Shown here: positions 1 through 56,256 of the stretch, one piece after another
Layout of the letters: the number at the start of each line of letters is the position of its first letter
Position numbering within the stretch: the first letter of the stretch is position 1
From: a virus
Reading direction: 5' to 3' (one strand)
Virus record (IMG/VR): IMGVR_UViG_3300035665_002545
Coordinates: 1 to 56,256 of that record
Length of the DNA stretch: 56,256 nucleotides
Notes under the pieces: generated by a model
Told to the model about the DNA's origin: nothing
Database searches by the model: none
What the model saw: only the letters and a program-made list of their open reading frames with translations
Position numbers and translations under genes: made by a program

Positions 1-72
1 CTCATGCTCAGGTTTGATGCCGGGAGAAAGAATTGCTTCATCAAGTTGTAAAAAGTTTTTGAAGTCTAACAT
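1..72 (-). CDS. Partial unknown phage protein, N-terminus only
   Basis: The minus strand opens with an ATG at 72-70 and stays open for 24 codons to the window edge, beginning MLDFKNFLQLDEAILSPG. A strong AAGGGGG ribosome site lies just before the start, and a TATAAATA late promoter box at 94-101 precedes it. The start codon and ribosome site lie in a perfect inverted repeat (70-93). The product cannot be named from 24 residues. The gene is probably late-expressed because its only visible promoter is of the late type. Confidence 0.6.
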   Translation of the reverse strand, partial: MLDFKNFLQLDEAILSPGIKPEHE

Positions 73-93
73 AGAAACCCCCTTGTTTCTATG
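70..93 (-). promoter_or_regulatory. RNA hairpin covering a start codon
   Basis: CATAGAAAC (93 to 85) and GTTTCTATG (78 to 70) form a perfect 9-bp stem closing a six-base loop AAGGGG. The 3' arm ends in the ATG start codon and the loop holds the ribosome site. RNA starting at the late promoter just upstream would begin near position 88 and lack most of the 5' arm, so only longer read-through RNA would fold fully. Confidence 0.6.
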
Positions 94-101
94 TATTTAT
101 A
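94..101 (-). promoter_or_regulatory. T4-type late promoter
   Basis: Perfect TATAAATA on the minus strand, followed by C as in the T4 late consensus. It lies 21 bases upstream of the ATG at 72. The predicted start, about six bases past the box, is an A near position 88. Confidence 0.6.
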
Positions 102-104
102 TTT

Positions 105-182
105 TGGAGCACAGAGCCAGATTCGAACTGGCGGTTTTAGAGTTTTGCAGACTCTTGCATTGGGCCACTCTGCCATCTGTGC
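105..182 (-). tRNA. tRNA-Cys (GCA), CCA encoded
   Basis: A full cloverleaf can be drawn on the minus strand. The acceptor stem is GCACAGA/TCTGTGC, the T arm is GCCAG TTCGAAT CTGGC, and the anticodon stem AGAGT/ACTCT closes the loop CTGCAAA, giving anticodon GCA. The discriminator is T and CCA is encoded (107-105). Only two bases separate it from the tRNA-Leu gene upstream, so the two are probably cut from one transcript. Confidence 0.9.
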
Positions 183-184
183 TT

Positions 185-268
185 TGGTGCCCCAGGAGAG
201 ACTCGAACTCTCACGCCTTTCAGCACATGATCCTAAGTCATGCGTGTCTACCATTCCACCACCAGGGC
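185..268 (-). tRNA. tRNA-Leu (UAG), CCA encoded
   Basis: The acceptor strands GCCCTGG and CTGGGGC pair with G-U wobbles. The anticodon stem CATGA/TCATG closes the loop CTTAGGA, anticodon TAG, which reads CUA-type leucine codons. A long variable region of class II type and the T arm GAGAG TTCGAGT CTCTC follow. Discriminator A and an encoded CCA fit leucine identity. Confidence 0.88.
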
Positions 269-406
269 GAAGAAATTAACTGTTAAAGAACATTGCTACG
301 GGCCCACTCCCCCGCCTTCGTAGCGTAGCATCCTATCTGATGCCTTTCCCTCTATTTGCCTCAGGCGTTGTAGTTCACCAACGACTTAGAGAGGACTTAT
401 TGAATT

Positions 407-501
407 TGGTAGTAGGTAAGGGATTCGAACCCTTCCGTTTCAGCCCATCTGACCGATCTCCAGGACTTATAAGATCCCGCCGCACACCAGTGCTACCTAC
501 C
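407..501 (-). tRNA. tRNA-like gene with anticodon UAU and a long variable arm
   Basis: The acceptor strands GGTAGGT/ACCTACT pair with a G-U at the first position. The T arm AAGGG TTCGAAT CCCTT is perfect and CCA is encoded. The anticodon stem GGGAT/GTCCT closes the loop CTTATAA, so the anticodon reads TAT (isoleucine AUA codons). However, the variable region is about 27 bases, which is class II architecture (Leu, Ser, Tyr), and the D loop is very short. The amino acid accepted is therefore uncertain: it could be an odd tRNA-Ile, a Leu-type tRNA with a changed anticodon, or a decaying gene. Confidence 0.6.
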
Positions 502-589
502 GTTCAATTAATCAACAGAAATGATTCTACATCTACTTACGTTGCTTGTCAACCACATGATGTCTTATTTTTACAACAAGAAAACTTTT

Positions 590-625
590 TGGCGGAGGAG
601 GTGGGATTCGAACCCACGGACCCTA
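590..625 (-). pseudogene. Orphan 3' half of a tRNA-Ser
   Basis: The minus strand shows a canonical tRNA-Ser 3' end: T arm GTGGG TTCGAAT CCCAC, acceptor 3' strand CTCCTCC, discriminator G and CCA. No 5' half of its own exists. Seven bases upstream is the 3' end of the complete tRNA at 633-721, whose 5' strand GGAGGGT could also pair partly with this acceptor strand. It looks like a remnant or a duplicated half gene. Confidence 0.6.
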
Positions 626-632
626 ATTAAAT

Positions 633-721
633 TGGAGGAGGGCTGGTAGAATCGAACTCCAACCGCTTTCGCAGTCCATCCGCTTTCAAGGCGGTGCCGG
701 GCCCAGCCCAGATAACCCTCC
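633..721 (-). tRNA. tRNA-Ser (UGA), imperfect T stem
   Basis: The acceptor stem GGAGGGT/GCCCTCC pairs fully apart from one G-U. The anticodon loop CTTGAAA gives TGA (UCA codons), with four of five anticodon-stem pairs good, and a long variable arm follows. The T arm around TTCGATT has two mismatches, which is unusual for a working tRNA. CCA is encoded, but the discriminator is T where serine tRNAs normally have G. A second, better tRNA-Ser 3' half lies immediately downstream. Confidence 0.65.
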
Positions 722-722
722 G

Positions 723-1072
723 TTATTCATAAAGACAAATAAAGTCTTTTCCATACTTACGTTTAACATATGTGAGCACAGGTTCTAAATCTTTTTCATA
801 CAAAACTTTTACATCAGGATTTGCTTCTAGCTTCGCTAACCATTGTTCGGTTTTGTATCCTTTAACTTCTGTCAATGATCCTTCAACTATAAAATCTGGA
901 ATATAATTTTTAACTACCCCATTCCAAATATATTTTCGTTTCTCTGTATTTCGTTTAATGTCCAAATTATGTTCTAAACAATAGATTACAAAAGCCAGTT
1001 CCCAACTAGAATCACAAAAAAACCTTTATACCATCCTTTCTTGCCTCTGCCACGCTTCCAAAAAACAATCAT
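723..1072 (-). pseudogene. PD-(D/E)XK-type endonuclease-like gene split by a -1 frameshift
   Basis: The 3' part (from 1013 down) encodes CDSSWELAFVIYCLEHN, then an IPDFIV...EVKG stretch that fits the PD...ExK nuclease core. Upstream, in the next frame, an ATG at 1072 starts MIVFWKRGRGKKGWYKG, which reads into the same protein if one T is read twice in the run of seven Ts at 1016-1022 (minus strand). This layout, KKGWYKG followed by CDSSWEL, is typical of small phage nucleases related to homing endonucleases. The joined protein would be 116 residues. The break could be a true mutation, a sequencing error, or programmed slippage on T TTT TTT. Confidence 0.55.
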
Positions 1073-1102
1073 ACAAAAAAATTTGGGGGCTGTCAAGCCC
1101 CC
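1073..1102 (-). terminator. Rho-independent terminator after hsp20
   Basis: A stem of seven pairs (1085-1091 with 1096-1102) and a four-base loop are followed on the minus strand by AAA and a run of Ts (1080 to 1073). It lies about 20 bases past the hsp20 stop and directly before the nuclease-like reading frame. Confidence 0.8.
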
Positions 1103-1119
1103 TGTTGAACTTTTTAACT

Positions 1120-1617
1120 TTACTCAGTCAAAAGCTGCTTGGGGGCAGCGGGTTCTTTTTTACTTGTACCTGACTCTTTGACTTCTATCTTCTTGGGCTT
1201 CTTGTGCTCAGGAATGATCATATCAAGCCAGATTCGTAGCATGCCGTTGAACATCTCTGCATCCTTGACTTCTAGATTGTCATTAAGAAGGAAGGTGCGA
1301 GTGAAGTTACGATTGGCGATGCCTTTATAGATCCAGTTGTCAATCTCAGCATCTTCCTTTGATATTCCCTTGACAATTAACTTACCTTCAGCAAGTTCAA
1401 TATCAATTTCGGATTTTCCGAAACCTGCTACAGCCATCTCGATGATGTAGCGATCCTCAGAAACTTTCTTGATATTGTAGGGAGGATAGTTGGGGATGCC
1501 TTTGGTGAGGTCATCATGCATCTTTGCCATACGGTTGTATTGGTCATCGAACCCAACGAAATACTTGTCGAAATCTTTGAACATATCGCGTCCAAACACA
1601 TCTTTTAGAAATGTCAT
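1120..1617 (-). CDS. hsp20: Small heat shock protein, Hsp20/IbpA family
   Basis: A 165-residue Hsp20 chaperone that holds unfolding proteins in the cytoplasm without ATP. The central part, YNIKKVSEDRYIIEMAVAGF through ELAEGKLIVKG, is the alpha-crystallin domain of the IbpA type, and the C-terminus is Lys-rich. The start is placed at 1617 because AAGGAGA lies seven to ten bases upstream; the longer reading from 1638 would put that ribosome site inside the gene. Hsp20 genes are common in marine T4-like phages. It follows the rubredoxin gene and ends at a clear terminator, so the two probably form one late transcript. Confidence 0.9.
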   Translation of the reverse strand: MTFLKDVFGRDMFKDFDKYFVGFDDQYNRMAKMHDDLTKGIPNYPPYNIKKVSEDRYIIEMAVAGFGKSEIDIELAEGKLIVKGISKEDAEIDNWIYKGIANRNFTRTFLLNDNLEVKDAEMFNGMLRIWLDMIIPEHKKPKKIEVKESGTSKKEPAAPKQLLTE

Positions 1618-1640
1618 GTTAGTCTCCTTTTTAAGCAAGA

Positions 1641-1790
1641 TTAAACTCGGAAATACTCATCTTTGTGGCAACCACATTCAGGACAAAGCCAGAATTGTGG
1701 AAGGTCTTCCCACTTAACTGCTTCTTTAGCTTCATCATACTCATGCCCACAAACTTCGCATACATATGCGTTATATTTTGTTTCGCTCAT
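1641..1790 (-). CDS. Rubredoxin-like iron protein, 49 aa
   Basis: A short gene whose product has the rubredoxin layout: [11 protein letters not shown] near residues 9-19, WEDLP near 33-37, and LCPECG near 41-46. The two CxxC pairs would bind one iron in a single-electron carrier. AAGGAGA lies six bases before the ATG at 1790. The stop at 1643-1641 is 24 bases before the hsp20 start. The electron-transfer partner is unknown; the iron-sulfur enzymes elsewhere in this genome (QueE, the RfbH-like dehydrase) are possible users, but that is inference. Confidence 0.85.
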
Positions 1791-1888
1791 TGGTTTCTCC
1801 TTTTCAGCGAGTTGAATTGTCTTACCCTTTAGGCGTAAGAGGCAGATTTGACTAGGATGCCAGCCTAGATCCCATCCCGAGGATATTT

Positions 1889-1896
1889 TATTTATG
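1889..1896 (-). promoter_or_regulatory. Late promoter candidate before rubredoxin-hsp20
   Basis: CATAAATA on the minus strand, one base from the T4 late consensus, overlapping the regA stop codon. It lies about 100 bases before the rubredoxin start. The leader between them has two small inverted repeats (CTAGG/CCTAG and CTTAC/GTAAG) of unclear role. Confidence 0.45.
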
Positions 1897-2323
1897 CAGT
1901 TTTGTTAGATTTTTTGCCTAGATTGTACTTAGTTTGAATGTTCCATTCACCTTTTTCTTTGAAGGATAGCACTTTGACTTGTGATAGAGGTGCCATATCA
2001 CTATGACGATCTTGGTTCAGAATGCTTACTAAGCCCCAGTCCTGCAGCAGCTTAGCAATCACATTTCTGCGTTGAAGATCGTTGTCAGTGATATCAGCAA
2101 ACTTTCCATCAAGGGCAAACAGTTCTTTGAAGTGAACAATAAAGTACCTGCCCTGCTTGTGCAGGATATGGCAAGATTGGTAGAGCGTTTTGTCTCTCTT
2201 GGAAGCAACTCCGATTCGTGACAGAGTTTCTTTGACTTTCAGAAAGTCGTCTGCTTCCTTTAGTGTGATCTCAAGCGGGGAGTACCCCACCAGATCAATA
2301 TTGAATGAAATGTCATCAGCCAT
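1892..2323 (-). CDS. regA: RegA translational repressor
   Basis: A homologue of T4 RegA, an RNA-binding protein that represses translation of early mRNAs, including its own, by covering their start regions. The stretch [20 protein letters not shown], then [20 protein letters not shown] and LLQDWGL, follows the T4 protein closely. It is 143 residues against 122 in T4; the extra length is mainly an N-terminal segment of about 17 residues. It overlaps the end of gene 62 by eight bases and uses the ribosome site AAAGGTGG inside that gene, the same 62-regA order as in T4. Confidence 0.95.
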
Positions 2324-2729
2324 CTTTCAATCCACCTTTTTTTAATTTTTGTTTTAATGTATTGATCTGCTCCTGCGAAAGGATGGTGACACATTCTTGG
2401 GCTTTAGATGTGCTGTACCCATAGTATTGTTTCACAACATCAATCGCTTCTAGCTTTTCAGCTTTAAGCCACTTATTATAACGCTTCTTGCGCTTGATAA
2501 GAAGGCGAAGAAAATCAAACTGTAATTTCTTGTCAAGATGGGTGCGTGAGTTCATTTCATTGGCCTGAATCACAGTATCAGCCCCGTAACTTAACGCTTT
2601 ATTTATAATAAACGGGTTGTACTGCTTTTCTGACCACTCATCTACAATCAGATCCTCCTTAGTGTCGTTGATTGCATTTACAAAGTCAAAGGGGGAAATC
2701 GAGGGAAGGCCTTCTTTCTCCTTGCTCAT
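2316..2729 (-). CDS. 62: Clamp loader small subunit gp62
   Basis: The small subunit that works with gp44 to load the gp45 clamp on DNA. It is identified by position between 44 and regA and by the motifs SPFDFVNAINDTK and YNPFIINKALSYG, typical of gp62. The start at 2729 overlaps the gp44 stop as ATGA, so translation is probably coupled. A longer reading from 2765 exists but lies inside gp44 and adds only shadow sequence. The product is 137 residues; T4 gp62 is 187, so this is a shorter form. Confidence 0.88.
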   Translation of the reverse strand: MSKEKEGLPSISPFDFVNAINDTKEDLIVDEWSEKQYNPFIINKALSYGADTVIQANEMNSRTHLDKKLQFDFLRLLIKRKKRYNKWLKAEKLEAIDVVKQYYGYSTSKAQECVTILSQEQINTLKQKLKKGGLKDG

Positions 2730-3667
2730 TTGAAGGAAACCGACGCCATGATTTCTGTGAGACATGCAACTAGATTGATCTCTTGATCTGCACAGAAAGC
2801 TGACTTGTAGCCATAGTCAGCCAGAATCAACACCAGTTGTGGAACTTCAACTACCTTGTTGGAGAAGTCATCATAGACCTTGCGAAAGATCACCTGTGGA
2901 TCGTTGTCGATGTTGTTCACAACCCACTTACGCATCTTCTGCCAGTCCTTCGCCTTCATTGCATCTGAAAGTTCAGCTGTGCTAACATCTCCAACTTTTG
3001 CGAGGATACCTTCATCAATCTTACCGCTTGAAGAATATCTTTGCAGTTCGTTGATGATCCTGCGATAGTCAGGAAAGAACTTTAGAAGAAGTGAAGCGAT
3101 GACTTTCTCGTCAAACTCAATCCCCTCTCTTTCAAGAATGAACTGAATTCGCTTCATAAACTTACCAGCAATCTTTGGTTTTTCTTCCTTGCTATACTTG
3201 AACTCAATGACTGCACACCGAGAATGCAATGCAGGGATGATTCGATTCTTGTAGTTGCAAGTCAGAATGAATCGACAGTTGGTAGAGAACTCTTCCATGA
3301 ACCTACGCAAGGCAGGTTGAGTAGAGTTAGGATTCAGATAATCCGCCTCATCAAGAATGACAACTTTCGTCTTTCCTGAGAAGGAAACCGTCGAGGCGAA
3401 CTGCTTGATAGTGGTCCTAAGAACATCGATACCCGATTCTTCCGAACCATTGATGATGATGTAGTCAGTTCCCAACTCCTCACAGATTGCTCGAGCAACA
3501 GTTGTCTTTCCCATGCCTGCGCCACCGCACAGAAGCATGTTCTGAATCTCCCCCTTATCAACCGACTCTTGAAACACCGCTCGCTGCTCTGCAGGAAGAA
3601 TGCAATCATCCAGTTTGCGAGGACGATAGCGTTCAACCCACAGAAACTCATTGTCACGAACTTGCAT
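2726..3667 (-). CDS. 44: Clamp loader large subunit gp44 (AAA+ ATPase)
   Basis: The AAA+ ATPase that opens and closes the sliding clamp. Visible motifs are VERYRPRKLDDCILP at the N-terminus, Walker A GGAGMGKT (about residues 48-55), Walker B LDEAD (105-109), and SRC (149-151), the arginine-finger motif of clamp loaders. The start at 3667 has TTGGAGT upstream; a TTG start at 3682 would place the ribosome site within the gene. Length is 313 residues, close to T4 gp44 (319). It lies just after gene 45. Confidence 0.97.
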   Translation of the reverse strand: MQVRDNEFLWVERYRPRKLDDCILPAEQRAVFQESVDKGEIQNMLLCGGAGMGKTTVARAICEELGTDYIIINGSEESGIDVLRTTIKQFASTVSFSGKTKVVILDEADYLNPNSTQPALRRFMEEFSTNCRFILTCNYKNRIIPALHSRCAVIEFKYSKEEKPKIAGKFMKRIQFILEREGIEFDEKVIASLLLKFFPDYRRIINELQRYSSSGKIDEGILAKVGDVSTAELSDAMKAKDWQKMRKWVVNNIDNDPQVIFRKVYDDFSNKVVEVPQLVLILADYGYKSAFCADQEINLVACLTEIMASVSFK

Positions 3668-3682
3668 AATATAAGACTCCAA

Positions 3683-4339
3683 TTAGATTGTCGAACCAGG
3701 TTCCATCGCAATCAGATAAGTCATCGTTCCTGCAGCATTCTTGAACTGACAGAACATCTTCTTAGAAATGATGCACTCATAAGCGTCGGGAACCAACTTG
3801 AAGTTTTCAGAGGAAAGGTTGCATTCAAACTCGAGTTCAGTTTCGCCAATCGTCTTGTTGAAACTATTTGCCGACTCATTCTTCCGATCACCAATCTTCA
3901 TTGTAACCCAACCCTTCTTGGCAATCAATGAGATTGTAGGAGCAGAAAGTAGACCTGCCGTCTTGATGATAGTTTGAACATCCTTGGCAGTTAGATTGAA
4001 CTTGAAGTGTTCTTCTACTTCAATGTTCTTGGTGGGAGCAGCAACAATAAGTGATGGTTCGCAGTAGAAGTATTCGAACTTGCCTACATCGTTAGTGATG
4101 CTAAGGCTCTTCTCGCCAAACTCAACCTCTTGATTGTCGCCAAAGGTCAGAAGTTGTAGCAGAGAGTTCAGGTCATAGATAGCAACTTCACGCGGAAAGG
4201 TCTCCGCGACTGATGCCCGAGCGAATACTGATTTGGGGGTCGAGATCGTTGAAATACTCTGGCCCTCCCGAAAGAGAAGATTCGAGTTGATCGTAGCGAA
4301 ATTCTTGAGGATGTTGATTGTTTCTTGCGAGATTTTCAT
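3683..4339 (-). CDS. 45: Sliding clamp gp45
   Basis: The processivity clamp of the phage polymerase, which in T4 is also the mobile enhancer of late transcription with gp33 and gp55. The 218-residue length (T4: 228), MKISQETINILKNFATIN at the start, and its place before gene 44 identify it. AGGAGA lies 10 bases before the ATG. The first 152 bases are overlapped in another frame by the end of the DUF3310 gene. No clear early promoter is seen directly upstream, so transcription may come from within or beyond the DUF3310 gene. Confidence 0.96.
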   Translation of the reverse strand: MKISQETINILKNFATINSNLLFREGQSISTISTPKSVFARASVAETFPREVAIYDLNSLLQLLTFGDNQEVEFGEKSLSITNDVGKFEYFYCEPSLIVAAPTKNIEVEEHFKFNLTAKDVQTIIKTAGLLSAPTISLIAKKGWVTMKIGDRKNESANSFNKTIGETELEFECNLSSENFKLVPDAYECIISKKMFCQFKNAAGTMTYLIAMEPGSTI

Positions 4340-4646
4340 AATCTAGTTTCTCCTGTTGGGTTTCAAGGTCATGGGTGTAAAGCATAATCATCGCATAATG
4401 AAGAATCTTCATAATGTCCTTACGACTACGACCATCCTTCTTCCCATAACGCTGTGCGTATTTTATAACATTGCCACGGGTAAACGCAATACCATCACCG
4501 TTACTAATGATGAACTCAGTTGTCTGAATATCACCTTGGGCATAGTGTTGACTGTAGGTTGAATTTATATACTGAAGAAGTTGTTTGATTAGTTCTTCTT
4601 CATTGTACTTGTATTGCAGGGGCTTGCCAGGGTAGCTTTCCATCAT
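4188..4646 (-). CDS. DUF3310-like protein with a tail overlapping gene 45
   Basis: The middle of this 152-residue protein, GNVIKYAQRYGKKDGRSRKDIMKILHYAMIML (about residues 57-88), matches the DUF3310 family, found in many phages and of unknown function (sometimes called nucleotide-kinase-like). GAGGAAAG precedes the ATG-ATG start. The final 50 or so residues are read from the 5' end of gene 45 in another frame and have low-complexity character, so the functional part is probably the first 100 residues. It overlaps the upstream glycosyltransferase gene by 47 bases. Confidence 0.7.
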   Translation of the reverse strand: MMESYPGKPLQYKYNEEELIKQLLQYINSTYSQHYAQGDIQTTEFIISNGDGIAFTRGNVIKYAQRYGKKDGRSRKDIMKILHYAMIMLYTHDLETQQEKLDYENLARNNQHPQEFRYDQLESSLSGGPEYFNDLDPQISIRSGISRGDLSA

Positions 4647-5337
4647 ATACTTTCCTCATTTGTTCATTGCCTCTTAAAAAGAATTCAGGTTTGACTGAAT
4701 CCACTCGATTGCCTGCTCGATAGTTGACCGTGTACTGCCCGGTAACACAGCACTCAATGTTATTATGTTTTAGGACTGTTGTCAATGCCCTATCAACTTC
4801 TGGTTGATCTTCTGGATGCCTTGCCCTACGATACCATAAAGGTGTTAGTTGTAGTGCAAGTTTCTTAGGAAGAAAGAAACAGTTCACATCTACAAAGTAG
4901 TCATTGATAATCGACTTCCAGTTGCCAAGACTCTCACAATCATCATTGCAGATAAAGTTTCCTTCCATGTCTGTGATCTTGCGAAGGGAACACCCAAAAG
5001 CATTGGGTTTGTCTTTCAAACGATTGATTAAACTTTGCACATGGTTGGGTTCAATCCAGTTGTCCTCATCCAGGTAGATGATGTAGTCGCCTTTTGCAAT
5101 ATAGGTCATAGCCCCATATATCCTGTGACCATTGTACTGCTCGGTGCCAGTCGCATATGGAAGTGTGACTACATCTGCAGCGATATCATAATCTAACTTA
5201 TCATGATGATGTTTTCCATCTATGACTACTAGATGCTGGACATTGGGATAGGTTTGTGCTAAAACTGAGTTAATGTTTTGGCGTAGATAAGGGGTGCAAG
5301 TGGTTGCTGTGATGATAGTTACGAGAGGGGTTGTCAT
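4600..5337 (-). CDS. Family 2 (GT-A) glycosyltransferase
   Basis: The N-terminus VTIITATTCTPYLRQNINSVLAQTYPN is the classic GT2 nucleotide-sugar binding start, and IIYLDEDNWIEP (about residues 90-101) supplies the metal-binding DxD-type motif. Conserved ED follows further on. It transfers a sugar from an activated donor; donor and acceptor cannot be told. It is the last gene of the 15-kb sugar cassette, starts with an ATGA overlap on its neighbour, and runs into the DUF3310 gene. Confidence 0.85.
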   Translation of the reverse strand: MTTPLVTIITATTCTPYLRQNINSVLAQTYPNVQHLVVIDGKHHHDKLDYDIAADVVTLPYATGTEQYNGHRIYGAMTYIAKGDYIIYLDEDNWIEPNHVQSLINRLKDKPNAFGCSLRKITDMEGNFICNDDCESLGNWKSIINDYFVDVNCFFLPKKLALQLTPLWYRRARHPEDQPEVDRALTTVLKHNNIECCVTGQYTVNYRAGNRVDSVKPEFFLRGNEQMRKVYDGKLPWQAPAIQVQ

Positions 5338-6023
5338 ATCACACCTTTATCAAATCTGAAACAGTTATCTAAATTTGTTTGATCAAATCCTTTCAAGGCA
5401 GCAATAGATGGTGGATAGAGAGGCATGTCGAACTCATCAAATCCGTTTCCGCAAAATGAGTAAGGATTTTTAAGTTGGTTCCTTGTTTCTGCAAACCAAC
5501 CCTCATGCATTGAATGAACCATACAGTTGTCCTTTACTGTAGGCCAAACAAAGTCACGCAGATAAACTTGATCATTTGTGTAATAATTTGTTTTTGATGC
5601 GAACTGATGCATTATGTTATGAAGAAAGGCAGATAACTTTCCCTTGTACCCAAAAGCACAAGCGATCACGGGAAACTCAAAGTGTGCCTCATGATCTCTA
5701 TATACATGAAAGGTGTTAGAAGAGGTAACCCATTCGTTAACTGCCATCATTTCTCTAAAGGTAATCCTTCCATCAGAATCTCTAACTATAACCAAGTTAT
5801 CGTCATTTTCAAATAATGGTTCAAACCTCCAAAAGACACCATGTGACCCATCTTTGACTTCGATGATATTTGCATCGGGCATATGATAGTTAGATTTGTT
5901 ATCTACATAAGCTCTAAATTCCCAATCTTTGTAGAACTGTTTTGAAAGTTCGTACTGCCTATGCATTCCTGTAATATACCTAGGATTCGCTCCATACGCA
6001 CTCACTGAAACAATCTTGTTCAT
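5334..6023 (-). CDS. Probable glycosyltransferase-like protein
   Basis: A 229-residue protein starting MNKIVSVSAYGANPRYITG, with VIVRDSDGRITFRE near residues 75-90 resembling a GT-A DxD site and a following stretch of conserved aromatic and His residues (VYRDHEAHFEF). This pattern is known from hypothetical glycosyltransferases in polysaccharide clusters. A GTG start at 6032 is possible, but ATG at 6023 is preferred. It overlaps the methyltransferase gene by four bases and the GT2 gene by four, so it is part of the same operon. Confidence 0.55.
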   Translation of the reverse strand: MNKIVSVSAYGANPRYITGMHRQYELSKQFYKDWEFRAYVDNKSNYHMPDANIIEVKDGSHGVFWRFEPLFENDDNLVIVRDSDGRITFREMMAVNEWVTSSNTFHVYRDHEAHFEFPVIACAFGYKGKLSAFLHNIMHQFASKTNYYTNDQVYLRDFVWPTVKDNCMVHSMHEGWFAETRNQLKNPYSFCGNGFDEFDMPLYPPSIAALKGFDQTNLDNCFRFDKGVI

Positions 6024-6721
6024 TTTTCCCACTCGACCATATAGTCGCTTTGTTGAATATTTTTGTGATTGAAAAATTCAGTTGCTCGAACTGTTCTTAC
6101 CATAACATAAAGTGGATTAGGATGTTGTATATCATGTCGCCCCCCTTTCTCGGGAGGAGAAATTTTGTATGTCCAGTTAGGGTTGGTTGTATCACCTAAG
6201 AACACCTCAGTATCTTTGTACCCATTTTTTTCAGAGTAAAGAGAAAAGAATAGTTCAGGTGACATTTGCCAAAACCCATGACCACATTGATTGTTTGCAG
6301 GTAACAGGTGTAAAATTTGACCCCCCACTTTACACATCTTTGATAGATTTTTAAAAGCCTGAGGAATGTTGTATATGTGTTCTAATGAACCCCCATCAAA
6401 GATAGTATCGTATGATTCGAAATAATTTTCGATAGGTATGTTTAGATCATGTAAAACAGTCGCACCTTCATACGAAGATACATCCATAGAGTCAACATAA
6501 TCAGCTCCCAAATGTTCTATGAGAATATTTTCTGCGAATTCAGATGTATTCATATAGTTAGGATCTTCATTTGGTTTGTAAGAATGAGCGTTCAGAATAG
6601 CTTGGATTGCCCATTTTGGGGAATGGTTACCCTGTCTACCTATTGTCAAAGTTTTCTTAAAGGGGCCAAACTTATCATATGAAATGCGAAGAAGTTTCAG
6701 AGCCTGTATATCAATTCCCAT
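6020..6721 (-). CDS. SAM-dependent methyltransferase (class I)
   Basis: The middle of this 233-residue protein, YDTIFDGGSLEHIYNIPQAFKNLSKMCKVGGQILHLLP, has the acidic loop and GG motif of class I methyltransferases that modify sugars or small molecules. The usual GxGxG loop near the N-terminus is weak. In a sugar cassette an O-methyl, N-methyl or C-methyl sugar is the likely product, but that is inference. Only a weak ribosome site is seen; coupling to the gene upstream (three-base gap) is likely. Confidence 0.7.
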   Translation of the reverse strand: MGIDIQALKLLRISYDKFGPFKKTLTIGRQGNHSPKWAIQAILNAHSYKPNEDPNYMNTSEFAENILIEHLGADYVDSMDVSSYEGATVLHDLNIPIENYFESYDTIFDGGSLEHIYNIPQAFKNLSKMCKVGGQILHLLPANNQCGHGFWQMSPELFFSLYSEKNGYKDTEVFLGDTTNPNWTYKISPPEKGGRHDIQHPNPLYVMVRTVRATEFFNHKNIQQSDYMVEWEK

Positions 6722-6724
6722 GTT

Positions 6725-7669
6725 TCACCATATAAAGTTGTTTTTATACCAATTGCAAATAGCCACTAACTCATTGTCAAAATTAGCTTGAGGCACCCAT
6801 CCTATTGATCTCAATGCAGTATCATCAATTGCATACCTAACATCCTGCCCAGGTCTTGTTTCAGTTAGATCAACATGTAAAAGAGAATCAACATCTCCTA
6901 AAATAAGTTTAATTATCTTTTGAGCAACCACTAAGTTTTTATTCTCGTAGTTTCCTGATACGTTAAAGATTCTATTCTTCTCTGAACTTTCAACAATAGT
7001 TATAACTGCGTTTGCAGTATCACTAACATGAAGCCAAGTTCTTTTGGGCATCCCTCTATCATGTAAAGTTATAGGCCTACCCAAATACAAGTTTTTACAT
7101 GCCCTCGGAATGAACTTTTCAACATACTGCCCAATACCATAGTTGTTGGTGGGCCTAACAATTATATAGGGTATATTATAAGTCCTTGCCCATGCTAAAA
7201 TCAACATGTCTGCCGCAGCTTTAGTTGCACTGTAAGGATTGCTAGGTTTAAGTAGGTCTGATTCTGTATGAAATCCCACTTCAATATCACCGTAAACCTC
7301 ATCTGTGCTAAAGTGTAAAAGGGTGGGTCTACGTGAGATGGGTTTCTGTTTTATAAGTTCAAGAAGGTTATGAACTCCATTGATATTGCTATCAAGGAAA
7401 ACATCAGAGCTAACAATACTGTTGTCTACATGGGTTTCTGCTGCTGTATTGATAATATAGTCACAGTCATATAGATGAGTAATGGTGTTAATGTCAACCT
7501 TTTCGAAAATAAATTTCTCGGACTGTTGTAGCTCAGAGAGAAATGATAAATTGGCGGCGTATGTCTGGCAATCAATTCCACGCACATGCCAACCTTGTCT
7601 AAGGCATGCTAAAGTTACATGGTATCCAATGAACCCAAGGCATCCTGTAACATAAACTATTTTAGACAT
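6725..7669 (-). CDS. rmlB: RmlB-like NDP-glucose 4,6-dehydratase
   Basis: An extended short-chain dehydrogenase of 314 residues. The Rossmann motif VTGCLGFIG lies near residues 6-14, followed by TYAANLSFL, the signature after the nucleotide site in dTDP-glucose dehydratases. STDEVYGD and YSATKAAAD give the catalytic T-D-E and Y-x3-K. It should turn dTDP-glucose (or a related NDP-glucose) into the 4-keto-6-deoxy sugar, the entry point to deoxy sugars. It overlaps the neighbouring reductase-like gene by 13 bases. Confidence 0.88.
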   Translation of the reverse strand: MSKIVYVTGCLGFIGYHVTLACLRQGWHVRGIDCQTYAANLSFLSELQQSEKFIFEKVDINTITHLYDCDYIINTAAETHVDNSIVSSDVFLDSNINGVHNLLELIKQKPISRRPTLLHFSTDEVYGDIEVGFHTESDLLKPSNPYSATKAAADMLILAWARTYNIPYIIVRPTNNYGIGQYVEKFIPRACKNLYLGRPITLHDRGMPKRTWLHVSDTANAVITIVESSEKNRIFNVSGNYENKNLVVAQKIIKLILGDVDSLLHVDLTETRPGQDVRYAIDDTALRSIGWVPQANFDNELVAICNWYKNNFIW

Positions 7670-8454
7670 TTGTATTGTTCCAATTCAATGTGCAAAGGAT
7701 TTAGAGGTAACCCAATAGATGAGAGTCTTTCTGATGACCCAATATAATCTTTGCCTCGAGAAAACGAAAGTGGTCTAGTATGTCCAGTGACTCCACTCAA
7801 AAGTTTGAGCTGTTCTGATATAAGCATTTTTTTTGTGGGAACACAATTTATATCTTTATGTGTAGGATAGTTGATCACGTACTCTCTCATAATAATAATG
7901 AAGTCTTTTACAGAGATGTTGTCGAAGTATTTATCCTCGATAACAAACTCATGTGTGCCTGACATAAACTTAGAGAACAATCTAAAGTCAGGTTCACCTT
8001 CTCCAAAGCAACCGAAAAGTCTAAGAGTATAAAAGTTAGGTTCATGTAGACACAGTCTTGATATGAGATTTTTTGACAACCCGTAAGATGTTTTAGGTAC
8101 ACTATCTAGTATGTCATACTCGTGACAAATTCCCTCTTTTTCAAACTCTGCGCCAGAACCAATGTTAATGTAGCGATCAAAGAGGTGTTTGCATCGTCTA
8201 AAGTTATCAAACACGATTAAGTTTTCAGATACGATATCAATCGTATTATCATTTACCCTTGACTTTCCTCCCGCTGAATAGGCATTGATGATAACATCAG
8301 GATTCACACCCAAAAGGAAGGCGCGCACCTCTTGATGATTTAGTAGGTTTACATCCCCTCGATATACTGGAAAGACCCTGTGTCCGATTTCAAAAAACGT
8401 CTTTAGCGCAGATCCTATGAATCCTCCAGCACCTATGATAACTATCTTCTTCAT
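7657..8454 (-). CDS. NAD-dependent sugar epimerase/reductase
   Basis: A 265-residue Rossmann protein with IIGAGGFIGSAL at the N-terminus and a YGLSKNLISRL Y-x3-K site. It is shorter than RmlB-type dehydratases and closer to RmlD-type 4-ketoreductases or epimerases. It probably reduces the 4-keto group left by the dehydratase, or the branched keto sugar made by the ThDP enzyme next to it, as YerF does in yersiniose synthesis; the exact step is inference. Starts with an ATGA overlap on the ThDP enzyme gene. Confidence 0.75.
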   Translation of the reverse strand: MKKIVIIGAGGFIGSALKTFFEIGHRVFPVYRGDVNLLNHQEVRAFLLGVNPDVIINAYSAGGKSRVNDNTIDIVSENLIVFDNFRRCKHLFDRYINIGSGAEFEKEGICHEYDILDSVPKTSYGLSKNLISRLCLHEPNFYTLRLFGCFGEGEPDFRLFSKFMSGTHEFVIEDKYFDNISVKDFIIIMREYVINYPTHKDINCVPTKKMLISEQLKLLSGVTGHTRPLSFSRGKDYIGSSERLSSIGLPLNPLHIELEQYKCLK

Positions 8455-10187
8455 ACTTCATCTTCAATAAAAGGAAACATTGTTTCTAGTGATCCACTAA
8501 CAATTTTGCCTGAAGGATCGCGCTTACTTTGAACTCGAGGAATGAGGAGTTGGTTTCTTACCATATTAACTTCAATCAAAACAGGTCCGTCGATATCCAG
8601 CAAGTGGTGTAGTTTTTCTTTAACCTGGGTCATATCACTTAAATGATATGCGGGAATACCATAAGCATTTGCCAGAGCAATAAAGTTAGGGTTGCTAACA
8701 CCCGAATCAGAATCAGCTCCAAATCGATTCTTATTAAAAAGATTGTCTTGCATTAGTGATATAGCCAACATACCATCATTATTCAACAGAATAATTTTGA
8801 TAGGAAGGTTATGGTGTGCTATAGTTTGAAGTTCCTGGATATTCATCTGTATACCACCATCACCTACGATGCAAATGGTACGATGCGATCTTTTACCTAT
8901 CTGAGCTCCTATGGATCCTGGCAACCCGAATCCCATTGAACATAATGCACTGCTTGTAAAAAGTCTATTAGATCCGTTACTTCGAAGAGACTGCATGGTA
9001 CATGTAAAACTTGTTCCCATATCAGTAACCAGTATATCATTTTGATGTAAACATTGTCCTAGTTCTTGCATAAGGTCAAAGCTATTTACATGATCCTTGT
9101 CCCGGGTGTGAGGTTCATTATAAACACTATACTTCATCTTCCAGCTGTATAGCTTATCACACCAATCATTACAATCGACTTTGCCAAACTCAAGTTGGGG
9201 GATGACTTCTTTCAAATCTCCGCTTATCTTATGGTCGATTGATACGGTTGATTTTTCCATCTCGCTATCATCTATATCAACCATTATCTTAACTGAGTTG
9301 GGAGAAAAGTTTTTAGTGTTGTAACCAATACAAGGAATACTCAATCTAGTCCCTAGAATGATAAGAAGATCAGATTGCTGTACAGCAAAGTTTGCTGCTC
9401 GTTCACCCAAAAGCCCAAAGTTACCTATGTAAAGGCTATCGTAGTAATTGAATAGGTCGGTTGCATTCCATGTACAAATTACAGGAATGGAGAGATTGAT
9501 TACTAAATTGTGAAATTCTCTTTCTGCATTTGCCAGATGAATTCCATTTCCCGCAACAATCAAAGGTCGCTTTGCGTTCTTGATTATGTCTCGCAAACTT
9601 GAATCAATATTCGTCTTGGTGGGGTTGGTAGGCTCTTTGAACACGAAACTATCAAGATTAACCATCTCTGCTTGCAGATCAATAGGAACATCTAACCAAA
9701 CAGGACCCATTCTTTTTTCAGTTGCTCTTTTCCAAGCGTAGTCTAAAGTATCGCGTAAGGCGAAAGGATCTGACAATTGTTCAGCGTAGTTAGTGCAATG
9801 TGACACCATTGAGATTATATCACATTCTTGAACACCAACTTGTCGTAAAAGCACGGGTTGAAATCCAAGGGTTTGATTTCTTGGAACTTGTCCGCTTATG
9901 ACAATCATAGGTATACTGTCTTGCCAAGCACCCAAAACACCCGTTAGTGTGTTTGTTGAACCGGGACCATTTGTAACCATGACCAAAGCAGGTTTTTTGG
10001 CAACCCTTGCATATCCTTCAGCTGCCATAGCACATGCTTGTTCATTATAGTTATGGTATACCTTAATATTACTTGTCCTCAAACTCTCCATAAGGTGTGC
10101 TGCAGCGCCACCTGCAATACAAAAACAAGTATCTATGCCCCTTGCTTCTAGATACTTGATGATATAGTCACTTACCTTTATCTGCAT
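8451..10187 (-). CDS. ThDP-dependent acetolactate-synthase-like enzyme, possibly YerE-type
   Basis: A 578-residue protein with all three domains of the acetolactate synthase family. The catalytic Glu is E49 in NEQACAMAAEGYAR, and the ThDP-Mg motif begins GDGG at 442 and ends NN at 469-470. In sugar clusters such enzymes (YerE) add a two-carbon unit from pyruvate to a 4-keto-3,6-dideoxy sugar, giving branched-chain sugars such as yersiniose. The RfbH-like dehydrase and a ketoreductase in the same operon support that reading. A simple metabolic acetolactate synthase is less likely here, with no small subunit. Confidence 0.8.
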   Translation of the reverse strand: MQIKVSDYIIKYLEARGIDTCFCIAGGAAAHLMESLRTSNIKVYHNYNEQACAMAAEGYARVAKKPALVMVTNGPGSTNTLTGVLGAWQDSIPMIVISGQVPRNQTLGFQPVLLRQVGVQECDIISMVSHCTNYAEQLSDPFALRDTLDYAWKRATEKRMGPVWLDVPIDLQAEMVNLDSFVFKEPTNPTKTNIDSSLRDIIKNAKRPLIVAGNGIHLANAEREFHNLVINLSIPVICTWNATDLFNYYDSLYIGNFGLLGERAANFAVQQSDLLIILGTRLSIPCIGYNTKNFSPNSVKIMVDIDDSEMEKSTVSIDHKISGDLKEVIPQLEFGKVDCNDWCDKLYSWKMKYSVYNEPHTRDKDHVNSFDLMQELGQCLHQNDILVTDMGTSFTCTMQSLRSNGSNRLFTSSALCSMGFGLPGSIGAQIGKRSHRTICIVGDGGIQMNIQELQTIAHHNLPIKIILLNNDGMLAISLMQDNLFNKNRFGADSDSGVSNPNFIALANAYGIPAYHLSDMTQVKEKLHHLLDIDGPVLIEVNMVRNQLLIPRVQSKRDPSGKIVSGSLETMFPFIEDEV

Positions 10188-10572
10188 AGTTGTCTTTTAG
10201 ATATTGTAAAGTTTGATTCCAAGTTTCGAATCGGTATCCGTTATCATCAATATAAAGAAAACTTCTAGGTTTCTCGCTAGTAACTTCAATAACACAATCT
10301 GCTATACCATACTTTTTCAACCATTCCCATACAAGTTCTTTACCTGTCTTTCCATTCACTAAAGGCCTATCAGGTTTTGCTTTTGCCGTGAAGATTACGA
10401 TACTATACTTTTTGCTTAACTCTCTTACCGCCGAGAGACTACCTTCAATGGGAAGCCCATAACAAGTCCCATCGTTAAACCCTAAGTTGTCGTTATGTAT
10501 GACACCATCAAAATCAATACTTAGATTGTTAAGCTGTGCTTCAAACCCAGGAGGAAAACTGTTACTTTTCAT
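10168..10572 (-). CDS. Small HAD-like phosphatase
   Basis: A 134-residue protein with the HAD nucleophile motif LSIDFDGVIH (about residues 17-26), the threonine motif IVIFTAK (53-59), and a final FLYIDDNG acidic motif. No cap domain is present, as in small HAD phosphatases acting on sugars or larger substrates. It may remove a phosphate during sugar activation. It overlaps the ThDP gene by 20 bases and the cupin gene by four. Confidence 0.75.
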   Translation of the reverse strand: MKSNSFPPGFEAQLNNLSIDFDGVIHNDNLGFNDGTCYGLPIEGSLSAVRELSKKYSIVIFTAKAKPDRPLVNGKTGKELVWEWLKKYGIADCVIEVTSEKPRSFLYIDDNGYRFETWNQTLQYLKDNYADKGK

Positions 10573-11219
10573 TTAATCACCAGTATAGTTGTGAAAGGAG
10601 AAACGCCGTCCATTTGTTGCATAACCTTCTTCACTACATGCATGTATCCCACATCCCCTGCTTGAATAGCTTCATGTATCCTGCCGTTGATAGACTTTAT
10701 AACTCCCCCATTTAGAAACATAATAATATCATTGTCATGATGCTTTGAAAGATCGAAATCTTCAATAAACCCAGACAACAATGAGCAAGTACCTAATTGG
10801 TATTCATTAATAACACCTTTAACTGTTTCTATCTGCAAAGTTGTATAATCTTCCTGAGCAGAATGATTTTCATATCCCCTGTTTGTTCTTCCGTAGTTAT
10901 CAGACAATCTGACAAGATCATCTTGATCTATCGGAGTTTCAACCTCCAACATGATAACACCCTCTTCGCCAACTGCAATGGTTTGGTGAAAAAGACCACG
11001 CCTAATCATTTTCTTCGAAGGTGCAGTCAACACACTTTGGTCAGCAATGAAGTTTATAATTGCTTGACCTTGTACAAGAACAAGGCCTGTGGTTTTATTA
11101 GGATGACAATGCAAACTGGTTCTTTCATTTGCATCAATATGTAAAACCTTTACGGCTACCTTTTGAGTTTGAAACGCAATATACTCATACCCCCAAGGTT
11201 TGTTTACAATCTTAGGCAT
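10569..11219 (-). CDS. Cupin, mannose-6-phosphate isomerase-like
   Basis: A 216-residue double cupin. The N-terminal VNKPWGYEY and SLHCHPNKT (H-x-H metal site) resemble the C-terminal domain of type II phosphomannose isomerases. It might act as a phosphosugar isomerase feeding GDP-mannose to Gmd, or as a sugar epimerase; the second cupin half is divergent. The start at 11219 is preferred over 11294 because it overlaps the previous gene by only eight bases and drops an unrelated extension. Confidence 0.65.
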   Translation of the reverse strand: MPKIVNKPWGYEYIAFQTQKVAVKVLHIDANERTSLHCHPNKTTGLVLVQGQAIINFIADQSVLTAPSKKMIRRGLFHQTIAVGEEGVIMLEVETPIDQDDLVRLSDNYGRTNRGYENHSAQEDYTTLQIETVKGVINEYQLGTCSLLSGFIEDFDLSKHHDNDIIMFLNGGVIKSINGRIHEAIQAGDVGYMHVVKKVMQQMDGVSPFTTILVIK

Positions 11220-11760
11220 ATTTTTTGTAATACTCTTGCAATGTGGTTTCCATCCAAACTCCCATATGATCGTAGTGGGGGCTAGAGATAACATTCGCGT
11301 CTACAACTACCGGGCCTCTCGTGTAAGTAGCCCCTGCATTTGTGATATCATCTTCAATGCTGTAGTAACCAGAAATTTTCTTCCCTTTAACTACACGGGC
11401 ACTAATTAGCAACTGAGCCCCGTGACAAGTGCTTGAAATGATTTTATTTTGTGCATTCCAACTTGAAATGAAAGCAATAACCTTTGGAATAAGTCTTAAC
11501 TTTTCAAGTGACTTGACGCCCCCCGGAATAACCAATAGATCATAAGCATCAAGGTGGTGATCAAAATTTTTGCAGAAATCATCAATCAACATAGTACAAG
11601 GCATATTGACGCCAAGGATACCGTATATGCGACCATTGCTATCTCTTTTATCAGCAACTACATCAACACTAAACTCATCTCCTAACAGTCGATAGTAGGG
11701 GTAAACTAGTTCGTGATCTTGGAACCCGCTATGGGTAATTATAAGGGCTTTCTTTTTCAT
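11212..11760 (-). CDS. DJ-1/PfpI family protein
   Basis: A 182-residue protein with the DJ-1/PfpI fold: KALIITHSGFQDHELVYP has the conserved Glu near residue 17, VIPGG lies near 76-80, and STCHGAQLL holds the nucleophile-elbow Cys. Family members include deglycases, chaperones and amidotransferase-like enzymes. Its place inside a sugar operon suggests a role on carbonyl sugars, but none is established. AAGGA six bases before 11760 supports that start over the ATG at 11766. Confidence 0.72.
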   Translation of the reverse strand: MKKKALIITHSGFQDHELVYPYYRLLGDEFSVDVVADKRDSNGRIYGILGVNMPCTMLIDDFCKNFDHHLDAYDLLVIPGGVKSLEKLRLIPKVIAFISSWNAQNKIISSTCHGAQLLISARVVKGKKISGYYSIEDDITNAGATYTRGPVVVDANVISSPHYDHMGVWMETTLQEYYKKYA

Positions 11761-11768
11761 AATCATCC

Positions 11769-13085
11769 TTAAAAAATGCTTAGAAATGTGTCAACCTTTT
11801 CTCCGATGTATGCAATCTGTTGCTCGGAGATGACAGGACTAGTTCCATGAAAGAAGGTATCTTTCATAACCTTTGTTGCAACAGGAAAGTTGTTTCTTGC
11901 ATCTTCAGGCCTCATTAGATGGGTATATGCAGGTTGCAGCATTAGATTGCCTGCAAAGTAAGGCCTTGTTTGAATCAAATTATCCTCGAGGTGTGATACA
12001 ATGTCAATACGCTTAAAGGGTGCATTATCCTTTATGGTCAGCGGGAAAGCAAACCAAGACGGGTCAGATTTGTCTCGAGGCCTCGGCAGGTGGAAGAATT
12101 CTTCATACTTCGAGTAGATATCAAACAGAAGTTTGTAATTCCTTCGTCTAAGAGCATGAATAGTGTCTAGCTTTTCAAGTTGAACGAGTCCCATCGCTCC
12201 CTGCATTTCAATCGGTTTGAGGTTATACCCGATTTCATCATAAACATACTTATGATCAAAAATTTCTCCTGGCATACAAGGCACCCATTCAGAAAACCTT
12301 TTGCCGCAGGTACCACATTGCAGTTTGTTTGCTTCTGGGCCCACACAATAGCACCCACGACCCCATTCTCGAAAGGATCGAAGAATAACTTCCTGGTCAT
12401 ATGTTCGAGATGCAACAAATCCCCCTTCTCCCATTGTCATATGATGAGCAGGATAGAAGCTACAAGACGCCATTTCGCCAAAACTACCTAGTGGTTTGCT
12501 ATCGTATGTAGACCCCAAAGCATCACAGCAATCTTCTAGTAGAACAAGATTATACTTCCTTACCAAAGACATGATATCGTCCATGTTGGGGGGATTGCCT
12601 AACACATGAGCGAATGTTAATACTTTGATATCGTGCTTCTTGATTAGATCCTCTGCCTTGGTGATATCAATGTTTAGGGTTTCAATCTCGATATCTACAA
12701 AGATAGGATTAAATCCCACTTGTAGAATAGGATTTAATGTAGTTGGGAATCCTGCAATAGGGACTAGGACATTTGTTCCTTTCGGAAAATTATAACCTCG
12801 TTTTGACGCAAGTGATGCCATCATCAAAAGATTAGAACTAGAGCCCGAGTTCGTAAGAATGCCATGTTCCTTTCCAAACTGTTTTGGAAATAGCTTTTCA
12901 AATTTGAGGCATTTATCCCCCATCACTAACCATCCGCTAAGCAGAGTGTCCATGACGGACATGTATTCATTCTCATCTACGAAAGGGCCTGCGTAGTTTA
13001 CAAAGTCCTTTCCTGCGACCCATGTCTTATTAGATTGTTTTTCTTTAAAGTACTGCCCAACCAGATCAATAATCTGTTGTTTCAT
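11769..13085 (-). CDS. rfbH: RfbH/E1-like NDP-4-keto-6-deoxyhexose 3-dehydrase (PLP, [2Fe-2S])
   Basis: An aminotransferase-fold protein of 438 residues, the size of E1 (437). In SFYPAHHMTMGEGG the PLP lysine is replaced by His (about H214), the hallmark of E1/RfbH dehydrases, which remove the 3-hydroxyl instead of adding an amine. Four cysteines for a [2Fe-2S] cluster follow at about 245, 247, 257 and 260. E1 normally needs a reductase (E3), and none is encoded in the window; relatives such as SpnQ use general cellular reductases. The start at 13085 has GGGGA upstream; an ORF start at 13142 lies inside the previous gene. Confidence 0.88.
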   Translation of the reverse strand: MKQQIIDLVGQYFKEKQSNKTWVAGKDFVNYAGPFVDENEYMSVMDTLLSGWLVMGDKCLKFEKLFPKQFGKEHGILTNSGSSSNLLMMASLASKRGYNFPKGTNVLVPIAGFPTTLNPILQVGFNPIFVDIEIETLNIDITKAEDLIKKHDIKVLTFAHVLGNPPNMDDIMSLVRKYNLVLLEDCCDALGSTYDSKPLGSFGEMASCSFYPAHHMTMGEGGFVASRTYDQEVILRSFREWGRGCYCVGPEANKLQCGTCGKRFSEWVPCMPGEIFDHKYVYDEIGYNLKPIEMQGAMGLVQLEKLDTIHALRRRNYKLLFDIYSKYEEFFHLPRPRDKSDPSWFAFPLTIKDNAPFKRIDIVSHLEDNLIQTRPYFAGNLMLQPAYTHLMRPEDARNNFPVATKVMKDTFFHGTSPVISEQQIAYIGEKVDTFLSIF

Positions 13086-13086
13086 T

Positions 13087-14013
13087 TCATCCCCAATATG
13101 CAAAATTGCTTTCAATTCCCTGTAATTTATTTTGGGGTTCATCTATTTTGAGGGGGTATATCCAATGTTCATTGAACATCTTGTGCCAGTCAGAATATGC
13201 AGGCACCTTTGCCCATCGACCACCCTTCAACCCAAAGTATAATTGTATCACACCTCCAGTTTGAATGCCAATCTTACCCATTGACTTTGCCTTTTGAACG
13301 AAAATGGGAGAAGAGGTTGTACTTCCCGAAAGCAATACGTCAAAGTCATATGATTCGATGAGTTTGCAAATATAGTTAACAGAATCTTCCCAAGTTTCAC
13401 AATTAGGATACTGGCGACTATCAACCTCAGGATGGTAGGGGGCGCGTATCACATCCACTAAATCAAATGGTACAATCAATTCTAATCTATCTCCCCAAAC
13501 TTTATGTCTATGTTCCCATTGATGTTTAATGCTTTCTGCATGAGTTGAGATTACCAAAACTCTTTTGTTTTTTAGATGCCTTGTCCAGGGATCAATGTAC
13601 TCGCTATGCTCTAAATTTTCTAAATAAAGTTTTGAATATCCTAAAATTGCTCCTGGATCAAAAACCATAAACCCATCTTTGAAAAAGGTTACTTTATCCT
13701 TGAGGTATTGTAGAAGAGGTGAGTCTTTTTTAATGTCTCCTGAGATATCTACAAACCCAACACAATCTGAGTTTATCATAGATTCAAAGGTTTTTTTGTA
13801 TGCAACATTGATAGCATACTCAGGTGTGTTTGGAAATATGCCTCCCTCCAAGATAGTTCTCGGATTAAAAAATTCACCAACTATTGACCTTTTCCTGAGA
13901 ACACTATCAATGATATATCCTGCAGTGTTATCTATTCTTAAGATAGATGTAGGTTGACCTTTCTGTAAAACCTGTGAAAGGTAGTCATTCAGCTCATAAA
14001 AGTTTTTATGCAT
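13087..14013 (-). CDS. Putative GT-D-like glycosyltransferase
   Basis: A 308-residue protein whose N-terminus (SILRIDNTAGYIIDSVL) and late segment YDFDVLLSGSTTSSPIFVQKAKSMGKIGIQTGGVIQLYFG resemble the GT-D fold family, where LRxxDxE-like and GxG motifs bind the donor sugar. The match is by pattern only. The ATG at 14013 overlaps the previous gene by eight bases, like several neighbours; a GTG at 14046 is an alternative. Next to the RfbH-like gene, it may transfer the dideoxy or branched sugar. Confidence 0.5.
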   Translation of the reverse strand: MHKNFYELNDYLSQVLQKGQPTSILRIDNTAGYIIDSVLRKRSIVGEFFNPRTILEGGIFPNTPEYAINVAYKKTFESMINSDCVGFVDISGDIKKDSPLLQYLKDKVTFFKDGFMVFDPGAILGYSKLYLENLEHSEYIDPWTRHLKNKRVLVISTHAESIKHQWEHRHKVWGDRLELIVPFDLVDVIRAPYHPEVDSRQYPNCETWEDSVNYICKLIESYDFDVLLSGSTTSSPIFVQKAKSMGKIGIQTGGVIQLYFGLKGGRWAKVPAYSDWHKMFNEHWIYPLKIDEPQNKLQGIESNFAYWG

Positions 14014-14716
14014 TTTGTAATAGTTGTAAAATTTGTTGACGATCACCTTTGATCCAATTGAACAACACCTTTAGTTCATTGGGAAGAACACTGAAAAGCT
14101 GATGCATCTCAACTTCAGCTTGGTTCTTATTATAGTTGGTTCCTGGAGGATGATCAATGGTGTGGTGGTAATCTCTGATAACTAATCTTCGCATCAGAAA
14201 ACTTATTCCTGGAAGGATGATATCCCACCCCCATCCCATCTTATAAGGAGACATGTCAATCTTTAGTTGCTTAAAAACATCAATGATATCTTTATGTATA
14301 AACCAGCAAGTGCAATCAGGACACGCTACAACCTTCATTGTCTTGTCTCTGAGCTGAACCCCTTCAATGTCTGTTCGTTCTCTTGTGTACCAAGTGTAGT
14401 CAACATTGGGAGCATAGATTCCCCACTTATAGGTCTCAAAGGAGTCCTTTGCATCTTTGATCAGGTGATTCCAATCATTGTATGATGCATCTCCTTGAAT
14501 GTGAAACATTACATCACCATCGAACAACTCGAGTGCTTTCATAAACTGATCGGTGAAGTAAGCTGACTCACCTATGTTAACCCAATGAACTTGATTGTGT
14601 TCTTCATCCGAGTTGATGACTATAACACGATAACCAAGCGATGAAAGAGCCTTCTCTTTCTCAATTGTCTTATCGAACTGATTACGCCAGTTAAATATGA
14701 ATACTTGAATGTCCAT
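14006..14716 (-). CDS. GT-A-like glycosyltransferase
   Basis: A 236-residue protein starting MDIQVFIFNWRNQFDKT, followed by VIVINSDEE and FHIQGDASYNDW (about residues 72-83), a likely DxD-type metal site. WGWDIILPG near 165-173 is a typical conserved motif after the acceptor site of GT2 enzymes. GGGAAG precedes the start at 14716; the longer reading from 14752 overlaps the fucosyltransferase gene further. Confidence 0.62.
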   Translation of the reverse strand: MDIQVFIFNWRNQFDKTIEKEKALSSLGYRVIVINSDEEHNQVHWVNIGESAYFTDQFMKALELFDGDVMFHIQGDASYNDWNHLIKDAKDSFETYKWGIYAPNVDYTWYTRERTDIEGVQLRDKTMKVVACPDCTCWFIHKDIIDVFKQLKIDMSPYKMGWGWDIILPGISFLMRRLVIRDYHHTIDHPPGTNYNKNQAEVEMHQLFSVLPNELKVLFNWIKGDRQQILQLLQNA

Positions 14717-15587
14717 CACGCTTCCCAATTCTACGGTTAATGACAGCATCAAACCAGTTCATCATATTGTCAATAGCAAGGTATGATGGTGGAATATTAA
14801 ACTTGAACTTAGATTGCTTCACCACAAAGTTGTAGAGGTCATCATTTACGTCTACTGTTTTAATTACCTCAATTGCTTCATCGAATGACTTGAACCGATT
14901 CACATCTATCATTGCTTGCTCATTGAAGTCAATGCTAACAGTAGGACTACCCCAGTAGATGGGAATAGTTCCTGCATAGAACGCATGAAGAATCTTCTCT
15001 GTTACATATCCTGGATGAGACATGCTCTCGAAGCAGATGTTGAACTTTCTAGAGGACAGGAACTCAATCTTTGCTGCTTCCCCCTGCAAAAGACCTCCTA
15101 TGTTGTTCAGATGCCTGCCGCCACTATCAACTCTTTTGTATTGTGATAGGAGTTCATAGAATTTGTTTCGCGGGGCACTGTTGGGGTTGCTAACAACAAA
15201 TGAACAGAACTCTGCCTTGGGTTTAATCACAGGATCAAAGATGTAGTTAAAATGGTATGAAGTCTTGTGAATGTGCTCTAGTGCCCACATATAGATCACA
15301 AACAGCGGCAAGCGATAGTGCCAGGAGTTGAAGTTGTGGTCAAATGAGATTGCATAGTCACAATCGTAATCTTCAGGGCGCTGATTCTCTCCTGTATAGA
15401 AAATCTTGGTCACATCTTTTCGTGAATAGTTTAGATTGTTCTGCCCAAAGTTCCTATCTGCGAAGATTAGGAAGTTGGGATTCTTGTTGTCGACCTCTAA
15501 CTCATATCGCTGTGCTAGATGTGAAGCAAAGAAGCTAGCAACATGGTTGTCGATATCCGTAAAGGCAATTTTAAGTTTTGATTTCAT
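14691..15587 (-). CDS. GT10 alpha-1,3-fucosyltransferase-like protein
   Basis: A 298-residue protein with the signature of glycosyltransferase family 10: FNICFESMSHPGYVTEKILHAF followed by AGTIPIYWGSP, which binds GDP-fucose in family members. This family uses GDP-L-fucose, and the cassette itself has Gmd and a GDP-fucose-synthase homologue, so donor and transferase are co-encoded. GDP-colitose is a possible alternative donor given the ColD-like enzyme. The start at 15587 sits 17 bases inside the previous gene with TTGGG upstream. Confidence 0.85.
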   Translation of the reverse strand: MKSKLKIAFTDIDNHVASFFASHLAQRYELEVDNKNPNFLIFADRNFGQNNLNYSRKDVTKIFYTGENQRPEDYDCDYAISFDHNFNSWHYRLPLFVIYMWALEHIHKTSYHFNYIFDPVIKPKAEFCSFVVSNPNSAPRNKFYELLSQYKRVDSGGRHLNNIGGLLQGEAAKIEFLSSRKFNICFESMSHPGYVTEKILHAFYAGTIPIYWGSPTVSIDFNEQAMIDVNRFKSFDEAIEVIKTVDVNDDLYNFVVKQSKFKFNIPPSYLAIDNMMNWFDAVINRRIGKRDGHSSIHI

Positions 15588-16476
15588 TAATAACCCAATC
15601 AATTGTTTCGACAATGCTAGAATGGCTATGATGAATAACATGGCGATATCTCGCCTTCACATCTACACCATTGCTCATCGTTTCTTTGGGACCTTTACAG
15701 AAAGATACGATTACCTTCGATTCATCCTTGAGATTATCGTAAGTTTCACAAAACACAAAAGGACCTGAGTTCTTTCCTATAATTGCGTCACATTTTGTGC
15801 TCAAGTAAGAAATCTCATTGAGGTCACAGATGTTCAAAGGTTTGTCAAACCAATAAGGTTTATTCCCTGTGAAAAACTCTTGTCTATCATCTATGATATC
15901 ATCAGTGAACAAAACATTCAATAGCTGAGTGGGAAACTTTTGCGTACAGATAAAGTCAATATCAGGGTGCTTCCCGGCAAAGGTATTAATGATATCACCC
16001 ATGTCTGAGTCGAATGATTGATTCGACATTGGTTTCCCATTACAAAAAAGTATACGTTTTCTACTAGTGATAAGATACTTGTCAATGTTTGATGTATTGA
16101 AGAATGAATAGTCAATTCGTGGGAGATATGACTCAGGATCATCTCGCAACTTCAATCCAAACTTATCAAATATCCTTCCCCAACTTTCATACAAGGAGTG
16201 CATGTTGACCCCTTGATATTTTTCAAATATATCTCCCCATACACCTATCCAAGTGTTTACACCCACGTTCTCACCCTCTCCAATAAAAGGCACATTCCTA
16301 TCTAGGTTGTGGGGGGTATTGACTAATGGAATTTGAAGGTCAAGGTTCACTTTAGGATGATTAAAATGCCAATACTCAAAATTATCATTGGGCATCAACT
16401 GTTTCATGTGCCGAGCAAATTCCTTATGTGTGAATAAATCGCCACGATGAAAATGATTGAACAGAACGATTCTCAT
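15571..16476 (-). CDS. Putative glycosyltransferase, paralogue of the gene at 54432-55379
   Basis: A 301-residue protein beginning MRIVLFNHFHRGDLF. Its C-terminal half has NEISYLSTKCDAIIGKNSGPFVFCET, a layout like the sugar-binding part of heptosyltransferase-type (GT-B) enzymes. A second copy at 54432-55379 shares the same plan: LFYNLWHNGDVF at the start, VLFTDDI in the middle and IVGKNSGPFMF near the end. Function is inferred from fold pattern and context only. It starts with an ATGA-type overlap on the small helical gene. Confidence 0.55.
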   Translation of the reverse strand: MRIVLFNHFHRGDLFTHKEFARHMKQLMPNDNFEYWHFNHPKVNLDLQIPLVNTPHNLDRNVPFIGEGENVGVNTWIGVWGDIFEKYQGVNMHSLYESWGRIFDKFGLKLRDDPESYLPRIDYSFFNTSNIDKYLITSRKRILFCNGKPMSNQSFDSDMGDIINTFAGKHPDIDFICTQKFPTQLLNVLFTDDIIDDRQEFFTGNKPYWFDKPLNICDLNEISYLSTKCDAIIGKNSGPFVFCETYDNLKDESKVIVSFCKGPKETMSNGVDVKARYRHVIHHSHSSIVETIDWVINEIKT

Positions 16477-16820
16477 TCTACGCCTTTGTACAACTTTACA
16501 GAATCTTCTGCTAGCGACTTACTATGAATAATTGCGTCATCAACCATGCGGTTTATTGCTTGGACAAACTTCGGTCTTTTCTGCTTGAAGCAGATATCAA
16601 CCTTTCGCTTAATCTCTGCGAGTTCATCTGCCGTAGCAGCCATCTGTGCTGCATCTTCAAGCATCCATGTACGAATGTGAAGAATTACTAGCTTCTCTAT
16701 CACCTCACCTAGATTATCAGTAGGAATGTACTCTTCGATATCGGGCATCGCACCTTGTGAGAGAACTTCGTCTACCTTCACCTTTATAATTTGTTCAATC
16801 GTTAGCGCTAAATTGTTCAT
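16473..16820 (-). CDS. Small helical protein, DUF4254-like
   Basis: A 115-residue protein predicted to be mostly helical. The stretch RTWMLEDAAQMAATADELAEIKRKVD followed by RPKFVQAINRMVDDAI recalls DUF4254, a family found in polysaccharide and glycosyltransferase clusters with no known activity. The start at 16820 overlaps the ColD-like gene end by 26 bases; a start at 16841 is also open. It has no enzyme motif that I can see. Confidence 0.45.
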   Translation of the reverse strand: MNNLALTIEQIIKVKVDEVLSQGAMPDIEEYIPTDNLGEVIEKLVILHIRTWMLEDAAQMAATADELAEIKRKVDICFKQKRPKFVQAINRMVDDAIIHSKSLAEDSVKLYKGVE

Positions 16821-17985
16821 TAACTTCCTCCACAATTTCAAAAAGAAAATTCATATCATCGTCAGTTACAAAGTGATTGTTGCCAATATAGACGCCATTT
16901 TGATGCACAATTTCAGCGTTCGATTGTCCTTTCTTCGTCTCAAGATTATACTTATCTTTTAGGAAAGGTTGTCGCATCAAGTTACCGCTAACCACAGGCC
17001 TATACTCTATACCGTTCATTGAGAATAATCGCTTAAGCTCAAGCATGGCAAACATGTTTTTACAAATAAAGGGAAAGCAAAAACTACTATTGCCCTCTTC
17101 ATAATTATGAGGATAGAACAGGTTTGGATAGGGTGAGATTAGATCACAATAACGCACATAGTTATTACGCCTTTGGTCGATCATATCATCAAGGCGTTTT
17201 AGCTGTGAAGAACCCAACACTGCACATATCTCATGGTTACGAAAGTTGTATCCGTCAGTCACAAACAAAAATGACTTCTCAATGTCTTTGTATTGTTCTG
17301 CATATTTATCGAACTGTATTGACTCCCTAGCCATTCCGTGACTTCGCTTCATACGCATCAGGTCATAAAGGGCAAGGTTACTTGTGTTGACCATGCCACC
17401 TTCAATCGTTGACATATGGTGCCCAAAGTAAAAGCTAAAGGTTGCACCTAATGTATCTGTACCTCGCTTAACACCATCAGGGCCAGTGCAACCATGTGAC
17501 TCACAGATATCTTCTATGATATGGGCGCCAGGGAAGATTTCTTTTAGCTTTTCATTCTCACCTGAGAACCCTAGAAGGTGTGTAATAAAGATGAGCTTAA
17601 TATCTTTATGCTTCCTTGCGATTGCTTTAGCATCCTCAAGATCGAAGCTGAAGTTTTGTAAGTTAATATCACAGAAGATAGGTCGAAGGCCTAACTGAAT
17701 GATAGGAGCGACATTAGTCACCCAAGTACATGCAGGCAGCAACACTTTGTCGCCATCCTTCAATCCCATCAACTCCTTTACAGCAGCGACAAGGAGAAAG
17801 TTGGCAGTACTGCCACTCGATACATAGATGGAGTTAGGACTACCCAACCAGGTTCCCCACTCACGCTCGAACTGTTTAACCCGTTCACCATTCGTGAACT
17901 TAGGTGCAGTCAAAGCAAAGTAAGCCATCTTGAGACGATCACCCATCGTAATCGTCTCACCCATTAAAGGCCAGCGCATTTTCAT
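16795..17985 (-). CDS. colD: ColD-like GDP-4-keto-6-deoxymannose 3-dehydratase
   Basis: A 396-residue aminotransferase-fold enzyme. In SFYFGHHMSTIEGG the PLP-binding Lys is His (about H189; ColD of E. coli O55 has H188), which marks the colitose-pathway 3-dehydratase instead of a perosamine-type aminotransferase. ColD works without an iron-sulfur cluster, and no Cys quartet is seen here. It should remove the 3-hydroxyl of the Gmd product, leading toward GDP-L-colitose. The start at 17985 shares ATGA with the stop of the upstream GDP-fucose-synthase-like gene, and GAGAGG is the ribosome site. Confidence 0.87.
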   Translation of the reverse strand: MKMRWPLMGETITMGDRLKMAYFALTAPKFTNGERVKQFEREWGTWLGSPNSIYVSSGSTANFLLVAAVKELMGLKDGDKVLLPACTWVTNVAPIIQLGLRPIFCDINLQNFSFDLEDAKAIARKHKDIKLIFITHLLGFSGENEKLKEIFPGAHIIEDICESHGCTGPDGVKRGTDTLGATFSFYFGHHMSTIEGGMVNTSNLALYDLMRMKRSHGMARESIQFDKYAEQYKDIEKSFLFVTDGYNFRNHEICAVLGSSQLKRLDDMIDQRRNNYVRYCDLISPYPNLFYPHNYEEGNSSFCFPFICKNMFAMLELKRLFSMNGIEYRPVVSGNLMRQPFLKDKYNLETKKGQSNAEIVHQNGVYIGNNHFVTDDDMNFLFEIVEEVNEQFSAND

Positions 17986-18920
17986 AGGAACCTCTCTTTG
18001 TTCTCTTTGAACCATCTTATCGTCCTTGTCAAACCTTCATCAAAAGATACCTTAGGTTTCCATCCCATATCAAATAGTTTGGTGTTGTCAAGTTTCCTGC
18101 GAGGTGTGCCGTTTGGTTTCTCTGTATTCCAGAAAATTTCTCCTAGGTATCCCACCTCCTTCCTTATGATCTCTGACAGATCTTTGATAGTGATCTCTAC
18201 ATCACTTCCCACATTGATATGATCAGGACTATCATAGTTTTGCATCAGGAAGATACATGCATCAGCAAGATCATCAACATAAAGAAACTCTCTTGTTGGA
18301 GTGCCATCACCCCATGCCTCAACAACCTTAAGATTTTTTTCTGTTGCATTCCAAAACTTGTTGATAAGTCCTGGAATGACATGACACTTATCAGGATGAA
18401 AGTTATCGTTGGGGCCATAAAGGTTAGCGGGCATCAAACTAATAGTGGGCATACCATATTGCTTAGTATAGTATTTTGCCATAGTCATACCTGCGATCTT
18501 TGCGATTGCATAGGCATCGTTGGTAGGTTCAAGGGGTGCAGTCATCAAGTATTCTTCCTTGATAGGTTGCGGAGTCACCTTAGGATAGATACAGGCAGAT
18601 CCCAGGAACAGCAATTTCTTGACACCGTTCTCACAAGCAGCTTTGATAATATTACTTTGAATCATCAGGTTGTCATATATAAAGTCTGCAGGAACTGTTG
18701 CATTATAATTGATTCCACCTACCTTTGCAGCAGCGAGAAAGACATACTCAGGCCTATAGGTCCTGAAAAAATAATTGACAGACTCTTGGTCCCGAAGGTC
18801 AAGGTGATCATGGGGCTTAGCAACAATATCCTTGTAGCCATCTGCAACTAGTTTGCGAACTAAAGCTGATCCAACAAGACCCGTATGACCTGCAACATAT
18901 ATCCTATCGTTCTTATTCAT
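17982..18920 (-). CDS. fcl: GDP-L-fucose synthase (or ColC-like epimerase/reductase)
   Basis: A 312-residue short-chain dehydrogenase with the full GDP-fucose synthase signature: [11 protein letters not shown] at residues 9-19, SACIYPK with catalytic C110, Y137 and K141 of the Y-x3-K site, and H180 in [11 protein letters not shown] (E. coli C109 and H179). It epimerises C3 and C5 and reduces C4 of GDP-4-keto-6-deoxymannose. ColC of the colitose pathway is a close relative acting after ColD, so with ColD next door either or both roles are possible. Confidence 0.92.
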
Positions 18921-19917
18921 TGGTGCACATCTCCTCTACCAAATCGTCAAAGGTGTATTCGGGACTCCATCCCAATACAGTCCTTGCTTTTGTTGAATCA
19001 CCTAACAGAGTCTCAACCTCTGCAGGCCTAAAGTATTTTGGATCAACTCTTACTACTGTCCTTCCTGTATGTGTATCAATGCCCACCTCCTCCAACCCTT
19101 CTTCATACCATTCAATATTCATATCAAAGTAAGGGGCGCAGCGTTCTACGAACTCTCGGACAGAATACTGTTCTCCTGTGGCAATGACAAAATCCTCAGG
19201 AGTATGATGCTGCAAGATCATCCACATAGCCCTAGAATAATCTTTTGCATGACCCCAATCACGCAGAGCATTGAGGTTACCCAGAGTCAACATATCTTGC
19301 TTTCCGTTTTTGATATTGCGGAGAGCATCAACAATCTTCTTGGTCACAAAATTATGCCCTCGGCGCTCACTCTCATGGTTGAACAGGATTCCTGAACAAG
19401 CGAACATGTTGTAGGACTCTCGGTAATTCTTAACAATCCAGAACCCGTACAACTTTGCTACGCCATAAGGTGATCGCGGATAGAATGGTGTGGTTTCTTT
19501 TTGAGGAACTTCTTGCACTAATCCATAAAGTTCAGAAGTAGACGCTTGATAGATTCTTACATCTTGATCCATACCAAGAAGTCGCACCGCCTCGAGGATC
19601 TTAAGTGTGCCCAACCCATCAACCATAGCGGTGTATTCAGGTGTCTCAAAAGATACCTTCACATGACTTTGAGCAGCAAGATTGTAAATTTCGTCAGGTC
19701 GCACACCCTTGATGACCCCCATGATTGACAAGGAGTCGGTGACATCACCGTAGTGTAACTTTAGATTGGAATTGTTGTAAAGGTGGTCAATTCTTTGAGT
19801 ATTGATTGAGGAACTTCTTCGAATGATGCCATGAACTTTGTAGCCTTTTTCTAGCAGAATCTCAGTCAAGTAAGAACCATCTTGTCCGGTGATGCCGGTG
19901 ATGAGAGCAGTTTTCAT
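18913..19917 (-). CDS. gmd: GDP-mannose 4,6-dehydratase
   Basis: The first gene of the cassette. The 334-residue product begins [19 protein letters not shown], the GDP-mannose dehydratase Rossmann motif, and continues with [20 protein letters not shown] and [10 protein letters not shown] (T/S, E and Y-x3-K catalytic residues). It makes GDP-4-keto-6-deoxymannose, the shared precursor of fucose, colitose and perosamine. The ATG at 19917 is 28 bases past a perfect late promoter; a longer reading up to 20118 would cross that promoter and a terminator and is not real. Confidence 0.96.
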
Positions 19918-19945
19918 AATGTACCCACAAGGAATAACGATACTG

Positions 19946-19953
19946 TATTTATA
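19946..19953 (-). promoter_or_regulatory. T4-type late promoter of the sugar cassette
   Basis: Perfect TATAAATA followed by C on the minus strand. The predicted start lies near 19940, giving a leader of about 22 bases before the gmd ATG. It is the only clear promoter before the run of overlapping sugar genes down to 4600. Confidence 0.8.
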
Positions 19954-19957
19954 CAAT

Positions 19958-19986
19958 AAAAAAAGGCGCCATTGATTGGCGCCTTT
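19958..19986 (-). terminator. Terminator after cobS
   Basis: A 10-bp stem (19962-19971 with 19977-19986) around GGCGCC repeats, with a five-base loop, followed on the minus strand by about seven Ts. It separates the cobS transcript from the late-promoted sugar cassette. Confidence 0.85.
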
Positions 19987-20002
19987 AACTAAGTGAAAAG
20001 GA

Positions 20003-21196
20003 TTAGGCAGCAGCGGGGACTGCTTCAGCAGGTGCTTCGGTCGTAGCAGCCTCGCCAGACACCGTGCTGTCAACTTTGGTGTAGAGGTCAAGGAAAGCGG
20101 TTTTGGTTTCAGCGTCAAACCGGTTGGTGCAGAGCTGGATTGCTTTCAGGCGATCCTTGAACATAGAGAAGGCCCGGACGATATGCACCAGACGGCGAGT
20201 CGAAACGATCTCATCGATACCCCCCTCGAGATAAGTTTTGCGGATAATGTCTGCCCAAGTGATCAGCTTGCTAGCAAAGTCATCATCCATGCAGTTAAGC
20301 TGGGTCATGTTATTGACCACAATCTTCTTCTCGACCGCGGCGGAAGGATATTCCTGCTCATGGGTGATCGGGAAGCGCTCGAGGAAGGCCTCATCAAGAA
20401 TCTGCGCGGCAATGAACTTGCCATCTTCGGTACCACGGCCTTTGGTGTTAGCGGTGGCGATGATATTGAACCCATCAGCAGGATAGATAAGTTCGCCTGT
20501 TTTCTTGTTGAAGTAGGGCTTACCCTCGAGGATTGCCTGCAGGCACATAAGTTTATTCGAACCGCGGTCGATCTCATCCAGGATAACGATAGCACCCCGC
20601 TTCATAGCGAGGAGGACAGGACCCTCACGGTAAACCACATTACCGTCCACCAGAGTATTGGAGCCGATAAGGTCATCCTCATCCGTCTCAATGCTGATAT
20701 TGACTCGGATGCACTCACGCTTGAGTTTAGCGCAGACCTGCTCGACCATTGTCGTCTTACCATTACCGGACAGGCCCGTGATAAAGACGGGATAGAACTG
20801 CTTGCTGGTGACAATCATCTCGAGGTCACGGTGAAACCCGAAAGCAACATAAGTAGAGTCCCGATTGGGAATCAGCGAGTCAGTGATATCAGTCACCAGC
20901 TTGCGCTGCTTGAGCGGGACTACCTGAGCGAGCATAGCGGGTTGCTCAGCGGGTGCAGGTGCAGGAGAAGTGACGGGAGGCAGGGTCACCTCAGTCGAAG
21001 TAACCGCGGCGACTCGATACAGGCCCCGACCCGCCTTGTAGGCGGCGCCGTCAAGAAGAAACCAAGGGGTCGCAAGTCCGTTGCTCTGGACATACTCCAT
21101 GACCTGAGCGCGAGTCACGGTGGGACCGTAGGCCTCGCCAAGGTTGCGAAGAAGTTCGAATTTCTGATCAGTGGTAAAAGCAGCGTTCTTAGCCAT
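20003..21196 (-). CDS. cobS: CobS-like AAA+ ATPase
   Basis: A 397-residue MoxR/CobS-type AAA+ protein, a gene common in marine T4-like phages. Walker A GLSGNGKT lies at 141-148, Walker [10 protein letters not shown] further on, and ERFPI and STRRLVHI fit the sensor regions. CobS normally pairs with CobT (VWA) and CobN to insert cobalt in B12 synthesis, but no CobN is present, so a chaperone-like remodelling role with the CobT-like neighbour is equally possible. The C-terminus is an Ala/Glu/Pro-rich tail. Codon use is more GC-rich than in nearby genes. Confidence 0.88.
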
Positions 21197-21223
21197 GTCT
21201 TGCTCCGTTCAATTGACACTTAC

Positions 21224-21252
21224 ATTATGATGGAATCTGGGGGTCTTGTCAA
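21224..21252 (-). promoter_or_regulatory. Sigma70-like promoter of cobS
   Basis: On the minus strand a perfect -35 TTGACA (21252-21247) is followed after 17 bases by CATAAT (21229-21224), one base off the -10 consensus. Transcription would begin about 20 bases before the cobS ATG. This points to early expression by host polymerase. Confidence 0.8.
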
Positions 21253-21277
21253 GAACTATTTTGACTGTTGTTTCCAC

Positions 21278-21308
21278 ACAACAGAACTTTGTTGCACAGA
21301 AACAACAC
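21278..21308 (-). promoter_or_regulatory. 31-bp element upstream of cobS, shared with cobT
   Basis: On the minus strand, GTGTTGTTT, five bases, CAACA, six bases, then TGTTGT. The same words with the same spacing occur upstream of the cobT-like gene at 23540-23570. It lies 25 bases before the -35 box. The inverted words (GTTGT/ACAAC) suggest binding of a dimeric regulator or a small hairpin. Confidence 0.6.
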
Positions 21309-21314
21309 TTAGTT

Positions 21315-23471
21315 TTAGTGGTTTTTGCTGACAATCTCGGCAAAGCGACTCAGAAAGATGCGGTTCATACCCGCCGAGCGCACGCTCTCAAGGAAGGCCT
21401 TCTTGATATCATACTTAGAAGCCTTCGAGTCAACATTGATACCATGGTCAGTAATGCGAAGATTTTTGCTGGAAACAATGAAGTAGATATCGTACCCAGC
21501 ACCTGTCAGCGGGAAGAACTTTTGCTTACGGGCAGCAGCAATTTCTTTATCTGAAGGAAGAACTTTTTTGATAGAATACTCACGAGCCATGCTCTTGACT
21601 GCAGAGGGTAAACTATCGTCTGTGATAAAGAACCCGATCATATTTGCTTTGGTGATTTTCTTTGACAGATCAATCAGAACCCGAGTGACACACTCCCCAT
21701 GAGTGTAAGTAACTGACTCACGGGTCTTCGGATCAGTCAAGCAAATTTTGTAGTTGCCGTAGGTGCCATTGCCTGCCAAAGACCACAGATAACCACACTT
21801 CGAAGAATTAACGAACATGTTATCTGTGCCAGTAGCAGAGCCATCGGTGAGGAACATCGTAGTCAGAACTTCGAGTTTATAAGCTGCACGGAATTCTTGT
21901 GCAATCGAATTAGAAGCGATGATTGCCTCATTGAGCGGAGTACCCGAAAGCGCCTCACTATCAGGAACATGTCCACGGATGTACAGGTTCCGAAGAACCT
22001 CGAGGTCTTGCAAAGCGTTGGTAAACTCAAGTCGGGACATTGAAGAGGACAAGTATTCCTTCAAGTGAAACAAGTGATGCTCAACGGAGAGAACGTCTGT
22101 TTCAGTACGATTGATCAAGTTATTAGATTTTACTCCGCGGATGCTCCAAAGCTTGGGGCTATCGCTAAACCCATAGACGCGGAAAGGAATGTTAACTTTG
22201 CGGCAGAAAACACTCAGGACCATAACCTGCTCAAGGGTGCCTTCCATGTTGCTCCGCATAGAGCCCGACAGGTCAAGGAACATAAGCATGCCGTGGTTCT
22301 TACCCTGCGGTACTTGGGTAACTCGCTTGAACATATCATCGGTGAAGCGATACTTGCTGATCTTGGTCATATCAAGTTCGCCTGTCTTAGAAATAGACGC
22401 CCGGGCAAACTGCTTAGCGTTCTTGCGAAGTTCGAACTCTTGCACCAGACCATTGATATAGCGCAGGTTCTTAGAATAGAACTCCTTGAGGGGGAAGTTC
22501 GCTTTCTCGCCCTCGAAGAAAGCATTGAGGTGCATGTTGGCGTAAACTTCCTTATGCCCGACGATACGGTCAGTCAGATCATAAGTAGGAAGATCGATAT
22601 ATACCGTGGGAATGCACTTCTCATCCACCAGCGACTGCTCACGCTCCCGGAACGACTGGTCGGTATGAGAAACGGGATCAGTCAGTTCCTCATCATAAGC
22701 GCCTGTGTCTGCTGATCCGCCATAGTCAAACTCTTGGTCATCATCTGAGTCAGAGTCTAGATCTGAGGCCTCGAGTTCGCCATCTTCGGAATTATCATCC
22801 TCTTCTGAATAGTCGGAATTTTCATAGTCGGTATCCTCATAGTCATTTGTCTGAGGTTGTTCGGCACCCTCAGAGCTGCCAGAACGGTCATTGCCGCGCT
22901 CTTCAGAATTTTCTTGTTTTTTGGCGCGATCATAGAGGATAGTGGCAACATCCACCACATCTTCCCAGGTCTCGCACTCGCCAACCATATCGACAAAAGG
23001 CCGCTCTTCAGATGAGAAGGTCACCCCCGCCATGACACCGAGTTTATAATGCAGGTTGATCCGGTCGATCAAAGCAAGCAAGTTGATATCAGGAACTTTA
23101 TTGAGACCGAAGAAGTCACGCGCATCCAGTTCCTTGTAGCCACGATAGAAGGAAGGGCGAATGCCGGGAAACTTGTCCTTGATCATCCGCTCGATCCGGG
23201 CATCCTCGACCACATTAAGGAAGCTCTTGAACCCGGGACGGTTACCCGCAAGGGCATTGTGCCAACCTTCGGGGGGAGTATAAAGAGCATGACCAACCTC
23301 ATGGCCCATGAGCAAGTCATAGAGGTCAGCAGACATATCTTTGAACACCGGGCAAGCAAGAATACGCTGCTTGGTGTCAAAATAAGCGGTGGGGATGTTC
23401 TTGTGCTGAACAGTAATGTTCTCTTCGGCAAGCAGCCGAGCGAGGATTGACTTGGTTTCTACTACAGACAT
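21315..23471 (-). CDS. cobT: CobT-like VWA protein with an HExxH motif
   Basis: A 718-residue partner type of CobS. The N-terminal part has a zinc-metallopeptidase-like HEVGH (57-61), a long acidic low-complexity stretch rich in Glu, Asp and Ser lies near 190-260, and the C-terminal half is a VWA domain with the MIDAS motif DLSGS. Similar proteins are labelled CobT or peptidase in marine T4-like phages. MoxR-type ATPases and VWA proteins commonly act together, as the adjacent cobS implies. AGGAGA lies before the ATG at 23471. Confidence 0.82.
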   Translation of the reverse strand: MSVVETKSILARLLAEENITVQHKNIPTAYFDTKQRILACPVFKDMSADLYDLLMGHEVGHALYTPPEGWHNALAGNRPGFKSFLNVVEDARIERMIKDKFPGIRPSFYRGYKELDARDFFGLNKVPDINLLALIDRINLHYKLGVMAGVTFSSEERPFVDMVGECETWEDVVDVATILYDRAKKQENSEERGNDRSGSSEGAEQPQTNDYEDTDYENSDYSEEDDNSEDGELEASDLDSDSDDDQEFDYGGSADTGAYDEELTDPVSHTDQSFREREQSLVDEKCIPTVYIDLPTYDLTDRIVGHKEVYANMHLNAFFEGEKANFPLKEFYSKNLRYINGLVQEFELRKNAKQFARASISKTGELDMTKISKYRFTDDMFKRVTQVPQGKNHGMLMFLDLSGSMRSNMEGTLEQVMVLSVFCRKVNIPFRVYGFSDSPKLWSIRGVKSNNLINRTETDVLSVEHHLFHLKEYLSSSMSRLEFTNALQDLEVLRNLYIRGHVPDSEALSGTPLNEAIIASNSIAQEFRAAYKLEVLTTMFLTDGSATGTDNMFVNSSKCGYLWSLAGNGTYGNYKICLTDPKTRESVTYTHGECVTRVLIDLSKKITKANMIGFFITDDSLPSAVKSMAREYSIKKVLPSDKEIAAARKQKFFPLTGAGYDIYFIVSSKNLRITDHGINVDSKASKYDIKKAFLESVRSAGMNRIFLSRFAEIVSKNH

Positions 23472-23495
23472 GTGATCTCCTACTGAACATCTACG

Positions 23496-23523
23496 ATTAT
23501 ACAGGAACCACAGCCCTTTGCAA
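23496..23523 (-). promoter_or_regulatory. Sigma70-like promoter of the cobT-like gene
   Basis: A perfect TATAAT (23501-23496) on the minus strand, with TTGCAA (23523-23518) 16 bases upstream as a weaker -35 box. The TATAAT lies about 25 bases before the ATG at 23471, leaving a short leader with AGGAGA. Confidence 0.65.
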
Positions 23524-23539
23524 CCGGCGTGTCAAAAAT

Positions 23540-23570
23540 ACAACATTTCGGTGTTGCGTAAAAACAACAC
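23540..23570 (-). promoter_or_regulatory. 31-bp element upstream of cobT, shared with cobS
   Basis: The same GTGTTGTTT, N5, CAACA, N6, TGTTGT pattern as at 21278-21308, here directly against the stop codon of the deformylase gene. Within this copy GGTGTTG and CAACACC form a perfect 7-bp stem. About 23 of 31 positions match the cobS copy. Confidence 0.6.
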
Positions 23571-24065
23571 CTATTTTCGCGCCTTTCGAACCGCCAGATC
23601 CCACTTCAACTTTGACACTCGATCTTTCATGGTAAGGCCTTCCATGTGATCATATTCATGCAGAAAGACCCTAGCTGTCAACCCCCGAAAAGTATTTCTT
23701 ACAACTTCTCCTGTCTCGATCTGATATTCGGCAACTATCTCAGAAGGTCTTTTTAGTTTAAGTTTGACTCCAGGATAGGATAGACAACCTTCCTCATAAA
23801 GTTCCTCACCATGAGCTTCTAGGATGTTGGGATTGAACACAAAAATCTTCAAGTCATCTATACCAATGACAAAGACTCTTCGATTAATTCCCAGCTGGTT
23901 TGCAGACAACCCCACGCCCTTCTCCTTGATCATCTGTTCAAAGAGTGCTAAAGCAAAAATTTTAGCAGTTGAACCTTCCTTTTCAAAGTCATATTCTTCA
24001 GGTTTGCTATGTAAGGTAGGATCTGATGAAGACACTAGTTTTAATTTATCTTTGCGAACTATCAT
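23571..24065 (-). CDS. def: Peptide deformylase
   Basis: A 164-residue zinc or iron hydrolase that removes the formyl group from new proteins. All three family motifs are present: GVGLSANQLG (50-59), EGCLSYPG with metal ligand C94, and HEYDH (136-140). Peptide deformylases are known accessory genes of marine cyanophages and related T4-like phages, where they help late protein synthesis. The start at 24065 abuts the end of gene 46, so it is the last gene of the queE operon. Confidence 0.95.
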   Translation of the reverse strand: MIVRKDKLKLVSSSDPTLHSKPEEYDFEKEGSTAKIFALALFEQMIKEKGVGLSANQLGINRRVFVIGIDDLKIFVFNPNILEAHGEELYEEGCLSYPGVKLKLKRPSEIVAEYQIETGEVVRNTFRGLTARVFLHEYDHMEGLTMKDRVSKLKWDLAVRKARK

Positions 24066-25777
24066 TACGCTACCCTGCTAAAGTTTTGATGTTTCTCAAC
24101 TCGAATAACATTCTTGAACTTGTCTTGTAACTGATCTCCTTTATGACTTATGACAAAGACATGAGTTGTCTCATCAAGAGTGTCTAAGAGATTCATCACA
24201 TAGTCAGTCCCGTTTGCATCTAAACTGCTATCGAACACCTCATCAAGCAAGAGCAAGTTTGTGCTGACGCTGTTCTTGATCTTTGCAATAGTTCTCCAAG
24301 TGAACAGCAACGCTAAATCGATACGCTGCTTCTCACCTTCCGAGAATGATGCATAGCTAAAGTCATCACGGTGTCTTGACTTGATCGACTCATTGAATGC
24401 TTCGTCTAACTCAAACGACACAAAGAAATCCATTGCAGTTAGGTATTTATTGACTAGCTTATTGATCACCGGAATGTATTGCTTGATGATCTTCGTCTTG
24501 ATGCCCGTGTCTTTTAGGAGTGAGGATGCTGCATTCAGGTAGTACATATCTTCAGTCAGCGCAGCTTTGTCCTTTGCACCCTCGAGGAATTTCTTGGCAA
24601 GTTCCTTAAGCTGGCCCTTTGCCTCGTCAATATCCTTTGTATCAGAGGCAACCTTGGTGCCCTCTTCCTGAAGGCGCTTCACATAGTTCTGCTTGCTGAT
24701 GATATCAGTGTTTAGTTCAAGAATGTCCGTCTGCAAGAGTGAAATGCGTTCTTTAGTGGCGACGATGGTGTCAATTTTCTTCTCAATCGCTTCAATTCTT
24801 CCTGTCAAACTGGCGATTGCTTCGTTAACTTCTTCTACCTTGTGTGAGTGTTTCTGAATTGCCGCTTCCTTAAGATCACCTGAGATCGCCTGTGAACAAG
24901 TAGGACAACTATCGTGGTTCTCATAGAACACAATCTCGTTGTGTGCTTTCTTGATACGCTCACTCAGATTCTTCAGCAAGGTATTGAGTTCAGATCGCTT
25001 TTCAATCAACGACCTCTCTTGGCTAATCGTTGTTTTGTATTCGTTACACACATTCTGGAATGTCTCGACCGATACCTGTAGGTTAGCAATACCTACCGTT
25101 GCTTGTTCGATCTCGTTCTTAACATCTATCTCTCTACGCTTCTGATCCTGCTCTAACTTGTCAATGTAGTCCTTCTGCAGTTTGACTGCCTGTTTGTCAA
25201 CAGTTAACTGTGCCTCGAGCGTATCGATCTCTCCTTTCAATGTGGCGATGCGATTCTTCAGAACGCTGTTCATCGTAGTGAAGATTTGAATGTCAAGGAT
25301 ATCTTCAATGACTTCACGACGATGACCCTGAGGCAACTGCATGAAAGGTGTAAAGGATGCTGAACCTAGAATGACGATCTGAGTAAAAGACTTATAGTTC
25401 AACTTGAGAATCTTGTCCTCAAGATAGTTTTGATAGTCCTTCGAGGCAGAGTCTTGATTAAGAAGTTCACCATCCTGATGAATCTCAAAGACAGTTGGCT
25501 TGATACCACGAACGATCTTGTACTGGCGTTTGCCTATATCAAAGAAAACCTCAACCAGACAATTTTTCTGATTGATACTATTGACTAGTTGAGGTTTGTT
25601 GATATTTCGAAACGCCTTCCCGAAGAGCCCGAAGCACAGTGCGTCCAGAATGGTGCTCTTACCTGCCCCGTTCTCACCTATGATGAGAGTAGAACGATGT
25701 GCGGTAAAGTCAATCTCAGTAAACTGGTTTCCTGTCGATAAGAAGTTGCGCCATTGTATTCTGCGGAATGTTATCAT
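24065..25777 (-). CDS. 46: Recombination nuclease subunit gp46 (Rad50/SbcC-like)
   Basis: The ATPase partner of gp47 in end resection and recombination-dependent replication. Walker A GENGAGKST lies at 34-42, a central coiled coil carries the zinc hook CPTC, and the C-terminal signature FSEGEKQRIDLAL and Walker B LLLDEVFD are clear. Length is 570 residues (T4: 560). It begins in an ATGA overlap with gene 47. Confidence 0.96.
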   Translation of the reverse strand: MITFRRIQWRNFLSTGNQFTEIDFTAHRSTLIIGENGAGKSTILDALCFGLFGKAFRNINKPQLVNSINQKNCLVEVFFDIGKRQYKIVRGIKPTVFEIHQDGELLNQDSASKDYQNYLEDKILKLNYKSFTQIVILGSASFTPFMQLPQGHRREVIEDILDIQIFTTMNSVLKNRIATLKGEIDTLEAQLTVDKQAVKLQKDYIDKLEQDQKRREIDVKNEIEQATVGIANLQVSVETFQNVCNEYKTTISQERSLIEKRSELNTLLKNLSERIKKAHNEIVFYENHDSCPTCSQAISGDLKEAAIQKHSHKVEEVNEAIASLTGRIEAIEKKIDTIVATKERISLLQTDILELNTDIISKQNYVKRLQEEGTKVASDTKDIDEAKGQLKELAKKFLEGAKDKAALTEDMYYLNAASSLLKDTGIKTKIIKQYIPVINKLVNKYLTAMDFFVSFELDEAFNESIKSRHRDDFSYASFSEGEKQRIDLALLFTWRTIAKIKNSVSTNLLLLDEVFDSSLDANGTDYVMNLLDTLDETTHVFVISHKGDQLQDKFKNVIRVEKHQNFSRVA

Positions 25778-26811
25778 GTTTCTTCGTAGTCGTGTGCTTC
25801 AACAAATAGTTCCCTAAGGACTCTCTTCAGTCGTTCTTTGTCTGCATTTGTCTCAATTACATCTATATAGTCAGATAGGAGAGTCATTGTATCATCCACA
25901 TTGATACTTTCATCATCAACTGGAGTCTCAAATTCACTCATATCCTCAATGATCTTGAGTTCAGCAGGATTATGATTATATAACAGTTCAACTGTCTTGT
26001 CGAACAACTTGAAATCTTTTTTGTTGTTCACCACTAACTTAACATACTTGTCTCGAATTTTGGTTGCATCGATTTTGACCTCTTCAGTATCATCATAGAA
26101 AAACTTGATGAACATCGGATCATTGTTCTGAATAAACTGCATAGAATGATCAACTAAGTCAAAGACGAAGAATCCTTTTGGATCTTTATAGTCATTCCAA
26201 AACAACTCATATGGTGTTCCTAAGTACATGATGTTGTCTTTGTTTGACTTAGTGTGAAAGTGCCCACTGATGACTTGCTTATACTTTGAGAGAAGGTTGG
26301 GATCCATACCATCATGGTTCTCCATTCCTCTCATCATCTCGAACCCTTTCAATTCAAAGTGCCCAAAACAATACCCAGCTATGCTGCCCTTAATGAACTG
26401 CATCACTTCCTTCTCATTCTCCTTACAAATCCAAGGAACCATATCGATCCCAAGAACATTAGAAGGTGTAGTGATGATCTGAATGTTATTGTATTCCTTC
26501 AAAAGAAGTTCAGGTGAGTTAATCACAAGGCTCTCACGCCAAAAGATATCGTGGTTTCCTAAGAATGTGATTAAACTCACCCCTCGCTCTTGCAAAGGAT
26601 CAAAGAAGTATTTGCGTGATTCGGTTAGTGATAGAAAGTTGATATACTTGCGACGATCAAACAAGTCACCGAACTGCACTACTGTCTTGATCCCATGCTC
26701 ATCAATGTACGGAAAGAACTGTTCCTTGTAGAACTTTTCCATATAGGCGTGAAAAATTTTGCTGTCATTTCTCACGCCGAAGTGAGTGTCACCTAGTAAG
26801 ACAATTTTCAT
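25774..26811 (-). CDS. 47: Recombination nuclease subunit gp47 (Mre11/SbcD-like)
   Basis: The phosphoesterase nuclease subunit of the gp46-gp47 complex, 345 residues (T4: 339). The metal-binding motifs GDTHFG (7-12), FGDLFDRR, FLGNHDIFW and ISGHFHTK are all present in order. It starts in an ATGA overlap with the transporter gene yhhQ, so recombination genes are translated in series with the 7-deazaguanine genes. Confidence 0.96.
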   Translation of the reverse strand: MKIVLLGDTHFGVRNDSKIFHAYMEKFYKEQFFPYIDEHGIKTVVQFGDLFDRRKYINFLSLTESRKYFFDPLQERGVSLITFLGNHDIFWRESLVINSPELLLKEYNNIQIITTPSNVLGIDMVPWICKENEKEVMQFIKGSIAGYCFGHFELKGFEMMRGMENHDGMDPNLLSKYKQVISGHFHTKSNKDNIMYLGTPYELFWNDYKDPKGFFVFDLVDHSMQFIQNNDPMFIKFFYDDTEEVKIDATKIRDKYVKLVVNNKKDFKLFDKTVELLYNHNPAELKIIEDMSEFETPVDDESINVDDTMTLLSDYIDVIETNADKERLKRVLRELFVEAHDYEET

Positions 26812-27473
26812 TTTGCATACTTAGCGTCATCATTAGACGGCGCAAAAGAGACAAGAGGTGTCAGTGCAAGAATGAATAGTAGTTTGAACAAAGTGGAGCC
26901 TGATACGATCCTGGCGATAGCAGCATTGATATCAAGTGCATTCCCCCCAAGAATCATAGGCATAGCAACGAAGGCAAGCATCACAAAGAAGAAAGCATCA
27001 ACAGGCAAGCTGACTAAATTAGAGAACCAGGTCCGTGCCCACGATCCCCAATCACGCTCCCACAAAAACTGATAGACATAGGTGTTAACCCATTGAGAGA
27101 TAATAGTTGCGATTTCTGATCCAATGACGATACCTAGTGACATTTTGAATACCGCATCAAAATTTACGCTAGGCCTAAAAGAAGGTGACGGAAGAAAGGT
27201 CATTAGGTACATGAAACCTGCAACTAGCAAGTTAAGAATCACACCTATAAGAATGACTCGAGTCACAAAAGCTGCACCTGCCAGTTTGTGCAGCATGTCT
27301 CGAAGCACAAACACTACACCGAACAACATAGCCCCTGCAGGAGTGACTACCCAACCAAAGTCAAGAAATTTTACTGCAGCAAAATCTGCCACAGTCATGC
27401 AAAGAATAAGTGCAGCAGATAGTGATGCAATCCACATCGTGGTATTATCTTTTTTACTAGAAATGTATAGCAT
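26808..27473 (-). CDS. yhhQ: YhhQ-type preQ0/preQ1 transporter
   Basis: A 221-residue inner-membrane protein with about six hydrophobic segments and the VUT/YhhQ pattern: ADFAAVKFLDFGWVVTPAGAMLFGVVFVLRD near the N-terminus and LVSLPVDAFFFV later. Family members import queuosine precursors. Here it sits directly after the genes that make preQ0, so the phage can both synthesise and salvage 7-deazaguanine. AAGGGGA precedes the ATG. Confidence 0.88.
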   Translation of the reverse strand: MLYISSKKDNTTMWIASLSAALILCMTVADFAAVKFLDFGWVVTPAGAMLFGVVFVLRDMLHKLAGAAFVTRVILIGVILNLLVAGFMYLMTFLPSPSFRPSVNFDAVFKMSLGIVIGSEIATIISQWVNTYVYQFLWERDWGSWARTWFSNLVSLPVDAFFFVMLAFVAMPMILGGNALDINAAIARIVSGSTLFKLLFILALTPLVSFAPSNDDAKYAK

Positions 27474-27483
27474 TTAGGTCCCC

Positions 27484-27948
27484 TTAATTGTTTATCCACA
27501 TGGCGGAGTTTGAAGGTGTCTCCATCACCTTTACCATACGCAATCGCACACGACCATCAGCGTACCCATTTTCAGGCATCCAAATCTCTTGAATGTAATC
27601 AGCAAGCCATTTAGACAAACCTTCACATCCTGTGCGCTCAACTACAATCATCTTACAAAGTTTCTTCTCATGCAACATCTTGAAAGTTTCAAACTCAGGA
27701 TCATCCTCTGCTACAAGCAATGTATGATCAAACCAGTCATCGAGTTTCTCTTTCAATGATTTATACCCACCAAAATCAACACACCAGTTGCGTCGATCTA
27801 GCTTGTCCTCATCGCACTCAAACTCAAAATGGAATGCAAGTGCATACCCGTGGATTAGATTGCAATGAGTGTCTGCACGCCATTGACGATATGCTACAGC
27901 ATATCCTCGCTCATGTCCATATGTTTTTGTAGAAATAAATTTGCCCAT
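27484..27948 (-). CDS. queD: QueD-like 6-carboxytetrahydropterin synthase, HGY variant
   Basis: A 154-residue enzyme of the second preQ0 step, turning dihydroneopterin triphosphate into carboxytetrahydropterin. C29 and H33 in THCNLIHGY mark the active site, and NWCVDFGGYKSLKEKL and DWFDHTLL follow the family. The usual HGH is HGY here (Y35), so one expected zinc ligand is changed, a form I associate with T4-like marine phages. The start at 27948 is chosen because GCGGAG precedes it and it follows the upstream stop directly. Confidence 0.87.
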   Translation of the reverse strand: MGKFISTKTYGHERGYAVAYRQWRADTHCNLIHGYALAFHFEFECDEDKLDRRNWCVDFGGYKSLKEKLDDWFDHTLLVAEDDPEFETFKMLHEKKLCKMIVVERTGCEGLSKWLADYIQEIWMPENGYADGRVRLRMVKVMETPSNSAMWINN

Positions 27949-27950
27949 AG

Positions 27951-28583
27951 TCACTCCGCAAAGAAGTAGGGGTTCATAACTGTATTGTATTCATAGATAG
28001 AAAACAGTTCATCAAAGTTGAAGTCGATATGTAACATCCTATTAGGGGGAACTTCTGTTGACCCTTCAAACTTCGTAGAAGAGAAGTTCAACTTTGAGTC
28101 AAAGAATAGTGGCGAGATTTCGTTTCTGAATGCAAACAACTTTTCATGGGCATACATCAGACAAGCAAAGGATCCATCAAACAGTTTTACTGCGTGAATA
28201 TCATCATAGAGTGCCTTTAGCATCAGAAAGGTATCCCAAGAGCAAACTTCATCAAGGTCCTTCTTCAGCTTTGCAACATATTCTTGCTTTAGAATACCAT
28301 TGTGCCAAAGATAGCGATCTTGATACTTTGCAGGATGAACAGTCGTTACTTTGAACTCATCTGAAGTCGGGGCTTGCATATGCACAATCACATAAGTCAG
28401 GTGATCCTTTTGTAATCCCAGGATCTCATCATAATCAACAGGTCCTACACGCCTCTGCACTTTAATCTCACCTGAAGTAATATCATACAAGCTAAGCGAG
28501 TGACTGACTTGACCTCGATACTCATTTAGTTTGCAAAGATCAACAACTTTCTGAACATCAAAAGATCCTATGATTGAGCACAT
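27951..28583 (-). CDS. Class II glutamine amidotransferase
   Basis: A 210-residue Ntn-type amidotransferase with Cys2 directly after Met (MCSIIGSF), the nucleophile after Met removal, and HNGIL and DGSFACL further on. Alone it would release ammonia from glutamine for a partner. It overlaps queC by 16 bases; in Escherichia phage 9g a Gat-QueC fusion is linked to archaeosine in DNA, so a similar role with preQ0 as acceptor is likely. Reaction and partner are inference. Confidence 0.8.
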   Translation of the reverse strand: MCSIIGSFDVQKVVDLCKLNEYRGQVSHSLSLYDITSGEIKVQRRVGPVDYDEILGLQKDHLTYVIVHMQAPTSDEFKVTTVHPAKYQDRYLWHNGILKQEYVAKLKKDLDEVCSWDTFLMLKALYDDIHAVKLFDGSFACLMYAHEKLFAFRNEISPLFFDSKLNFSSTKFEGSTEVPPNRMLHIDFNFDELFSIYEYNTVMNPYFFAE

Positions 28584-29326
28584 AGTTTACTCCAAGGAAT
28601 GTCGATTGAGTACGGTATAGGATCAATGTGTCCCGCCTTTGCAAAGTTTGCAATACGCTCTGAGCATGAAGGACACTTGCCGCATGATCTACCCATCTGA
28701 TCGGGATTATAACATGTAAGCGTACTCATCAACAATCCTACACCCCCATCAAGTTCCTCGAGAAGTTTAATCTCTTCAAACTTGTTAAGTGTCACAAAAG
28801 GTGCGACTAGTTTGATCTTGATCTTTCTGTTCTCTGAAAAAACAGAATTCATCTTCTCTACGAACCGTGCCGTTGTGTCCCAGTAACCGTACTCGTCATG
28901 CACCTGCAAACCACATACCACATATTCCATACCTTGTGTCTCGGCGTAAGCTGCTGCCAGAGACATTAGAATCATGTTACGATTAGGCACATAGGTCTTA
29001 GGTGTGGGGTCACCTAGCACATCCTTGATAGTTGGCATGTCGATTGACTTATCAACATTTGCAGAGAATCCTTGACTAATGTCACCCAGAACACTCAAGT
29101 CGAGGATCTTGTGTTCTACCATCAAATGTTTAGTCGTTTCCCTTGCCTTCTCAATCTCAATAGCTTGCTTTTGCCCGTAGTTAAAAGTCAAAGCACGAAC
29201 ATTCTTATACCCATACTTCTCAACGCATAGACGCATTGCAATCGTGCTGTCCATACCTCCCGAGAGAACCACCACTACACCCTTTGTTTCGGGAAGTAAG
29301 TTCATAGTATCATTTAACTTCATCAT
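28568..29326 (-). CDS. queC: QueC, 7-cyano-7-deazaguanine synthase
   Basis: The ATP-dependent enzyme that turns carboxydeazaguanine into preQ0. The PP-loop VVLSGGMDST lies near the N-terminus, and a zinc site CYNPDQMGRSCGKCPSC holds four cysteines at the C-terminus. At 252 residues it is a normal-size QueC without a fused Gat domain. It begins in an overlap with queF (ATGATG) and ends inside the amidotransferase gene. Confidence 0.95.
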   Translation of the reverse strand: MMKLNDTMNLLPETKGVVVVLSGGMDSTIAMRLCVEKYGYKNVRALTFNYGQKQAIEIEKARETTKHLMVEHKILDLSVLGDISQGFSANVDKSIDMPTIKDVLGDPTPKTYVPNRNMILMSLAAAYAETQGMEYVVCGLQVHDEYGYWDTTARFVEKMNSVFSENRKIKIKLVAPFVTLNKFEEIKLLEELDGGVGLLMSTLTCYNPDQMGRSCGKCPSCSERIANFAKAGHIDPIPYSIDIPWSKLCAQS

Positions 29327-30261
29327 TGCCTCAAAGTTTTTTCACAAACAAAATCAGGATTAGCAAGGGCAAAGGCATGTAGGTCAATTACATTTTTTGA
29401 GGAAGCACGGATAGGATTGATATCAATGCCACCCCTGCGAGTATATAGGCAAGTAACAAGAAGGTCATCGGGTTCCAAAAGATCCCAAAGGCGTTTATAA
29501 ATGCATTCAGTAATTTCTTCATGGAAGTGATTTTCCTTTCTCATGGAAACGATGTACTTGAGGAATGACTCTGATGTGACACCTCTGTTTCCTCTATAGA
29601 AAACATATACATCTCCCCAGTCGGGTTGATTAGTTACACGACAGTTGGAACGCAATGAGTTAGTGTGAAGATATGTATCTTCACCAGGTGAAGTTTCTAT
29701 AACTTGCAGTAAAGAAGGATCTTCCGCATATGCATCAAATTTTAGAGATGTTACATCTATTACACTATCGATATGCCAATAATTATTTGAAAGTGGAGCA
29801 AAACCTTTCAAACTGCCGTTCTGGACATGTAAACGAACTCGCACATTAACCTTTAGCGCAGCACACAGATCCTTTGCAATAGCTGCTTGAATATGTTCCA
29901 CTGCATACCTTACTGACATACCTGCAGGAACGATCCTAGCCATGTTGTATGAGTTCAAGTACAACTTTAATGACTTTGACTCAACAATGCTCTCCGACTC
30001 TGCGGGATAAACAATCTTCAAGAGACCAGAGATTGGATACCCGTTATGTAACAGAGTTGAAAACTCATAGCAATTCCAACTGTCATAACCAACAAAAGGC
30101 AAACGACTTTCATCAATGTTATATTGAATCCTGTTGTAGATTCTAGGAACTGGGACAAGCAATGATGGGTCAACAGCATCAGGTGTGACATAGGGTTTTA
30201 CAATTGATCCATCACCTGCCTTACCTAAATGGACAGATGCTAGTTGTTCAATGGTATTCAT
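29323..30261 (-). CDS. queF: QueF, 7-cyano-7-deazaguanine reductase (long form)
   Basis: A 312-residue protein of the two-module YqcD type, which reduces the preQ0 nitrile to preQ1 with NADPH. ESKSLKLYLNSYN lies in the N-terminal half, and SNCRVTNQPDWG, with the catalytic Cys, and FHEEITECIYKRL, with the substrate-binding Glu, in the C-terminal half. In a DNA-modifying operon it would provide preQ1 as the inserted base. It shares ATGA overlaps with dpdA and queC. Confidence 0.92.
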   Translation of the reverse strand: MNTIEQLASVHLGKAGDGSIVKPYVTPDAVDPSLLVPVPRIYNRIQYNIDESRLPFVGYDSWNCYEFSTLLHNGYPISGLLKIVYPAESESIVESKSLKLYLNSYNMARIVPAGMSVRYAVEHIQAAIAKDLCAALKVNVRVRLHVQNGSLKGFAPLSNNYWHIDSVIDVTSLKFDAYAEDPSLLQVIETSPGEDTYLHTNSLRSNCRVTNQPDWGDVYVFYRGNRGVTSESFLKYIVSMRKENHFHEEITECIYKRLWDLLEPDDLLVTCLYTRRGGIDINPIRASSKNVIDLHAFALANPDFVCEKTLRQ

Positions 30262-31580
30262 GTGAAGAGTCCTTCAAGTGAACTGTGGTTTTCTTTGCGC
30301 TTGATTCTTTTGCTTGGGACATGCTTACTAATGTGTGTGAACCATGCATCCATGTCCTCATCAGAACGAACACTTAAGAGACTGTCTATCTCTTTGTTGC
30401 CTGAAGAAGGTTCACGCATCACCGCATCAATACAAGTCACAAAGTTGTCGATCTGGAAATAAGTATGCAACACCTTCGACAAAAATGCAATGATCATCTC
30501 ATCATCAGATAAGTTTATTGCACCTTCTTTGACCGTAGAATACTTCCAGTCACGCTTGCCGTCTCCCAGGATGATCTCGAGGAATCTTTCTAATGAAACT
30601 TTAGGACGGAGAAAGTCATTAAACAAAGTATATACATTAGAGAAGTGTGCTTCTGCTTTAGGAGTCCTCACAGATCCCAGGGCCCGGCAAGTCCCATTGA
30701 CCTTCAAGAGCCCGTAGTCAAATGTAGAGGTGTGTGAGGAACTGTCATAGGAAACTTTCTCGAAGGTATCAAGATATCCCGAACGATTCAGATACAAAAT
30801 AGGCCTCATCCTGGAAATACTTCCTACTCCCAGAATATGCAAATGCTTCTTGATGTTAGGGTGGCAAATCTTTGTAATCTCTTTTGCCCCCTTAAGCATC
30901 TCAATCGACTCAAGAACACCATTGCCGATGCAAGTATCTGCAATAGCCATGCCACTAATGTTTTCATAATCTTCTTCTTTCAGTTGTGCTGCAATCTGCA
31001 AAAAGAAGTTCATCATGTCTCCGGCATTATTCCCTTGAACGATAGGAATCACCTTTGTCTTTGCTTTGTTCTCTTGAAAGACTTTGATCTGTTCTTTAAT
31101 GTTCCTGCCCGTAGCGGCTCCCGACTCAGTGTGCTTTGACTCATTGAATAGTTTGTTTCCCACATTTGATCTTTCATTACGTGTGCGCGAGACGCTGAAA
31201 GATTCGAGGGGGATAACATCAAAGCACATTGCATAGTCGGCAAAGGTTTGTGTCTTGTAGATATCACGCTTGATCTGTTCGGTAATTGTTTTCCCTGCAG
31301 TGACAATCTGCAATCCGCCTGAATCCGCGTAGACAGACCTTGCACCTAGCTTATTTAAGGAATCAAACTTCTCTACAAAGTTACCTTCAGTATAAGCGTT
31401 GAAGAGAACTGCGATACATGGATGACTGCTTTGTGCCTTTGCAGCGATACTTGCATTCAGACTTTGCATTAGGTCAAGAAGGCCTTGCCGCAAAATCGCA
31501 TGCTTGTTATCGTAAACATAGTTAGTAAACACACCCATCATCCCGCAAGCTGAGATGACATATTCGAGATTGGGTTTCAT
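30258..31580 (-). CDS. dpdA: DpdA-like DNA 7-deazaguanine transglycosylase
   Basis: A TGT-fold protein of 440 residues. SVYADSGGLQIV (D86 in the substrate-binding D-S-G-G motif) and the second catalytic Asp in VSYDSSSHTSTF fit tRNA-guanine transglycosylase chemistry, but the sequence is of the DpdA type that acts on DNA. It would swap guanine in phage DNA for preQ0, preQ1 or a derivative, protecting it from host nucleases. It lies between folE and queF with ATGA overlaps on both sides. Confidence 0.88.
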   Translation of the reverse strand: MKPNLEYVISACGMMGVFTNYVYDNKHAILRQGLLDLMQSLNASIAAKAQSSHPCIAVLFNAYTEGNFVEKFDSLNKLGARSVYADSGGLQIVTAGKTITEQIKRDIYKTQTFADYAMCFDVIPLESFSVSRTRNERSNVGNKLFNESKHTESGAATGRNIKEQIKVFQENKAKTKVIPIVQGNNAGDMMNFFLQIAAQLKEEDYENISGMAIADTCIGNGVLESIEMLKGAKEITKICHPNIKKHLHILGVGSISRMRPILYLNRSGYLDTFEKVSYDSSSHTSTFDYGLLKVNGTCRALGSVRTPKAEAHFSNVYTLFNDFLRPKVSLERFLEIILGDGKRDWKYSTVKEGAINLSDDEMIIAFLSKVLHTYFQIDNFVTCIDAVMREPSSGNKEIDSLLSVRSDEDMDAWFTHISKHVPSKRIKRKENHSSLEGLFT

Positions 31581-32251
31581 CGTTTGTTTACCAAGTTCAT
31601 AAACTCTGCACGAACCGCAGGATCAGTTTTGAACTCTCCGCCTAGCTTGCTAGTGATGGTTGAAGAACCCACATCTTCAATACCTCTTGACTTGACACAG
31701 TAATGCTGTGCATCAATGACTACAGCAATATCATCTGTATCAAGAATAAATTGTAGTGCATGATAAATTTGTTCTGTGAGTCGTTCTTGGATTTGAGGGC
31801 GCTTAGAGAAGTATTCAACTACTCGATTGATTTTACTGAGACCCAGAACTTTCTTCTTAGGAATATAAGCAACGGTTGCCTTACCATCAATCACAACGAA
31901 GTGATGCTCACAGTTCGATTGGACATTGATATTGCGCTCAATGACCATCTCATCATACTTCATTTTATTTTCGACAGTCGTGCATTTGGGGAATGCATCG
32001 TGATCTAATCCATAAAAGATTTCGTTCACATACATTTTTGCAACACGATTGGGAGTTTCATTGAGCGAGTCATCATCTGTATCAAGACCCAGAACAAGCA
32101 TGATATGCCTAAAGCTACTCTCAATTTCTTTGATCTTATCTTTACGCTCTACAGCGTGCTTGAAGGTGGGTGTCTCTACACCACATTTCAGAAGATGCTG
32201 ATGGACCTTTTGTCCAAGAATAGGATCAGTTTTAGTTTTATTGTATGACAT
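31577..32251 (-). CDS. folE: GTP cyclohydrolase I (FolE)
   Basis: The enzyme that starts preQ0 synthesis by opening GTP. The zinc ligands lie in QSNCEHHFVVIDG and DAQHYCVKSRG, with KINRVVEYFSKRPQIQERLT between them, the standard order. The start at 32251, giving 224 residues, is chosen because AAGGAAGGA lies 7-15 bases upstream; a reading up to 32293 would run into the queE gene. It ends in an ATGA overlap with dpdA. Confidence 0.95.
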   Translation of the reverse strand: MSYNKTKTDPILGQKVHQHLLKCGVETPTFKHAVERKDKIKEIESSFRHIMLVLGLDTDDDSLNETPNRVAKMYVNEIFYGLDHDAFPKCTTVENKMKYDEMVIERNINVQSNCEHHFVVIDGKATVAYIPKKKVLGLSKINRVVEYFSKRPQIQERLTEQIYHALQFILDTDDIAVVIDAQHYCVKSRGIEDVGSSTITSKLGGEFKTDPAVRAEFMNLVNKR

Positions 32252-32276
32252 ATTATCCTTCCTTACGCGGATATGA

Positions 32277-33131
32277 TTAGGTTCCCCATGCATTTTTGAA
32301 CAAGGGGACTTGTAGTCGATCTGAGTATCGCCATCCTTTCTTCATAGCCAACTCTGCGACCTTTCTATTATTCATAGTATAGACAAATTCAACACCACCC
32401 ACAGGCATGAGATAAACAGGACCTCTAAATCCACATTCCTCATACTCGTAAACTGCTTCTTCAGCTTCTGCAACATCATCTTCTGTTGCAACAACGAACT
32501 TTAAGTATGTATATCCCACCGATTGATACTGTGCAACCACTTCGGGTTTGATTGCCTCTTTCCAATCCTCGCCACTTACACTAAGTTTAGGACTAACCGA
32601 AAAGGTCAGTTGGTTGGGATTACGAATATCGCCAATCCATTCGCCCCGCAAATAATCTTCAAAATCATCTGTGAGACTTTGCGTGCCATTTGTCTCAAAA
32701 GTCAATTCAAGCAAAGGTTGCATATTGATATGTTCAAGAAGTTCGGGATATGCCTTTTGCCACCCCAACAAAGGTTCTCCGCCTGTAATAACTAAATGCT
32801 CATCTCGCCAATCTTTGTGTGGAAGTGAGTTGACGATTGCTTCTGCAATTGCCTCAGTTGTCAACAAAGGGGACAGATGTTTGAAGTTAGGATCCCAACT
32901 CGCATATGAGTCACACCCTGTAGATACAAGAGGCAGTTGTTCGTACTTTGTATATTTACTTGCCTCACCTGCAATCATAAATCGTTCTTTTGAGAATTCA
33001 CCTTTAGGCATACCAAACCCGCCGCAGGTAAAGTTACAACCGAAGGTTCGAAGAAAGACACTTGGTACACCCATGTACCTGCCTTCACCCTGAATGCTAT
33101 AAAAAAGTTCACTTACCTTGATCTTTTGCAT
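32277..33131 (-). CDS. queE: QueE, 7-carboxy-7-deazaguanine synthase with an insert between its cysteines
   Basis: A radical-SAM enzyme of 284 residues, the third preQ0 step. YSIQGEGRYMGVPSVFLR at the N-terminus and VITGGEPLL (GGE motif) are clear. The [4Fe-4S] cysteines are C32 and C36 (CNFTC) but the third is C73 in STGCDSYASW, 36 residues away, instead of two. The insert follows CGGFGMP. GGAG lies six bases before the ATG at 33131. It is first in the operon and has its own promoter candidate. Confidence 0.92.
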   Translation of the reverse strand: MQKIKVSELFYSIQGEGRYMGVPSVFLRTFGCNFTCGGFGMPKGEFSKERFMIAGEASKYTKYEQLPLVSTGCDSYASWDPNFKHLSPLLTTEAIAEAIVNSLPHKDWRDEHLVITGGEPLLGWQKAYPELLEHINMQPLLELTFETNGTQSLTDDFEDYLRGEWIGDIRNPNQLTFSVSPKLSVSGEDWKEAIKPEVVAQYQSVGYTYLKFVVATEDDVAEAEEAVYEYEECGFRGPVYLMPVGGVEFVYTMNNRKVAELAMKKGWRYSDRLQVPLFKNAWGT

Positions 33132-33149
33132 TTTCATCTCCAAAGGTGC

Positions 33150-33178
33150 ATTGTATAGTAGTATTTAGCAAAAATCAA
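33150..33178 (-). promoter_or_regulatory. Sigma70-like promoter of the queE operon
   Basis: On the minus strand, TTGATT (33178-33173) and TACAAT (33155-33150) are 17 bases apart. The -35 box overlaps the gene 55 stop codon. Transcription would start near 33143, leaving a short leader with GGAG before queE. Confidence 0.55.
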
Positions 33179-33714
33179 TCGTCAAAGTTCAGTCGCGGAC
33201 CTGGTTGTTCAGAAAGTTTTACACTTTTAGCTGCAAGAGACCTTCTATCAGGATCTATCTGATCAAGTTGTTTGCGTATGTAATCAAGAAGTTGTGTGCC
33301 CACCTCATCGTTATCACCCTCTTGAGTAATGATCTCATCTATGTTAATATTCTCAAGCATCTTATACTTTGTTGCTTGCTGCTTCTTCTCCTTTTGAATT
33401 CTGCGAATGAAAGCGAAGTAAACGATCTGAGTATAGTATGCGAATGGGTTGGATGACTTGGTATGATCAAACTTCTCTGCTGCAATCAGGCAGTTTTCGA
33501 TAGCATCAGATACCATATCATCTCTAAACGAATAGTTGATAAAGTTTCCCTTATATGCAAGGTGTGTTGCAATTTTGATGAAACACTCACCTATGTAGTT
33601 AGGAAGGATGGGTTTATCTCTTCCCTCGGCGACTGCCTCATTGCATGATGCCTTATAGGCAATCAAGGCATGAAGAAACTTCTCATTGTCTACATAATGC
33701 GCTGTCTTTTTCAT
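33175..33714 (-). CDS. 55: Late transcription sigma factor gp55
   Basis: A small, divergent sigma factor that directs host RNA polymerase to TATAAATA late promoters with the gp45 clamp. The 179-residue product (T4: 185) has region 2-like sequence DDMVSDAIENCLIAAEKFDHTKSSNPFAYYTQIVYFAFIRRIQKEKK, the core of the family. Its presence agrees with the late boxes across the window. The start shares TAATG with the preceding gene and AAAGGTGG lies upstream. The gene is followed by the queE promoter. Confidence 0.93.
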   Translation of the reverse strand: MKKTAHYVDNEKFLHALIAYKASCNEAVAEGRDKPILPNYIGECFIKIATHLAYKGNFINYSFRDDMVSDAIENCLIAAEKFDHTKSSNPFAYYTQIVYFAFIRRIQKEKKQQATKYKMLENINIDEIITQEGDNDEVGTQLLDYIRKQLDQIDPDRRSLAAKSVKLSEQPGPRLNFDD

Positions 33715-34157
33715 TAGTGTAACCACCTTTTCGGTTCATCATCTTGTGAAAGTTCATCAATAATTTCTTCTAAAACCCCGTCTTTTTCTGAATCTTCGTC
33801 ACCCTCCATTCCTTCCTCAAGTAGCTGGTGTGAGTCAGGATCGGTGATGTACTCAATATACTTCTCAACGAATGCTTCCTTCAAGTCACCAACAAAGATC
33901 ACATTATTGATTGGTATCACTACCTCGTTTGTTGATGAGAATGGCGCCCAGGCCTGCATAATATACTTTTCGATGATTGATCCATTGAAGGGCATTTTGA
34001 ATGAGTAGATTTGTATGGGATCTGTAACAAGGAGGTGTTTTAGTTTTCTAATGTCTGTTACATCTTCATAGGAAGTACACATGAGGTTATCACCATTAGT
34101 TAGCTTTACGAAGATGAATTTAGCTTCAACCTGTTCGCGCTCTTTTGGTTTACTCAT
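33714..34157 (-). CDS. Conserved small phage protein of unknown function
   Basis: A 147-residue protein between uvsW and gene 55, a position filled by a similar unnamed gene in marine T4-like phages. The N-terminal 90 residues (KFIFVKLTNGDNLMCTSYED, QAWAPFSSTNEVVIPINNVIFVG) look like an Sm-like small beta barrel; the C-terminal 40 are strongly acidic (Glu/Asp). Starts in an eight-base overlap with uvsW. I do not know its job. Confidence 0.6.
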   Translation of the reverse strand: MSKPKEREQVEAKFIFVKLTNGDNLMCTSYEDVTDIRKLKHLLVTDPIQIYSFKMPFNGSIIEKYIMQAWAPFSSTNEVVIPINNVIFVGDLKEAFVEKYIEYITDPDSHQLLEEGMEGDEDSEKDGVLEEIIDELSQDDEPKRWLH

Positions 34158-35649
34158 TTAAGTCTACCTTTATCAACTTATAGTTGAATTGTTCTTCGTT
34201 ATAAATCTTTATTCGTTCAACCATATGCTCAAGGGTGAAGTTTTTTCTTGACTTCCATGACAAGTCATCACCAATATCGTACAAGTTACAGGAGTCTTTA
34301 GTTGCTGAGATGCGTAGGCCTCTACCTATTGACTGTAAGTTCCTGATGCGTGACTTCGAGGGAGATGCAAAGATTACATTGTGAAGGTTTTTGATACTTA
34401 TACCTGTCGAAAAAGTCCCATACGATGCAACGATTATAGCACCATATTCTTTTTCTGTCAATGCTCTAACATTCTCACGCTGCTGAGCATCAGTGCCTCC
34501 GTACACAAAGAAAACTTTTCTGTCACCCGCTTTCTCTTGTATCATCCCAAGCAACTTCTTGCCATGCTTTTCTACATACTGAAACAAGACAAGGGTGTTT
34601 CCCTCACACTTCAAAGTTAGATTGCGTATGAATCTATTTCTTGCATCATTATTTACCAAGAAATCCATCTCCTGCTGGTAGTCAAACTTCGCAGAACGCT
34701 TGGTTTCATCCTTGTAGTTGAGGACAATGCAGTAGATTTTCAGGTCAGCCACACGCTTGCTGTCCATCAACTTCTTAGTTGTAGTAACTTTATAGACAGG
34801 TCCAAAGAGACCTTCAAGAACTAACTTATGTGTTTGTGTGCCGTCAAGTGAACCTGTAGCACCCACACGATAGGGGGCATTCACGCACTTCGACATGATA
34901 CCCGTAAGAGACTTCGCTTTGAAAAGGTGTGCCTCATCACCGTAGATACATGAAAATGATTCAAAAAACTTCTTTGGGAGCTTTTGTAGAGATTGCCAAG
35001 TTGATATGACCACAGGATAATCACCACTCTTGGTTGCATGTCCTGCATCAGAATGAATACGAAAACAATGCAACCCAGGATCCCAGCGATTCAAACTCGA
35101 ATAGTCGGCGAAGTCAGAATACATTTGTTCCACAAGTGAGGTGGTAGGAACAATGATTAGTTGCCTACGATTTCTTTCGAAATGCCATCGAACCAATGAG
35201 TAAATGATGAATGACTTTCCTGAACTTGTGGGGGAAAGTAACATCTTGCGACCTGTGGTGATCACACGATGAATAGCATCGACCTGATAATCATACACCT
35301 CGAAAGGTTTGCCTTGACTGGTTGGCTTTAGATCATCACAAAATGCCTTAACCTGTTCAGATGTTACTTCTTCACCCTTTCTATCAAACTTAGTAAGGTC
35401 AATGCTATAGTCATTGCTTGTAGCGTAGGCCTCAAGATAATCAACAAGGCCTACATATAACTCACCCGACATATAGTTTAGCAAACGAATTTTGCCATCC
35501 CACATTCGATTACGATACAAAGGAGTGAACTTCGCACCAGGAACATCAAAGGTAAAGTGTTCTGATAGCTCCTGCCGCAAGCTAGGGTCACAATCTACGA
35601 TTGCATAAACCTCATCCCTCTTTCGTACTCGAATATCAGATTGATCCAT
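34150..35649 (-). CDS. uvsW: UvsW DNA/RNA helicase
   Basis: A superfamily 2 helicase of 499 residues (T4: 503) that remodels forks and removes R-loops, shifting T4 to recombination-dependent replication. The motifs run in order: PTSSGKS (Walker A), GDEAH (Walker B), GATGSL, VASYGTFSTGISI, and QSIGRGLR near the end. The start overlaps uvsY by 14 bases. Confidence 0.95.
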   Translation of the reverse strand: MDQSDIRVRKRDEVYAIVDCDPSLRQELSEHFTFDVPGAKFTPLYRNRMWDGKIRLLNYMSGELYVGLVDYLEAYATSNDYSIDLTKFDRKGEEVTSEQVKAFCDDLKPTSQGKPFEVYDYQVDAIHRVITTGRKMLLSPTSSGKSFIIYSLVRWHFERNRRQLIIVPTTSLVEQMYSDFADYSSLNRWDPGLHCFRIHSDAGHATKSGDYPVVISTWQSLQKLPKKFFESFSCIYGDEAHLFKAKSLTGIMSKCVNAPYRVGATGSLDGTQTHKLVLEGLFGPVYKVTTTKKLMDSKRVADLKIYCIVLNYKDETKRSAKFDYQQEMDFLVNNDARNRFIRNLTLKCEGNTLVLFQYVEKHGKKLLGMIQEKAGDRKVFFVYGGTDAQQRENVRALTEKEYGAIIVASYGTFSTGISIKNLHNVIFASPSKSRIRNLQSIGRGLRISATKDSCNLYDIGDDLSWKSRKNFTLEHMVERIKIYNEEQFNYKLIKVDLNE

Positions 35650-36076
35650 TTGTCCATTTCAACCATTCAATATGGTTCTTTATGTCCCAAGTGCGTGAGT
35701 TAAGTGATTTGAGAATATTCTCAAGTTGGTAAACAACTGTCTTGAAGTATTCAATTTTGTCTTGTAACGATATAAGTTGTTCGTCATGAGCAAGGAACTC
35801 ATCCATTTCATTCTTTAACGGTTTTGTTCCTTGCCATTGTGACCAACCTTCATCTTCTAGTTCACTTCGTGTCATTTCTCCACGATAATAACGAAATTTC
35901 TTTCTACGCATGTTTTCATATGTGGATTCTGTCTTGCGTAGGTTCAATTTTGCTGAAGTGAGAAGGTTAAGATATTTGGCGTGAAGTTGTGGTGTTCGTG
36001 TTGCCTCTATACCCAAATTCATTTCATCTATCTTACAATCCTTCTCCCAGCTTTCTTGCAGATCACTTAGTTTCAT
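35636..36076 (-). CDS. uvsY: UvsY recombination mediator
   Basis: A 146-residue protein (T4: 137) that loads UvsX recombinase on gp32-coated single strands. MKLSDLQESWEKDCKID at the start, LNLLTSAKLNLRK, and the YYRGEMTRSELEDEGW region are typical of UvsY. Its place beside uvsW is conserved. It begins in an ATGA overlap with the glycosyltransferase gene upstream. Confidence 0.93.
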   Translation of the reverse strand: MKLSDLQESWEKDCKIDEMNLGIEATRTPQLHAKYLNLLTSAKLNLRKTESTYENMRRKKFRYYRGEMTRSELEDEGWSQWQGTKPLKNEMDEFLAHDEQLISLQDKIEYFKTVVYQLENILKSLNSRTWDIKNHIEWLKWTNGSI

Positions 36077-36897
36077 TGTACCTTTTCAAAAATGATTGTA
36101 GGGTTGCCTTGGAAGGGAATCGTGCCATAATGATTCAAGCTGATGTTTGGATCAAGCCAAACTTGACCCCCCAGGTTCTGCCACCTGCGACAGAAAGTAT
36201 AATCCTCTGATAAGTAACGCTTTGAACTTTCTTCAATGATAGTATCGAAGAAGGCGTAGGTGTGTTTATCTAGATCCTTATCAACATTGATATCATTGTT
36301 GTATTGAAGTTCAGGGTAAGCCTTAGCCATACTTTCAAGAACACTACGCTTGATAAGCATGAATCCTGTGCCGGCATCTTTCAATGCAACCAATCCATCT
36401 TGAACTTCGATTGATCGTTTTTCTATTTCTTTGAACTGAAAGTTGATAGCATACTCACTTCCTGCTGCCGCAAGATCACTTGAAGGGGAGTCAGGATTTT
36501 GCTGAATAAATTTTTTGATAATTTCCCAGTTGATACCCTTTTTTGGATATGCGCCAACAACTATATCTTTATCAGCTGCAATCAAGCGAATAACATCATC
36601 AACCTTAAATTCAATATCTGCATCAATGAAAAGAAGATGGGTGCAATCAGAACGCAGGAAAAACGCAGTCAATGTGTTTCGTGCTCGAGGAACAAGAGAC
36701 TCATTAGCAATAGTTCCAAACTGCAAAGGGATGCTGTGCTTATCACAAAAGAAAACTAGTCGAAGAATACTTTTGAAATAGGGTTCAGTTAGTGCTCCGC
36801 CATAACAAGGTGTAGCAATAAAAAGTTTTGACTTCTGTAGATCAGCGATAGGAATACTTTTTTGCACCGCACCAGGGGGTAGTGTTTGTTCAGCCAT
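36073..36897 (-). CDS. GT-A-like glycosyltransferase in the uvsY operon
   Basis: A 274-residue protein with LFIATPCYGGALTEPYFKSI, an NESLVPRARN motif and LLFIDADIEF with a D-x-D site (about residues 98-107), then GTGFMLIKRSVLESM. The gene at 55357-56013 shares the plan ATPC, NESILPMARN, FIDDDEYW and GTGFMKLSKKAIHDL, so they are paralogues. Such genes next to structural and recombination genes are known in cyanophages; the substrate is unknown. GGAGTAAATT precedes the ATG. Confidence 0.72.
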   Translation of the reverse strand: MAEQTLPPGAVQKSIPIADLQKSKLFIATPCYGGALTEPYFKSILRLVFFCDKHSIPLQFGTIANESLVPRARNTLTAFFLRSDCTHLLFIDADIEFKVDDVIRLIAADKDIVVGAYPKKGINWEIIKKFIQQNPDSPSSDLAAAGSEYAINFQFKEIEKRSIEVQDGLVALKDAGTGFMLIKRSVLESMAKAYPELQYNNDINVDKDLDKHTYAFFDTIIEESSKRYLSEDYTFCRRWQNLGGQVWLDPNISLNHYGTIPFQGNPTIIFEKVQ

Positions 36898-36913
36898 AAT
36901 TTACTCCAAAAAG

Positions 36914-37495
36914 TTATTGTGTAACCACTTCAAACGACAAATATTTGAAAGTTGCTCCGCAGACAAGATACTGAATGTTATCAACCGTTGTGTTAAATGA
37001 CAATGGCGATAATGTGATGGGAAAAAGTTGTTTGAACTTTACTTCAATCTTAGGTAAGTTAGAAGAGTTAAGAATGAACAAGGATGCATCTGAATACTTA
37101 ACTAACTCAGAATATTTATTCTCTTTCGTTGCACCCGGAAATCTATTAAGCCTCTTATTGATAAAAATATCATAAGTTTCAGAATCATATTGTGTCAGTC
37201 CCAATAGCCAGTTAAATAGTTCCTTATAATTTTGCATGTTTTCTGAAACAATGAAACTTAAACTAAAATCACCAAACTCTGGTTTATGATCAGGTATTTT
37301 TATGTCAATGCTAGGATATCCAACCTGTACGAAACCAATACCCAAAGTAGGAAGTGTAACCTCTTGGCAAGTATACGCAACATTAGGCAAATCTTTAATA
37401 ACAAACCTAAACCCGTTGGGCTTCAAATAATCATAAGTCGCAGGAAGATTTGCGTTATAAGAATTCGCTAAATCGGATGACCCTTGAATATACAA
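36914..37495 (-). CDS. Tail-tube-like structural protein
   Basis: A 193-residue protein whose beta-rich pattern (FRFVIKDLPNVAYTCQEVTLP, DIKIPDHKPEFGDFSLSFIVSENMQNYKELFNWL) resembles gp19-type tail tube or tube-initiator proteins. The start codon is TTG at 37495 with AATGGAGA eight bases upstream; no ATG fits. A perfect late promoter precedes it, which fits a structural role. It is distinct from the gp19 at 43713-44270. Confidence 0.6.
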   Translation of the reverse strand: MYIQGSSDLANSYNANLPATYDYLKPNGFRFVIKDLPNVAYTCQEVTLPTLGIGFVQVGYPSIDIKIPDHKPEFGDFSLSFIVSENMQNYKELFNWLLGLTQYDSETYDIFINKRLNRFPGATKENKYSELVKYSDASLFILNSSNLPKIEVKFKQLFPITLSPLSFNTTVDNIQYLVCGATFKYLSFEVVTQ

Positions 37496-37515
37496 TGTTT
37501 TTCTCCATTATGCAA

Positions 37516-37523
37516 TATTTATA
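37516..37523 (-). promoter_or_regulatory. T4-type late promoter
   Basis: Perfect TATAAATA on the minus strand, just past the terminator of gene 23 and about 20 bases before the TTG start of the tube-like gene. It may also serve the downstream glycosyltransferase, uvsY, uvsW and gene 55. Confidence 0.7.
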
Positions 37524-37527
37524 TGAT

Positions 37528-37552
37528 AAAAAAAGGGGGACCGAAGTCCCCC
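37528..37552 (-). terminator. Terminator after gene 23
   Basis: On the minus strand GGGGGAC, loop TTCG, GTCCCCC forms a seven-pair stem closed by a C(UUCG)G tetraloop, followed by seven Ts. It lies about 20 bases past the major capsid stop codon. This is the strongest terminator in the window. Confidence 0.92.
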
Positions 37553-37574
37553 AAGACCGATCTACGCCGGTTTC

Positions 37575-38870
37575 TTACATGAGATTCAGAACACCAGTCT
37601 TACGATAATACTGGTTACGTCCCGAAGTAAAGTTGTCACCGTCAGCAGCAGATGAAGCTGAGTTGATTGTGACATAGGGGTTAGCAATCATACCATAACG
37701 TGTCTTGAAGCCAATCTTTGGCTGGAAGGTGTTAGGATCGACTGCACGAACCATCTGAAGAGGAACATATGGGCAGTAGAAAAGACCTGCATCATATGGG
37801 CTTGCACCTTTGTATCCAACAACATAGAACTGATACTGAGCGCCAAGGTTTGCTGAATATGGATCAACATAGACACGGAAGCGTCCATTGAGGATACCAG
37901 CAAATGTGTTGCCTGTGTCATCAACATTTAGACCTGTTGAAAGAGCAGGAGCGTAATCAAGAACACCAGCCATTGCAAGTGCAGATGCAACATCTGCTGA
38001 GCAGATTACGAAGTTGCCTTTGCCTCTACGAGTATCTTGTGCAATATGGTTAGCATCACGCTCCATATTGTATAGAAGACCCTTGAAGCGCTCAACAGAC
38101 CAACGACCGTTTGAGTCAATGTCAAGGTCAAAGGTACCCGGAGTTGCTGTTGCAGGTGAACCTGTCTTTGCAACTTTATAAATGGTACGAATAACTTCAC
38201 GGTTGATTTCAAACATGATTTCTTGTGAAAGGATGTTTGAAAGCTCTGACTCAGCGTCAAGACCGTGAACTGCCTTAAGGTCTTGCGCCAATTCAACAGT
38301 GTATTCTGCTTTTAGCGCACGGCTCTTTGCAGTAACTGTTGTCTTGTCGATGCTGAAAGACATCTGACCAAAGTCAAATCCGGTTGTGCCTAGCTGTTCT
38401 GCCCATGCAGTAACGTTACCGGTACCTGTTGTGTAAGATCCACTAACAGGGTTTGAACCTGTATGAGACCCTGTACCAGAGAAGTCTGTATCAGCTTCGT
38501 TGTAAAGAGCCTCAACACGACCACCTGCATTAGTACGCTCTGTGCCATAAAGTGAACGCATTGCGAAAATAAGACCTGTTGGACCAGTCATTGGCTGAAC
38601 GCCAGCAACATCATACGCCATTAGGTTAGGCATAGCACGACGAACTAGACCAATAAGAATTGGATCATACTTATCGATACCGTTGGTTGCTGCAATGTTG
38701 TTTGCAGGTGCATCTTCGAAAAGTGCGCTACGCTCTTCACGCAGTGCTTTCTCTTGGTTTTCAAGAAGAACAGCGGTAACTGCTCTCTTGTGTAAATCTT
38801 TGATTTCTGGAAGATCTGAGTGCTCAAGAATGGCGCCCCATTTCTTCTGAAGTTGTTCGGTCATATACAT
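37575..38870 (-). CDS. 23: Major capsid protein gp23
   Basis: The main shell protein, 431 residues (T4: 521). The N-terminal arm MTEQLQKKWGAILEH and the central VRRAMPNLMAYDVAGVQPMTGPTGLIFAMRSLYG are strongly conserved in gp23. LFE at residues 50-52 fits the (I/L)xE cleavage rule of the gp21 protease, so about 52 residues are probably removed in the prohead. GGAGA lies six bases before the ATG at 38870; ATG at 38864 is an alternative. A perfect late promoter lies 28 bases upstream and a strong terminator follows. Confidence 0.97.
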   Translation of the reverse strand: MYMTEQLQKKWGAILEHSDLPEIKDLHKRAVTAVLLENQEKALREERSALFEDAPANNIAATNGIDKYDPILIGLVRRAMPNLMAYDVAGVQPMTGPTGLIFAMRSLYGTERTNAGGRVEALYNEADTDFSGTGSHTGSNPVSGSYTTGTGNVTAWAEQLGTTGFDFGQMSFSIDKTTVTAKSRALKAEYTVELAQDLKAVHGLDAESELSNILSQEIMFEINREVIRTIYKVAKTGSPATATPGTFDLDIDSNGRWSVERFKGLLYNMERDANHIAQDTRRGKGNFVICSADVASALAMAGVLDYAPALSTGLNVDDTGNTFAGILNGRFRVYVDPYSANLGAQYQFYVVGYKGASPYDAGLFYCPYVPLQMVRAVDPNTFQPKIGFKTRYGMIANPYVTINSASSAADGDNFTSGRNQYYRKTGVLNLM

Positions 38871-38897
38871 TAGTTATCTCCTTATGGATTATTTTTT

Positions 38898-38905
38898 TAT
38901 TTATA
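38898..38905 (-). promoter_or_regulatory. T4-type late promoter of gene 23
   Basis: Perfect TATAAATA on the minus strand, three bases past the gene 22 stop codon and 28 bases before the gp23 ATG. A separate late promoter for the major capsid gene is the T4 arrangement. Confidence 0.8.
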
Positions 38906-38907
38906 AC

Positions 38908-40002
38908 TTATCGTACCTTGACAGCCCTTGACAAAGCCGCTGCGTACTTTGCAATGGTGTCACCTGAGTCTTGTGTTACTGGAGCTTCTTCATTGAGAAT
39001 CTGCTCCTCAGGGGATGATTTAGCGGCTCTGGGGAAGTAGTTTTCCTTAACAACCTTCACTTTTTCGCGGAATAACTGCTCAGAATCATAAGACACACCC
39101 TCAAGTAGCTTTGTGAGCTTCTCTGCTTCTGTGTCCGCAAGATCTTCAGTCATTTCGCTTAAAACTAGTGCCTTCTTAAGGTCTGAAAGCTCTTTAGTTA
39201 GCTCAACATTTTCAGTGATAGCTGAATTGAGTTTCTCTTCAAGCTCTTCTGCCTTACCATTTAGTTCCTCAAGTACATCAACTTTATCTTCAGGAACTTC
39301 GATGTAGTGCTCTTGGAACAATGTCTTAAGACCAGTGATGAAATCTTCAGCGATCTCAGTGCGTAGGCCTGATTCAACTTGAAGTTTGTTATCTTCCATC
39401 CACTGCTCAACCACATAGTTCATAAAGGAATCGATCTTGTCAACAAGACCTTCTGTGATATCAGCAAGCTCTTGTGTCTTTTGTTCTTCGATTTGAGAAG
39501 CAATCTTTTCCATTTCCTCATTGACACGAGCGATAACAGCAGCTTCAAAAATTGCTGTTGCTTTCTCACGAAAATCTTCTGAAAGGTCATCGCCGAAGAT
39601 AGCAGATAGCTGTTCTTTGAGAGATGGTTGACCAGATTTTTGTTCTTCACTTTCACCTATGGGTTTATTGCCACTGGATGCTTGCATGTTAACTACTGCA
39701 GTAGGATCAGTTGTAGTCATATAGTTAGGTGCCTGACCCGCACCTGTATTTGCGGGACGAGGACTATTAGGGGTTGACTTGGATGCAACAGCGCCTTGAT
39801 TCTCTTCGGTTTCATCACGTTCTTCGTAATCAGCGTCTTGTGATCCGCCCTGACGAGGCATAGTGGTATCGCCCGGGATTGCAGTTTTGATTGATGTGTC
39901 TTTATTGACACCTGCAGCACCCATAGGTTGCCCTTCCTCATCAAGTCGCTGAGCAGAACCTGCACGCTCGAGCAACTCTTTGATTTTGCTTTCAATAGAC
40001 AT
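38908..40002 (-). CDS. 22: Prohead scaffold gp22
   Basis: A 364-residue, strongly acidic scaffold protein that forms the prohead core and is later digested by gp21. Identity rests on position between 21 and 23, the helical, charged composition with long coiled-coil stretches (LEELNGKAEELEEKLNSAI and similar), and MSIESKIKELLERAG at the start. Longer than T4 gp22 (269). AGGAGA precedes the ATG. Confidence 0.87.
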   Translation of the reverse strand: MSIESKIKELLERAGSAQRLDEEGQPMGAAGVNKDTSIKTAIPGDTTMPRQGGSQDADYEERDETEENQGAVASKSTPNSPRPANTGAGQAPNYMTTTDPTAVVNMQASSGNKPIGESEEQKSGQPSLKEQLSAIFGDDLSEDFREKATAIFEAAVIARVNEEMEKIASQIEEQKTQELADITEGLVDKIDSFMNYVVEQWMEDNKLQVESGLRTEIAEDFITGLKTLFQEHYIEVPEDKVDVLEELNGKAEELEEKLNSAITENVELTKELSDLKKALVLSEMTEDLADTEAEKLTKLLEGVSYDSEQLFREKVKVVKENYFPRAAKSSPEEQILNEEAPVTQDSGDTIAKYAAALSRAVKVR

Positions 40003-40024
40003 AGAAATCTCCTATTTTGTTTTT

Positions 40025-40032
40025 TATTTATT
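40025..40032 (-). promoter_or_regulatory. Late promoter candidate of gene 22
   Basis: AATAAATA on the minus strand, seven of eight bases matching the late consensus, about 22 bases before the gene 22 start and overlapping the gap after gene 21. Weaker than the perfect boxes. Confidence 0.4.
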
Positions 40033-40036
40033 AAAC

Positions 40037-40681
40037 TTAATTTTTAGAAATCATATGCATGAACTTATTGAAAAGTTGTAGTTTCTTTTCTTCAGTTAGC
40101 TTTGATTTCTTTGCTTCATTCTTGACTTGCTCCATGACCCAACCTCTTCCTTCAACATACAACCATGCTGCATCTTCCATAATACCTTGTACAAATGCAT
40201 CAGGTGCAGAAGGATCAGCAACAATGTCAACAGTAGCTAGATGAAAATCGTCTTGTACTTCATTAACACCTTCCTTGTTTAGCTTTACGGTACCCAAGCC
40301 ACGCGACGATACACCTAAGCGACAACCCTCATCGATGAAATTCTGCGCGATCTTGCCCATGGGGGTATCAAGAATCTTTGCCTTTCCAACGATATCATTT
40401 CCTTCAAACCGTAAATTCGTAATGAGGTGTGATACTTTGTCTAGGTTGATTGAAGGATTGGGAGGATGTCCTAACTCACCCAAAGCACGTTTTTCACTAA
40501 TAATCTGTTGAAAACGTTGCAATTCTTTTTCAACGATAGGTTTTCTATAGATTCGACCGTTGCGGTTTGCCATTTCTGTCTGCATGAAGATACCTTCAAT
40601 GAAGTATCTTTTCCCGCCAGACTCTTTCGCCTCGGTGATGTACTTAATGTCTTGGGTGGTTTCTGTAATTAAACGAAGCAT
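40037..40681 (-). CDS. 21: Prohead protease gp21
   Basis: The maturation protease, 214 residues (T4: 212), that cleaves capsid and core proteins in the prohead. Conserved features are AEMANRNGRIY-type sequence (EMANRNGRIYRK), RALGELGHPPNP with the catalytic His and GVSSRGLG with the catalytic Ser. The start at 40681 has AGGAA upstream; a longer reading up to 40774 is out-of-gene sequence overlapping the next structural gene. Confidence 0.94.
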   Translation of the reverse strand: MLRLITETTQDIKYITEAKESGGKRYFIEGIFMQTEMANRNGRIYRKPIVEKELQRFQQIISEKRALGELGHPPNPSINLDKVSHLITNLRFEGNDIVGKAKILDTPMGKIAQNFIDEGCRLGVSSRGLGTVKLNKEGVNEVQDDFHLATVDIVADPSAPDAFVQGIMEDAAWLYVEGRGWVMEQVKNEAKKSKLTEEKKLQLFNKFMHMISKN

Positions 40682-40694
40682 TTTAGTTCCTATG

Positions 40695-41090
40695 TCAGTT
40701 ACCTGAAACAAAACCTTGTTGATCGGGTTCAACAAACCCTTTCTCTTTTGTAAGACCCAAAATAACTGTGCCACCCGGAGAAGGAATAGTCACAACAACA
40801 TTTGCGGATGAGTTTGAAGTGTCTGAGAAACCTGACACTGCTGTAAAGAACCAATTATCACTTCCATAAAGAATCATAACATTGCTATTATCTCTCTTTA
40901 TAGTGATAGGTCCTGTATCATTATTAAAATAAATGGAGTTAATGTTTACTTTGATATTTGCAGGATCTAAAGGTGTCTCGTCCGATAACTTTAGATCAGC
41001 AATTAAGTCAACATTAGCTGTGCCATCGCCAACAAACTTTACAATAGCTTGTTGACGAACTTTTTTAACAATAGTTTTAGTTATCGGCAT
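40695..41090 (-). CDS. Small beta-rich protein of the prohead region
   Basis: A 131-residue protein starting MPITKTIVKKVRQQAIVKFVGDGTANVDLIA, with alternating hydrophobic strands and Asn/Ser-rich turns, ending in VSGN. It has no helix-rich part and no enzyme motif. Its location between the portal and protease genes, and such composition, suggest a minor virion or capsid-decorating protein. The ribosome site AAGGTG lies directly after the preceding small gene. Confidence 0.5.
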   Translation of the reverse strand: MPITKTIVKKVRQQAIVKFVGDGTANVDLIADLKLSDETPLDPANIKVNINSIYFNNDTGPITIKRDNSNVMILYGSDNWFFTAVSGFSDTSNSSANVVVTIPSPGGTVILGLTKEKGFVEPDQQGFVSGN

Positions 41091-41098
41091 TTTACACC

Positions 41099-41230
41099 TT
41101 ATCTAATTACACGACGCTTGGGTGGCGACTTGAAGGTTTGTCTTGCTGTCAATCCCAAGGAAACGCTACCTCCTGGAATTTTAATCTTTTTCGTGGCACG
41201 TAAAACAGAGGTTAAAATTGAGCTAAACAT
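41099..41230 (-). CDS. Small basic protein, 43 aa
   Basis: An ATG at 41230 opens a 43-codon frame ending at 41099, beginning MFSSILTSVLRATKKIKIPGG and finishing in PPKRRVIR. AAGGC lies nine bases before it. It exactly fills the gap between two structural genes and the next ribosome site lies at its end, which supports translation. The product is very basic; no family is recognised. Confidence 0.5.
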   Translation of the reverse strand: MFSSILTSVLRATKKIKIPGGSVSLGLTARQTFKSPPKRRVIR

Positions 41231-41234
41231 TTTT

Positions 41235-41924
41235 TTATGCCTTTTTCATGGGTTTCTTTTTCTTGGCGGGACTATGATTGTTGTGAAACTCAGCCATCAT
41301 AATTTCTACATCCTCAGTGAAGATAACTTCTTCACCGTGCTCAAACTTAACAGTATACCATTCGATATTACCATTTGCATCTGGTTCAGCATGTTGACCC
41401 TCAAGAACAACACCTTCACCAAATGTTTCTGAATACACATGCTTGGCGCAATAGTGTTGACCTTCACCTGCTTCTTCAGACTTCATTGCCTGTTTAGTTG
41501 CAGTAGCGTACATGACTTCCTTAGCGCGCTCTCCATAACGCTTCTTGAAACCTGCGAAACCTTTCTTCATGGACTTAACCATCTTTTCGCGCTTTGCCAT
41601 TTCTGCAGGTGTCATTTTCTTTTCGTCTAGTTTCATTTCTGTTCCCTCTTTAACTGTTGGGGGTGCATAAATCGCTTTGACTTTAGATGCTTCATCATCA
41701 CTAATTTCATCATCACGAACCAACTGATTTACATGTGCAGTTATTTTCTTATGAAGCATAGCATGCACTTTCCCCTGCAAGTTTATTAATTGTGCATGGG
41801 CCTTCATAGCAGACATCATTGAAGCAGGAATGCCCTTACCCTGACTAGACCCAATAAGATCTAGATACACCTCATGGTGCTCTGCTGGTGTCTTCGCATT
41901 TTTAGCGTATGCAGGTAAAGCCAT
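41235..41924 (-). CDS. Conserved protein of the prohead region
   Basis: A 229-residue protein in the place where T4 has core genes 67 and 68. The segment TPAEMAKREKMVKSMKKGFAGFKKRYGERAKEVMYATATKQAM (about residues 104-146) is a motif I associate with structural-region genes of marine T4-like phages. The C-terminal part (GEGVVLEG...WYTVKFEHGEEVIFTEDVEIM) looks like a small barrel, then a Lys-rich tail. A core or packaging-linked role is likely by position. It starts as TAATG on the previous gene. Confidence 0.6.
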   Translation of the reverse strand: MALPAYAKNAKTPAEHHEVYLDLIGSSQGKGIPASMMSAMKAHAQLINLQGKVHAMLHKKITAHVNQLVRDDEISDDEASKVKAIYAPPTVKEGTEMKLDEKKMTPAEMAKREKMVKSMKKGFAGFKKRYGERAKEVMYATATKQAMKSEEAGEGQHYCAKHVYSETFGEGVVLEGQHAEPDANGNIEWYTVKFEHGEEVIFTEDVEIMMAEFHNNHSPAKKKKPMKKA

Positions 41925-42103
41925 TATTCTTCCTCCGAAGTCTCGGGTTGTGCGTACATAGATGTTGCAACTGCTTGCTTTTGTGCCTCTAGCGCATCAG
42001 TTACTTTTACTGCAATAATGTCCTGAAAGCGTTCTTGCGCCTCGGCAGGTTGCCCATCAAGAACATTAATAACCATCTGCTTAACTAATTCTTTTGTGTC
42101 CAT
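41924..42103 (-). CDS. Small prohead-region protein, 59 aa
   Basis: A short gene directly after the portal gene, where T4 has the small prohead core gene 67. It starts MDTKELVKQMVINVLDGQPAEAQERFQDIIAVK and ends in a Glu-rich tail. It resembles a helical, acidic core protein but the match to gp67 is only by position, size and charge. A late promoter box overlaps a weak hairpin around its start. Confidence 0.65.
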   Translation of the reverse strand: MDTKELVKQMVINVLDGQPAEAQERFQDIIAVKVTDALEAQKQAVATSMYAQPETSEEE

Positions 42104-42118
42104 GAATACCTCTTTTAT

Positions 42119-42126
42119 TATTTATG
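42119..42126 (-). promoter_or_regulatory. Late promoter candidate before the 59-aa gene
   Basis: CATAAATA on the minus strand, seven of eight bases of the late consensus, ending 15 bases before the ATG at 42103. The box can pair, with one mismatch, with TATTCATG over the start codon. Confidence 0.5.
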
Positions 42127-42130
42127 CACT

Positions 42131-43702
42131 TTATGATTGCGAAGGGGGTGTTTCTTGCGGGGCTTCTAATTCTTGTTGTGCCTGCGCTACCTGAATCTGT
42201 TGCAGCTGTTGCTGTGGCAGAGGAGGTTCTTTTTGAATTTCCGCTGCAATGTTTTCAATCTCGTCATCTTTCAAACGAAGGACATGTTTTCTAATATAAT
42301 CTTGACTGTAGAATGTGCCGATGTATGGCAGCATTTGGTTTAGAATGTCAAGTCGATTACGAAGATTCTCTGCATCTTTAGCTTCTTCGAAGTACACATC
42401 CTCGGCGTATTTGAAACGAATCTGCTCCTTCATATCTTCCCAGTCCTGTTCTACAATGATTCCTTTTAGAATAAGCTGAGTCTTGAGCAAATCACGAAAG
42501 AGATCAGAGAACTTGTTTCGCAGACGACCAATGAATTTAGCAAACTTTAACTCATCTCGTGTGACTTCAGCGACTCTACCAAAGTTCATACCTTGTTGGG
42601 GTTGCAATCTTGAAATAGGAACATTCAATGCCTGATACATCTTTTGTTTGAAGTATTCAATGTCATCTATTTGCCCAAGATTTTCACCACCCTGCAGAGT
42701 AGTAATTTCGGTTCCTTTTCCGCCCTCACGGCGAGGAAGCCAAAAGTCCTCAAGCATTGACATAAACTTTCTATCATCTCGAACTTCACCTGTAGATGAA
42801 TCGTAGACGATCTTGTTACGATATCTCGCCATAACATCTTTTAAATATTGTTCTGCCTTGAGCTTGGGCAGGTTGCCCACATCAATGTAAAAGATTCGGC
42901 GTTCTGGCGCTCTTGCAAGACGGTAGATGACTAATGCATCTTCCATCATCTTTAATTGGTTGACAGGTTTGATTGCCTTATGCAAGTAACCTACCACAAT
43001 GTTTCGGTCAAGATCAATCAGTCCGCTGTGGCAGTAAGCTATAGTATCAAGTGTAATTTTTACACCCGAACCTTGCGTTAGTGTTTGACCAGTACCTTGA
43101 GCAATACTATAGGTAATACCTCTTTCATTGTAGAGAAAGTATTCATCTATAGTCTTAATAACTTCTAATCCGTTAGGAAGTTTATCCTTTTTAATATCAC
43201 GAACCTTCTTGATCTTTCTAGGATCAATGTATCGAAGTTCTGTGATACCCTTAACTGAATTCTTGGTATCAACTATCTTCTGATAGTATAACCTGCCGTC
43301 AACATACCACCTACGAAAGATATCATGCGCCTTCGAATTGAAGTCAAGAAGTTTTAGAATTTCATTAAACTCATTTTCAATTGTCTTGCGAATCTTAGGT
43401 GATAATTGAAGTTCTTCTATGTCTATAGTAACAGGGGGCTCATCATCTAAATTAGCAATAGCTTCTGATACGATATCTTCAACGGCAATATCACATTCTG
43501 GATAAAGCGACATCTGACGATATCTAGAGATAAGCTCTGATTCCGTCTTAGACGTTGCGTCCAGATCAACATAGGTACCATAATATCCGCCTGCAGAAAT
43601 AGTAGAAGCACCATCCTCCGGCGTAGGAGGAATAAAATTCTGTGACGCCGGAGGATCTTTCTTTGGACGGGTTAGCTTAAACCCAAAAATATTCAAATCC
43701 AT
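42131..43702 (-). CDS. 20: Portal protein gp20
   Basis: The dodecameric portal through which DNA is packed, 523 residues (T4: 524). SRYRQMSLYPECDIAVEDIVSEAI, YVDGRLYYQKIVD, ELRYIDPRKI and SRLQPQQGMNFGRVAEVTRDELKF follow the gp20 family closely. The C-terminus is Gln- and Pro-rich. No strong ribosome site is seen before the ATG at 43702. Confidence 0.97.
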   Translation of the reverse strand: MDLNIFGFKLTRPKKDPPASQNFIPPTPEDGASTISAGGYYGTYVDLDATSKTESELISRYRQMSLYPECDIAVEDIVSEAIANLDDEPPVTIDIEELQLSPKIRKTIENEFNEILKLLDFNSKAHDIFRRWYVDGRLYYQKIVDTKNSVKGITELRYIDPRKIKKVRDIKKDKLPNGLEVIKTIDEYFLYNERGITYSIAQGTGQTLTQGSGVKITLDTIAYCHSGLIDLDRNIVVGYLHKAIKPVNQLKMMEDALVIYRLARAPERRIFYIDVGNLPKLKAEQYLKDVMARYRNKIVYDSSTGEVRDDRKFMSMLEDFWLPRREGGKGTEITTLQGGENLGQIDDIEYFKQKMYQALNVPISRLQPQQGMNFGRVAEVTRDELKFAKFIGRLRNKFSDLFRDLLKTQLILKGIIVEQDWEDMKEQIRFKYAEDVYFEEAKDAENLRNRLDILNQMLPYIGTFYSQDYIRKHVLRLKDDEIENIAAEIQKEPPLPQQQLQQIQVAQAQQELEAPQETPPSQS

Positions 43703-43712
43703 TATTTAATCA

Positions 43713-44270
43713 TTAAAGTAAAGTTGTCCCAAGACCAGGTGTTCCCGCGGGGGCACCGGACCCATCAATTTCAAGTGTTTGATACTGCCATGTAACACTA
43801 AAAGAACTAATCTGATCATTTGCATCAAAACTTAAAGGCACATCAGAAATATCAGAAGGCCAACAACCAATGAGTTTGTATTCACGAATTGCATTACCTG
43901 CTCTATCTAGTTGTCTGACTGTTACATCTCCAAAATAACCTGCAGGTTCACCTGTCTCATTGCTTTGAGCTGTTTTAACAGCCAAATCTTCAATGTAATC
44001 ATTCATCCATGACTCAATGTACGCACGAAGTTGCATTGCGCTGTCATTAATGATAGTCGTTGTCCAAGGTGCAAAAGACATGTCCCCCGCCAACTTAAGT
44101 TCACGACCACGATAGAATGCGCTTGCTACGCCGATAGTTCTGCCGGGCAAGGAAGCTGCGGTAACTAAAAAACTTGACAGTTCCTCAGCCCCTTGAATTT
44201 CAACCTCAAAGAGGTTGGGCCTTGCTCCAGCCAATAATTGATTTCTGAACTCTTCTATTGCGAATGCCAT
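43713..44270 (-). CDS. 19: Tail tube protein gp19
   Basis: The 185-residue subunit of the inner tail tube (T4: 163). FEVEIQGAEELSSFLVTAASLPGRTIG and FAPWTTTIINDSAMQLRAYIESWMNDY, then SFSVTWQYQTLEID, are the conserved tube-fold strands. It follows gene 18 directly, the T4 order, with AAGGAGAG before the start. Confidence 0.95.
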   Translation of the reverse strand: MAFAIEEFRNQLLAGARPNLFEVEIQGAEELSSFLVTAASLPGRTIGVASAFYRGRELKLAGDMSFAPWTTTIINDSAMQLRAYIESWMNDYIEDLAVKTAQSNETGEPAGYFGDVTVRQLDRAGNAIREYKLIGCWPSDISDVPLSFDANDQISSFSVTWQYQTLEIDGSGAPAGTPGLGTTLL

Positions 44271-44281
44271 TTAATCTCTCC

Positions 44282-46042
44282 TTAGGCGGTTACTTCTGAA
44301 AAATCAATGCCTGTCTTAGTGGCAATGAAGTTCAGACTGATGAAGTTAATAGAACGAGCGGGCTTAACATATATATCCGCCACAAACTCATTTCTATCAA
44401 TGACTTCTCCAGTATTGTTGGTTTCGTCGCAAACAACTTTGAAGTCGGTAATACCACGACGACCTTTAACATCACGGAGGTAAGGCTCTACAATATTTCT
44501 AAACTGGGCGCGTGTAAATGCATCATTGAACTCAAAGAGTTGTCCTCTTGCAGCTGCTGTAATCGCTTTCTTAAGAACAATGAAGAGCCTACGAACATTG
44601 ATGCGATCAAATGCACTTGGCTTGATCTGAAGAGTCTTGTCACCAAATAGAATGGTACCGTATCCGGGTGAGGAGATAACAGGATTAACACCTGCCTTAT
44701 AGAGCGTATCGCGTTGTGCTTTATTGGGATTGAATGCCAACTTGACGACATTACGAATCTGTCCACGGTTAATACCTGCAGGGGAGAACCAAGGATCATT
44801 CGTGAAGTCAGTGCGAGCGCAAAGACCTGCAATATCTGCATTCAGCGGAATCCAACGATACACATCATTGTAACGATCATACTGATATTTCCAGCCGCTA
44901 TCCATGACAACATAAGACGATGACAGATTGGTTAGATCGGTATTTCTAAACCCCGTCACATTGGTTGCCTTGGTTGAGTCTGAAAGATTTCCTTGTACAT
45001 CTGCATATTCGGGTGAGCAGAAAACGACCACATCATTTCTCTTGCTCTCTCCGGTTAGGGAGTTAACAACAGAAACAACATCAGATCCGCCCAATGATCC
45101 AGTAGGAACAAGAGAAATATCATAAATTTCATCATTTTCTAACAAACCAAATCCCGTTGCAATTTGCCCGCCAGTTGCTTGAATACCATCATTTCCACTA
45201 CTTAAGGACATAAATGCTTCATTTACAATAGCGTTTGCACTTGTTGTTAGTGTATTAAACTGAATATTTGTATTTCCTAAAGGACCCGTAATTAAAGAAC
45301 CCCAGTTAGTAGAAAGAGGATGACTTCTCCAACGAATATAATTTGACTGTTCGTTGATTACCTTTTGGTAATAAATGCTTCTGCCATCTGCGCCAATCGC
45401 ATCTCCAGCTTTTGATAGATACTGAAACTTTTCTAAAACAGTATTTTTAGCACCGGTAATGAATCCATCTTGATCGATTACAGCAATGTGAATCTCATCA
45501 CTTGCTGCAGCATTTCCATAAGTCGATGCAAAAGATGAAATATTAGGACGCACATCAAAAAGTGCTTGCATTGTAGATGTTATATTAGCCCAATTACCAT
45601 TATCGACTAAAACGAGAGCTAAAGAATCGCCTAGAACGCCGGGATGTTTAGCGGTCGCTAGGATCGATGTATTTGCAGTAAGAGAATCAAATATATCATC
45701 GTTTTTTATTAACTCTCCTCCGACAGGATTAGAATTAGAAGCTACCTGTATATTTGATCCCAGAGTTGCGTTAAGTGCACCGTTTCCAACAACGCGAATA
45801 TTATACAGCTGATTAGCGTAACCCAAAAAGTTTGCTGCGGTAAAGAAAGAAAGATAGGTGTTTGCGTCAGGTTTTCCAAACTGGTTGACTAGATCAACTT
45901 CGCTCGTAACAAGTGTGGGAACATCAACAGGTCCCCATTGGAATTGACCCGCAAATCCACCTACAGAGGTAGCAACAGCAGGGACTACGGTCGTTAAGTC
46001 TCTTTCTGTTGTTACGATACCTGGTGAAAGTTGGTATGGCAT
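44282..46042 (-). CDS. 18: Tail sheath protein gp18
   Basis: The contractile sheath protein, 586 residues (T4: 659). SPGIVTTERDLTTVVPAVATSVGGFAGQFQWGP at the N-terminus and the C-terminal NVRRLFIVLKKAITAAARGQLFEFND, FRNIVEPYLRDVKGRRGI are typical of sheath proteins. Two late boxes lie upstream. AAGGAGA precedes the ATG. Confidence 0.97.
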   Translation of the reverse strand: MPYQLSPGIVTTERDLTTVVPAVATSVGGFAGQFQWGPVDVPTLVTSEVDLVNQFGKPDANTYLSFFTAANFLGYANQLYNIRVVGNGALNATLGSNIQVASNSNPVGGELIKNDDIFDSLTANTSILATAKHPGVLGDSLALVLVDNGNWANITSTMQALFDVRPNISSFASTYGNAAASDEIHIAVIDQDGFITGAKNTVLEKFQYLSKAGDAIGADGRSIYYQKVINEQSNYIRWRSHPLSTNWGSLITGPLGNTNIQFNTLTTSANAIVNEAFMSLSSGNDGIQATGGQIATGFGLLENDEIYDISLVPTGSLGGSDVVSVVNSLTGESKRNDVVVFCSPEYADVQGNLSDSTKATNVTGFRNTDLTNLSSSYVVMDSGWKYQYDRYNDVYRWIPLNADIAGLCARTDFTNDPWFSPAGINRGQIRNVVKLAFNPNKAQRDTLYKAGVNPVISSPGYGTILFGDKTLQIKPSAFDRINVRRLFIVLKKAITAAARGQLFEFNDAFTRAQFRNIVEPYLRDVKGRRGITDFKVVCDETNNTGEVIDRNEFVADIYVKPARSINFISLNFIATKTGIDFSEVTA

Positions 46043-46060
46043 GAAAATCTCCTTGAAGTT

Positions 46061-46068
46061 TATTTATG
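46061..46068 (-). promoter_or_regulatory. Late promoter candidate, proximal to gene 18
   Basis: CATAAATA on the minus strand, 18 bases before the gp18 ATG. It would give a leader of only about 13 bases, still including AAGGAGA. Confidence 0.5.
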
Positions 46069-46085
46069 ACAAATATTGTAATATG

Positions 46086-47804
46086 TTATAGTTTATTTAT
46101 AAAATCACTCTTTTTGTCGGGAATCTGATCATACCAAGTTTTCTTCAGTTCATCATAATAGGTATTCAATTCACCTGTTATCCACAAGTCCCCCGCCATT
46201 ACTTCGGCAGTAACCTTCTCAGGAACTCCCGTGTTTACCATACCAAACGGTGTCAGTTCTTCTTCAATTTGTTTCAATTGGTTTTCAAATAGTGCATTGC
46301 GAAGATTGACATTAGTGATTTCTTTGAAGTATGGGTCTTTTGCTGCCCAACCTAAGAGAACTAATGTCATCACCAAGTCGTCATGGTATCCTTCATCAGC
46401 TTTATATGAACCTCTCACTTCTATAAAGGTAGACAACTCTGATATAATATCTTTGTCGAATATCAGAAGCTTCTGAGACTCGACTAATGTCTTAAGGTTA
46501 CTACAACCTATACTTTTTACTTGTCTAGATGTCTTAACACCCAATGTTGTAGAACCTTTGAATCCGGCAGACAGGAACTGTCCTGTCTTTCCACTACCCA
46601 CCTTGAATATGTTTTCATACTCGAGTTCATAATGTAGAATATCTGCTATTTGCTGTCCGTTATCGTTAACTTCAATAAGAACAAAAGCATCAAAAAAGTC
46701 TTTTGCTACTTTATGTATAATATTAGGAAACAGAAGCGGACTGATCTTATTGTTTCTATACTTCCCAACTACCTTATATGGGGCTTGTGTCACATCGGTG
46801 ACAGTAAACGCCGAGTAATCACCCCCCACACCCCGTGATGTGTCTACCACTATAACATACTGGTGCTCTTTTACAGGTTCTTCAAGGATATCCAACCCAT
46901 CATCTGAGGTAAATACATAGGGTAACGGCGACATTCTGGCGATAACATCACCTGAAATGAGAGACGCTGATGAACCAATGAACGAACAAAGAACCTCTTG
47001 GTTGAATTTGAGGTCTCCGAGCAGCTTTTTCTGCTCCTCTGCCCACTTTTCATCCCGGTCAGGATGTTCCCAATACTTAACATCGAGGGGAACAAACCCA
47101 TTAACACCTTGAACCGCATCATTCCAGAACTTCCAGAAGTGATTGAATCCCAATGGTGTAGACGTAAGAATGATTTTAGTAGTAGAACCCGCTGACACCA
47201 CCGGGTAAACTGCAGTGAAAAACTCATCAGCCAGATTATTGGGAATAATCGCCGCCTCGTCAACATACAAAAGGTTAACAGAACGACCCCGGACACCCGA
47301 CTTACTGGTTGCAGCAGTAAAGACTATTGATCCATTCTCAAGTTCAATGTCTCCTTTGTTCCATGTCTTGATACCTTGCTGCATCCAAAGCGGAAGATGC
47401 TCATACATCAACTGATATCTAAAGAGAATCTCCCGCGAAGCGAGTACCTTATTGGCAAGAATAGCAACTGTTTTGTTAGGTTGGAATAATGTATACCACA
47501 AAATATACGCCGCAACCGTCTGTGTCTTTCCCATCTGGCGAGGCTGCATACTGATAACCTTACGATTATCCTGCATTGTCCCAATGAACTTCTTCTGATA
47601 GTCATATAACTGAAAGGGAATGATACCGAAGTCAAGAGAAACTATCTTGCAATACTTCTGTATAAAATAAACAGGATCTTGAGTACAGCGAATCAGGTCC
47701 TGTACTTGGTCATGAGTATACTGAATAACATAACCAATCTGCTTTAGATTGGAGTTACCATTATACCTATTCTTGATATTAGCTGTTAGTATCGCTTGAG
47801 TCAA
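46086..47804 (-). CDS. 17: Terminase large subunit gp17
   Basis: The packaging ATPase-nuclease, 572 residues (T4: 610). MQPRQMGKT is the Walker A-type motif, YVDEAAIIP the Walker B, and VVDTSRGVGGDYSA begins the RNase H-like nuclease, with LIEVNDNG and HDDLVMTLVL further on. The best start is a TTG at 47804, with AGGTAAAGACAA upstream; no ATG lies nearby. It overlaps gene 16 by 26 bases. Confidence 0.96.
   Translation of the reverse strand: MTQAILTANIKNRYNGNSNLKQIGYVIQYTHDQVQDLIRCTQDPVYFIQKYCKIVSLDFGIIPFQLYDYQKKFIGTMQDNRKVISMQPRQMGKTQTVAAYILWYTLFQPNKTVAILANKVLASREILFRYQLMYEHLPLWMQQGIKTWNKGDIELENGSIVFTAATSKSGVRGRSVNLLYVDEAAIIPNNLADEFFTAVYPVVSAGSTTKIILTSTPLGFNHFWKFWNDAVQGVNGFVPLDVKYWEHPDRDEKWAEEQKKLLGDLKFNQEVLCSFIGSSASLISGDVIARMSPLPYVFTSDDGLDILEEPVKEHQYVIVVDTSRGVGGDYSAFTVTDVTQAPYKVVGKYRNNKISPLLFPNIIHKVAKDFFDAFVLIEVNDNGQQIADILHYELEYENIFKVGSGKTGQFLSAGFKGSTTLGVKTSRQVKSIGCSNLKTLVESQKLLIFDKDIISELSTFIEVRGSYKADEGYHDDLVMTLVLLGWAAKDPYFKEITNVNLRNALFENQLKQIEEELTPFGMVNTGVPEKVTAEVMAGDLWITGELNTYYDELKKTWYDQIPDKKSDFINKL
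46094..46101 (-). promoter_or_regulatory. T4-type late promoter in the end of gene 17
   Basis: Perfect TATAAATA on the minus strand inside the last codons of gene 17, 51 bases before the gp18 start. It is a better match than the box at 46061-46068, and either or both may serve gene 18. Confidence 0.6.
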
Positions 47805-48195
47805 TTGTCTTTACCTGCTGCTGTCTAATCATCTGCAGCAGATCATTAGTTGAACCCGCAAAGAGGATATTGTTTTGCTGAGCTATTTGCGGCACTGTAT
47901 CTGCGGCAGGTTTCTCCAAATCTTGTTTTTGTTTTTGAAGTGCAAGAAGGTCTTTCGATACATCAGACATAGTTTTCATTATCTGACCTGCAACCTCATA
48001 GCTTCGAGGATGCTCTGAACTTCTAGCAAGCATCATTATGTCATCGAGCGCATTAGTACCCTTGACGATGACTTCACGCAATGTCTTTCTGGCAAGTTCG
48101 TAATCCGACTGCGTGTCATCTCCATCAACCTCACGAATCAGCTTTCTTTCAGGTGAAGGTTCTAAATTGAAAACTTCATTCAACTTGTCAGTCAT
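47779..48195 (-). CDS. 16: Terminase small subunit gp16
   Basis: A 138-residue helical protein (T4: 164) that recognises DNA and regulates gp17. YELARKTLREVIVKGTNALDDIMMLARSSEHPRSYEVAGQIMKTMSDVSKDLL (about residues 33-85) is the conserved helical core. The start at 48195 has GAGGG upstream and overlaps the gene 15 stop; a reading from 48219 lies inside gene 15. Confidence 0.93.
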   Translation of the reverse strand: MTDKLNEVFNLEPSPERKLIREVDGDDTQSDYELARKTLREVIVKGTNALDDIMMLARSSEHPRSYEVAGQIMKTMSDVSKDLLALQKQKQDLEKPAADTVPQIAQQNNILFAGSTNDLLQMIRQQQVKTIDSSDTNS

Positions 48196-48946
48196 CGAAG
48201 CCCTCAAATGTTTCAACAAACACTACGCTATTTCCCGCGTACACATTTGCATTGGTTGTGACAGTGTAAGTTCCTAAATTATTAGTTAGGAGTTCATCAT
48301 TGTAGTAATTAACTTTCGCTGTTCTTATAACCCCTTGTTTTGTGGCGGGACCATAAAAATTTGTTTTCATAGTGAAAGACAATGTCCAAACAATTGCACG
48401 CCTTTCAGTGAACTCTCCATCATAATTGTCCGAGAAGTCAACGCTGTCAAGAATTATAGGAATGTCATGCTTAATATTAAGGTCAGGTACTGCCTTTATA
48501 GTAAGATTGAAGTCAGGGTTGAAGTATGGAAGGATCTGCTCTACTACTTGCAATGCATCATCAGAGTTCTTAGCGTAAACATACAAATTAATTAAAATAT
48601 TATATGGTACGGGAACATACTGTGTGGTTAAAACATTATTACTCGAACTCACATACCGATTTTGTTGAACAGAAGATAGCTTTCTAGATGCATCATACTC
48701 AATCTTAATCATCTCAAATGACATGCGAGGAAGTGTTATCTGAACATTTCTTTCCTCAGGATTTGGAAGTTGGTCAATTCTAGCCAAAAACTTTTGTCTT
48801 GGGGCATATGCAAGCGGAACTCTAATGGATTTGTTGATGTTCCCGCTTGAATTCAGACGCTCTATCTCAATGTTATTGAATAGATTGCCAAAAGCGATAA
48901 TACACTTTCTTAAAGTGCCCCAATAAAATTTACCTGAGCTTAACAT
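48188..48946 (-). CDS. 15: Tail completion and sheath stabiliser gp15
   Basis: A 252-residue protein (T4: 272) that caps the contracted tail end and joins it to the neck. FGNLFNNIEIERLN, IRVPLAYAPRQKFLARI, QVVEQILPYFNPDFNLTI, and WTLSFTMKTNFYGP follow T4 gp15 in order. The start shares TAATG with the gene 14 stop. Confidence 0.95.
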   Translation of the reverse strand: MLSSGKFYWGTLRKCIIAFGNLFNNIEIERLNSSGNINKSIRVPLAYAPRQKFLARIDQLPNPEERNVQITLPRMSFEMIKIEYDASRKLSSVQQNRYVSSSNNVLTTQYVPVPYNILINLYVYAKNSDDALQVVEQILPYFNPDFNLTIKAVPDLNIKHDIPIILDSVDFSDNYDGEFTERRAIVWTLSFTMKTNFYGPATKQGVIRTAKVNYYNDELLTNNLGTYTVTTNANVYAGNSVVFVETFEGFDD

Positions 48947-49689
48947 TATCGCGTGTAAACCTCACCAAAAGGATTTCGTTCTGTAAAGTCGAGGATATCT
49001 GTTACTGTTGTTTCAAAGTCATCATTTTGTGCATTCTTGTCTGTAGTGTTGATATCAAATGTCTCGAGATGGAAGGGTGAAGGTGAGCTAGTTTCAAGAA
49101 GGAACTGGCTGTCATCCTCAAACACCAATGTATAAGCATCTCCTTGCTCATACTTATCTATGATATTATCTATTTCTGCTATTTCAGTTGAAATCTGCTC
49201 ATGGCTGTACTGGAACAATTCACATTCTAATTTGTAGACATACAACTTTCCGACTTGAAAGAAGGGATCCTTGACTTCAACATATTTGATTTCAAAGAAA
49301 GATTTTGTGAGCGGGAAGTATAATAAATCTCCTTCAGCGGGCCTCTTTGGAAGCACACTTGCATTCTTTCTCCCTATAACTTCTTCCCATCGACGCCTTG
49401 CAAGAATAAAAGTTGCTGTATCTTGTATCTCCACGCCAAACTTAGATAAGAGATCAGTTCCTCCAAACCCCGTAGTATTCTCAAGGTAAACTTCTACATT
49501 GAATGCATCTTCATACTTATTAGTTGGATCTTCATTGAGTATCATATCACGATTAACAGCAACTCGCGGAATATAAAATACATCAAACCCGTAAATTTTA
49601 ATACATTCAAGAATAAGATCTTCATGGAGGAGCGACTCAGATCGCTTCCCCATCGGAATACCACTTTGAAAGTAATGATTGGTCGCCAT
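48946..49689 (-). CDS. 14: Neck protein gp14
   Basis: A 247-residue neck protein (T4: 256) needed for joining head to tail. HEDLILECIKIYGFDVFYIPR, FGVEIQDTATFILARRRW, and RPAEGDLLYFPLTKSFFEIKYVE are typical. It lies between 15 and 13 as in T4. No clear ribosome site precedes the ATG, only AAGAAATAA. Confidence 0.95.
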   Translation of the reverse strand: MATNHYFQSGIPMGKRSESLLHEDLILECIKIYGFDVFYIPRVAVNRDMILNEDPTNKYEDAFNVEVYLENTTGFGGTDLLSKFGVEIQDTATFILARRRWEEVIGRKNASVLPKRPAEGDLLYFPLTKSFFEIKYVEVKDPFFQVGKLYVYKLECELFQYSHEQISTEIAEIDNIIDKYEQGDAYTLVFEDDSQFLLETSSPSPFHLETFDINTTDKNAQNDDFETTVTDILDFTERNPFGEVYTR

Positions 49690-49758
49690 TTATTTCTTAT
49701 TCTTATTGACAATGATTGACATGAGGTGTATTATCGCGTTGTTGGGAATGATAATAAC

Positions 49759-50718
49759 TCATCCTACAAAGAAATTAGTAGGTAGTTCAAATCTATCTTG
49801 CATCTCATCTTCTATCTTAAGTATTTCAGCTGTTGCTTCATCATAAATTTGTTGTCCATTAAGCACAACACCCCCAGGAAGTTGTACTCCCCCAAACTTC
49901 TTAAGATTGTTACCCCACTGTCTTTTCATTAGAGCCGTAGCATATCTTTTCAGAAACATGTCATTGTAGACATCTGTAAAGGTATTGGGGTCAAGAATTC
50001 TAAAGCAGTTGACTATTAGGTAATCATTTATTGAGACGTCTCTTTCCCAATCCATGTCTACATAAAGGCGATTCATGTGCCTATTAAACCTGAAGGGCTT
50101 TTCTCCGACTAATAATGTGTTGATTAAGCGGAGGTGGTTTTGAACCATGGTGTAGTGAATCATGTCTACAGACATTAGATTGTACAGGTCATTAACTAGC
50201 ATTTGATAGCGAATATCAAATAGATTGATGCCTGATGCTTTGTCATAGAAGGGTAGGACATTTTTGACACCAGTCACTGCGTCTGAAATGTCAAAGTAGC
50301 GATTGTCAAAGCTACCTTTACTGAAAGAAGAAACGGTTGCAGTAGCTCCTGATGTAGCCCCCGTTATTATTTCACCTACTGTGAATGATGCACCTTCGGG
50401 TGTTTTAAAGCAAAATAGTTTATTTCCTGAAGTTGGCACTTGTAAGATAGTTGAAAATACACCGGAGGTTGCACCTGTAACAACTTCATTATCTACAAAA
50501 GTATTAGCAACATTTGCAGAAAGAACTATATTTGACGCGGTTATTTGAGTCTTTAGATAAATTTCTTCTACAGCATCAAAGTGATACTCTCTGTAAAACT
50601 GAAATGCTTCATCGAGACGATCCTCAATTTGATCGTCATCGATATTAATCTCAATAACGGGATGACCTAGATTGCGTAAGCAATAGTCGGCGAGATCTTG
50701 TCTTGATGTAATAGCCAT
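49759..50718 (-). CDS. 13: Neck protein gp13 with a repeat insertion
   Basis: A 319-residue neck protein (T4: 309). LADYCLRNLGHPVIEINIDDDQIEDRLDEAFQFYREYHFDAVEE and WGNNLKKFGGVQLPGG fit gp13. Between about residues 60 and 140 is a stretch with two related repeats, VVTGATSGVFSTI (79-91) and IITGATSGATATV (117-129), of the kind seen in small surface domains of phage structural proteins. AAGGA, nine bases before the ATG, is held in an RNA hairpin that overlaps the late promoter. Confidence 0.93.
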   Translation of the reverse strand: MAITSRQDLADYCLRNLGHPVIEINIDDDQIEDRLDEAFQFYREYHFDAVEEIYLKTQITASNIVLSANVANTFVDNEVVTGATSGVFSTILQVPTSGNKLFCFKTPEGASFTVGEIITGATSGATATVSSFSKGSFDNRYFDISDAVTGVKNVLPFYDKASGINLFDIRYQMLVNDLYNLMSVDMIHYTMVQNHLRLINTLLVGEKPFRFNRHMNRLYVDMDWERDVSINDYLIVNCFRILDPNTFTDVYNDMFLKRYATALMKRQWGNNLKKFGGVQLPGGVVLNGQQIYDEATAEILKIEDEMQDRFELPTNFFVG

Positions 50719-50719
50719 A

Positions 50720-50755
50720 CCAGTCCTTATCTTTTTGAATATTTATAAAGACTGG
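50720..50755 (-). promoter_or_regulatory. Hairpin sequestering the gene 13 ribosome site
   Basis: On the minus strand CCAGTCTTTAT (50755-50745) and ATAAGGACTGG (50730-50720) form an 11-bp stem with one G-U and a 14-base loop. The 3' arm holds AAGGA, the ribosome site of gene 13. The late promoter lies across the 5' arm and loop, so late transcripts would start in the loop and leave the site free. Confidence 0.65.
50740..50747 (-). promoter_or_regulatory. T4-type late promoter of gene 13
   Basis: Perfect TATAAATA on the minus strand, 21 bases before the gp13 ATG, overlapping the 5' arm and loop of the hairpin at 50720-50755. The predicted start is an A near 50734. Confidence 0.8.
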
Positions 50756-50762
50756 GTTTTGG

Positions 50763-51599
50763 TTATTTTAGACCCATGGCTTGGCGAATTTTAGTGGCAC
50801 TAATACAATGAATATTGTCATCAAAAACTTCTTGCTCGATCTTATAGCCAACATCACGCCCATACGTAATATTAACTACATTAGGCACTACTAAAATTTC
50901 ATAACGACCTTGATAAAGGGGGTCTAAATCACGCCTAATGTAGTTTTTTACTTGTTCAATCGCAAACGGATTGCTATCATTCCACCCCTGGCAGTCACGA
51001 ATCATAATGCAAACTTGACCTGTTTTTTTCAGAGCTCTTTCAAAAAGCGCACGATGACCTTCATGCCAAGGTTGCCAACGACCTAACATTTGAACAGTTT
51101 CTTGCTTCCAGTCAAAGCGTGGACGGCGTTGTTCATTAACGATCCGTTCCCCCACATACTCAGCCCACCTTTCTGCATTTTTTTCTGTGATACGAAAGTC
51201 GTATATATCGGGAGGTATAAATGCCTTGTTAGTATCCTCGTATCTTCCTGCATCAATAGTATCCATCCAGATTGTCCAGTCAGCTTTGAAGTTATGGCGC
51301 ATCTCAGGAAGTGGAGCAATAAAATCACAAATTACATAATCTGTGCTTGATTCAAAAGCAAACTGCGCCATTCGAATACTTTGGCGTATTCTTCCCTCTC
51401 TAGAAAAGTCCCAGTCGTTGAACTTCTTACGAATTTCATCTGCGTTAAACCAAGTGACAGACGCATTGGGAAGCCGAGGGACCATCTCACGATTGAACCA
51501 ATCCATAGGAGGTACGCTTAGCTCGAGATACTTCTTAAGTTTTTCTGCAAGGTATGTCTTTCCTGATCCGGGGAGACCCATAACAAGAATTTTTTGCAT
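50763..51599 (-). CDS. APS-kinase-like/nucleotidyltransferase fusion
   Basis: A 278-residue, two-part enzyme. The N-terminal P-loop part has GLPGSGKT (8-15), an NADEIR-type motif (FNADEIRKKF) and ICDF, as in adenylylsulfate kinases. The C-terminal part, from about residue 170, has GRWQPWHEGH, the HxGH nucleotidyltransferase motif, and ISATKIRQ, its closing (S/T)xxR-type motif, with YGRDVGY between. The order kinase then transferase is that of animal PAPS synthases, although the second domain is much smaller. A sulfotransferase two genes upstream supports sulfate activation. The start at 51599 avoids overlap with the preceding small gene. Confidence 0.75.
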   Translation of the reverse strand: MQKILVMGLPGSGKTYLAEKLKKYLELSVPPMDWFNREMVPRLPNASVTWFNADEIRKKFNDWDFSREGRIRQSIRMAQFAFESSTDYVICDFIAPLPEMRHNFKADWTIWMDTIDAGRYEDTNKAFIPPDIYDFRITEKNAERWAEYVGERIVNEQRRPRFDWKQETVQMLGRWQPWHEGHRALFERALKKTGQVCIMIRDCQGWNDSNPFAIEQVKNYIRRDLDPLYQGRYEILVVPNVVNITYGRDVGYKIEQEVFDDNIHCISATKIRQAMGLK

Positions 51600-51600
51600 A

Positions 51601-51852
51601 TTACACCAAAGCTGCTTTTCCGTTTGCAATTGCGGCGGTTAGATCAGAAAGATCGCCACCGAGTTCAACAACTTTTGGATCTGCCATGACAATCTCCAGA
51701 TGGGCAACGTTTCTTTCAATGTTGCCACGACCTTCGTCGGTTAGTTCGCCGCGATCTGCTTTCTTCTGAAGTTCATCAGTAATAACCCAAACACTGTCAC
51801 GCGCTGCGCGAACGGTGCCATCTACTCTTTCTTGATCGGTTGGTTCTGTCAT
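51601..51852 (-). CDS. Small acidic-helical protein of unknown function
   Basis: An 83-residue protein starting MTEPTDQERVDGTVRAARDSVWV, predicted to be all helix, with DELQKKADRGELTDEGRGNIERNVAHLEIVM in its middle. AGGAGC lies seven bases before the ATG. It fits snugly between the sulfotransferase and kinase genes. I recognise no family and no catalytic motif. Confidence 0.6.
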   Translation of the reverse strand: MTEPTDQERVDGTVRAARDSVWVITDELQKKADRGELTDEGRGNIERNVAHLEIVMADPKVVELGGDLSDLTAAIANGKAALV

Positions 51853-51853
51853 T

Positions 51854-52807
51854 TTAAGCTCCTATGATACTTGAAGGTTCGTCGGTTGATTTAGGTGGTT
51901 CGGCATCAGGCTCGAACTCATCGGTTGGAATAGGATCATCGAGAGTTCTCCAAAACTCTGCATTCACACATTTAGATAGTGTTGCTTCAGAAAGAATTTC
52001 ATCAGGATTAATACCCCTACGACCCAAAGATTCTCTAACTTCATGCATGTCTGCCATGCCGTAAACTTCTGCATCACGTTCACGATGAATATTTTCAATC
52101 TTAGAAAAGTCATGCTCAAAGTATTCTTCACCCAAAAACTCATAAATCTTTTTCATAGTTTCTTCTGGCTTATCCATCAGATCACTATACTCGATGAAGT
52201 GTAACGACTTGAGATTACCTTCCATGATAGCTTGTTTGATTCCATTGTAGCTTTGACCCAGAATACCCATGGGGCTGGCAAGAAACTCACAACGATTGTC
52301 ATCAGTCAAAGGAACATTTGACTTAATCAACATTTCATCAATAAAGTTAATCTTTGCGCCGTCCTGTGTATAGGTGTTTCTGCGCTGCATGGCGATAAAC
52401 GAAGCAAGAATTTCCTTAATGTCTCGTACAGGACACAAAACTTTTGCTTCTACACCAAAGTAACCAGGAATGTAATGCAAACGGTTGACCCATGAACGAT
52501 TCTTATCGAAGATTACGGGTTTATCCACATCCGAGTAGTAGTTTTCCATAACCCCCGAAATAATCTTTGCCGCTTGTTGGGGTTTTGGATATGCCAGAAA
52601 CAATTCATCTTGCGACAAAGAGGTTTCAAGTGCAATCATGGTTGGGACTACAGGTGAACTAGGACCCGAGTAGAACCTAGGATTCTGATTAAGAATAGAA
52701 GAAAGCAATGTACTACCTGCGCGAGGCAATCCTGACATGAAGTAATACTTTTTCATGTTAGCTTTCATCATTTCTTCACGAATAATTTCTTTGATCATTT
52801 CTTTCAT
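51854..52807 (-). CDS. Sulfotransferase family protein
   Basis: A 317-residue protein with the 5'-PSB loop GLPRAGSTLL (26-35), which binds the phosphosulfate of PAPS, and VRDIKEILASF for the 3'-PB motif. IFDKNRSWVNRL lies between, as in prokaryotic sulfotransferases. It should pass sulfate from PAPS to a sugar or protein. A charged N-terminal helix precedes the domain and the C-terminus is rich in acidic residues and Pro. GAGG precedes the ATG. Confidence 0.85.
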   Translation of the reverse strand: MKEMIKEIIREEMMKANMKKYYFMSGLPRAGSTLLSSILNQNPRFYSGPSSPVVPTMIALETSLSQDELFLAYPKPQQAAKIISGVMENYYSDVDKPVIFDKNRSWVNRLHYIPGYFGVEAKVLCPVRDIKEILASFIAMQRRNTYTQDGAKINFIDEMLIKSNVPLTDDNRCEFLASPMGILGQSYNGIKQAIMEGNLKSLHFIEYSDLMDKPEETMKKIYEFLGEEYFEHDFSKIENIHRERDAEVYGMADMHEVRESLGRRGINPDEILSEATLSKCVNAEFWRTLDDPIPTDEFEPDAEPPKSTDEPSSIIGA

Positions 52808-52814
52808 AGTAACC

Positions 52815-53711
52815 TCATTGTTTGTCTACAGATGCAATGATTTTATTTATATCAAATAAATCTACATCTTCGGTGAAGGGATATTCAATCTCATTGCCAT
52901 TGAAGTCAAAGTCAAACAAGTAACTTCCTGGCAGTTTGAAGTCATACGGAATGTCGGTTGTGATATTGTCATGCATATCATAACCAAAAACTTTAGGACT
53001 TGTGCCATTCCACAAAACTGTTGACTTGCGCTTCATGGCAGCTGCTGCATGTTGCAAACTTGAATCAATCAGAATACGCTTTTTTGAATGCATAAGCAAA
53101 CTAAAAAACTCCATTAGCGATAGAGACTGCTGTGGTGTTGCATAAATGTGTTCAGCCCCATTTAGTTTGGGAGAGTTCAACTTAGTCACTTGAAAGATGT
53201 GATAATCTTTTTGATAGTGATTCACCAACTTTTGTGCTAGATCCGTGGGCATGTCGCGTGTCCATGCATAAGGTTTAGCATCAGTGGTCATCATTCCCCC
53301 GTTGGTATGAATAACCATGACAGGTTTCTTTCTTGCCCAAAACTGTTTTGACAAATCGAATTGCAGCTTATTAAACTTTACTGTGGGAGTTTCATTATTG
53401 TACTTCAATCCATACATCTCACACCAGTTTGGAATCAAACGCTTTCGCTTGTGAATGTGATTTGTAGTATAGTATGGTTCATGATGAAACAAAATGCTGT
53501 CTTTATCTTGAATGAATTCTTGATAGAAGTAACTAGTGTTGCCTAAGGTAAACACACGATCCACAAAAGGTAGATTGATGAAGATATCGGGGTATGCACA
53601 AACCACAACCAGTTTTCGGTCGGGATGATTGTTCTTGATGCATTGTGCTACGGCAGTTGCTGCAACATGTTTGCCAATTCCCCCTTGAAGGTGAAAAATG
53701 CTATATTTCAT
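52815..53711 (-). CDS. GT9-like glycosyltransferase
   Basis: A 298-residue protein starting IFHLQGGIGKHVAATAVAQCIKNNHPDRKLVVVC, a GT-B fold start as in ADP-heptose transferases (GT9), with MEFFSLLMHSKKRILIDSSLQHAAAAMKRKSTVLW near the C-terminus, where the sugar donor binds in this family. It probably adds a sugar to LPS or virion protein. Overlap with neighbours is small, and AGGAA precedes the ATG. Confidence 0.77.
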   Translation of the reverse strand: MKYSIFHLQGGIGKHVAATAVAQCIKNNHPDRKLVVVCAYPDIFINLPFVDRVFTLGNTSYFYQEFIQDKDSILFHHEPYYTTNHIHKRKRLIPNWCEMYGLKYNNETPTVKFNKLQFDLSKQFWARKKPVMVIHTNGGMMTTDAKPYAWTRDMPTDLAQKLVNHYQKDYHIFQVTKLNSPKLNGAEHIYATPQQSLSLMEFFSLLMHSKKRILIDSSLQHAAAAMKRKSTVLWNGTSPKVFGYDMHDNITTDIPYDFKLPGSYLFDFDFNGNEIEYPFTEDVDLFDINKIIASVDKQ

Positions 53712-53712
53712 T

Positions 53713-54435
53713 TCAAATTCCTATAGTTTTACGAATAATATCCCAGTTTCTCGCATTGAAGAAATGGTTGTACCGATAGACATTTTTAGTATCAAGATCG
53801 ATACGCTTTTGAATCTGACTCTTGATATCTTTAGAGATGATTGTCTTTGATATCTCGCCATGAATCTTGCTTGTCTTTAGTGTGTAGATGTTTTCACTAC
53901 GTTGTATCAGATAATCGTCACCGTACCACACCTGGTATAAACTAGGTATAACTCGATACGAAGATCGCTTGATAAACATACACACACCATAGGCATAACT
54001 TTGCCCACCAATAGGTTGTGACTTGTTTACATTCAGGCGGATAAGTTCTTCTTTCATGTCAGGATGATTTATAATGTGAAAGTTATCTACACTTCCTTTA
54101 AGATGCACACCAATGATATCTATCTGAGAGAAATCTAGTGAATGCATAAAGTTAAAAACATCATGTTCTACTTGAACATCATCATTAAGAAAGCAAATCA
54201 CATCTGCACATGAACGATAGTATCCTTCATTCCATGCAGGATTGACATAGATGTTCTTGCCATAGTTTATGATATGCAACTTTTCATGGGATACCAGATG
54301 CTTGGGCCTCTTTGCATAGTCATTGTCTATCAGATAGATGTTTGATATGCTATCACAGTCGCAATAGGTTTGCAATGCCTCTGGAAAGTTTTCATCCTTC
54401 CACATAGTAGGAATAACTAAGTCAATTTTTGTCAT
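53713..54435 (-). CDS. GT2-like glycosyltransferase
   Basis: A 240-residue protein with DLVIPTMWKDENFPEALQTY at the start, NPAWNEGYYRSCADVICFLNDDVQVEHDVF giving the D-D-x metal motif (about residues 80-90), and GVCMFIKRSSY and WYGDDYLIQR with acidic catalytic residues. It is a GT-A family 2-type enzyme of unknown substrate. It starts in an ATGA overlap with the upstream gene. Confidence 0.75.
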   Translation of the reverse strand: MTKIDLVIPTMWKDENFPEALQTYCDCDSISNIYLIDNDYAKRPKHLVSHEKLHIINYGKNIYVNPAWNEGYYRSCADVICFLNDDVQVEHDVFNFMHSLDFSQIDIIGVHLKGSVDNFHIINHPDMKEELIRLNVNKSQPIGGQSYAYGVCMFIKRSSYRVIPSLYQVWYGDDYLIQRSENIYTLKTSKIHGEISKTIISKDIKSQIQKRIDLDTKNVYRYNHFFNARNWDIIRKTIGI

Positions 54436-55379
54436 AGCGATATAATTGATCGTTTTTGAATAGAAAATCCAGACAGGATAGTTTTTAGAATCGAAGGATC
54501 ACTTGTTGCATTGCTGTGAAGATAGGTGCAAGGAAGGTTGGTCATGTGACAAGGATAACAGTCACTTGCTTTATTACTGAATGCTACAAATACTTTGTTA
54601 GGATTATTTATGTTGTCTTTTACATGAGTAAACATGAACGGTCCCGAGTTCTTTCCCACGATAGTCGAGCAATGCGTTGATAGGTATGCAATCTCGTTGA
54701 TATCATTTTCAAGATGAAAGATATCATCTGTAAACAAAACATTCTGCAGAGAGGTGTCAAACTTTTCTGTACAGATAAACAACTCATTAGGATTTGATGA
54801 TGCAAGAGAGTTTACAATGTTTTGCATGCTTCCTATTTGTGATTGGAAGCTTCTAACCTTTCCGTTGCAAAACAGATGCATTCTTTTGCCTTGTTCAGCA
54901 ATAGTTTGTACGGGGTTGATATCATACTTGTCCCATTTTATGCTAGGAACACAATCTAGAGGGTTTTGCGGTAGATCAATCTGGCACTTATGGTATGAGT
55001 TGAGATAATTGATAATGAACTGATACATTCGATGCAATGATCTATAGTTAGCATGATCTTCACCCGGTAGATTGATAATGTGGGTTGGAAAGTCAACCAC
55101 CCTATTCTGATTCTGATGAAAGTATGCACCAACCCATGTGTTAATGTAGATAGTTTTATCTGTTTCAAATATCTTACGATAGTTCAGAAAATCAACTTGA
55201 AGTTTGTTTAGATCCGGTTCAAATGTAATCTTTGTGAGATCAGAAACAATTTTGGGGTGATTCTTATGATAGTATCCGAACTTTGCATCAGGTATAGAAT
55301 CAATTATAAGTTTGATATAGCCTCTACCCGAAAACACATCGCCATTGTGCCATAGATTATAGAATAGTATGTTTTTCAT
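54432..55379 (-). CDS. Putative glycosyltransferase, paralogue of the gene at 15571-16476
   Basis: A 315-residue protein starting MKNILFYNLWHNGDVFSGRG. HLENDINEIAYLSTHCSTIVGKNSGPFMFTHVKDN is the same motif series as in the paralogue, ending with a shared GT-B-like donor region. That two copies exist 38 kb apart, one in each glyco cluster, suggests duplication within the phage and separate acceptors. It starts inside the preceding gene by 23 bases. Confidence 0.55.
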   Translation of the reverse strand: MKNILFYNLWHNGDVFSGRGYIKLIIDSIPDAKFGYYHKNHPKIVSDLTKITFEPDLNKLQVDFLNYRKIFETDKTIYINTWVGAYFHQNQNRVVDFPTHIINLPGEDHANYRSLHRMYQFIINYLNSYHKCQIDLPQNPLDCVPSIKWDKYDINPVQTIAEQGKRMHLFCNGKVRSFQSQIGSMQNIVNSLASSNPNELFICTEKFDTSLQNVLFTDDIFHLENDINEIAYLSTHCSTIVGKNSGPFMFTHVKDNINNPNKVFVAFSNKASDCYPCHMTNLPCTYLHSNATSDPSILKTILSGFSIQKRSIISL

Positions 55380-56013
55380 TTAGATCACGCTCAAAGTCAC
55401 CTTTGTACATCTTGGGTCCCATATGTGCAACAGTATGGGTGGGATTGATCCAAATTGTGTATCCCATCTCCATGAGCTTCCTACAAAGAAGAATATCTTC
55501 ACCTACAAATGAATCGTTTTGAAAACTATAGTCAAAAATGAGTTTTAGTTTCTTATTTCGAAAGAGAATTTCAGGATTCGATTCCCATAGATCATGAATA
55601 GCTTTCTTAGATAGCTTCATAAATCCTGTGCCTACTTTTTTGGTTTTAATATAACCATCATTATCCTGTTCTACATGAGCTTCTAAAAAGACATTATACT
55701 CAATCTTCTTATCACCTTTATTAACTACAGGAAGGCATACCACATCCTTAGGAGACATGAGAATGTCTATGAGTGCTTTGGGATCCCAATACTCATCATC
55801 ATCGATGAATACCATGCCATCATAATCTTGTTGATACGCCAGATTGATTAGTTCATTCCTAGCCATGGGCAGTATGCTCTCATTGGCTAGGAAGATTGCG
55901 TTTAAGGCAAGATCATGTTTTGCACATAATTTTATGGATTCACAAAGGCTATGCACATAATATGCATCAACCTTACCATATAAGCATGGAGTAGCTATCA
56001 AAATACGCTTCAT
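55357..56013 (-). CDS. GT-A-like glycosyltransferase, paralogue of the gene at 36073-36897
   Basis: A 218-residue protein with ILIATPCLYGKVDAYYVHSL, an NESILPMARN motif and FIDDDEYWDPKAL (about residues 73-85) as metal site, then VGTGFMKLSKKAIHDLWE. It shares the plan of the uvsY-linked gene but lacks its N-terminal extension. It directly follows the gene for a fibre-like protein and may modify it or the host surface. Confidence 0.7.
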   Translation of the reverse strand: MKRILIATPCLYGKVDAYYVHSLCESIKLCAKHDLALNAIFLANESILPMARNELINLAYQQDYDGMVFIDDDEYWDPKALIDILMSPKDVVCLPVVNKGDKKIEYNVFLEAHVEQDNDGYIKTKKVGTGFMKLSKKAIHDLWESNPEILFRNKKLKLIFDYSFQNDSFVGEDILLCRKLMEMGYTIWINPTHTVAHMGPKMYKGDFERDLNEKHTIL

Positions 56014-56033
56014 AATACCTCAAATGTTTTAAA

Positions 56034-56256
56034 TTAGACGAAAAATAACAAAAATTTATTTCTTATAGCAGATACTACAGGGGCTACAAAAGATTCAAAC
56101 AACCAGCCAAGACTACCGTTGTTCGTTGAGTTCGCGCCCGCGTACCATGTTGTATCAAGACTGTACGCCCTCACACCCGTGATCGCTAAGTAGTCAACGT
56201 TCGCTGCCGTTCCAGACCCGGTAAAGATCAGCGTACCCGGAGATGCTGCCGATGTA
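56034..56256 (-). CDS. Partial tail-fibre-like structural protein, C-terminus
   Basis: An open frame enters at the right edge and ends with TAA at 56036-56034, giving 73 visible residues. SPGTLIFTGSGTAANVDYLAITGVRAYSLDTTWYAGANSTNNGSLGWLF is Gly, Thr and Asn rich and resembles C-termini of fibre or adhesin proteins of marine T4-like phages. The last 20 residues are hydrophobic. Its DNA (56085-56256) is visibly more GC-rich than the following glycosyltransferase genes. Confidence 0.6.
   Translation of the reverse strand, partial: TSAASPGTLIFTGSGTAANVDYLAITGVRAYSLDTTWYAGANSTNNGSLGWLFESFVAPVVSAIRNKFLLFFV

What the first reader, a model, noticed from the sequence alone, without database searches (positions are those of the whole stretch)
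50720..50755. Gene 13 ribosome site hidden in a hairpin that spans the late promoter
An 11-bp stem holds AAGGA in its 3' arm. The TATAAATA box covers part of the 5' arm, and the expected start near 50734 lies in the loop, so late RNA cannot form the stem. Read-through RNA would keep gene 13 silent. With the left-edge case this suggests a genome-wide device.
Basis: partly seen in the sequence, partly recalled or inferred. Interest (0 to 1): 0.6.

Follow-up and report, generated by a model that had tools for sequence, protein, structure and literature searches.

The report
Late-promoter hairpin masking gene 13 ribosome site
In an uncultivated T4-like phage, the ribosome site of a head-tail (neck) protein gene is predicted to be folded away in long read-through RNAs and open only in RNAs from the gene's own late promoter; this is a new case of a switch long known from phage T4 genes such as the lysozyme gene e, and it recurs at this gene in many relatives.

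Summary
The hairpin is real. On the minus strand, CCAGTCTTTAT (50755-50745) pairs with ATAAGGACTGG (50730-50720): 11 bp, one G·U, MFE -12.7 versus -4.9 for shuffles. The 3' arm holds the TAAGGA ribosome site of gene 13 (50718-49759, head-tail adaptor). The late-promoter box TATAAATA (50747-50740) enters the 5' arm, and the expected start (50734) lies in the loop. Predicted unpaired probability of the ribosome site is 0.00 in long RNA and 0.61 in late RNA; it is the most occluded of 41 gene starts tested. In the nearest relatives the stem letters change but pairing is kept (for example GCGCCC/GGGCGC, ATTCTCC/GGAGAAT). Arm swapping across 56 relatives gives p = 5e-5. Hairpin presence changes at least 10 times on the gene-13 tree. 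A search blind to gene identity returned gene 13 in 13 of 56 hits, against 0 of 30 for a permuted control. The window encodes a gp55-like late sigma factor. The mechanism matches T4 genes e, soc, 49 and I-TevI, so this is a new member of a known kind. The 'genome-wide' part fails: 43 other late promoters here and in relatives show no excess of such pairing. Function was not tested experimentally.

The parts
50745..50755 (-). 5' arm of hairpin, CCAGTCTTTAT
   Evidence: pairs with 50730-50720, 11 bp, one G.U
50740..50747 (-). T4-type late promoter box TATAAATA; first three bases lie in the 5' arm, the rest in the loop
   Evidence: gp55-like late sigma gene in the window
50731..50744 (-). 14-nt loop containing the expected late transcription start (about 50734, inferred)
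   Evidence: start position from the T4 convention, not mapped
50720..50730 (-). 3' arm ATAAGGACTGG containing the ribosome site TAAGGA (50729-50724)
49759..50718 (-). gene 13, head-tail adaptor (neck) protein, 319 aa
   Evidence: phrog_211 head-tail adaptor Ad2, E 7e-43; homologues annotated gp13 neck protein
50763..51629 (-). upstream co-oriented gene, kinase plus nucleotidyltransferase-like protein (NMN adenylyltransferase type, inferred); ends 7 nt before the hairpin, so RNA from it would carry the hairpin (start codon uncertain; searched from 51599)
33217..33714 (-). gp55-like late sigma factor gene
   Evidence: phrog_234, E 1.8e-60

Best explanation
A translational timing switch of the T4 gene e / I-TevI type. 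RNA that starts upstream and reads through into gene 13 (from promoters of the metabolic genes 50763-56013) carries both arms, so the hairpin hides the ribosome site and gene 13 is not translated. When the late sigma factor uses TATAAATA at 50747-50740, RNA starts in the loop, lacks the 5' arm, and exposes TAAGGA with a 16-nt leader, so the neck protein is made only from its own late promoter. Shown here: sequence, predicted fold, pairing conserved despite changing letters, recurrence at gene 13, and a late sigma gene in the same window. Inferred: the exact start site, the existence of read-through RNA, and the repression itself.
For: Fold and geometry. Ribosome site unpaired 0.00 long to 0.61 late; the same direction in L005, L006, L007, L008, L011, L013, L018 and L408; 16 of 56 gene-13 loci switch against 5.8 expected when upstream halves are swapped, p 1e-4. 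Stem letters turn over with pairing kept; swap test on all 56 loci with a promoter, own pairing -10.7 against -7.5 kcal/mol, p 5e-5. The window and its seven nearest distinct relatives all carry the hairpin, and hairpin presence changes at least 10 times on the whole gene-13 tree. Pattern TCCTTATAAATA-N(4-25)-AAGGA, blind to gene content, returns gene 13 in 13 of 56 hits with a gene start; the permuted control gives 0 of 30. The same method ranks T4 I-TevII, a gene for which this arrangement is reported, top in T4 (gene identity; PMC2988022). Known mechanism: PMC3014915 section 29 and PMC2988022 section 12.
Against: No transcript ends, read-through RNA or protein timing have been measured. Relatives with gene 13 directly behind a structural gene, or with a weaker promoter box, lack the hairpin (L015-L017, L020-L035, L042-L055), so it is not essential for gene 13. 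The link with the upstream metabolic gene (9 of 13 against 5 of 43, Fisher p 1e-4) is not significant after correction for ancestry (sign test p about 0.25).
Confidence: 0.85

Rival explanations
1. Chance: the late box supplies TTAT and the ribosome site supplies ATAAGG, so a short stem is almost built in, and the outer pairs are luck.
For: TATAAATA and TAAGGA are partly complementary by themselves; about 2.75 stems of 11 bp arise per shuffled window.
Against: Outer CCAGTC/GACTGG is not given by either motif; z -3.9; outer letters co-vary in relatives; swap p 5e-5.
Confidence: 0.03
2. DNA operator: a palindrome overlapping the late promoter that binds a repressor of gene 13 transcription, as I-TevI does at its own operator.
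For: The palindrome overlaps the promoter box; such operators exist in T4 (PMC2988022).
Against: Arm letters differ completely between relatives, unlike a protein site; the wobble pair is on the sense RNA and is an A.C mismatch on the other strand, which folds worse (-8.9 against -12.7).
Confidence: 0.04
3. Intrinsic terminator or RNA processing site between the metabolic genes and gene 13 rather than a translational lock.
For: It sits between a gene end and the next gene; the antisense side has some T-rich sequence in the window and L018.
Against: No T-run follows the stem on the sense strand; the T-rich antisense tract is absent in L011 and L408; the stem includes the ribosome site or start codon in each case looked at.
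Confidence: 0.06

Closest known systems
T4 gene e (lysozyme) leader hairpin
   Same: Late promoter encodes the 5' strand of a stem that hides the ribosome site in longer early RNA; late RNA lacks that strand (PMC3014915).
   Different: Gene e is a lysis gene with two late promoters; here a neck protein with one.
T4 I-TevI, I-TevII, I-TevIII, segB and Aeh1 mobE hairpins
   Same: Same promoter-in-hairpin layout on late genes embedded in early or middle units (PMC2988022); I-TevII was recovered by my scan.
   Different: Those are homing endonucleases; here a structural gene, in an uncultivated phage.
T4 genes soc and 49
   Same: Listed with e and I-TevI as having inhibitory structures at the translation start (PMC3014915); a gene-49-like endonuclease in L185 also carries this layout.
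   Different: Other genes; stem letters are unrelated.

Membership tests
T4-type late-promoter/ribosome-site hairpin switch | Ribosome site or start codon inside a stable RNA stem in long transcripts | tested here: met
   -12.7 kcal/mol predicted; site unpaired 0.00
T4-type late-promoter/ribosome-site hairpin switch | T4-type late promoter placed so that its RNA lacks the 5' arm | tested here: met
   TATAAATA 50747-50740; expected start in loop; late RNA site unpaired 0.61. Start not mapped.
T4-type late-promoter/ribosome-site hairpin switch | Phage encodes the late sigma factor (gp55) for this promoter | tested here: met
   window 33217-33714, E 1.8e-60
T4-type late-promoter/ribosome-site hairpin switch | Late gene embedded in a co-oriented transcription unit that is read through earlier | tested here: inconclusive
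   Upstream genes co-oriented, ending 7 nt before the hairpin; whether they are early or middle, and whether RNA reads through, is unknown
T4-type late-promoter/ribosome-site hairpin switch | Measured repression of translation from long RNA | not testable with these tools
   Needs reporter fusions or ribosome profiling
Genome-wide device at most late promoters of this phage | Excess pairing across the start site at other late promoters | tested here: not met
   43 promoters, 2 at rank 0.05 or less, KS p 0.21; T4 as positive control KS p 0.0045

The most novel reading that the evidence does not exclude
Across the T4-like superfamily, the fused anti-ribosome-site arm plus late promoter is a module that arises and decays repeatedly at a few structural genes (gene 13, the gene 5 hub lysozyme, a 111-aa phrog_1084 protein), in two forms that hide either the ribosome site or the start codon, following changes in the upstream gene neighbourhood.
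Probability: 0.5. Interest if true: 0.55.

Novelty: new member of a known kind. Interest (0 to 1): 0.42.

Why it matters
It extends a classic T4 regulatory trick from lysis and mobile genes to a virion neck gene in uncultivated phages, and gives natural compensatory changes that support the structure without experiments. The recurrence at gene 13 suggests a simple rule, testable in transcriptomes of cultured marine T4-like phages: when a structural gene lands behind genes expressed earlier, a late promoter fused to an anti-ribosome-site arm can shut out early translation.

Tried and rejected
MAFFT alignment of nine leaders misplaced the 3' arm of L018 and was off by one register for L011, so I used an alignment-free arm-swap test instead of column covariation counts. 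The link between hairpin and upstream NMN-adenylyltransferase-like gene looked strong but did not survive tree-based pairing. A search for TTATAAATA-N(11-24)-GGGACNGNNATGGC found only known relatives plus one further hit without the hairpin layout. The left-edge gene could not be traced in relatives: only 24 codons are in the window and tblastn gave chance hits. Absence of A.C mismatches in the stems is partly by construction (stems were chosen by sense pairing), so it is not used as a test on its own. Antisense terminator and DNA operator readings were considered and set aside.

Full report
What is there. Gene 13 is on the minus strand (50718-49759). Its 319-aa product matches phrog_211, head-tail adaptor Ad2, and its homologues in Pelagibacter phage HTVC008M and cyanophages are annotated as gp13 neck proteins. 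Its leader reads CCAGTCTTTATAAATATTCAAAAAGATAAGGACTGGTATG. RNA folding gives -12.7 kcal/mol against -4.9 for shuffles; RNA starting at 50734 has no such fold; the opposite strand folds less well (-8.9) because the G·U becomes an A·C mismatch.

Chance. Stems of this length occur by chance in a 56-kb window (2.75 hits per shuffle). The position is not chance: of 41 gene starts tested in the window, gene 13 has the most occluded ribosome site, 0.004 unpaired, the next being 0.18. TATAAATA is enriched and lies only on the coding strand, and the window encodes a gp55-like late sigma factor, so the box is a credible T4-type late promoter.

Relatives. Eighty viral contigs with gene 13 were fetched. 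The window and its nearest distinct relatives (L004, L005, L006, L007, L008, L011, L013), and a neighbouring branch (L018), carry the hairpin with different letters: CAGTCC/GGACTG, CGTCC/GGACG, GCGCCC/GGGCGC, ATTCTCC/GGAGAAT. Among phages where the same kinase/nucleotidyltransferase-like gene precedes a more distant gene 13, L408 has a 13-bp stem AGAATTTCCTCCA/TGGAGGAAATTCT, and L393 a 13-bp stem that hides the start codon and first codons instead. Because alignment of short leaders is unsafe, I swapped 5' and 3' halves between loci: on all 56 distinct gene-13 loci with a promoter-like box, own halves pair better than swapped ones (-10.7 against -7.5 kcal/mol, p 5e-5). Predicted switching (site or start codon under 0.1 open in long RNA, over 0.35 in late RNA) occurs in 16 of 56 loci against 5.8 expected from swapped upstream halves. 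These p-values do not correct for relatedness; on the gene-13 tree the hairpin label changes at least 10 times, so more than one ancestor is involved, though gains cannot be told from losses.

Search blind to gene content. The pattern TCCTTATAAATA-N(4-25)-AAGGA (anti-ribosome-site fused to the late box, then a ribosome site) was scanned over 2.9 million viral contigs, with a permuted 5' arm as control. Of the hits read, 56 of 81 real and 30 of 80 control hits have a gene start in place, and the length of real hits clusters at 21-24 nt. The real hits fall on gene 13 (13), the gene 5 hub lysozyme (13) and a 111-aa phrog_1084 protein (13), with tail tube, portal and a gene-49-like endonuclease among the rest; the control hits fall on none of the first three.

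Genome-wide claim. For late promoters other than gene 13 in the window, its relatives and HTVC008M, pairing across the start site does not exceed swapped controls (43 promoters, KS p 0.21). The same test on T4 does show an excess (KS p 0.0045; I-TevII ranks first), so the test can see the device. The left-edge site does predict a switch at its start codon but is a single further case.

Mechanism and precedent. In T4, genes e, soc, 49 and I-TevI hide their ribosome site or start codon in a helix; for e and I-TevI, late promoters next to the ribosome site give RNA lacking the 5' strand, and for e the structure lowers synthesis 100-fold (PMC3014915). The review of T4 mobile elements notes that genes so regulated are late genes lying on long transcripts of early and middle genes (PMC2988022). 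Gene 13 here fits: in T4 it follows wac in a structural run, whereas here it follows co-oriented metabolic genes, a kinase/nucleotidyltransferase-like gene and a sulfotransferase. Whether those genes are early is not known. The mechanism is therefore inferred by strong analogy plus conservation, not shown.

Verdict. Observation confirmed; timing-switch reading well supported; 'genome-wide' part not supported. It is a new member of a known kind, with a modestly new angle: recurrence on a neck gene and on two other structural genes, and an alternative form that hides the start codon.

Noticed in passing
window 70-101 (-): Late promoter TATAAATA 101-94 followed by CATAGAAAC/GTTTCTATG hairpin with the start codon in the 3' arm; late start would remove most of the 5' arm (AUG unpaired 0.00 to 0.49). 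Gene runs off the window after 24 codons.
   Followed up: partly
L144, L147, L158, L195, L202 and others: The baseplate hub lysozyme gene (gene 5) of viral contigs often carries the same anti-ribosome-site plus late-promoter layout.
   Followed up: partly
L142, L149, L178, L212 and others: A 110-112-aa protein (phrog_1084, related to a tail fibre assembly family) repeatedly carries the layout, often with an outer stem AACACA/TGTGTT beyond an internal loop.
   Followed up: partly
L185 304-813 (-): Endonuclease VII-like gene (gene 49 type) with stem GTAATTCCTT/AAGGAATTAC around the late promoter; T4 gene 49 is a known case of an inhibitory leader structure.
   Followed up: no
L383, L404, L407, L430, L449, L458: Gene 13 leaders where the start codon rather than the ribosome site is predicted to be hidden in long RNA.
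   Followed up: partly
window 49759-50718 (-), residues 71-132: Gene 13 product is 319 aa against about 250-275 in the blind hits; residues 71-132 weakly match a tail fibre family (phrog_9851, E 7e-4), possibly an inserted domain.
   Followed up: no

What the first reader, a model, noticed from the sequence alone, without database searches (positions are those of the whole stretch)
50763..52807. Phage sulfation module: kinase-nucleotidyltransferase fusion plus sulfotransferase
The fusion has an APS-kinase-like P-loop part, then a small HxGH nucleotidyltransferase, the order of animal PAPS synthases. A PAPS-type sulfotransferase lies two genes upstream. Together they could activate sulfate and transfer it to a glycan or virion protein late in infection.
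Basis: inference. Interest (0 to 1): 0.6.

Follow-up and report, generated by a model that had tools for sequence, protein, structure and literature searches.

The report
Phage PAPS-making enzyme beside a sulfotransferase
A freshwater T4-like virus carries a compact two-part enzyme that very probably turns sulfate into the universal sulfate donor PAPS, right next to a sulfate-transferring enzyme; its second half looks like an unrecognised, roughly 113-residue kind of ATP sulfurylase that also sits where the 'missing' ATP sulfurylase gene should be in the abundant SAR11 ocean bacteria.

Summary
In detail: a kinase-nucleotidyltransferase (NT) fusion (ATG start 51599, not TTG 51629) lies one small gene after a PAPS-type sulfotransferase, in a tight operon. 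The kinase half is APS-kinase-like (Foldseek's top 21 PDB hits are APS kinases, or one fungal enzyme with an APS-kinase-like domain). The NT half is not a member of the ATP sulfurylase family: no PF01747 match, hhalign probability 5%; its relatives are NMNAT/NadM. Alone this would weaken the PAPS reading, but homologues elsewhere rescue it. (i) In an OCS116 bacterium the NT is fused to a complete canonical APS kinase, with no Sat or CysD detected. (ii) In two other alphaproteobacteria kinase+NT end a cysG-cysI-cysH operon, again with no Sat or CysD detected. (iii) In SAR11, reported to have APS reductase but mostly no ATP sulfurylase, NT occurs in 66 of 73 aprA+ genomes, against 20 of 75 others (p=4e-16); in 30 it lies within 4 kb of aprA, often as a stand-alone gene. 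(iv) SAR116 copies adjoin sulfotransferases. In phages matched at the neck gene, a sulfotransferase lies nearby in 7/8 with the fusion and 3/59 without. I conclude it is a PAPS synthase analogue with a third, minimal class of ATP sulfurylase. No activity has been measured.

The parts
50763..51599 (-). kinase-nucleotidyltransferase fusion (278 aa), proposed PAPS synthase analogue
51114..51599 (-). N-terminal APS-kinase-like P-loop domain (about residues 1-162): GLPGSGKT, NADEIR, DFSxxGR, DFIAPxxxxR
   Evidence: PF01583; best profile hits include APS kinase 2yvu; Foldseek's top 21 PDB hits are APS kinases or a fungal enzyme with an APS-kinase-like domain; alignment to a canonical APS kinase
50763..51113 (-). 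C-terminal compact HxGH nucleotidyltransferase (about residues 163-278): GRWQPWHEGH, IRDCQG..NPF, VPN...YGRDVGYK, ISATKIR; proposed ATP sulfurylase
   Evidence: NadM/NMNAT profile matches; AlphaFold2 pLDDT 89.5 and Foldseek PPAT/NMNAT fold; invariant residues
51601..51852 (-). 83-aa protein of unknown function between the two; homologues in 17 related loci
51854..52807 (-). PAPS-type sulfotransferase (317 aa) with SGLPRAGSTLL 5'-PSB-like loop and VRDIKE 3'-PB-like motif
   Evidence: PF13469 6.9e-15, PF00685 1.1e-10; weak PDB match to protein-tyrosine sulfotransferase
52815..53711 (-). glycosyltransferase family 9-like (below the Pfam cut-off)
53713..54435 (-). glycosyltransferase family 2-like (below the Pfam cut-off)
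52844..52851 (-). TATAAATA, T4-type late-promoter-like octamer upstream of the sulfotransferase (weak evidence)

Best explanation
The fusion is a compact PAPS synthase. Its C-terminal NT domain adenylylates sulfate (ATP + sulfate -> APS + PPi) and its N-terminal APS-kinase-like domain phosphorylates APS (APS + ATP -> PAPS + ADP). The sulfotransferase made from the same operon then moves the sulfuryl group onto an acceptor, most likely a glycan built by the adjacent glycosyltransferases. The NT domain is not from the known ATP sulfurylase families (Sat/PF01747 or CysDN) but a separate NMNAT/NadM-like branch recruited for sulfate. Cellular forms serve assimilatory sulfate reduction (cys operon) and, in SAR11, probably the APS-to-sulfate step behind AprBA. 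Shown: sequences, folds, gene neighbourhoods, co-occurrence. Inferred: the reactions, the direction in each organism, the acceptor and the timing.
For: Gene fusion: L098 (OCS116) encodes NT + complete APS kinase (PF01583 E=3.4e-64, model 2-152/152; all APSK motifs read); no PF01747 or CysD found in that genome; L097 (a gammaproteobacterium) has the same architecture, cut by the contig end. Cys operon: in L150 and L152 (G458, G365) kinase+NT follow CobA/CysG, CysI (E=1e-212), CysH (E=9e-74) and a short membrane-protein-like gene; no PF01747 or CysD found there. Sulfite oxidation: in 148 SAR11 genomes NT is in 66/73 aprA+ and 20/75 others (Fisher 4e-16); Sat in 6/73; 30 genomes have NT within 4 kb of aprA, often a stand-alone 126-aa gene just before aprM-aprB-aprA; most SAR11 are reported to lack ATP sulfurylase (PMC10356861). 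Sulfotransferases next to the gene in SAR116 L087, L088 and L096, in L100 and L093, and as the commonest phage neighbour, 40/80 loci; neck-anchored control 7/8 v 3/59, p=1e-6. Kinase half: Foldseek top hits APS kinases; Xanthobacteraceae homologue scores 2e-17 as APS kinase.
Against: The NT domain's nearest characterised relatives are NMNATs, it does not match Sat by profile-profile comparison and lacks Sat's QxRN sulfate-binding motif. The phage kinase lacks the canonical APSK KGLYKKARAGEIKEFTGID segment. 21 of 50 phage records have no PF13469 sulfotransferase; some of these are long (up to 162 kb), and other sulfotransferase families were not searched there. The 8 fusion+ phages in the control comprise only about four lineages. 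Genome absences come from incomplete assemblies. No enzyme activity is known for any member.
Confidence: 0.8

Rival explanations
1. The NT is an NMN adenylyltransferase and the fusion is an NAD-salvage enzyme, a NadR-like pair (ribosylnicotinamide kinase + NMNAT) in reversed order.
For: Best profile and PDB matches of the NT are NadM/NMNAT; Foldseek includes NMNATs; kinase + NMNAT fusions are known (NadR).
Against: The NT is about 113 aa, against 167-175 positions in archaeal NMNAT models, and ends soon after the fourth strand. The kinase half is APS-kinase-like, not NadR-like. Contexts are sulfur genes: aprMBA, cysG-I-H, APS kinase fusion, sulfotransferases. No NAD gene was seen nearby.
Confidence: 0.05
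2. The fusion activates a small phosphorylated or phosphonylated building block for a glycan (NDP-activated, then phosphorylated by the APS-kinase-like domain), as in Campylobacter O-methyl phosphoramidate synthesis, where an APS-kinase homologue acts on a nucleotide other than APS (from memory).
For: Glycosyltransferase neighbours in the window and polysaccharide loci in Xanthobacteraceae and Acetobacteraceae; an HxGH domain usually takes phosphate esters.
Against: Does not explain the cys operon, aprMBA linkage, canonical APSK fusion or sulfotransferase association.
Confidence: 0.07
3. The fusion does make APS/PAPS, but in the phage its main purpose is not sulfation: it feeds host sulfur assimilation or another sulfur-using modification.
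For: 21/50 records show no PF13469 sulfotransferase; some fusions lie among nucleotide or replication genes; cellular versions serve assimilation.
Against: A sulfotransferase is the commonest neighbour, shares the tight operon here, and tracks the fusion in the anchored control. The closest cellular relatives (SAR116) also sit by sulfotransferases.
Confidence: 0.12

Closest known systems
Animal PAPS synthase (APS kinase - ATP sulfurylase; 1x6v)
   Same: N-terminal APS kinase-like domain then C-terminal HxGH nucleotidyltransferase; proposed reactions identical
   Different: the C-terminal domain is about 113 aa, NMNAT-like, and not of the ATP sulfurylase family; the kinase lacks the canonical KGLYKKAR segment
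Bacterial bifunctional Sat-APS kinase (Aquifex 2gks, Thiobacillus 3cr8)
   Same: one polypeptide for both steps; the OCS116 homologue has the same NT-then-APSK order
   Different: the Sat part is replaced by the compact NT
NadM/NMNAT (2qjt, 1f9a, 1ej2)
   Same: GR(F/W)QP(F/W)HxGH, NPF and (S/A)xT(K/E)IR motifs; fold
   Different: shortened C-terminal half; invariant YGR(D/G/S)VGY and the R of IRD; sulfur-gene contexts
PHROG 10255 'kinase'
   Same: same phage family, E=7e-48
   Different: annotated only as kinase; the NT half and its function are unremarked
Cyanophage sulfotransferases (S-SKS1, S-SRM01)
   Same: homologous sulfotransferase, 33-38% identical
   Different: the fusion was not found in those phage records

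Membership tests
APS kinase (PF01583) | profile match above the curated cut-off | tested here: met
   25 bits v 21.1; Foldseek top hits; cellular homologue L092 2e-17
APS kinase (PF01583) | P-loop, (D/N)xDxxR, FSxx(D/G)R and F(I/V)xPxxxR substrate motifs | tested here: met
   invariant or nearly so in the alignments
APS kinase (PF01583) | KGLYKKARAGEIKEFTGID segment | tested here: not met
   absent in phage, SAR11, SAR116 and Xanthobacteraceae forms; present only in the OCS116-type fusion
ATP sulfurylase Sat (PF01747) | profile match / homology to Sat | tested here: not met
   no PF01747 match; hhalign probability 5%
ATP sulfurylase Sat (PF01747) | sulfate adenylyltransferase activity | not testable with these tools
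   inferred from context only
NMNAT NadM (TIGR01527 / PRK01153) | score above the curated cut-off over the full domain | tested here: not met
   23-27 bits v 181/127, N-terminal part only
PAPS sulfotransferase (PF13469/PF00685) | profile match above the cut-off and PAPS-binding loops | tested here: met
   56.3 and 41.8 bits; motifs read
CysDN ATP sulfurylase | CysD PP-loop + CysN GTPase | tested here: not met
   the fusion shows no match to either in Pfam or NCBIfam scans

The most novel reading that the evidence does not exclude
The NT is a third class of ATP sulfurylase, a roughly 113-residue NMNAT-derived enzyme unrelated to Sat and CysDN. It is the missing sulfate/APS step of SAR11 and some other ocean bacteria, and phages carry it fused to an APS kinase as the smallest known PAPS synthase.
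Probability: 0.75. Interest if true: 0.88.

Novelty: new variant of a known kind. Interest (0 to 1): 0.8.

Why it matters
If true, it adds a new enzyme class to one of the central reactions of the sulfur cycle, gives a candidate for the ATP sulfurylase reported as missing from most SAR11 (among the most abundant bacteria in the ocean), and shows that a large group of freshwater viruses carry their own sulfation chemistry. Annotation pipelines currently call these proteins kinase, cytidyltransferase or NMN adenylyltransferase, so sulfate activation would be missed in many genomes. It is directly testable with standard assays.

Tried and rejected
Homology of the NT to Sat by profile-profile comparison: rejected (5% probability); the shared GRD in YGRDVGY v Sat's GRDHAG is not evidence, because SAR11 members have YGRGVGY or YGRSVGY. 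NAD-salvage reading: considered on the strength of the NadM matches, rejected on context. Nucleotide-level relatives among sequenced phages: none. Late promoter: TATAAATA occurs 8 times v 2.8 expected, all on the gene strand, but at the sulfotransferase it lies at the end of the preceding coding region and is conserved in only 6/62 relatives, so inconclusive. Explaining fusions without a nearby sulfotransferase: neighbours include glycosyltransferases, carbamoyltransferase, IMPDH, GTP cyclohydrolase and clamp loader; no single theme. Literature searches for prior description of such an enzyme found none in the held library; the library lacks most subscription papers, so novelty is not proven.

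Full report
WHAT IS THERE. The window is a virus record with T4-like structural genes: terminase, tail sheath, portal and head-tail adaptor. On the minus strand, just upstream of the neck gene, are two glycosyltransferase-like genes, a sulfotransferase (51854-52807), an 83-aa gene and the kinase-NT fusion (50763-51599). The last three are separated by single bases, so they are probably translated together. The annotated TTG start at 51629 is an artefact; homologues begin at the ATG at 51599.

THE FUSION FAMILY. IMG/VR holds 410 confirmed loci, the best 80 at about 70-80% identity, although structural neighbours are often only 30-50% identical: a strongly conserved or recently spread gene. Distant relatives (34-40%) occur in Stenotrophomonas, Xanthomonas and Clavibacter phages. 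The NT tree places the freshwater phage copies in one supported clade (100/97), sister to copies on SAR116 chromosomes (98/88).

DOMAINS. Kinase half: above the Pfam cut-off for APS kinase; Foldseek's top 21 PDB hits are APS kinases, or a fungal enzyme carrying an APS-kinase-like domain; APS-kinase substrate motifs are conserved, but the KGLYKKARAGEIKEFTGID segment is missing. NT half: about 113 aa, AlphaFold2 pLDDT 89.5, PPAT/NMNAT-type fold, best sequence relatives NadM/NMNAT. It is not homologous to Sat at any level I could detect. Invariants are G-R-x-Q-P-x-H-x-G-H, the R of IRD, NP, PN, YGRxVGY and SA...R. The remainder is too short for the second half of NMNAT, which suggests a small acceptor (inference).

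WHY SULFATE. Four independent lines. (1) Fusion: an OCS116 protein is NT + full canonical APS kinase (PF01583 E=3.4e-64) and no Sat or CysD was found in the genome; a gammaproteobacterial contig shows the same architecture, though that genome does have CysD. (2) Assimilation: two alphaproteobacterial genomes carry a sirohaem-synthesis gene, cysI and cysH followed by kinase and NT; neither has a detectable Sat or CysD. (3) Dissimilation: SAR11 have AprBA but, as published, mostly lack ATP sulfurylase (PMC10356861). In 148 SAR11-family genomes NT is in 66 of 73 with true AprA and 20 of 75 without (p=4e-16, not corrected for phylogeny); Sat is in 6 of the 73; 60 of the 67 aprA+ Sat- genomes have NT. 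In 30 genomes NT lies within 4 kb of aprA, often as a stand-alone gene between a TENA/PqqC-like gene and aprM-aprB-aprA, and in one locus (L095) the cluster also holds xsc for taurine breakdown. (4) Sulfotransfer: sulfotransferases flank the gene in SAR116, in an Acetobacteraceae polysaccharide locus (weak match) and in a Flavobacteriaceae-binned phage contig, where kinase, NT and sulfotransferase are three overlapping genes.

PHAGE CONTROL. The sulfotransferase is the commonest neighbour of the fusion (40 of 80 loci within four genes), and 29 of 50 records have PF13469. To avoid selecting on the fusion, I fetched relatives by the neck protein. Among 67 loci with at least 6 kb upstream, a sulfotransferase lies there in 7 of 8 with the fusion and 3 of 59 without (p=1e-6). 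The eight comprise about four lineages, so the effective evidence is smaller but in the same direction.

MECHANISM. Proposed: sulfate + ATP -> APS (NT) -> PAPS (kinase) -> sulfated acceptor (sulfotransferase). The acceptor is likely a glycan, since glycosyltransferases adjoin. Timing is not shown. In SAR11 the stand-alone NT would run APS + PPi -> ATP + sulfate; an APS:phosphate (ADP-forming) variant is not excluded there.

LIMITS. No activity is known for any member. Absence of Sat or CysD rests on incomplete genomes. Co-occurrence in SAR11 is partly phylogenetic. The literature library is partial. The context evidence is stronger for the cellular homologues than for the phage protein itself, whose function is inferred by homology plus its sulfotransferase neighbour.

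Noticed in passing
L127, L128, L130 (SAR11 loci): A second SAR11 setting of kinase+NT lies beside Rieske-type, CoA-binding and enoyl-CoA hydratase-like genes; in L127 also near genes that look like selenium-binding/methanethiol oxidase, EgtD and EgtB by eye (not profiled). The reason is unknown.
   Followed up: no
L116, L118 (SAR11 loci): The few true Sat genes of SAR11 that were read lie among what look like cell-surface polysaccharide genes rather than with aprMBA, suggesting Sat there serves sulfation.
   Followed up: partly
L080, L081 (phage loci): In some phages without a sulfotransferase the fusion lies near GTP cyclohydrolase I and IMP dehydrogenase genes, which might point to a base modification that uses sulfur.
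   Followed up: no
window 51601-51852: An 83-aa protein of unknown function is kept between sulfotransferase and fusion in a subset of relatives.
   Followed up: no
L083 and L084 (Clavibacter phage 33, Stenotrophomonas DLP6): Divergent fusions sit near genes annotated as cysteine dioxygenase or Fe(II)-dependent oxygenase; long branches in the tree, so their function may differ.
   Followed up: no
window 50740-50747 and others: TATAAATA late-promoter-like octamers occur 8 times, all on the gene strand, several just upstream of structural genes.
   Followed up: partly
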